DNA from: a virus
Reading direction: 5' to 3' (one strand)
IMG/VR virus record: IMGVR_UViG_3300030090_004153
Location: 5,034-29,844 of that record
Length of the DNA stretch: 24,811 nt
A program made the position numbers and the translations under genes. The notes beneath the pieces are model-generated. The model saw only the letters and a program-made list of their open reading frames with translations. It made no database searches and was not told where the DNA came from. This document shows, in pieces, positions 1-24,811 of the stretch (positions are counted from its first letter, which is position 1; every line of letters starts with the position of its first letter).

Positions 1-633
1 TGGTCTTTTTCTATTAGATTCTCCTAGCAATGCACTGTTTACACTACCTAAACGACGTTCAAATGATTCTGGGCTACGTTCTAAGTTGATGTATAAACTC
101 TTGCCACTGCGTTTCGGTGTCCATAATTTACTACTACCAGCATCAGTTGCTACTGCTAGTGTTAAGCCTAACCAGGACTTACCACTTGCAGGTGGTGCAA
201 ATATAATAGTACCTGCATTTACGGTACTGAATGGTGGTAACAGCCACGGTACTTCTTGAGCCTCTGATCCTACAGTATCTGTTATACCTTGGGAGTCATG
301 CCACATTCCCCATGCTGCACGTGTAAACAATAAGAAGTGTTTGTTTGCTGTCGCTGCTGGATAGATATGTTTCTTTATACCAATTGATGGTTCAGCTACT
401 GTTAATACTTTATACGCTGCGTTCAGTAATCGTTGTCGTTCTTCACGTTTGTGTAATGATATATCATCTTCTTCTAATAGATTTGTATCATATGAAATAC
501 TACAAGTTGCATGTCTTTGGTTTCGTTCTACTCTAAAGTTTTCTGCTCTGAATTGAATATGTTTATTTCCTACTGGTATGTGTACTGTTGCTGCGGTATC
601 AGTAATGCTCCAGTCTAACGATGTATCTGTCAT
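1..633 (-). CDS. RecA/RepA-like (AAA_25 type) ATPase, C-terminus cut by window edge
   Basis: I translated this from ATG at 633 to the left edge (211 residues, no stop, so the C-terminal part is missing). The sequence shows a phosphate-binding loop APPASGKS at about residues 146-153, preceded by a beta-strand-like VNAGTIIF. About 30 residues later comes LYINLERSPESFERRL, which matches the strand-plus-acid region of RepA/RecA-fold ATPases that carry a conserved Glu-Arg. In phages this family acts as a hexameric helicase or a recombination ATPase on DNA. The first P-loop glycine is replaced by alanine, which is tolerated in some members. It begins immediately after the stop of the 634-870 gene and is the last visible gene of the leftward early operon. 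That operon also carries ssb, which fits a replication role. The exact function (helicase or recombinase) cannot be fixed without the C-terminus. Confidence 0.75.
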   Translation of the reverse strand, partial: MTDTSLDWSITDTAATVHIPVGNKHIQFRAENFRVERNQRHATCSISYDTNLLEEDDISLHKREERQRLLNAAYKVLTVAEPSIGIKKHIYPAATANKHFLLFTRAAWGMWHDSQGITDTVGSEAQEVPWLLPPFSTVNAGTIIFAPPASGKSWLGLTLAVATDAGSSKLWTPKRSGKSLYINLERSPESFERRLGSVNSALLGESNRKRP

Positions 634-870
634 TTAATCTTCCATTCTATGGTACCGACTAGCATCTAGTCGTAATGATTCATTTGCTTTTAGGGTCACA
701 CAATAATCAGAGTGTGTTTCACCTGTATCTGCATACCTGTAAAAGTATCTTATTTGTTTTGGATCACGTTGCCAGTAACTTGATGCACGTTCACGTACAA
801 TATCTTCGTCACAGCCCTCACATTTTATAATGTCTCTACTGTTAGTTATTTCCGCATATCTTCTATACAT
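634..870 (-). CDS. Small early protein with possible Cys/His metal site
   Basis: This is a 78-residue protein that I do not recognise. It contains a CEGC pair near residues 18-21 and an HSDYC near residues 56-60, a CCHC arrangement that could hold a zinc ion. The rest is rich in Tyr and Arg. The start is well supported: GGAGG lies just upstream of the ATG and overlaps the stop codon of the preceding gene (880-1326). Its own stop directly abuts the ATG of the ATPase gene, so the two are very likely translationally coupled. The position suggests an accessory role in early DNA metabolism, but that is inference only. Confidence 0.65.
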   Translation of the reverse strand: MYRRYAEITNSRDIIKCEGCDEDIVRERASSYWQRDPKQIRYFYRYADTGETHSDYCVTLKANESLRLDASRYHRMED

Positions 871-879
871 CTCAACCTC

Positions 880-1326
880 CTATATAGAAATGTTTGGTGT
901 ATTGTCCTTCCAGTTATGATAATGTGTAGACATAGTTTCGTTAATGTCTTTTATAAATGTCACAAAATGCATGAATGATTCCAGGTATGGTTGTATATCG
1001 TTTTTTTCTTCTTCGGTTTTATTCCTCCATAATCTGGTCATCATTGATAATGATACTTCGTATAAGTTTTGTAGTAAGTCATCATATGTACCTACAATAT
1101 TAGTAAGTACTGCACTTTGAGGACAGTTGCATGGTTCATATTGGTCCATGAATACTTCCCAATTATTATTTACCTTTGTATAGTGTGCTAACTGCCACTG
1201 TAAATGACCCTTTGATAATTGTTCAGCTGTTTTATTCTCAAAGATATCATAGTCTAATACTTCGCGAAGATGTTTTGCATCTCGTATTTGTATAACACCG
1301 TTTACAATGTCGTCATCTATACTCAT
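880..1326 (-). CDS. Hypothetical early protein, 148 aa
   Basis: This is an unrecognised, mostly helical, acidic protein. Tryptophans are spread through it, and a CNCP motif sits near residue 67. No catalytic motif or membrane segment is visible. The start ATG at 1326 lacks a good ribosome binding site; translation may rely on reinitiation from the upstream gene, whose stop is 21 bases away. The stop TAG overlaps the ribosome binding site of the next gene. The operon position is the only functional clue. Confidence 0.6.
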   Translation of the reverse strand: MSIDDDIVNGVIQIRDAKHLREVLDYDIFENKTAEQLSKGHLQWQLAHYTKVNNNWEVFMDQYEPCNCPQSAVLTNIVGTYDDLLQNLYEVSLSMMTRLWRNKTEEEKNDIQPYLESFMHFVTFIKDINETMSTHYHNWKDNTPNISI

Positions 1327-1347
1327 TCAGACATTATAATAGATTAT

Positions 1348-1788
1348 CTATTGACTTGCTACAGTATATTTACACCATTCTTTATCAGCTGCTGGTGTTC
1401 CTTGCGGATAATCTTTCATTGGTGTTGGACAGAACCAACCTCGTCCATTGTTTCGTAGTTCTTTACTATGCTCTGGACAATGGGGAGTAAGACCGTTATT
1501 ACTTACGGGCTCACTCTTACTAGTAGTTACTGTTGGGGTTGGTTGTTGTATCGGTGCTGCCATGCTTCCAAGTAAGCCATTCATATTATTGATATGCCTT
1601 ACCATTTGCTCGTCAGTCCCTTCCATAGTTTTCTTTACGGTCCAGTTACCTACCTGTACAGTCATCTCCCATACATGTATCTTTTGTACATCTTCCATTC
1701 TACATCCTAACTTCAATGCCTCTTGTATCAGAGGATCATCTTCTAATCCTGAGATTGGGCTGAAGCTATGTTGAGTCTCTCTGCCCAT
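1348..1788 (-). CDS. Early protein with C-terminal zinc-ribbon-like motif
   Basis: This is a 146-residue protein. The N-terminal half is a globular-looking segment with KIHVWEMTVQVGNWTVKKT. A Pro/Thr/Ser-rich linker (about residues 78-98) leads to a small C-terminal module with Cys104, His107, Cys120 (in a GWFCP context) and Cys139 (EWCKY). The spacing C-x2-H-x12-C-x18-C and the WFCP context are typical of small zinc-binding modules attached to phage DNA-metabolism proteins; the function is unknown. AGAGG lies 8 bases upstream of the ATG. The gene overlaps the upstream gene (1743-2177) by 46 bases in another frame, long for this operon, but both frames look protein-like. Confidence 0.65.
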   Translation of the reverse strand: MGRETQHSFSPISGLEDDPLIQEALKLGCRMEDVQKIHVWEMTVQVGNWTVKKTMEGTDEQMVRHINNMNGLLGSMAAPIQQPTPTVTTSKSEPVSNNGLTPHCPEHSKELRNNGRGWFCPTPMKDYPQGTPAADKEWCKYTVASQ

Positions 1789-2177
1789 AGTTTCTGCCTC
1801 TTCTCAATACCTTTTTGTTTCTCTGTATCAGCTAGAATCTCTGCTAACTGTGCACGATATTCAAACATTGTATCTTCTAACTCTACATATTCTGGGTCAT
1901 CGTTTATTTGTACCAGAACCCAGGCGGAGCGTTGTTCTACAGTTTTACCAACAGCTACTGCAGTATATCCAGCTTTCATTATATCTAATCTTCGTATTAT
2001 ACGCTCTATTTCTCCACGAAGTTGTCGCACCCAAGTAGTATTTTGTCGTATAGATTCACCAGCTTGATGCCACTCAGACATAGCACTAAGAAAATCACCG
2101 TCATACATAGTGTTAGTATCTGTTTTATTTATCCATGGATTAGCTTCGAAGATTTGATCTTCTAACTCAATCGACAT
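1743..2177 (-). CDS. Hypothetical coiled-coil-like early protein, 144 aa
   Basis: This is an unrecognised, mostly alpha-helical protein. Long charged stretches such as RQLRGEIERIIRRLD and a Glu/Lys/Gln-rich C-terminal third suggest coiled-coil or nucleic-acid-associated packing. No active-site motif is visible. It overlaps the upstream gene (2167-2670) by 11 bases and the downstream gene by 46 bases, so it is embedded in the leftward operon. I keep the ATG at 2177 because it fits the overlap pattern. Confidence 0.6.
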   Translation of the reverse strand: MSIELEDQIFEANPWINKTDTNTMYDGDFLSAMSEWHQAGESIRQNTTWVRQLRGEIERIIRRLDIMKAGYTAVAVGKTVEQRSAWVLVQINDDPEYVELEDTMFEYRAQLAEILADTEKQKGIEKRQKLWAERLNIASAQSQD

Positions 2178-2670
2178 ATTTCCTCATCTCAGAATCTCTA
2201 ACCTCATTGAGTTGGTTACTGTAAATATCATTATCTAATTGACTTGCATATTGCAGTTCATCATTGATGTGTACACTTACGGATTGATCGTTAGTTGATT
2301 CTATGAGAAAATCCGGATCGTTATCCGTTAATTCCTGTGTTAACTTACGTGCGACCTTTGACTTGTAAGAATTAACTTTGTCCATATCCCAATCTTCTTC
2401 CTTGAGTAAAGCAAAGTATATCCTTGTTTGATCATCTGACTTACGGATTGAATACTTACCATTTCCATATGTCCTGTACGCTAGGGTACTCGCAGATCGT
2501 CCACGATTAGCTATATGTTTTTTGAAATCAGGGTGTGTTATTGGTTCTGTAATATCTATTACTTCACCTGGTACTGCATTTTCAATTAGTTTACGCAAAC
2601 CAGGGTGTACTTCTGCTTTCTTCCCACGCTTTGCTTCTTTTACCATATCTTCATATGTTATTTGTTCCAT
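2167..2670 (-). CDS. Hypothetical early protein, 167 aa
   Basis: I do not recognise this protein. Its N-terminus is basic (KEAKRGKKAEVHPGLRKLIENA). A middle part alternates strand-like and charged segments (TLAYRTYGNGKYSIRKSDDQTRIYFALL), and an acidic C-terminus follows. The basic N-terminus and the Tyr/Arg-rich strands could suit DNA or RNA contact, but that is a guess. It lies 10 bases downstream of the DUF932 gene. A GGAGG-like sequence in that gap provides the ribosome binding site. Confidence 0.6.
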   Translation of the reverse strand: MEQITYEDMVKEAKRGKKAEVHPGLRKLIENAVPGEVIDITEPITHPDFKKHIANRGRSASTLAYRTYGNGKYSIRKSDDQTRIYFALLKEEDWDMDKVNSYKSKVARKLTQELTDNDPDFLIESTNDQSVSVHINDELQYASQLDNDIYSNQLNEVRDSEMRKYVD

Positions 2671-2680
2671 TACATGCCTC

Positions 2681-3772
2681 CTAAACGGCTACCTTTAATA
2701 AGTTATTGATCATATTCTTCATGTGATGACTCTTACCAAAGAGTACAGACTTGTTACGTGCCTCCTGTCTAGTGTTATTACCAGTTGCTTTTACTGTCGT
2801 TGCATAATCCGCATATCCAATAGCAGCATTATAGAAACTAAAGAGATTGTCACCATGTCTTTCTACTTCTGGATCCCAAAAGTTATGTACAAATGTTGAC
2901 CGTACTTTCTGTACCTTGCGTTGCTTTTCTTTCATTTGTTCTGGGGTTACATCAGCACCCATGAATGATTGATAAGGTTCAAATAAATCCATAGTTCGTT
3001 CCATCTCTGGATGTTTTGATATATACCCTAGCTTGTTATCACCAATTATATCTCTACGAAAATAGAATTGACCAGTTGCATCATGCGATTCAGCCCAATC
3101 TTTAAACCTACGCATCTTATCAGATATTATATTTACCTGTGCTAATGTCTTAGCTATCAGCCCTTCACGGTCATTGGCATTGTGTCTGATACGTACACTT
3201 GCACTGTTCTCTTTACCTAAAGCCAAGCTAACAGTATTACGACAGACCACACGTACATCAGTTCCCAGTATTTGTAATGAGAATTGTCCATTATAGTCTG
3301 TATGAAATAGCAGATATTGATTATGTGTTTCATTACATATAGTCCAATCTTCTTCTAACTTCATAGTTGCAAAGAATCTAGGGAAACCACCATTCCATAG
3401 TGTACCTGCAGTTGCCCATCGTGCTATACCATCCGGTACTAATTGATCTGCATATGCAAAGATATCTTTAGGTGCATCTGCTTGATAGTTAGGTCCTACA
3501 ATACCAAGTGGTTGAGAATCTCTATCTCTATACAGTACATACCTATTAGGTACATCATAAACTAATTGGATAGGTTCTCCAGTTGAATACAAATTTGATT
3601 CTGCTGAAAACTGAACCTCAGTTTTTTCTACATTCCAATCTAACTGATGTTCTTCTAACAACTGTTTAGATGTAGTATACCCATCGGTTCCAGTACCCAT
3701 GCCATGCCACGGTACACCTTCTTCTTTTACATATACTAATTGTTCTACATCTGCTGGCATCTTACGCCTCAC
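2681..3772 (-). CDS. DUF932 family phage/plasmid-like protein
   Basis: This is a 363-residue protein. Its N-terminus contains PWHGMGT, the hallmark of the DUF932 / phage-plasmid-like family, near residues 21-27. It is followed by LLEEHQLDWNVEKTEVQF, another family feature, and by DYNGQFSLQILGTDVRVVCRNTV in the middle, matching the conserved core. The length is normal for the family, so it looks complete. DUF932 proteins occur widely in phages and plasmids near replication and recombination genes, but their biochemical role is not established. Here the gene sits in the leftward early operon with ssb. It overlaps the end of the preceding small gene by 11 bases. Confidence 0.85.
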   Translation of the reverse strand: MRRKMPADVEQLVYVKEEGVPWHGMGTGTDGYTTSKQLLEEHQLDWNVEKTEVQFSAESNLYSTGEPIQLVYDVPNRYVLYRDRDSQPLGIVGPNYQADAPKDIFAYADQLVPDGIARWATAGTLWNGGFPRFFATMKLEEDWTICNETHNQYLLFHTDYNGQFSLQILGTDVRVVCRNTVSLALGKENSASVRIRHNANDREGLIAKTLAQVNIISDKMRRFKDWAESHDATGQFYFRRDIIGDNKLGYISKHPEMERTMDLFEPYQSFMGADVTPEQMKEKQRKVQKVRSTFVHNFWDPEVERHGDNLFSFYNAAIGYADYATTVKATGNNTRQEARNKSVLFGKSHHMKNMINNLLKVAV

Positions 3773-3965
3773 TCTCTATATTTTCAGAAGTATCATTGGC
3801 TAAAAGTGAGCTTTGATCTTCTTCAAATTCTTTGAATATTTTTGTGATACTTAGTTCGGAAGCAATAAGTTCGTCTTCAAGATTATTTAATGTATGCTCG
3901 AAAACTTTACTTATTCTTTCCTCTAATTCTGTCAACAAATGTTTATCCAAACCTGGATTACTCAT
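3762..3965 (-). CDS. Small acidic early protein with MSNPG start (67 aa)
   Basis: I place the start at the internal ATG at 3965 rather than the ATG at 3983. A strong GGAGGAG ribosome binding site sits just upstream of it, and the resulting N-terminus MSNPG matches MSHPG of the gene at 4299-4574. The product is a 67-residue helical, strongly acidic protein without Cys or membrane segments. It shares FEH and LNNLE words with that neighbour, so the two may be distant paralogues. The start overlaps the end of the upstream gene by 8 bases. Function unknown. Confidence 0.6.
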   Translation of the reverse strand: MSNPGLDKHLLTELEERISKVFEHTLNNLEDELIASELSITKIFKEFEEDQSSLLANDTSENIESEA

Positions 3966-4299
3966 TGTCTCCTCCTGTTTCATCTGTTGTAACTAATACA
4001 GTTCCAACGTCATCAACCTCTTGATACCACGTTTTACCAGTACTGACTTTGTATTCTCTTTCCGAATAACCTAATCTCCTTTCCCATTCTGCATCCCAGA
4101 ACCGTTGTATATCTAGATGCATTTTCCAGATCCCAACAGTATTCCAAATATCATTATGATTGTTGTTATCTTCTACTACTGGTTCTATGATTTTATCTAG
4201 GCGTTGTCTTAGTTCTAGCAATAGTTCTGGTAAACCATCGTTATGAAAATCACACCACTCAGGGTGAAATTTATTATTACCTTCATCTACAAATGACAT
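3958..4299 (-). CDS. Hypothetical early protein, 113 aa
   Basis: This is an unrecognised acidic protein rich in Trp, His and Asn. It contains LPELLLELRQRLDKI, similar in style to SELRQKL at the end of the upstream neighbour; this may be chance. No enzymatic motif is visible. Its ATG overlaps the stop of the upstream gene by one base (TAATG arrangement), indicating translational coupling. It separates the two MS-[N/H]-PG genes. Confidence 0.55.
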   Translation of the reverse strand: MSFVDEGNNKFHPEWCDFHNDGLPELLLELRQRLDKIIEPVVEDNNNHNDIWNTVGIWKMHLDIQRFWDAEWERRLGYSEREYKVSTGKTWYQEVDDVGTVLVTTDETGGDNE

Positions 4300-4574
4300 T
4301 AGATACTTCCTAATTGTGCTTGATATGCTGTTGGAATCTTTTGTCCACCCATTGCTATAAGTTTCTGTCGTAGTTCAGAACATAGTGCATACATATTAGA
4401 TATATATATTTCTGGATTTCTATTTACATCCCAAGCCTCACTCAAGTGATCTAGATCCATTTCTAGATTATTCAATACGTGATCTATTTGATGTTCTTCA
4501 AACATTTCTTGTATCAATTCATGTGCATAATCATATGCTTTATCATTTAGATAATCATTTCCCGGATGACTCAT
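4299..4574 (-). CDS. Small acidic early protein with MSHPG start (91 aa)
   Basis: Two in-frame ATGs exist, at 4580 and 4574. I favour 4574: the resulting MSHPG start parallels the MSNPG start of the 3762-3965 gene, and AAAGG lies 7 bases upstream. An AGGA that could serve the first ATG makes this less certain. The protein is helical and acidic, with FEEH followed by VLNNLEMDL, echoing FEH and LNNLEDEL in the 67-residue protein. It overlaps the upstream gene by 20 bases. The function is unknown. Confidence 0.55.
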   Translation of the reverse strand: MSHPGNDYLNDKAYDYAHELIQEMFEEHQIDHVLNNLEMDLDHLSEAWDVNRNPEIYISNMYALCSELRQKLIAMGGQKIPTAYQAQLGSI

Positions 4575-4785
4575 CTTCATACCTTTCCTTCATATTTAGT
4601 ATGGATAAAATTGGATCATTCTTTATAGTTTCATAGTTCTCGTTTATTAATTCTAATAGATTCACTCCCTCTCCTTTATCATCAGTAATATTTTTACCGA
4701 CATATTCTATAAACTTTACTGCACCATGTGGGTCACCTTTGATCCAATCATCTAATGATTCATATGGTGGTTTATCTATGCTCAT
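4555..4785 (-). CDS. Hypothetical early protein, 76 aa
   Basis: This is a small acidic protein of unknown function, starting MSIDKPPYE and containing a helical LLELINENYETIKNDPILSIL segment. There is no signal peptide or metal motif. The start overlaps the stop of the upstream gene in an ATGA arrangement (four bases), a standard coupling signal. Confidence 0.55.
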   Translation of the reverse strand: MSIDKPPYESLDDWIKGDPHGAVKFIEYVGKNITDDKGEGVNLLELINENYETIKNDPILSILNMKERYEDESSGK

Positions 4786-5108
4786 ATAGCCCCTTTATTC
4801 TCAAGAAATAGATCTAATGAGGGTTGATCTTCTGGGTTATCCGTTACCTCTATGAATAGATCCCAAGTTACACCAGGAGTACATCGTGTACTGCCCCATC
4901 TTTCTATTTCTTCTTCACATTTACTGTCACATCTATGTAGTTCAACAGTTGCACTTTTAAATTTAGTACCAATAGGCTTGTAGTATCGTTTGATATTATA
5001 GATACGTTCTTCAACGTCTGCTAAATCAGGCATCTCATTGTAATACCTGTATACAAATGAATCTGTATAATCTATCCACTCACTACTTGGTGGTGTATGT
5101 TCTATCAT
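4782..5108 (-). CDS. Hypothetical early protein, 108 aa
   Basis: This is an unrecognised protein with aromatic, strand-like segments (WIDYTDSFVYRYYNEMPDL and TWDLFIEV) and three cysteines in the middle (CDSKC and RCTPG). It starts directly after the ssb stop codon with no gap and ends in a four-base overlap with the next gene. Its position beside ssb suggests an accessory early role, but nothing in the sequence identifies one. Confidence 0.6.
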   Translation of the reverse strand: MIEHTPPSSEWIDYTDSFVYRYYNEMPDLADVEERIYNIKRYYKPIGTKFKSATVELHRCDSKCEEEIERWGSTRCTPGVTWDLFIEVTDNPEDQPSLDLFLENKGAI

Positions 5109-5480
5109 TTATATCTCCACCGTTCTTTCTGTTGGTACTTCAAATTCTTCGATGTCATTCTTCTTACCTAGAAACTTTACCTCATTAGCAATTAACTCAG
5201 TTCGATAGCGTTTGTCACCGGTATCGTTTGTCCATGAACGTGTTTGCATACGTCCTTCTACATATACTTGTTTACCTTTTTGGATATATTGAGCACATGT
5301 TTCAGCTAACTTATCCCACGTTACAATCGAAAACCATTCGGTTTGTTCAATGCGTTCACCATCTTTAGTACGATAACTAGATGTTGCTACATTAAATGTT
5401 GTTATTGCTTTACCATTTTCGGTGTACCTCATCTCTGGATCTGCACCTAATCTTCCAATGATCATTACTTTATTCAACAT
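5109..5480 (-). CDS. ssb: Single-stranded DNA-binding protein (SSB)
   Basis: This 123-residue protein shows the bacterial-type SSB OB fold from its first residue: MLNKVMIIGRLGADPEMRYT, then TTFNVATSSYRT, then the aromatic core TEWFSIVTWDKLAE and KGKQVYVEGRMQTRSW. It coats single-stranded DNA during replication and recombination. It is shorter than typical cellular SSBs, has almost no linker, and ends FEVPTERTVEI. It therefore lacks the acidic DDDIPF-type tip through which host SSB recruits partner proteins. It overlaps the upstream gene by 11 bases and directly precedes a 108-residue unknown protein. The promoter at 6030-6058 probably drives both. The family assignment is certain; only phage-specific partners are unknown. 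Confidence 0.97.
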   Translation of the reverse strand: MLNKVMIIGRLGADPEMRYTENGKAITTFNVATSSYRTKDGERIEQTEWFSIVTWDKLAETCAQYIQKGKQVYVEGRMQTRSWTNDTGDKRYRTELIANEVKFLGKKNDIEEFEVPTERTVEI

Positions 5481-6006
5481 TTTCTACTACCTTATCTTCA
5501 ACTACTTGTTGATTCATTCTCCATTTATATTTCAAGTCGGATCGTTTTCTTGTGTTTGTTTCTGTTTGCAACATATAATCTCCAATATTATTATCTTTGA
5601 TTGGATTACCTAACATATCTATACGTTTAGATATACGATCAATCTCATATATATGTTCTTGTAATTGATTAGCTGTACTACGTAGATCTTCGTACGCTTT
5701 GTTGAGATTCAAAGATGCTCTATGGAATCTTGCATACGCATCTACATATGCATTGTTATCTTCGTTCTCGATAGCGTCCATCATTTCTTCTAATATCAAA
5801 TCAAACTCAGAGAATGTATCATTCGGTGAATGGAATGTACTATCTATTTTATAACTTTGTAATTGATATATTTGAAACGACCACGGTTTATAATCAAGCA
5901 TACTAATACGCATCTCATTACGTATATGCTCTTTTATTTCTCTTAAGAAATTTATATTCCGATTATCACTGTAGAACCAGGACATATTTAACACGGGTGT
6001 GTTCAT
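5470..6006 (-). CDS. Hypothetical helical early protein, 178 aa
   Basis: I use the ATG at 6006. A reading from TTG at 6030 is possible, but the AAGGAAAGG ribosome binding sequence lies between the two and serves the ATG. The protein is mostly alpha-helical with a long charged helix from about residue 80 to 130 (ARFHRASLNLNKAYEDLR and EHIYEIDRISKRI) and no cysteine. A coiled-coil role is plausible. It is the first gene after the internal promoter and overlaps ssb by 11 bases. I do not recognise the family. Confidence 0.65.
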   Translation of the reverse strand: MNTPVLNMSWFYSDNRNINFLREIKEHIRNEMRISMLDYKPWSFQIYQLQSYKIDSTFHSPNDTFSEFDLILEEMMDAIENEDNNAYVDAYARFHRASLNLNKAYEDLRSTANQLQEHIYEIDRISKRIDMLGNPIKDNNIGDYMLQTETNTRKRSDLKYKWRMNQQVVEDKVVENVE

Positions 6007-6029
6007 ATTACACCGCCTTTCCTTACACA

Positions 6030-6058
6030 ATTATACTATTACACTCGTTTTTTGTCGA
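6030..6058 (-). promoter_or_regulatory. Leftward sigma70-type promoter for the ssb group
   Basis: On the minus strand, -35 TCGACA (6058-6053) and a perfect -10 TATAAT (6035-6030) are separated by exactly 17 bases. The expected start lies near 6023, about 17 bases before the ATG of the 178-residue gene, leaving room for its ribosome binding site. An inverted repeat CACTCG (6042-6047) / CGAGTG (6056-6061) overlaps the -35 and spacer, so a regulator could bind there. This would let ssb and following genes be expressed separately from the upstream part of the operon. Confidence 0.65.
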
Positions 6059-6061
6059 GTG

Positions 6062-6090
6062 CACCCCAAGATCTGAGGAGAGATGATCTA
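6062..6090 (-). repeat. Upstream promoter element, copy 1
   Basis: This 29-base stretch lies just upstream of the 6030-6058 promoter. It matches positions 7383-7411 at 23 of 29 bases, including the exact words CACCCCAA and GGAGAG (plus-strand reading). It also lies just past the stop of the 52-residue gene. A shared activator or early-gene regulatory site is the simplest reading, but no protein is known to bind it. Confidence 0.45.
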
Positions 6091-6249
6091 TTATTTAACT
6101 TGGTATTTACGTAAGTGTTTATTTATCTTACGTATGTTGCGGTTAGTTACATTTGTGTAGCTATATTGTTCTAGAAATGTACTCCACCACAAATTGATAT
6201 CATTCAGCTGACTCAATGCTTTCTCTATGTCTCCTTTATATACTCCCAC
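6091..6249 (-). CDS. Small basic protein, 52 aa, GTG start
   Basis: This short frame fills what would otherwise be an empty stretch. It starts at GTG 6249, with GAAGG four bases upstream, overlaps the end of the 103-residue gene by 25 bases and ends at TAA 6091. The translation contains DIEKALSQLNDINLWWSTF followed by a basic end with NRNIRKINKHLRKYQ, a composition that looks protein-like. The basic C-terminus could bind nucleic acid. No ATG is available, which lowers confidence. Overlap with the neighbour matches the style of the operon. Confidence 0.5.
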   Translation of the reverse strand: MGVYKGDIEKALSQLNDINLWWSTFLEQYSYTNVTNRNIRKINKHLRKYQVK

Positions 6250-6536
6250 TTTCCTTCCCTTCGTTCTATTCCCTTGTTGAAATAGTCATCTATCATATGT
6301 ACTGTAGGTGCTGCTACCTTTATATAATCTAACAGTACTACAGTATCAATTGGTCTAGTCGTTACGTATTCATATAGCTCACGCAATTGTTCAGCATACG
6401 TTCCTTCACACACTACATCATCCCCTTGTTGTACGGCGGATAGAAAAGTAGCAACATCTAATGGTGAAGTTGCTATCCATTGTCGTAATGTACGTACTCT
6501 ACGATGCTTAAATAATATCTCACTCCAGGTACTCAT
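6225..6536 (-). CDS. Hypothetical early protein, 103 aa
   Basis: The start is placed at ATG 6536 (MSTWSE), because GGAG lies six bases upstream; the ATG at 6554 has no such signal. The protein is helical with no cysteine except one, and carries WSEILFKHRRVRTLRQWIA at the N-terminus and LLDYIKVAAPTVHMIDDYF later. I do not recognise a family. The start overlaps the small membrane-peptide gene by 17 bases. Confidence 0.6.
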   Translation of the reverse strand: MSTWSEILFKHRRVRTLRQWIATSPLDVATFLSAVQQGDDVVCEGTYAEQLRELYEYVTTRPIDTVVLLDYIKVAAPTVHMIDDYFNKGIERREGKWEYIKET

Positions 6537-6627
6537 CTTTATCTCCGAATGCATCTGTGACCCCTTGATATATTAGAAAAATACCAACTGCCATACTCAT
6601 TATTGATAATACTATCCAGAATAACAT
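6520..6627 (-). CDS. Small single-span membrane peptide, 35 aa
   Basis: This short frame has an AAGGAG ribosome binding site five bases before the ATG at 6627; an in-frame ATG at 6630 is too close to that site. The peptide begins MLFWIVLSIMSMAVGIFLIY, an almost perfect single transmembrane helix, and ends in a short acidic tail DAFGDKDEYLE. It is followed without a gap by the next gene (17-base overlap). Small membrane peptides in phage early operons can affect host membrane or superinfection, but this one has no known relative that I recognise. It may also be a holin-like peptide, although its position outside a lysis cassette argues against that. Confidence 0.6.
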   Translation of the reverse strand: MLFWIVLSIMSMAVGIFLIYQGVTDAFGDKDEYLE

Positions 6628-6636
6628 CATAACTCC

Positions 6637-7002
6637 TTACATCCTTGACCCTTGTCCATCATGTTGAGGTAAATTCAATACAGGTACTGCTACATCACCC
6701 CAACCACTCACCCCTATTGTCCAATTGCGTAAGTCTATTTGTATACTAGGACATGGACCATACTCATCTTCAAACTTATCAGTGAATCCAATACCCGAAC
6801 CGTATTCACTATCTCGTGAACCAGTTTGGTCTATCATATAATCTAATATCATTCGCAATGCATACGGTATATCATCATGTCTTACCCATGATTTCTCTAA
6901 TGCCTCAGCTGCAATGATATGTAAATTCCTACCACTATTGTGGCTATAAAAATACAACTCACCTTCATCAGTCTTGATACCAACTACTCTTCTATCACCC
7001 AT
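6637..7002 (-). CDS. Conserved phage protein of the MGDR type, 121 aa
   Basis: The protein begins MGDRRVVGIKTDEGELYFYSH. It has ALRMILDYMIDQTG in the middle and IQIDLRNWTIGVSGW near the end. Small proteins with an MGDR-type start, an aromatic strand and a WTI-type strand are common as conserved hypotheticals in phages; no function is established. It is the first gene of the leftward operon next to the control region. AAGGAG lies about six bases before the ATG. Confidence 0.7.
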   Translation of the reverse strand: MGDRRVVGIKTDEGELYFYSHNSGRNLHIIAAEALEKSWVRHDDIPYALRMILDYMIDQTGSRDSEYGSGIGFTDKFEDEYGPCPSIQIDLRNWTIGVSGWGDVAVPVLNLPQHDGQGSRM

Positions 7003-7269
7003 AATAACTCCTTACTATATTATATATGTATTGGCGGTTAGCTTCCTCTTCTTACCTAACTCTTACATTGTTTATACCGCTAAGTCACTGGCATATCACG
7101 CATCTCACTAATAGAGATCTGATCGTAGAATATACAAGCCTTAGTCAACAGGAATAATACCAATACATGTTGGTGTCTACCTTCACATATCTGATAGCTC
7201 TTATATTTTTTAGAATAGTGTATAAGGCATAGCCCTACCATACCTTTGTCAAAAAACCCTAATACATAT

Positions 7270-7279
7270 CCACTAGTGG
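7270..7279. promoter_or_regulatory. Palindromic operator candidate CCACTAGTGG
   Basis: This is a perfect 10-base palindrome. ACAT on the left (7265-7268) and ATGT on the right (7281-7284) extend the symmetry with one unpaired base, giving a dyad of about 20 bases. It sits in the control region upstream of the leftward operon. The binding protein is unknown. Confidence 0.4.
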
Positions 7280-7367
7280 GATGTAATATATAAAAGGATC
7301 ACACTATACATTGGATATATACCAACATATTGTTCTCGTCTGTACGTTATCCGTTTTTATACGGGTA

Positions 7368-7380
7368 TTGTACGGTACAA
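7368..7380. promoter_or_regulatory. Palindrome TTGTAC-G-GTACAA next to upstream element copy 2
   Basis: This is a perfect six-base inverted repeat around one base, lying two bases from the second copy of the 29-base element. A minus-strand TATAAA lies at 7361-7356, but no -35 is at normal spacing. An operator for a leftward early promoter that needs an activator would explain the arrangement; this is inference. Confidence 0.4.
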
Positions 7381-7382
7381 GA

Positions 7383-7411
7383 CACCCCAAAAACTGCGGA
7401 GAGTTGGACTA
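7383..7411 (-). repeat. Upstream promoter element, copy 2
   Basis: This matches 6062-6090 at 23 of 29 bases. It lies upstream (leftward sense) of a TATAAA at 7361-7356, roughly as copy 1 lies upstream of the 6030-6058 promoter (22 rather than 27 bases to the -10). It is therefore a candidate shared regulatory site of early leftward transcription. Confidence 0.45.
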
Positions 7412-7459
7412 CACTGGTCCTCATATGCCCACGTCACCGTAGATAGGGCTTCACGCGGG

Positions 7460-7502
7460 GTAAATACCCTGTAAATGTCCTATAAACGTCAGTAAAACAG
7501 CT
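7460..7502. repeat. Four short phased direct repeats (iteron-like)
   Basis: The units are GTAAATACCCT (7460-7470), GTAAATGTCCT (7471-7481), ATAAACGTCA (7482-7491) and GTAAAACAGCT (7492-7502). The period is 11, 11 and 10 bases, close to one helical turn, so a protein could bind one face of the DNA. Such repeats can be replication iterons or regulator arrays. The units are degenerate, so chance cannot be excluded. Confidence 0.45.
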
Positions 7503-7510
7503 ACCTAGAA

Positions 7511-7550
7511 CTGGAATGACCTGCACAGCTACGTAATTCTGGAGTGACCT
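7511..7550. repeat. 12-base direct repeat pair
   Basis: CTGGAATGACCT at 7511-7522 recurs as CTGGAGTGACCT at 7539-7550 with one mismatch, 28 bases start to start. It follows directly after the phased repeats. A regulator or replication-initiator site is possible. It is not found inside a gene. Confidence 0.45.
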
Positions 7551-7596
7551 TCCCTTTTACATTCGTCCTACCACGGAACTTTCGATGGCACACTCC

Positions 7597-7708
7597 GGCG
7601 CGCACAACCGCGCGCCTATCCGCTCCTCTCGGTGGATAAAGGGCAGGGCTTTTCCGTGGGTGGGGTTCGCGGCCCGGAGGGGGGCGAAAAAGGGCGCGGA
7701 ACGCGCCC
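7597..7708. ncRNA. GC-rich array of four hairpins (structured element 1)
   Basis: Positions 7591-7710 are about 71% GC in an AT-rich genome. Four stems follow one another: 7597-7603 with 7610-7616 (7 pairs, loop ACAACC); 7617-7623 with 7632-7638 (7 pairs, one G-U); 7666-7670 and 7673-7675 with 7679-7681 and 7684-7688 (8 pairs around a GG/GG loop); 7692-7698 with 7702-7708 (7 GC pairs, loop GAA). The linker 7641-7665 holds four runs of G (plus strand) that could form a quadruplex. The folding potential exists on both strands. Reading frames here are GC-rich artefacts. RNA, terminator cluster or DNA structure are all possible. Confidence 0.5.
7687..7708 (-). terminator. Leftward Rho-independent terminator
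   Basis: On the minus strand a seven-pair all-GC stem (GGGCGCG / CGCGCCC, loop TTC) is followed at once by five T. This is the best intrinsic terminator in the window. It would stop leftward transcripts starting in the operator region before they enter the early operon. On the plus strand the stem is followed by GAAAAATTT, so it would work poorly in that direction. Confidence 0.6.
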
Positions 7709-7727
7709 GAAAAATTTCGTGTTCAGG

Positions 7728-7799
7728 TAGAACGTATGTTCTAAAACACAGACTCGAACACATGTTCTAATCGCAGGGTCGGTTAGAACGTTTGTTCTA
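7728..7799. promoter_or_regulatory. Three tandem LexA-like operators (GAAC-N4-GTTC)
   Basis: Box 1 is TAGAACGTATGTTCTA (7728-7743), with six-base arms that match perfectly. Box 2 is CGAACACATGTTCT (7755-7768). Box 3 is TAGAACGTTTGTTCTA (7784-7799), again with perfect six-base arms. Against the Bacillus LexA consensus CGAACRNRYGTTYC, box 2 matches 13 of 14 positions, box 1 matches 12 and box 3 matches 11. Centres are 26 and 30 bases apart. Box 3 touches the -35 of the rightward promoter at 7801. A host LexA or a phage repressor with the same half-site could bind; no repressor gene is in the window. Confidence 0.7.
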
Positions 7800-7823
7800 G
7801 TTGACACGTTATAAGAAAGTCAA
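7794..7823 (-). promoter_or_regulatory. Possible leftward promoter facing the rightward one
   Basis: On the minus strand TTGACT (7823-7818) and TAGAAC (7799-7794) are 18 bases apart. The -10 is weak (4 of 6) and is itself the right half of operator box 3. A transcript starting near 7787 would run through boxes 2 and 1 and reach the terminator at 7708-7687 after about 100 bases. This fits a short regulatory RNA but is only weakly supported. Confidence 0.3.
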
Positions 7824-7830
7824 AGATTAT
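7801..7830 (+). promoter_or_regulatory. Rightward promoter of the orphan gene
   Basis: A perfect -35 TTGACA (7801-7806) and a -10 GATTAT (7825-7830, 4 of 6) are 18 bases apart. The expected start lies near 7837, giving a leader of about 85 bases before the ATG at 7921. Operator box 3 ends one base before the -35, so a bound repressor would block polymerase. Confidence 0.6.
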
Positions 7831-7875
7831 TAATAAATTGATATACAATGTTATAGAAATATGTTTTAATAGAGT

Positions 7876-7892
7876 TAGTACAAAAAGTACTA
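7876..7892 (+). promoter_or_regulatory. Leader hairpin upstream of the orphan gene
   Basis: TAGTAC (7876-7881) and GTACTA (7887-7892) form a six-pair stem with a loop of five A. It lies in the predicted mRNA leader, before the AGGAAAGG ribosome binding site. It may stabilise the leader. No riboswitch is recognised. Confidence 0.4.
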
Positions 7893-7920
7893 CGACATAA
7901 ACACTAGGAAAGGTTGTAAA

Positions 7921-8604
7921 ATGTCAAAGCGAAATGAAGTAAAATGGTATGAAAGTCTAGATGTTAAGGGGATTAGTACTAATTCTCAAGACTTGCTCAA
8001 GGCATACTTACCAGAGTATGAAAGTCTAGAGCTTGAAGATCTTAGGTGGATACCTTACGTTAAGATTCAATGTCGAGATTGTGCGAGCGCTACGAGCGGT
8101 CACGCAGTCTACACCATTGAATCAAACGGGGTTACTAACTCCAAAGGTGAAGAAATCCACTTATGGAACTCTAACCAAGGAGTAGAACCTGAGGTTAATT
8201 TTGCATGGGGGATTATGGCTCATCATCAGGAGCATATGCACCCACTAGACCCAAAAGCCGAGGGATACAAAGCATCAAGGAAGTACCGAGATGACAAGCT
8301 CGAACACTTAATTGATCCTGCTACCGTTACCGAGAGAGATATAGCATACAAAACTATAAATTCTCCAAATGGTAGCAATGTGGTTATTCCACATCTTGAT
8401 GGGTTTGAGGTTACCTCTAGCGAGATGGAGTTAGTTATCAATCAAGGAGAATATCCAAATACAACATATGGATCTCCTCGTCGAAGTTGGGACGAACTCC
8501 AAAGGACTCTAAAGTTTCAATTATCAATTGCATCATGGGATCAGCATTCTAATGATTGGTACCAAGTGAGGAGAGCTATTCAAAAGCTACAGAGATCTAA
8601 ATAA
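7921..8604 (+). CDS. Orphan 227-aa protein under LexA-like operators
   Basis: I do not recognise this protein. It is soluble, without signal peptide or membrane helix. Residues about 50-66 hold a CRDCASATSGH motif (C-x2-C with a nearby His). A histidine-rich AHHQEHMHP stretch lies near residue 100, so metal binding is conceivable. The C-terminal 40 residues are helical and basic (QVRRAIQKLQRSK). AGGAAAGG lies 7 bases before the ATG. It is the only gene between the operator array and the second GC-rich element, and it faces the late genes with its own promoter. That is the position where phages often carry a regulator, an early rightward function or a cargo gene. A role as an SOS-responsive regulator is possible but not shown by any motif. 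Confidence 0.7.
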   Translation: MSKRNEVKWYESLDVKGISTNSQDLLKAYLPEYESLELEDLRWIPYVKIQCRDCASATSGHAVYTIESNGVTNSKGEEIHLWNSNQGVEPEVNFAWGIMAHHQEHMHPLDPKAEGYKASRKYRDDKLEHLIDPATVTERDIAYKTINSPNGSNVVIPHLDGFEVTSSEMELVINQGEYPNTTYGSPRRSWDELQRTLKFQLSIASWDQHSNDWYQVRRAIQKLQRSK

Positions 8605-8614
8605 ATAATCTGGG

Positions 8615-8640
8615 GGGTCTGGTCAGAAATGGCCAGATCC
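8615..8640 (+). terminator. Hairpin just after the orphan gene
   Basis: GGGTCTGGTC (8615-8624) pairs with GGCCAGATCC (8631-8640), ten pairs including two G-U, around the loop AGAAAT. It begins 11 bases after the stop codon. It lacks a T-run (only TT follows), so it may be a weak terminator, a 3' stabiliser, or the first domain of the structured element that follows. Confidence 0.45.
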
Positions 8641-8663
8641 TTCATGCAGATGTCGCACAGGTT

Positions 8664-8787
8664 GCCCCACATACGAGGGCGGATAGAGCGAACCGCCCAC
8701 ACCCGGAGCGTCTTTAGCCCGTACCCCCGGGACGGGAGCGGAGGGTGGGGGCGGCCGAAGGGCGATAGCCTCCCTCGTATGTGGGGG
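8664..8787. ncRNA. GC-rich rod-shaped structured element 2 (candidate ncRNA or packaging site)
   Basis: Positions 8661-8790 are 70% GC. The outer stem pairs 8665-8679 with 8772-8786: 15 perfect pairs, CCCCACATACGAGGG with CCCTCGTATGTGGGG. A large internal loop (8680-8692 / 8755-8771) leads to a second stem of 11 of 12 pairs, 8693-8704 with 8743-8754. A second loop (8705-8717 / 8737-8742) leads to a hairpin 8718-8722 with 8732-8736. The result is one unbranched rod of about 120 bases. Reading frames across it are artefacts, since both strands are open only because of base composition. It lies between the orphan gene and the terminase genes. Candidates are a small RNA (rod with open centre, as in 6S RNA), a cos/pac packaging site, or an mRNA processing signal. 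It matches no RNA family I can name. Confidence 0.6.
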
Positions 8788-8825
8788 GCAGTCAGCGATA
8801 ATGTCTCGCAAGCCGTGATATATTG

Positions 8826-8834
8826 TGTTATACT
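8826..8834 (+). promoter_or_regulatory. Extended -10 promoter of the late operon
   Basis: The sequence TGTTATACT is a full extended -10: TG, one base, then TATACT (5 of 6 to TATAAT). No good -35 exists (TCGCAA at 8806-8811 is the best). The expected transcription start falls on or next to the A of the ATG at 8841, so the terminase small subunit mRNA may have no leader. Confidence 0.55.
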
Positions 8835-8840
8835 TTTGGT

Positions 8841-9299
8841 ATGAAAACAGTAGAAGAATTGATAACTGAATTGGATCCTAATCGGGACTATGGTGAACGA
8901 AGTTATACGGATGTGGTTGATGGTGTACGGAATGGATACATTGCTATCTCTCCCGGTATGCCGACTCCCATCCTCCGAGACATTGGCCGAGGTGTAACAA
9001 TAAAAGGTACGGGGAGACCTGTAGTTACCCATGAGCACCGCAGTAGTAACCTTGCACGATTTGAAGAACGGGGCGAAGTTGAATTTGATTCTGCGTTTGA
9101 AGCATTTATGCAGAATGTCATGAACGGCGATGTAAAGGCCCAGATGTACTTCTTTGACCGGATGTTAGGTAAACCACGGGAATCGCGTGAATCCGCCGCT
9201 CGTGACGAAATGAACGCCTTCTGGGCAAGTTTTGCGGGAACTACCATGGCACAAGTAAAGAATGAGCAACCGAAGGTTATAGATGTCGAACTCGATTGA
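8841..9299 (+). CDS. Terminase small subunit (putative)
   Basis: From ATG 8841 this is a 152-residue protein. A longer reading from TTG 8823 would include the promoter, so I reject it. The segment AFMQNVMNGDVKAQMYFFDRMLGKP (about residues 88-112) matches the family feature in which a Gly-Asp helix is followed by an LDR-LGKP-type motif. The location directly before the large terminase is the classic one. The small subunit recognises viral DNA and starts packaging. The N-terminal half contains IKGTGRPVVTHEHR, probably the DNA-binding or linker part, without a clear helix-turn-helix. No ribosome binding site precedes the ATG, consistent with a leaderless start. The gene overlaps the large subunit by 17 bases. 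Assignment rests on context and this motif. Confidence 0.7.
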   Translation: MKTVEELITELDPNRDYGERSYTDVVDGVRNGYIAISPGMPTPILRDIGRGVTIKGTGRPVVTHEHRSSNLARFEERGEVEFDSAFEAFMQNVMNGDVKAQMYFFDRMLGKPRESRESAARDEMNAFWASFAGTTMAQVKNEQPKVIDVELD

Positions 9300-10659
9300 T
9301 TATATTAGACCACCTGCGTGGAATTGGTTAAAAATTTTTGGCGAGAATGGATATGAACCTTTTCCATGGCAAGCCGAACATATACACTCCCGCCCGGAAA
9401 ATAGAATAATTGCCGCCTGTGGTCGGCGTGCCGGTAAATCTACAGCAATTGTAGCTGAAGCATGGCGTGAGTTAGCTCGACTCCCCACCGTCGTATCTGG
9501 TGCGACTCATTACCCCTTGGTTTATATTATTGCCCCGAACTACGAGCTCACCATGCGCGTTTGGGAACCATTTGTAAAGTCTTGTATTGGTGATCCAAAT
9601 TCATCTAATCGTCCTCCCCTGTCCGAATTAGTGACGTACTACAATAAAGAACGTCGATTGATTGAATTAAAAAATGGGGCGCGGATTCAGGCAAAGTCTG
9701 CAGATAACCAAGTATCGTTACAGGGAGATCGAGTAACTGCCGCTATAGTAGATGAGGCCCATGATGTGCCGGATACCGCTCGAAATGAGTTCATGCCGGC
9801 ATTGACCGACTCGCATGGTCGGCTCATTGCAATTGGCGTACCCCAAAGCAATAACTGGTTTCGATCATATTGGGAGCGTGGCCAATCCTCATTACCAGAA
9901 GATGTAGACTATTACTCATTTTCGGTTCCAACGACTGCAAATCCAGCTATCGATCCCCGTGTCGTGGAAGAAGCTCGACTGGAGTATCCAGAAATCGAGT
10001 TCCGACAACGATTCTTGGCCGAATGGGCCGAATCCGAAGGTAAGGTTTTTAAAAATATTGACGATTGTTTTGATGGTAGCCTCCAAGAATATGACAAAAC
10101 TAAACAATACTTGATGGGTTTAGATGTCGCAAAGCAACATGACTATACTGTAGCGTACATTATTAATATTAACGATATGTCAATTGTAGCAAGCGACCGA
10201 TTTAATGGTCTATCGTATACTGCATTGGGCCCACGTATCGCAAGTCTATATCAAAAATATCATTGTCAAACAATTCATATGGATGCAACCGGTGTAGGTG
10301 AAGCAGTAAAAGACATTCTGGTAGATGAACGATGTCATATTACATCATTTAAGTTCACTAATCAATCAAAGGCACAATTAGTGTCAACATTAGTTGCAGA
10401 AGTAGAACATAAGAGAGTACACTTTCCTATAGACGATGAACAATTACGTCGTGAGCTAAAATTGTTTGAAGGTAAGGTGTTGGCAGGAGGGCTTATTCAG
10501 TACTCTGCACCGCCCGGATACTTTGATGACTGCGTTATGGCCGCCGGTCTTAGTGTGTTGCTCGCAAAACAACGTCAACCTCGAAAAGTCAATTTCAATA
10601 AAAAGTATATTAGCTTTTCAAATAAACAAAAACGTAAATTCTTGACAGGTGTAGCATGA
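9283..10659 (+). CDS. terL: Terminase large subunit (packaging ATPase-nuclease)
   Basis: This is a complete 458-residue protein. The ATPase half has Walker A GRRAGKST (residues 47-54) and Walker B IVDEAH (155-160, catalytic Glu158). The nuclease half has GLDVAKQHDYT (Asp281), MDATGVGE (Asp334) and FDDCVMA (Asp415/416), the acidic triad of the RNase H-like fold. The protein pumps DNA into the procapsid through the portal and cuts the concatemer. AAGG lies six bases before the ATG. It overlaps terS by 17 bases and the portal gene by four (ATGA). All catalytic residues are present, so the gene should be functional. Confidence 0.97.
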   Translation: MSNSIDYIRPPAWNWLKIFGENGYEPFPWQAEHIHSRPENRIIAACGRRAGKSTAIVAEAWRELARLPTVVSGATHYPLVYIIAPNYELTMRVWEPFVKSCIGDPNSSNRPPLSELVTYYNKERRLIELKNGARIQAKSADNQVSLQGDRVTAAIVDEAHDVPDTARNEFMPALTDSHGRLIAIGVPQSNNWFRSYWERGQSSLPEDVDYYSFSVPTTANPAIDPRVVEEARLEYPEIEFRQRFLAEWAESEGKVFKNIDDCFDGSLQEYDKTKQYLMGLDVAKQHDYTVAYIININDMSIVASDRFNGLSYTALGPRIASLYQKYHCQTIHMDATGVGEAVKDILVDERCHITSFKFTNQSKAQLVSTLVAEVEHKRVHFPIDDEQLRRELKLFEGKVLAGGLIQYSAPPGYFDDCVMAAGLSVLLAKQRQPRKVNFNKKYISFSNKQKRKFLTGVA

Positions 10660-12476
10660 CTGCAGACGACGATTACAAAAGATTTCAATTTTTAAAGAGC
10701 AATGTCTATGCGCGGTGCATTGAAGAATTTAAAACAGATGAAGATCTCATAAATGGATCATTCGCGCGTACAATTGTACCCGATGATTGGATGGATGAAG
10801 GTTTAGAACCTACAGTTCCCCCCACTGCATACAATGCGGTAGTCAATGCTGCCGATCATATCCTGACTAAACCTCGTGTATATGTTCCAATTAGACCGGT
10901 ACAGCGTTCGCAAGAGGCGGCACGAGAACGTGCTGAGAATCAACGTCGATTCCATGATATGTGGTGGGCTCGTGTACATGAAGATCAAGGTGCACCATTA
11001 GATCGGGGCAAGAAGAAACTTATTCGCGGAAAGATGGTTATAAAAAAGACCATCAAGTTTGATTTGTTACCGGATTTACCGGAAGAACCAACTCGTCAAG
11101 ACAAACGACGATTCCGATCTGCAATTAAACGGGTAGCTAAATCCAGATTCCTTTGGAATATAGATATATGTCCACCCGAACATGTGTTTGAGGATCCAAG
11201 TAACCCGTGGGATCCAAATTATGTATACGAAGAATATGAAATTTACGCCAGTGAAGCTCTTGAAAAGTACCCAGAGATGGTTACGGAGTATGGCGGTGAT
11301 CCCATGCGTAAACTGCAGTACGTTGAAATGTGGAGTAAGCCATATAAAGACGATCCCGGTAGGTATACGTGCTGGGTTAATGGAGATGTTATCCATGAAT
11401 CGGTCAATCCGTACTCATGGGAGACTAAAGAATCAACTGATGAGATGCCAAACTATGATGGATATGTACCATATGCAATTGTAGACCCCGGATTTGGGGA
11501 TGTAGATGGAGATAATAAACCGGAAGATAGATATGCTTCTATCCTTCGTCCAATTAGATCCGTCTTAACCTCAGAAGCTCGATACTTAACTGAGCTGGAG
11601 GCATGGTTGCGGATGTATGTATTCCCAGCCGTAGTAACTACCAACATGGAAGAACTAGAAGATGGGGAAAAAGAATTTAGATTAGGCCCCGGTAGTCATC
11701 TGAACTTACGTGCGGATCAAAGTATAGACACTTTAAAGTGGGGCGAAGCTCCGCTGACATTAATGCAAGGATTATCTCGTGTTAATTCCTATGCCGATGA
11801 AGCATCTAAGTTTGGATCACTTGGTGGTCAGCCATTAGTTGGAGTAGAGTCGGCCACTGAAAGTGATGCTTTACTCCGTAATGCTGCAGTTAAGTTAGGT
11901 GGGCCTGTCAATGCAATGCAACGAGCGTGCCAAAAGATTAACTCGTGGATATTGATGGATATTGAGAAGATACTCGAAACTGAAGTTACGTTATACGGAT
12001 CATTTTCTAGTGATTCTTCTGAAGTCACAATCAAGCCAAGTGATATCAATGGATATTACTATACAAATGTCACGTTTGAAACAACAGACGAGATGTTAAT
12101 CAACTCACGTAAAGCTAGATTATGGGCTGACCTTTATCGTATTATGCCCGGTCTGTCGGAACGTACCGCAATGGATAAAATGGGAATTGATGATCCTACA
12201 AACGAACAAGATGAACGTAGTATTGAAAATATTATGCGTTCAATGCCAATGCAACAGGTTCAAATGATGATTGCATTAGCCGGATTAGGTGAAGTAGGTG
12301 AAGAAGTAATGCGTATTATGTCGGCTACAGCTGGAATGGCTCCCGAATCTCCTACTCCAATGGGAGATGAACAAGCATTAACAACTGTAGATGAACTTGG
12401 TAATGCGACCGAACCTGTCGTTACAGAAGCTCGACTTAATGCACAAGCAGATCAAGCGCAAAGGCAGTTTCAATAA
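10656..12476 (+). CDS. Portal protein
   Basis: This is a 606-residue protein directly after the large terminase, in the expected position and size for a portal. It contains NAVVNAADHILTKPRVYVPI near residue 60, then a basic helical segment. A beta-rich middle (WNIDICPPEHVFEDP, YVEMWSKPYKDDPGRYTCWVNGDVI) resembles the wing of portal proteins that describe a location and read out a value. A long helical C-terminal half follows (LTELEAWLRMYVFPAVV and a stem-like region near 390-440). It forms the dodecameric ring at one vertex through which DNA enters and leaves. The last 70 residues are Met/Gln-rich and probably flexible. The four-base overlap with terL indicates coupling. No single residue motif proves the family; context and fold pattern do. 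Confidence 0.85.
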   Translation: MTADDDYKRFQFLKSNVYARCIEEFKTDEDLINGSFARTIVPDDWMDEGLEPTVPPTAYNAVVNAADHILTKPRVYVPIRPVQRSQEAARERAENQRRFHDMWWARVHEDQGAPLDRGKKKLIRGKMVIKKTIKFDLLPDLPEEPTRQDKRRFRSAIKRVAKSRFLWNIDICPPEHVFEDPSNPWDPNYVYEEYEIYASEALEKYPEMVTEYGGDPMRKLQYVEMWSKPYKDDPGRYTCWVNGDVIHESVNPYSWETKESTDEMPNYDGYVPYAIVDPGFGDVDGDNKPEDRYASILRPIRSVLTSEARYLTELEAWLRMYVFPAVVTTNMEELEDGEKEFRLGPGSHLNLRADQSIDTLKWGEAPLTLMQGLSRVNSYADEASKFGSLGGQPLVGVESATESDALLRNAAVKLGGPVNAMQRACQKINSWILMDIEKILETEVTLYGSFSSDSSEVTIKPSDINGYYYTNVTFETTDEMLINSRKARLWADLYRIMPGLSERTAMDKMGIDDPTNEQDERSIENIMRSMPMQQVQMMIALAGLGEVGEEVMRIMSATAGMAPESPTPMGDEQALTTVDELGNATEPVVTEARLNAQADQAQRQFQ

Positions 12477-12733
12477 TGGCAGGTGAACTAAGTAACCGAA
12501 TAATAGATACCGGTGCACGAATGGCGGCACGACAAGCATATCTACTCAATGTAATCAGTGAACGATTTTCTACGGAAGATACTATTAGCAAAGTAGCACG
12601 AGATTCTGGTGCAGAGTTAGATGCCTTTGAAACATATATGTTAGCTAATCCCGAATACGATTTGATTCGCGAGTCTATAATGCCTGCAATTTCGACTAGT
12701 TTGCAAGCTATGAATCAGAATGAGGTACAGTAA
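12476..12733 (+). CDS. Small hypothetical protein after the portal, 85 aa
   Basis: This is a helical protein that starts MAGELSNRIIDTGARMAARQAY; it is acidic later on and has no cysteine. It overlaps the portal by one base (TAATG) and the next gene by one base, so all three are coupled. It could be a small connector or a chaperone for the large neighbour. No motif supports a specific function. Confidence 0.65.
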   Translation: MAGELSNRIIDTGARMAARQAYLLNVISERFSTEDTISKVARDSGAELDAFETYMLANPEYDLIRESIMPAISTSLQAMNQNEVQ

Positions 12734-15700
12734 TGCCAAAACGTAAACGAAAAATGTACTATCACACAGGTGGAGATACTGGGAATATTCAGCAACATAT
12801 TGAAGATCATAATAGGTTCGGTAATTTAGCTAATATCCGACAAGAATCAGCAACTACCCTTGCCCAGATGGGGCCAGAGAGTCACTTTCTAACACAAAAT
12901 ATAGCAGGTCAACCACTAAATGCCGCGGTACAAAACTATATTCAAGATGTATTTACAACTCATGCAATCAATTTAACTAAAACCCCAGAACAACGAATGT
13001 TAGATACATTTGCTTCAGATCTCCTCACAACTGGGGTTCAGGGTAGTATGGCTGAACAATTACCTGCCGAAGCTATAAGTCCGAATATTCCTCCGGGTGT
13101 CGGTACTACATTTGGCCCTGCTGAAATGCAACGATTATTCGGCGCACCTAATCTGCAGGATGATGCTCCAGTAAAAGATAAACCATGGGAATTACCGCCT
13201 GTTCTTTCGAATATTAATATTGATGATATGCAAGACGATGGTGCTCCACGTATTCCAGTTACTTATGGTAAGGAGTCTAGAGAACAACCATCTTCACCAA
13301 TAATTGTCGATGGCCCAAGTGCTATGAAAAATGTTGTTGGAGCAGGTACAGTACCCGATCCAGATGAACCGCAAGGGGAAATAGTAGGTGATGTTGTCGG
13401 AACAACACTTAGTATTGAAGTTGCCGAAGACATCATGCGTGAGGCATATCTACTAGATATATTCGATGGCAAGGCTAATTATGATGCGGCTGCCAGTGTG
13501 AATGGCCTGATGAGTGCTATAAAAAATCGTATATCAATGCAAGAAGATCCTACTCTCCTTGATGCTCGAAACGAACCAGCATATGTATTTTCATTAAATG
13601 CTGATGGTTTGAAAGAAGATCTTGAAAGTCTAATGGGAACTGGTAGTAAAGAATACAATAAAATGCTTGGGTTATTATCCACAGCCAGTCTTACAGAAAA
13701 ATTTGGTAGTAAGAATAATCCAACTGTAGTTGCAAGTTTTCCTTCACAGATACGAAAAGTACAAAAACCCGAACAAAATCTAGCGTCGTTGCTGAATGAA
13801 ATACACAATAATATTGATATTAACGAAAATCTGGACTTAAAAATAAAGTGGCGACAATTTACGGAGGACTTAGAAAACAAGTTAAAAAGTACATATAACG
13901 ATGATCATACCTATGCGATTAAAGATGACCGTACCGGATACCTTACGGTAGTAGCAAAAAATAATCCTTTGGCAGAAGATACGGTTGTAGGTAATTTTAG
14001 AATGCCTACTGCAGATACACCGTATACTTTCTTTGAAACAGGTAAAGTACCTGAACCAAAAAGAGATGAACCTGCAACTATAGGGAAAACTTATATTGCT
14101 CAAGGTAAAGACCCTATCCTATGGGATCCTTCTACTCAAGGAAATCCACCAGACGGATATTTCCCAATAACAGATGCTAATACGATGGGCTGGTTAGATA
14201 AGCCAGCAGCCTTTAAAGCCCCAGATTATCGAACATTTGTTAAAAGGACTGATCCAAATGATGTCATAACAATTGATATAAATGATGAAGATGCAGAACT
14301 TCCAGAGGGGTATATTTCAACAGCTAATGCTGAAGTACTTGGGTTGTTCGATGATAAAAAATATAAATACACACTCCCAAATGGTGAGGTCGTTGAAGTA
14401 AGTGCTGGTGAGTTAGCTACTCTAACAGGTGTAACTCCAGCTCAACAAGCAACTATTGATCACAATAATGCACTGCTAGAAGAAACTGCTAATCAAAATG
14501 ATCTAACAAATGCCTATCGTAATACAAAGATGGCAGCAGATAATGCATTTAGACAAGCAGAACTTGCGGAGTCTCAAGGTCAATTCGACCGGTCATTAGC
14601 CTTGCAAGCATTTGGACAACAGAACCAAGCTGAAGCTACACGTATTAATGCTCAGTTACAATTGAGCCAACAAAATATTCAACGTCTAGCCCAAATAACG
14701 GACGCACTTTCAAAGCCATCTGATGCCGTTGCGGCTTCATTTGCACTTACAGGTCAACAATCTCCAATGGGAATATTTACCCAAGCAGATGCAATCAATC
14801 CATATATTGCAGACATGATGGATCAACGTAGTGCAATTGAGGCATTTGGCTCTGGATTCCAAGCTGAAGATTTTTTAGCTGGACGGGGTAAACGACAAGA
14901 TCCGCAATCACAAGATCCGGGCAGACAATATGGACATGATGAAGAGGTACATAGTTGGAATACGGATACCGGAACGTATATAACTTATGGAAGTGGTGAA
15001 ACTAAATTTTTCCCAAAATCTGAATCATTATCTGACTCATCATCTGCTGATGGTACGAATGGTACTGACATGATGAAGGAACATGGTGGGCACTCTTTTG
15101 GTAATCCGATAATCGTAGGAGATTCTTCAGATGATAAAGAAAATCAAGAGCTTGTTATGTCATTCGGTAATGCGCCTATGGTGGTGTTGCCGCTAAATGA
15201 ACGACAACAAAAAATCATGGCTGATGCTAATCGTAATATTCCAAGAGCTGAAAATGGATATCCTCATCCGAGTGAAGTTCCTGAGCGTAATGAGGGAGGA
15301 GAGTATATACGAATTGATCCCGTAACTGGTTTGCCAGGGCCTACCGGAGATATCGATTGGAGTAAAGTAGACTCCGGCCCAGTTACTACAGCTCCGCGTA
15401 CTACATATAGTACTCGTGATTACGGTATAGGTGGACAACCTATGAATCAAGGTACTATTAGTGCGCAACAAGCTGCATTCGCCCCAATGGGTAGACGAGA
15501 TGCAATGGGTAATCCGGGGTTAGCTGGGTTTGAAGATCTATATCCATTAACTCAAGGAATGATTCAACAACGCAGTGATTTATTAACATCTCCGCGAGTT
15601 AGACGAGTACTACAAGGTACAGCGGGTGAAGGTACATTCAGACAAATGCCTACGCAAATGCCATTTGCATTACCAACTCCCGGATTTTTACGAAACTTAA

Positions 15701-15828
15701 GTAGTACTGAACGAGACTTTTTGAAGTCTAATTTAGCTACTCGCAATATATTCTTAGATGATGTTGAGACTGCAGTAGCCCAAAGATTTGGAAGAACAAA
15801 TACTCGAACTGGACGTAGAAGGTTTTAA
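12733..15828 (+). CDS. Large structural-type protein, 1031 aa
   Basis: I do not recognise a family. The sequence is Asn/Gln/Asp-rich and low in cysteine. It has a basic start (PKRKRKMYYHTGG), long linker-like stretches, and a helical Ala/Gln-rich segment at about residues 575-665 that should form coiled coil. Near residues 785-820 it contains EHGGHSFGNPIIVGDSS and GNAPMVVLPL. This GG..P.IVGD...E...LPL pattern is common in large phage virion proteins. Two short related segments, PPDGYFPITDANTMGWLD and LPEGYISTANAEVLGLFD (about residues 475-540), look like a degenerate internal repeat. Its place after the portal suggests a virion component that leaves the particle with the DNA. It may instead be an assembly factor. 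Confidence 0.65.
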   Translation: MPKRKRKMYYHTGGDTGNIQQHIEDHNRFGNLANIRQESATTLAQMGPESHFLTQNIAGQPLNAAVQNYIQDVFTTHAINLTKTPEQRMLDTFASDLLTTGVQGSMAEQLPAEAISPNIPPGVGTTFGPAEMQRLFGAPNLQDDAPVKDKPWELPPVLSNINIDDMQDDGAPRIPVTYGKESREQPSSPIIVDGPSAMKNVVGAGTVPDPDEPQGEIVGDVVGTTLSIEVAEDIMREAYLLDIFDGKANYDAAASVNGLMSAIKNRISMQEDPTLLDARNEPAYVFSLNADGLKEDLESLMGTGSKEYNKMLGLLSTASLTEKFGSKNNPTVVASFPSQIRKVQKPEQNLASLLNEIHNNIDINENLDLKIKWRQFTEDLENKLKSTYNDDHTYAIKDDRTGYLTVVAKNNPLAEDTVVGNFRMPTADTPYTFFETGKVPEPKRDEPATIGKTYIAQGKDPILWDPSTQGNPPDGYFPITDANTMGWLDKPAAFKAPDYRTFVKRTDPNDVITIDINDEDAELPEGYISTANAEVLGLFDDKKYKYTLPNGEVVEVSAGELATLTGVTPAQQATIDHNNALLEETANQNDLTNAYRNTKMAADNAFRQAELAESQGQFDRSLALQAFGQQNQAEATRINAQLQLSQQNIQRLAQITDALSKPSDAVAASFALTGQQSPMGIFTQADAINPYIADMMDQRSAIEAFGSGFQAEDFLAGRGKRQDPQSQDPGRQYGHDEEVHSWNTDTGTYITYGSGETKFFPKSESLSDSSSADGTNGTDMMKEHGGHSFGNPIIVGDSSDDKENQELVMSFGNAPMVVLPLNERQQKIMADANRNIPRAENGYPHPSEVPERNEGGEYIRIDPVTGLPGPTGDIDWSKVDSGPVTTAPRTTYSTRDYGIGGQPMNQGTISAQQAAFAPMGRRDAMGNPGLAGFEDLYPLTQGMIQQRSDLLTSPRVRRVLQGTAGEGTFRQMPTQMPFALPTPGFLRNLSSTERDFLKSNLATRNIFLDDVETAVAQRFGRTNTRTGRRRF

Positions 15829-15831
15829 TTA

Positions 15832-18800
15832 ATGTCATTTTTCCTGCCCTCTGAACCAAAGAAACAATTCATACGAAGTGCTAGAACTCCCGCAGCTTCA
15901 CCTAATGTGTTCTTACCAAAAACCGTATATGGTACTCCAAAAGAAGCTCGACTTATTGAACAAGGTCTAGACCCAAATGCACGTATGGCATTACAAAAAC
16001 AATTAGAAGATCGTCAACGTGCTGCAGAATTTACCGGCGAGGAAGAACGCGAAACTCGTGGTCTTATGGGGGGTGTAGAAAATGTTATGGGATTTATTCA
16101 ACCCGCTGTAGAAGGTACGAGTGCTATTGACCTTGGATTAGGAATAGTCGGAGTCGAAGGTGATCCAGCTAAAAAATACAAAGAACGACTTACTGCAGAT
16201 GATAATTGGGCTAAAGATATTGGAGTTGAAGTAATAGATGGAATACTTTCTCCATGGACATTACTTGAAGTTGGAGCTGTAGTCTTTTCGGGTGGAGGAT
16301 TAACTCCGTTAGCTTTGGCTAGTTTCGCTTCTCGTACTGCAGCTAAACAAGGTATAAAAACTGGAGTAAAACGAGCAAGTGGAAAAGGTATACGAGAATT
16401 AGCAGATAAAAATACTCGTAAAAATCTAGATGAAATTTTTAAAAGAACAGATATGGATGATGCAGATAAATTAGATGCACTCGTTCAAGTAACAATGAAA
16501 CAAAAAATTCCCAGAAAAACATATCAAGCTCTGATGAAGACAGCTAAAGTTGTTACCAGTCATGGTGCTCCGAGGAGCGTGACGGATCGCGGTAGACTTG
16601 CTACGGCTAATTATATTTTAGCTCGTAATGGAATGATTGATGCAGGTGCTGTAGGTCTGATGAAAACAGCAGAATCCGCAGATGCACCGCAAGAATTAAT
16701 TATTGGAGCAGGATTGCTGGGTGGTTTATTAGGTGCTGGTGTTGTTGCTCCTGCAGTAGCTAGATCTATACCCGAAACTAAAGGTATTCCAGGGGCCTTT
16801 CCAAAAGTTGAAAAACCAGAATTAGATATTGCAAAAACAATCAATGAAACTATTGGTCTAGAAACATATCCAGCAGGTGTTCCCGTACAATCGTCAAGAG
16901 TACGAAAACGAAAAGGTCGAGCAGACCAACTTGAAACATATTCTGTAACAACTCCAGCTCCGTTGACCTTACGTACTATAGACGATCTTGGAGCTGAACA
17001 ATCTATACAATTAACCCGCACACTTGGAACTCCTGAACAAGTATTATCTGGTCGTGGAAAAGTAGAACCGTATGAAGGTACGGCTAGTTTCTATCAGGAA
17101 CAAATGAAAACTGGTCAAAAAAGATCTGATCGTATTGGAAGTGTTTCTCCATATGCCAAAGCATTTGTAGACATTCGTATAAATCCAAAGATGATGAAAT
17201 CAGATTGGGATGTATTACCTGAAGTCGGATTCAGAGAAGCAGATAAAGACTTATTGTTGCAGGATGCTAGTCCGGGTAAAAACTTTTTTCAAGGTAGAAC
17301 TGATGAAGAAAAATTTGCCGAGTATGTGGAATATCGAAAGTTACAAGAATTACTTAAAGACGATCCGCAATTGTTTGGGGTCGGAAATTTAGATATAAAC
17401 AGTGTCGATGATATACGGCGTAGTACTATGTCAGCATGGGACTTCTTTACAGATAGAGGTAAGACATACGTTACTACAGATGGAAATTATTACTTAGAAA
17501 CGCTCAAAGGTTTGATTAATAGCGGTCGAAAAAGAGCTGACAAAATAGGATTAGAAGATGTACTTGGAAAGAAAACATGGTGGGGAGACTTTGAATCAGT
17601 AGTTTCTAGATCATGGGATCAAGTTGGTACTATTGCTCGGCAAAATGTAGAGAAAATATATACAGCTAAAAGTACATTGGGTAGTAAGTTTGACATTATG
17701 TCTGTCCCCATAGATCCGAGAAATGGGAATAGTGCTGTTCAATGGATAGCTGGATTGCGGCAGTCTGGAAAGAATATTTCATCTGGACGATATCGAATCG
17801 AAGTTCCGTTATACGATTTCCTACGTAATCCTGAAAAGTTTCGTTCGGTATTGAGCAATAACGCATCGGGTAGTTTATCAATAAATGAGTTTCAAACTTT
17901 GGCTGATGCAGCAGGTATGATGTCAGTTGCTACACGTAATATTGGCAATCTAATTCAACAAGCTGGTGGTGGAATAAATAAACTATATGATGCAGGACAT
18001 ACTTCTAAATGGGATGAAACAATCAATCTTAATTTTATACCTGAAGTCATTGATGAATTGCCTACGGATATTATTAATCCATCTCGTATAGGTGAACCGA
18101 TACAAGTTGGGAATGATGGATCAAGATTTATTGCCTATGATAAAAATCGTCCAGAAGAATTACCTCCCGGTACTAAAGTCTTAGGCGATATATGGCCATT
18201 AAAAACAGGTCGAATTTATTACAATGAAGAAATACCATTCGTAAAATCTGTCGATGAGGTAGTTGATGAAGTACCATATCAGTCTACAGAATATATTGTA
18301 AGTTTAGGTGCACGAGTACAAGACCCATTTGAGTCTGCAGTTACCTACATTGAAGATGGAACAAAAGCCTTTTGGCAACGACATGTTTCTAATGAAGCAC
18401 TTACATTAACAGATGCAGATAGTGTTTTAGCAGATGCTGTAACACAATTATTAAACTATGGTCCTCGTTCTTCGAGATGGTCAAGCCCAACAGATTTTAT
18501 ACATTTGACTCCTACTGCTGGAGATGCGGAAGCTCGATTGCAATTTGCACAGAAAATGCGTGAAATGATACAACCTAAAACTAAACATGATGCTAATAAA
18601 TTCACGCGGTGGTTTAGAAAGTTTAATGCATTAGGAATTACATTGAATACGGTAGTTGATGTTGGTGCTGGTTTTACACTGGGTGCAACTGTGTTTGGAA
18701 AAAATCCTAAAGTATGGTTCAAAGCAGTAGGCGAAGGAATAGCAGAAGTTTTCCGTAGTGCTAAAGAATCAAAAGATAATTACGATGCATTTTTACAACG

Positions 18801-21087
18801 TCCAGATGTAAAAGCTCGTCAAATGGACGGAGCAAGATTATATGAATCTACTCCTGATGCTTTAGCTAAAGATATCGGAGGAACATTACCTAAACTTTTT
18901 TATGAAAGAGGATACTTTGGTGGATCTCGTCCAGCGATTATGCGGTTCCAACAATCTTTTACGCAAACCTTGAATGAATTGCGTGTGCGTGGTTCAACTG
19001 CAGAAATTAAGTTAAAAGAAAAACGTCGGGGTACATCCTTATCTTCAGAAGAAAGATTTCAAATTCAACAAGGATGGAATAAAGTAACTGCTGCACCTGT
19101 TCAAGCACCGGGTCAAATCAGACGTGACCCTTTATTAGATATGTCTCTCGATGACTTTCAATTTGCGGCTGGATTTTTTAGATCACAACGACAAGTAATA
19201 TATGATTCACTATTGAAAGGTGGTACAGAAGCTACTGTAGCTCGAAGTGCACTAACTCAAACCATTGCAGCAGCAACTATGTTTACTCTTACTGCAAACT
19301 TATTATTGAATGAGCAAACAGGGATTGCACCTAAAAATATACAGTCCCGTATAGACCCTCTAGACTCTATTACTCCACTTGATTTGAAGGCGTTGTCTAA
19401 GGGTGAAATTCGTATGAATACTAACTTCCTAACTATAAGTACTGGTAACCAAGAGATAGATTTAGGATTCGGAATCAAGCCATTAATGAATTTATTCTTA
19501 TCAAGCACGATTAATTCAATGCTAAATGTCGGGATAAAAGATACAGAATCGGGGAAAGATCAAGTACTTGATACAGTAGGCCTTGTATTTCAAGGTATAA
19601 GCACCGGTACAGATATGAAGGGTGCTCCAGTTACGAGACTTTTAAATGATGCGATGTTCAGACGTGGATTTGATTTTCACGGAAACCCAATACACCCTTT
19701 TGTCGTAGATGTAGATCCAGATGATCCTGTCGAAGTTACTAGTTTAGGAGACTGGAGAACTATCGTTACAGGTCATCTTATGCGATTTGCTCCTATCTGG
19801 GGGGCTACAGGTTTGAATACAGCGGTTGAAGAAATAGAGTGGACAGATAAAGCGTGGCACGATCTAACACCGGTTGATTATACAAACATTGGAATGACGA
19901 CTGCATTACAAATGAGTTTAGAATTTATGGGAATGAAAGCACGCGTAAGTTCTCCAAAAGATAAATTGAATACTCTAGCTTTATTGCATCCAGAATCTTA
20001 TGGCAGTTTGATTCCACGAAAATGGGACGAGTTAACTCCAGCAGAAAAACGCGATTTTGAAGAAACATATCCAGTTGAAGTAGAAAAGTTTAAAGACTTT
20101 GAGTCCCAGAAACAATTTCCAACTAGAAAAGTTACCGGTTGGCTTGCAATTGAAGAACGTATTGCAGATGGTAAACAAGAAATGGCTGAGGCATTAGGCT
20201 ACGGTACGGTTGAAGAAGATCAAAGTATACATTTAGCCAATGGAGAAATTGTTCACAACAGATCTGGGAACTCACGTGACAAGGTAGTACTAGATTTACG
20301 AAATATACGTGCACGAATGTATCGAGAAGTTGATAAATTACGTACCGAATACGGATTAAATTTGAATCCCGGTAGTAATGGTTCTAGATTACAGAATCAT
20401 ATTAGAAATGCATATGACCAAGCTACTCAAATATCCGGTGCAATCGACTTCGAGCTTTTAGATATACATATGGCACAAATCGAAAATCAAATAGATACTG
20501 GTTTTTATAATACTGATCCAAATGATCCAAATGAAACTCTCCGTATGTGGTCAGTATATGAAGATGTCGCACCACCTAATACAGATATTATATTTGTAGA
20601 TCAAATGATTGAAAGCCAACGAATCTTATCTAATGTTGGATGGTATGCCGCATATGATGAAGGTGCGAAAAAGTTTGGTAGTCAGTTTGCACAAATAGGT
20701 ATGGCTGGTGAGGCGGTACAAAACTATACGTCACTCAAAAAAGAATTGGAGTTAGTAGAATCAAGTTTACAAAATATTCAAATAAATGCAATGAATAATA
20801 TAGGTACTATACCTAATAAAAGCGTAATTGAAGATCACGAAAAACGTATAAGTGATTTGAATAAAATCATTAGACAAGTTGATGACTACGTAAATAAAAA
20901 ACGTGATGCAATGGTAGCACGTGGCAATATGTATAAAGTTGTAGCTACAGTAGAAAAACGTAGTGTTATTGATGGACGAAAGATAAAAGAACAATATACC
21001 GGATTAGATGTTATAGAAGCTATGATTTACTTAGGTAAAAGAAAAAAACCTGCATATGTAGATAGTAGTCAAGTTAAGTTTGGTTAG
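15832..21087 (+). CDS. Giant virion-type protein, 1751 aa (possible internal or ejection protein)
   Basis: This is one intact frame of 5.3 kb. Hydrophobic, glycine-rich, membrane-compatible segments occur near residues 139-175 (SPWTLLEVGAVVFSGGG), 287-310 (LIIGAGLLGGLLGAGVV), 931-955 (LGITLNTVVDVGAGF) and 1138-1163 (QTIAAATMFTLTANLLLN). The C-terminus has a coiled coil at about 1633-1700. The region around 930-1250 recalls the helical domains of large polyvalent phage proteins, by style only. Proteins of this size with several amphipathic segments are known in podoviruses as internal virion proteins that form a channel across the host envelope. No lytic transglycosylase, protease or polymerase motif was seen. 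It starts four bases after the previous stop, so the two large genes form a unit. Confidence 0.65.
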   Translation: MSFFLPSEPKKQFIRSARTPAASPNVFLPKTVYGTPKEARLIEQGLDPNARMALQKQLEDRQRAAEFTGEEERETRGLMGGVENVMGFIQPAVEGTSAIDLGLGIVGVEGDPAKKYKERLTADDNWAKDIGVEVIDGILSPWTLLEVGAVVFSGGGLTPLALASFASRTAAKQGIKTGVKRASGKGIRELADKNTRKNLDEIFKRTDMDDADKLDALVQVTMKQKIPRKTYQALMKTAKVVTSHGAPRSVTDRGRLATANYILARNGMIDAGAVGLMKTAESADAPQELIIGAGLLGGLLGAGVVAPAVARSIPETKGIPGAFPKVEKPELDIAKTINETIGLETYPAGVPVQSSRVRKRKGRADQLETYSVTTPAPLTLRTIDDLGAEQSIQLTRTLGTPEQVLSGRGKVEPYEGTASFYQEQMKTGQKRSDRIGSVSPYAKAFVDIRINPKMMKSDWDVLPEVGFREADKDLLLQDASPGKNFFQGRTDEEKFAEYVEYRKLQELLKDDPQLFGVGNLDINSVDDIRRSTMSAWDFFTDRGKTYVTTDGNYYLETLKGLINSGRKRADKIGLEDVLGKKTWWGDFESVVSRSWDQVGTIARQNVEKIYTAKSTLGSKFDIMSVPIDPRNGNSAVQWIAGLRQSGKNISSGRYRIEVPLYDFLRNPEKFRSVLSNNASGSLSINEFQTLADAAGMMSVATRNIGNLIQQAGGGINKLYDAGHTSKWDETINLNFIPEVIDELPTDIINPSRIGEPIQVGNDGSRFIAYDKNRPEELPPGTKVLGDIWPLKTGRIYYNEEIPFVKSVDEVVDEVPYQSTEYIVSLGARVQDPFESAVTYIEDGTKAFWQRHVSNEALTLTDADSVLADAVTQLLNYGPRSSRWSSPTDFIHLTPTAGDAEARLQFAQKMREMIQPKTKHDANKFTRWFRKFNALGITLNTVVDVGAGFTLGATVFGKNPKVWFKAVGEGIAEVFRSAKESKDNYDAFLQRPDVKARQMDGARLYESTPDALAKDIGGTLPKLFYERGYFGGSRPAIMRFQQSFTQTLNELRVRGSTAEIKLKEKRRGTSLSSEERFQIQQGWNKVTAAPVQAPGQIRRDPLLDMSLDDFQFAAGFFRSQRQVIYDSLLKGGTEATVARSALTQTIAAATMFTLTANLLLNEQTGIAPKNIQSRIDPLDSITPLDLKALSKGEIRMNTNFLTISTGNQEIDLGFGIKPLMNLFLSSTINSMLNVGIKDTESGKDQVLDTVGLVFQGISTGTDMKGAPVTRLLNDAMFRRGFDFHGNPIHPFVVDVDPDDPVEVTSLGDWRTIVTGHLMRFAPIWGATGLNTAVEEIEWTDKAWHDLTPVDYTNIGMTTALQMSLEFMGMKARVSSPKDKLNTLALLHPESYGSLIPRKWDELTPAEKRDFEETYPVEVEKFKDFESQKQFPTRKVTGWLAIEERIADGKQEMAEALGYGTVEEDQSIHLANGEIVHNRSGNSRDKVVLDLRNIRARMYREVDKLRTEYGLNLNPGSNGSRLQNHIRNAYDQATQISGAIDFELLDIHMAQIENQIDTGFYNTDPNDPNETLRMWSVYEDVAPPNTDIIFVDQMIESQRILSNVGWYAAYDEGAKKFGSQFAQIGMAGEAVQNYTSLKKELELVESSLQNIQINAMNNIGTIPNKSVIEDHEKRISDLNKIIRQVDDYVNKKRDAMVARGNMYKVVATVEKRSVIDGRKIKEQYTGLDVIEAMIYLGKRKKPAYVDSSQVKFG

Positions 21088-21213
21088 TATTTTGTTATAT
21101 CTTAGTATACAAACATCACCATGATATGTTAGTATCTCAATATATATAGAAAAGTCTCCCTATGGGCAGACAATAGTAACTCGCATTTAATGTGCCAGTT
21201 TGGAGTGTATATT
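21088..21213 (+). promoter_or_regulatory. AT-rich gap with a hairpin before the scaffold gene
   Basis: This is the only sizeable gap in the late operon. GTCTCCC (21154-21160) and GGG-C-AGAC (21164-21171) form a seven-pair stem with one bulged C. No T-run follows, and no convincing sigma70 promoter was found. It may be an RNA processing or promoter site that lets scaffold and capsid be made in larger amounts. Confidence 0.35.
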
Positions 21214-22026
21214 ATGTCAGATACAGAAATTCTTGATGCACCGGCAGACGATGAATCTTTCACACCTCCCGAAGTTGAAACAGAATTAGCTGAAATTAGT
21301 CTTGAAGATGTGATTAGTAGATTGGAACAACAAGATAGTCGTCTACAAGGTGTTGATAATATGCAACATACTGTATCTAGCCAACTAGGGCGGATACAAA
21401 ATTTGCAATCAGCCGTAGATAAGTTATCGAATAATAATGCAACCGAAGATTTACGCTTGCAGGTTCAACAACTGTCCGACAATTTTGATGTGATATCTGA
21501 AGCTCTAACAGATTTAATACCTGAAGAAGCTCAGATGGCTATGCGGAATAAACAACTTGAAAATCGTTTAAATGCAATAGAACAAAATGCTAGTACACAA
21601 CCAATAGAAGAAGATCAGCAAACACCTGATGCTCAAACAGCTGCACAAATTGCCTTATGGCAAGAAGCAAGTGAAGAAGCACAGAGAATAGTACGTGAAA
21701 TGGGATATGACCCAAGTGCTGATGTACCACCAGAGGTTTACCAAGATGGGGTACGTGCTGCAAATGGCTCACCGATGAAGGCTATTCAATATGTAGAAAA
21801 TTGGGCTAAGGATAATTTAAGCGAAGATAATGCTGCATCTCGGTTAGCCGAGACAAAGCGAGCAGCTGGTAGAGGTGCACCACCACGTGCTGGTTCTACA
21901 CCTGCAGTAGATGATTTAGTAAATCGGGTAGCTAATTCTCCTGGTGGACTAAAAGATTTATCTGCAGATGATCGAGCGCGTGTAATGGATCATCTAGGCC
22001 CTGCTCTCAGGCAACTAAGAAGATAG
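21214..22026 (+). CDS. Scaffold-like protein, 270 aa
   Basis: I use the ATG at 21214 (MSDTEILDAP), which has GGAG upstream; the ATG at 21190 has no ribosome binding site. The protein is very acidic at its start. From about residue 30 to 135 it is a long coiled-coil candidate (VISRLEQQDSRL, LRLQVQQLSDNF, LENRLNAIEQ), and it ends in a more basic part with DDRARVMDHLGPALRQLRR. An acidic coiled-coil protein with a basic C-terminus located directly before the capsid gene is the typical look of a scaffold, which guides procapsid assembly and then leaves. The sequence itself shows no specific family. Confidence 0.7.
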   Translation: MSDTEILDAPADDESFTPPEVETELAEISLEDVISRLEQQDSRLQGVDNMQHTVSSQLGRIQNLQSAVDKLSNNNATEDLRLQVQQLSDNFDVISEALTDLIPEEAQMAMRNKQLENRLNAIEQNASTQPIEEDQQTPDAQTAAQIALWQEASEEAQRIVREMGYDPSADVPPEVYQDGVRAANGSPMKAIQYVENWAKDNLSEDNAASRLAETKRAAGRGAPPRAGSTPAVDDLVNRVANSPGGLKDLSADDRARVMDHLGPALRQLRR

Positions 22027-22036
22027 GAGTTTACTA

Positions 22037-22936
22037 GTGGCGACCACTGGAAATACTACTACCAGCAATCTGTCAGATAGCCTTCCAACTATTATTGCAT
22101 CCGCACGTATCGTTCGTGAATACGAAGGTACAATGACGAGTGACTCTGTTGTTGATAAGGTAACTCTCGATGAGAATACTGGTACGATTTGGAACGAAGT
22201 CCGGTTAGATAAACTAACGGCACAGGGTGTCAGCGAAACAACAATGCTAGACAACCCACAACAAATGTCAGACTCGCTATTGAGCCTTACACCTACAGTT
22301 GCAGGTATACAAACCATTGTAACTGACCGGGTATATCGCCGATTGTCGAGTAATGTTCTAGCTCAAATTGGAGTACTAGGACAAAACGCACTGCAACGTA
22401 AAAAGGATAAAGATGGTCTAACTCAATTAGATTCATTCTCTACTTCTTTATGTGGTGCTGGTGCAACTCTTACTGTAGGACATATTTCTGCAGGTCAGAG
22501 TAGAATCTTTGGTAATACAACTGAGCCTGCTCCTCCGGGGAATGTCTCAGTAGTGCTACACCCTTTCCAACTAAAAGATATTCAGGATCAATTAACAGTA
22601 GGTATTACAACTACTGCTTCTAATGGTGCTGGTTCTGTAGATGGATTGACTGCGGAAATGGTTCGCAATGGCTTCAGTGGACAATTGTTTAATGCAAATG
22701 TTTTCACTGATGGCAACATCTCAATTGATAGCTCGGACGACGCTAAAGGCGCAATCTTCCACCAGATGGCAATCATCTTGGTAGAGGGCCATGCACCTAA
22801 AGCTGAAAACCGACGTAGGCCAGATATTGGTGGTGGTGCAGAAGAAATATTCTTGTATGACGAATTTATTTTCGGTGAACGCCGAGATGAATGGGGATAC
22901 GAGCTTTATTCTGACGCAACCGCACCAACATCATAG
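22037..22936 (+). CDS. Major capsid protein (HK97-type fold)
   Basis: The start is GTG at 22037 with AGGAG eight bases upstream. The 299-residue product has the features of phage capsid proteins: a Thr/Ser-rich N-arm, then ASARIVREYEGTM, a long helix with IVTDRVYRRLSSNVLAQIGVLGQNALQRKKD, a central strand region with VVLHPFQLKDIQDQL, and a late FHQMAIILVEGHAP and DEFIFGERRDEWGYELYSDA. The HPFQ..DIQ and the WGYEL ending are typical of capsid proteins of this class in podovirus- and siphovirus-like phages. It follows the scaffold gene by 10 bases. No protease domain is fused to it. Confidence 0.85.
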   Translation: MATTGNTTTSNLSDSLPTIIASARIVREYEGTMTSDSVVDKVTLDENTGTIWNEVRLDKLTAQGVSETTMLDNPQQMSDSLLSLTPTVAGIQTIVTDRVYRRLSSNVLAQIGVLGQNALQRKKDKDGLTQLDSFSTSLCGAGATLTVGHISAGQSRIFGNTTEPAPPGNVSVVLHPFQLKDIQDQLTVGITTTASNGAGSVDGLTAEMVRNGFSGQLFNANVFTDGNISIDSSDDAKGAIFHQMAIILVEGHAPKAENRRRPDIGGGAEEIFLYDEFIFGERRDEWGYELYSDATAPTS

Positions 22937-22954
22937 TAGGGAAGGATATAAATT

Positions 22955-23392
22955 ATGGTAGCTGTAGCTAACGCAAAAGCTGAATCGTTTACATTCAACT
23001 CCATTGGAAACGGTGCAACTAAATCAGAGTTTTTTACCAACTCAAATGCGGTTCGTATTTTGAACATGACTGTTGTCAGTGAAGCTGCAATCGCAGCCCA
23101 CGCTTCAAACGTGTACAAAGTCGAATTGCTTACTGGGGCAACGGTAATTGGAAAAATTACTAATGACTCAGATGAGAGCACAACCACAGCCACAACTGGG
23201 GTAGTGGGTATTGACTCAGCTTTGTACGCTGCTAAGACCACTAGGTCAATAGCATTTACACAAGCTGGTGCTAATTCTGATGGTGCTTACGAAAATGCTG
23301 CTGATGCAGTATTGGAAATCAAGGCAAGCAATGACACTGGTGGTACTATCACCGACGTTACTGTTCACCTTGAGTACACAGTAAGCGACTAA
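22955..23392 (+). CDS. Beta-rich virion protein, possible capsid decoration
   Basis: This 145-residue protein is rich in Thr, Ala, Val and Asp. Its strand-like repeats (NVYKVELLTGATVIGKI, GTITDVTVHLEYTVSD) suggest an all-beta fold, and it has no cysteine. It lies 18 bases after the capsid gene, with a GGGAAGGA ribosome binding site. Placement directly after the capsid is typical of decoration or head-completion proteins. I do not recognise the family. Confidence 0.6.
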   Translation: MVAVANAKAESFTFNSIGNGATKSEFFTNSNAVRILNMTVVSEAAIAAHASNVYKVELLTGATVIGKITNDSDESTTTATTGVVGIDSALYAAKTTRSIAFTQAGANSDGAYENAADAVLEIKASNDTGGTITDVTVHLEYTVSD

Positions 23393-23394
23393 GT

Positions 23395-23799
23395 ATGAAC
23401 GAACTTGTCGTTGCTGCATCAATCGTCAGTCCAGACGAACCTGCCTTGAGGCTCGAAGAACTTAATGTTCAAGGGATCAATGGGCAAAAGATGCAGCGAC
23501 GGCAATTCATACATGTCATTAGGAATGATAAGCGAGCCGTATGGTCGGAAGATCTAGGTGATGCTGAATCATTCTTTACGCCACCGTTTAGTATTCCATC
23601 TTTGTTGGAACATACGGTCGCAGAGCTACGTGAGATTGCAGATCAATTACGTGAAAGTAAAGAGTCTGTCAATCGTGTAGATGAATTGAGTGAAGCATCA
23701 ACACTTATAAAAGATGCAATAGATCAAGCTGAAGAACGAACGCTGAAGATGCGCCGTGTATCTGTTAATGGCCCATCCATCACCGTCGAAAGGAATTGA
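23395..23799 (+). CDS. Hypothetical late protein, 134 aa
   Basis: This is an unrecognised protein. A strand-rich first half (MQRRQFIHVIRNDKRAVWSEDL) is followed by a helical acidic half (AELREIADQLRESKESVNRVDEL). It begins two bases after the previous stop, and no strong ribosome binding site is seen. Genes here usually code for head-neck or completion proteins. A structural or assembly role is inferred from position only. Confidence 0.6.
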   Translation: MNELVVAASIVSPDEPALRLEELNVQGINGQKMQRRQFIHVIRNDKRAVWSEDLGDAESFFTPPFSIPSLLEHTVAELREIADQLRESKESVNRVDELSEASTLIKDAIDQAEERTLKMRRVSVNGPSITVERN

Positions 23800-23800
23800 T

Positions 23801-24379
23801 ATGACTACTGATAATGTAATAGTTGAAGCTGCAGCAAATGCTATAGCTGAACAAGCAAATACGGATTCTTTAGATAAAGTAATTGTCAACAATGATGAAT
23901 TTTCCATGTCTACTATGAAGTCTCATCTGATGGATTCTAATGTAGATGCAGATGAACACACCATAGTGTGGTCAATGCAAGATGGAACACAATCAATTGT
24001 ACTAAAGCACAAACTAAATGAAGTATTACGTAAGAGAAATGCTGATGGAAGTTCTAAGTTTTGGGTTCCCGGTATGCCCGGTAAACCACCACAACAAATA
24101 ACAGGGAAACTACTATGTTATCTACATCCAGATCATCCTGAACGCGAATGGATGGATAGTATCGGATTACAAGGGCAAGTCTGTAAAAAGTCTAATATGC
24201 CCTCTTTATTTGACGTTGAATCACACATGTTAAATAGACATCAACAAGAAGCTAAGTTAGTAGAAGGTGCACGTGAGCGTGAGCGTATAGCTGATGAACG
24301 TGAATTAGCCAAGCTACAAATTGAAGCTATACGTGGAGCTCAATCTGCTCCACAAACAAAACGTAAAACAGGAGGTTAA
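23801..24379 (+). CDS. Late protein with zinc-finger-like Cys/His module, 192 aa
   Basis: I use the ATG at 23801 (MTTDNV). AAAGGA lies just before it, and it follows the previous stop by one base. About residues 98-150 hold CYLHPDHPE and then VCKKSNMPSLFDVESHMLNRHQQE. This gives Cys, His, Cys, then His-x4-His, a C2H2/C2HC-like arrangement. The C-terminal 40 residues are a charged helix (ARERERIADERELAKLQIEAI). Proteins with this HPDHPE...VC..S..PS....E.HM..RH signature are known as conserved phage hypotheticals among late genes; the role is unknown. Confidence 0.65.
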   Translation: MTTDNVIVEAAANAIAEQANTDSLDKVIVNNDEFSMSTMKSHLMDSNVDADEHTIVWSMQDGTQSIVLKHKLNEVLRKRNADGSSKFWVPGMPGKPPQQITGKLLCYLHPDHPEREWMDSIGLQGQVCKKSNMPSLFDVESHMLNRHQQEAKLVEGARERERIADERELAKLQIEAIRGAQSAPQTKRKTGG

Positions 24380-24382
24380 TCT

Positions 24383-24685
24383 ATGCCTGGTTCACCCGGA
24401 ATAATTAACACACCCGCACATACCGTTGTAACGGTAGGTAGTAGTAGTACATCTGTACTTGCTGCTAGTGAAACTGCTTCCTATCGATTAATGGTGAACG
24501 ATTCTGACGAAGTAATTTATATTAATCTTGGTGGAACAGCAGCAGCTAATACCGGCATTAGATTGAATGCTTCAGGTGGTTCATATGAAATGTCAGTTGC
24601 AGGTGGGAACTGGTTCAATGGAGCCATAACTGCTATCTGCGCATCTGGCTCTAAGAAGTTATTGGTTACACAAGGTAGCGCATAA
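24383..24685 (+). CDS. Small beta-rich virion protein, 100 aa
   Basis: The sequence is a row of short strands with TVVTVGSSSTSVLAASETASYRL, EVIYINLGGTAAANTGIRLNASGGSYEMS and ITAICASGSKKLLVTQGSA. This pattern (VG.SST.VLA..., then V.INLG..A..N.GI.LN..GGSYE) is frequent in small phage head or tail decoration proteins. A very good AGGAGG ribosome binding site precedes the ATG, suggesting strong expression as expected of a structural protein. Confidence 0.65.
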   Translation: MPGSPGIINTPAHTVVTVGSSSTSVLAASETASYRLMVNDSDEVIYINLGGTAAANTGIRLNASGGSYEMSVAGGNWFNGAITAICASGSKKLLVTQGSA

Positions 24686-24811
24686 TGGCATTAGCTGGGT
24701 CTGCTTTACTAACAGGTTTATCCCAGTTTATGGGAGATGATTACGATAATGTAACTTCCGCAACAAGTACAGATGGTACGACTGTGGTCAAAACTCATCT
24801 TAGTGAATTTG
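24685..24811 (+). CDS. Start of a late structural-type gene, cut by window edge
   Basis: The frame begins at ATG 24685, sharing one base with the previous stop (TAATG). It runs to the right edge as MALAGSALLTGLSQFMGDD followed by a Thr/Ser-rich stretch. This type of N-terminus (small helix then strand with GDD...V..ATS) occurs in phage virion proteins next to head genes. Only 42 residues are visible, so no function is given. Confidence 0.55.
   Translation, partial: MALAGSALLTGLSQFMGDDYDNVTSATSTDGTTVVKTHLSEF

Follow-up and report, generated by a model that had tools for sequence, protein, structure and literature searches.

The conserved feature in front of the putative terS–terL pair of this deep-sea bacterial phage is a bipartite DNA site, not the fold of the GC-rich rod that partly covers it. 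Judged from its sequence and its place, this two-box site would be a terminase recognition and cleavage site, either cos-like or a pac lying outside terS; we put the probability of this reading at roughly 0.6. The GC-rich palindrome itself, at 8664–8787 of the window (the entire stretch of 24,811 nucleotides analysed, which is part of a record of 32,691 bases), is confirmed as real. Most likely, the rod belongs to the DNA of the site and is not a conserved RNA. A striking fold in one genome can mislead: in the relatives, the DNA words persist while the structure does not. The features concerned are compiled in Table 1.

Table 1. Features around the two-box site (columns: feature; position in the window; strand; remark)
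Putative terminase small subunit, 152 aa	8841–9299	+	TerS by position, size and co-conservation only
Terminase large subunit	9283–10659	+	Terminase_6N/6C
TATACT, −10-like element of the putative terS promoter	8829–8834	+	6 nt before the ATG; near-leaderless start
Box1, GAGGGTGGGGGCGGCC	8741–8756	+	G-rich half of the site; starts 48 bp before the box2 core
Box2, GTGGGGGGCAGTCAGCGATAATGTCTCGCAAGCC	8781–8814	+	most conserved portion of the site; core CAGTCAGCGATAA at 8789–8801
Second box1-like match, GGGGGTACGGGCTAAA, inverted	8713–8728	−	inside the rod; none in relatives
Outer stem, 5' arm	8665–8679	.	one half of the 15-bp stem; partner 8772–8786
Outer stem, 3' arm	8772–8786	.	G-run is part of the conserved 5' portion of box2
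Inner stem, 5' arm	8693–8704	.	11 of 12 pairs with 8743–8754
Inner stem, 3' arm	8743–8754	.	corresponds to the box1 core

Searches with TerL yielded seven close relatives in IMG/VR (L002–L008, 79–85% identity) and one more contig, L052 (JAKUNM010000047.1; terL 85%), in a MAG titled Dehalococcoidia bacterium isolate ALOHA. The relatives are collinear: early genes run leftward, then come a variable non-coding stretch, terS and terL, and the portal and late genes run rightward. Seven of the eight relative contigs extend upstream of terS; L005 begins within it. Together with the window and the additional copy that G002 has at its right end, the locus could be compared in nine copies from eight contigs, which represent about six independent lineages. 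The L052 contig carries the same two-box site as the window. When 393 genomes of the MAG's class were searched for close TerL relatives, only the MAG itself and three remote matches appeared. The host link, consisting of one 7.2-kb MAG contig (a possible binning error) and LexA-type-like AGAAC-N4-GTTCT boxes, suggests a host among the Chloroflexota (SAR202-type), unless L052 is misbinned. None of 50,697 public phage records matched the portal, and DNA searches with the rod region found no match in phage records or in the eight related records. The putative TerS hit neither a Pfam nor a PHROG family at E ≤ 0.001; its AlphaFold model is of low confidence (pLDDT 63), and a fold search with it gave no match.

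An ungapped alignment of the copies, anchored on CRRTCAGCGA of box2, reveals where the conservation resides. Over seven distinct copies it peaks at about −48 to −36 (box1) and at −8 to +24 (box2), above a flat background of about 0.43–0.5. The consensus of box1 is GAGGGTRSRGGYG; that of box2 is GGRGGRRCRATCAGCGAYRA, followed by CTCGYAAGCC. From the start of box1 to the core of box2 the distance is nearly constant, at 47–49 bp. The site as a whole measures about 80 bp, lies between the variable left-hand region and terS–terL, overlaps the rod in its 3' half and extends 27 bp past it.

Box2 is the better conserved of the two. With leave-one-out weight matrices it was the top match in every genome scanned (17–30 bits, next best 8–13; in the window 21.3 bits, next best 8.4), with a single strong match per locus copy. 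Two strong matches occurred in G002 only, one at each end of its 36.3-kb unit. Box1 of the window ranks first in the whole record with 20.6 bits, the matrix being built from other genomes only, and leave-one-out matrices placed it first across the whole record in G000, G003, G007, L006 and L052. In the right-hand copy of G002 it ranks only fourth, and in G001 it is weak (8.1 bits, rank 26), though its spacing to box2 is the same. Each genome unit has the site once, and the putative terS–terL pair invariably follows it. More distant TerL relatives (L030–L040, 49–56%) have no box2-like site before terL. Wider box2 patterns also hit a coding motif in another phage group (L043, L044, L046, L047, L049, L050) and three unrelated coding regions (L079–L081); these we read as chance.

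The pairing of the rod fares differently from the boxes. Imposed on those seven relative copies that reach far enough upstream, it retained 12–20 of its 41 pairs, against 41 in the window, and controls in which the partners were slid by 1–3 bases retained the same. The outer stem keeps 5–9 of its 15 pairs. Six of the seven copies tested lack a partner arm for it beyond chance, and the one in G001 is weak (15 of 500 shuffles did as well). For the 124-nt stretch preceding the site, the fold z is about 0 in most relatives and −4.8 in the window alone; the left copy of G002 reaches −2.6, due to a different hairpin, and only G001 has several other long palindromes in the stretch upstream of the site, at different places. 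Bases kept without the pairing is among the outcomes that the original prediction had named beforehand as refuting it, and it is what the relatives display.

That the site occurs once, precedes terS–terL and has a fixed spacing between its boxes agrees with a terminase site. The terminase would bind one box of concatemeric DNA and cut at, or close to, the other; after cutting, packaging would proceed rightwards and into the late genes. We infer three points: the binder is terminase, the site is a cos rather than a pac, and the rod arose by template switching. The earlier suggestion of a cos/pac signal before terS gains support from a conserved, single-copy two-box site overlapping the 3' half of the rod: non-coding DNA adjoining terS–terL is conserved in the related phages (TerS being assigned by position only). 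None of the contigs compared ends exactly on the site. Two boxes at near-fixed spacing offer a concrete model of a packaging site for a marine phage group with a sequence link to Dehalococcoidia, and the site could help to orient genomes of the group and to close them.

Contig G002 has one copy of the site at 146 and the next at 36470, 36,324 bases apart; it begins 145 bases before the one and ends just past the other. Its two copies, however, are different variants with unrelated upstream sequence, which means that G002 joins variants and does not prove physical ends. The site-to-site span may reflect a strain mixture at the variable region rather than physical ends. In G003, the left and right ends match each other at 81% and 97%, and the implied unit is about 38.5 kb. 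The overlapping segments, L021 1–1025 and L022 (G003 38543–39671), are diverged copies, like the ends of G002 at the site. Both genomes fit a map of 36–39 kb that is closed or concatemeric and has its hypervariable stretch on the left-hand side of the site. The contigs of the group seem to close through this hypervariable region, with strain mixture.

Known packaging systems offer partial parallels. Headful phages of the P22 and SPP1 type likewise have a terminase-recognised DNA (putative here) near terS. Classical pac sites, however, lie inside terS, whereas the site described here is found 52–110 nt before it. The lambda-type cos (cosQ-cosN-cosB; lambda, 21, N15) is a multipartite site just before terS with fixed spacing of its subsites, as here; its cosB adjoins cosN, and the whole cos comprises about 200 bp (PMC4669245). 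The likeness is one of layout: no sequence identity is claimed, our TerL is Terminase_6/P74-26-like, known R sites or an IHF site were not identified, and cutting is putative. The cos of HK97, likewise placed directly before terS–terL, is intergenic too and has a short TerS recognition segment near the cleavage site, TerS binding 15–29 bp from the cut (PMC11331095). In contrast to HK97, no HNH endonuclease gene was recognised beside terS–terL here, and the putative TerS is unrelated by sequence, within the tools used.

Could the boxes instead serve transcription? As the site of a regulator or activator of the terS–late operon, they would leave the rod incidental. The site indeed lies directly upstream of a sigma70-like promoter serving terS, and the CTCGTAAGCC end of box2 nears the −35 region. 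The TATACT element of the window was called from the sequence and was not listed by a consensus scan of the region; in the relatives, a TTGACA/TATAAT-like promoter separates the site from terS, only a few nt away from the ATG and in the same arrangement (TTGACA..GATACT in G002 and L052, TTGACT..TATTAT in G001). Since this promoter is downstream of the site, the latter is outside the terS message, barring read-through of an upstream transcript. An activator would be expected to stay at a set distance from the promoter it serves, a constraint that does not apply to an autonomous DNA site. Between box2 and the terS ATG we counted 52, 73, 84, 85, 85, 101, 110 and 110 nt in the individual copies, yet the spacing of box1 to box2 is nearly fixed. 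This variation argues against an activator site and for an autonomous terminase site. Moreover, there is one site per genome, and it precedes no other operon. We therefore regard the regulatory explanation as unlikely, though the best of the rivals.

What, then, is the rod? Folding recovered the predicted architecture: an outer stem with 15 of 15 pairs, an inner stem with 11 of 12, and beyond it an end hairpin of 4 pairs. The alleged open centre consists of short 2-bp helices and small loops instead of a single large bubble. The GC island, too, is as described, with 71% over 124 nt versus 39.3% for the record. As RNA, the rod folds at −73.7 kcal/mol (z −4.9), as DNA at −41.9 (z −5.6); none of 200 shuffles equalled either value. 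The minus strand folds as well (z −3.8 in a 171-nt window), as expected from a palindrome. Within the record, the rod is the sole perfect inverted repeat of at least 11 bp (spacer ≤150), and 60 dinucleotide shuffles of the whole genome produced inverted repeats of 14 bp at most, none of 15 bp. The uniqueness of the repeat, the fold z-scores and the shuffles together show that the rod is not a chance product of composition. Its ends are not unique, because the RNA fold extends further with longer flanks. Two other 124-nt stretches of the window, 8050–8173 and 23302–23425, in or near coding sequence, have fold z values of −6.2 and −5.5 (30 shuffles).

The 3' half of the rod is simply box1 plus the beginning of box2. 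Compared with the reverse complement of this half, the 5' half scores 38, while shuffles reach at most 20, and none of the relative copies compared has an equally good 5' partner arm. The right-hand copy of G002 contains GTATGTGGGAGGGG, which nearly matches CGTATGTGGG of the 3' outer-stem arm; the 5' arm, 8665–8679, is read as an inverted copy of the box2 flank that is present only in this genome. The simplest reading of these sequences is that the rod is a lineage-specific imperfect palindrome that would stem from inverted duplication of half the site: an inverted copy of the first half, from box1 to the start of box2, would have been placed beside the original, probably by template switching. 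A passage in PMC7202029 describes template switching as acting at imperfect inverted repeats.

Such a duplication might have had consequences. The inverted box1-like match in the rod scores 17.5 bits, the second best value in the record (next 13.1), and only 2 of 1000 shuffles of the 5' part of the rod reached it. It resembles the inverted TerS-site copies of lambda and N15, which have extra ones, R2 and rR2 (PMC4669245). Because the stretch is GC-rich and the relatives do not have it, we take this match as a lead only. That the rod functions as DNA, be it by offering terminase a second, opposite recognition box or as a cruciform, and so alters initiation or specificity of packaging relative to the relatives, appears doubtful at present. 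If true, this phage of uncultured Chloroflexota would illustrate in nature how a packaging site can evolve when template switching forms a palindrome.

The palindrome and the non-coding stretch around it might also be part of a replication origin, with a hairpin or cruciform for an initiator. The region is situated between the leftward early and the rightward late genes, and the non-coding DNA upstream of the site in G001 is likewise rich in palindromes (perfect hairpins of 13–15 bp). G002, G003 and G007, however, have no palindrome of at least 11 bp near the site, repeated iterons were not found in the window, and the conserved boxes are not palindromic overall. An origin is accordingly rather improbable.

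There remain the RNAs, a 6S-like one and a packaging RNA, that the original prediction had envisaged. The outline of 6S RNA and phi29 pRNA, a long stem, a loop and a second stem, is indeed alike, and a highly stable fold on each strand, in a GC island, speaks in their favour. Rfam, however, gave no match at the gathering threshold and nothing credible at a permissive one, either in the window or in the relatives. The 6S model (RF00013) did not match at the gathering threshold or at E up to 10; compensatory changes preserving a 6S-like structure were not found in the relatives, where pairs are lost. The consensus scan contains no terminator-like site (a stem, then a T-run) at the 3' end of the rod. 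As to packaging, a phi29-type pRNA goes with a phi29-type ATPase. Instead of such an ATPase (gp16) lacking a separate TerS, this phage has a TerL of the Terminase_6/RuvC type and a separate small ORF. With the pairing of the relatives at the level of slid controls and the terS promoter downstream, a structured RNA of whatever kind, 6S-like decoy, packaging RNA or other small RNA, is highly improbable, and neither proposal finds support.

The left-hand region deserves a few remarks. Between the LexA-like boxes and the rod lies an orphan gene (7921–8604, 227 aa). It is absent from the relatives compared and has no family and no relative in the viral collection; its structure model is meaningless (pLDDT 32). 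For the gene and the rod as a mobile cassette there is evidence neither for nor against. A second GC-rich non-coding patch, at about 7590–7720, comprises 7627–7651 (TCTCGGTGGATAAAGGGCAGGGCTT), which is 92% common to G001 (G001r 11531–11555) and absent from the other relatives compared. Non-coding 7025–7071, GGCGGTTAGCTTCC...CTAACTCTTACATTGT, before the leftward early genes, recurs at 81–83% in G001 and the MAG contig L052. Finally, three LexA-like palindromes, AGAACGTATGTTCT, CGAACACATGTTCT and AGAACGTTTGTTCT, are clustered at 7729–7798 and occur nowhere else in the record. Such boxes are also seen upstream in G002 and G003, one of them overlapping TTGACA; by their sequence, they may be SOS or phage-repressor operators.
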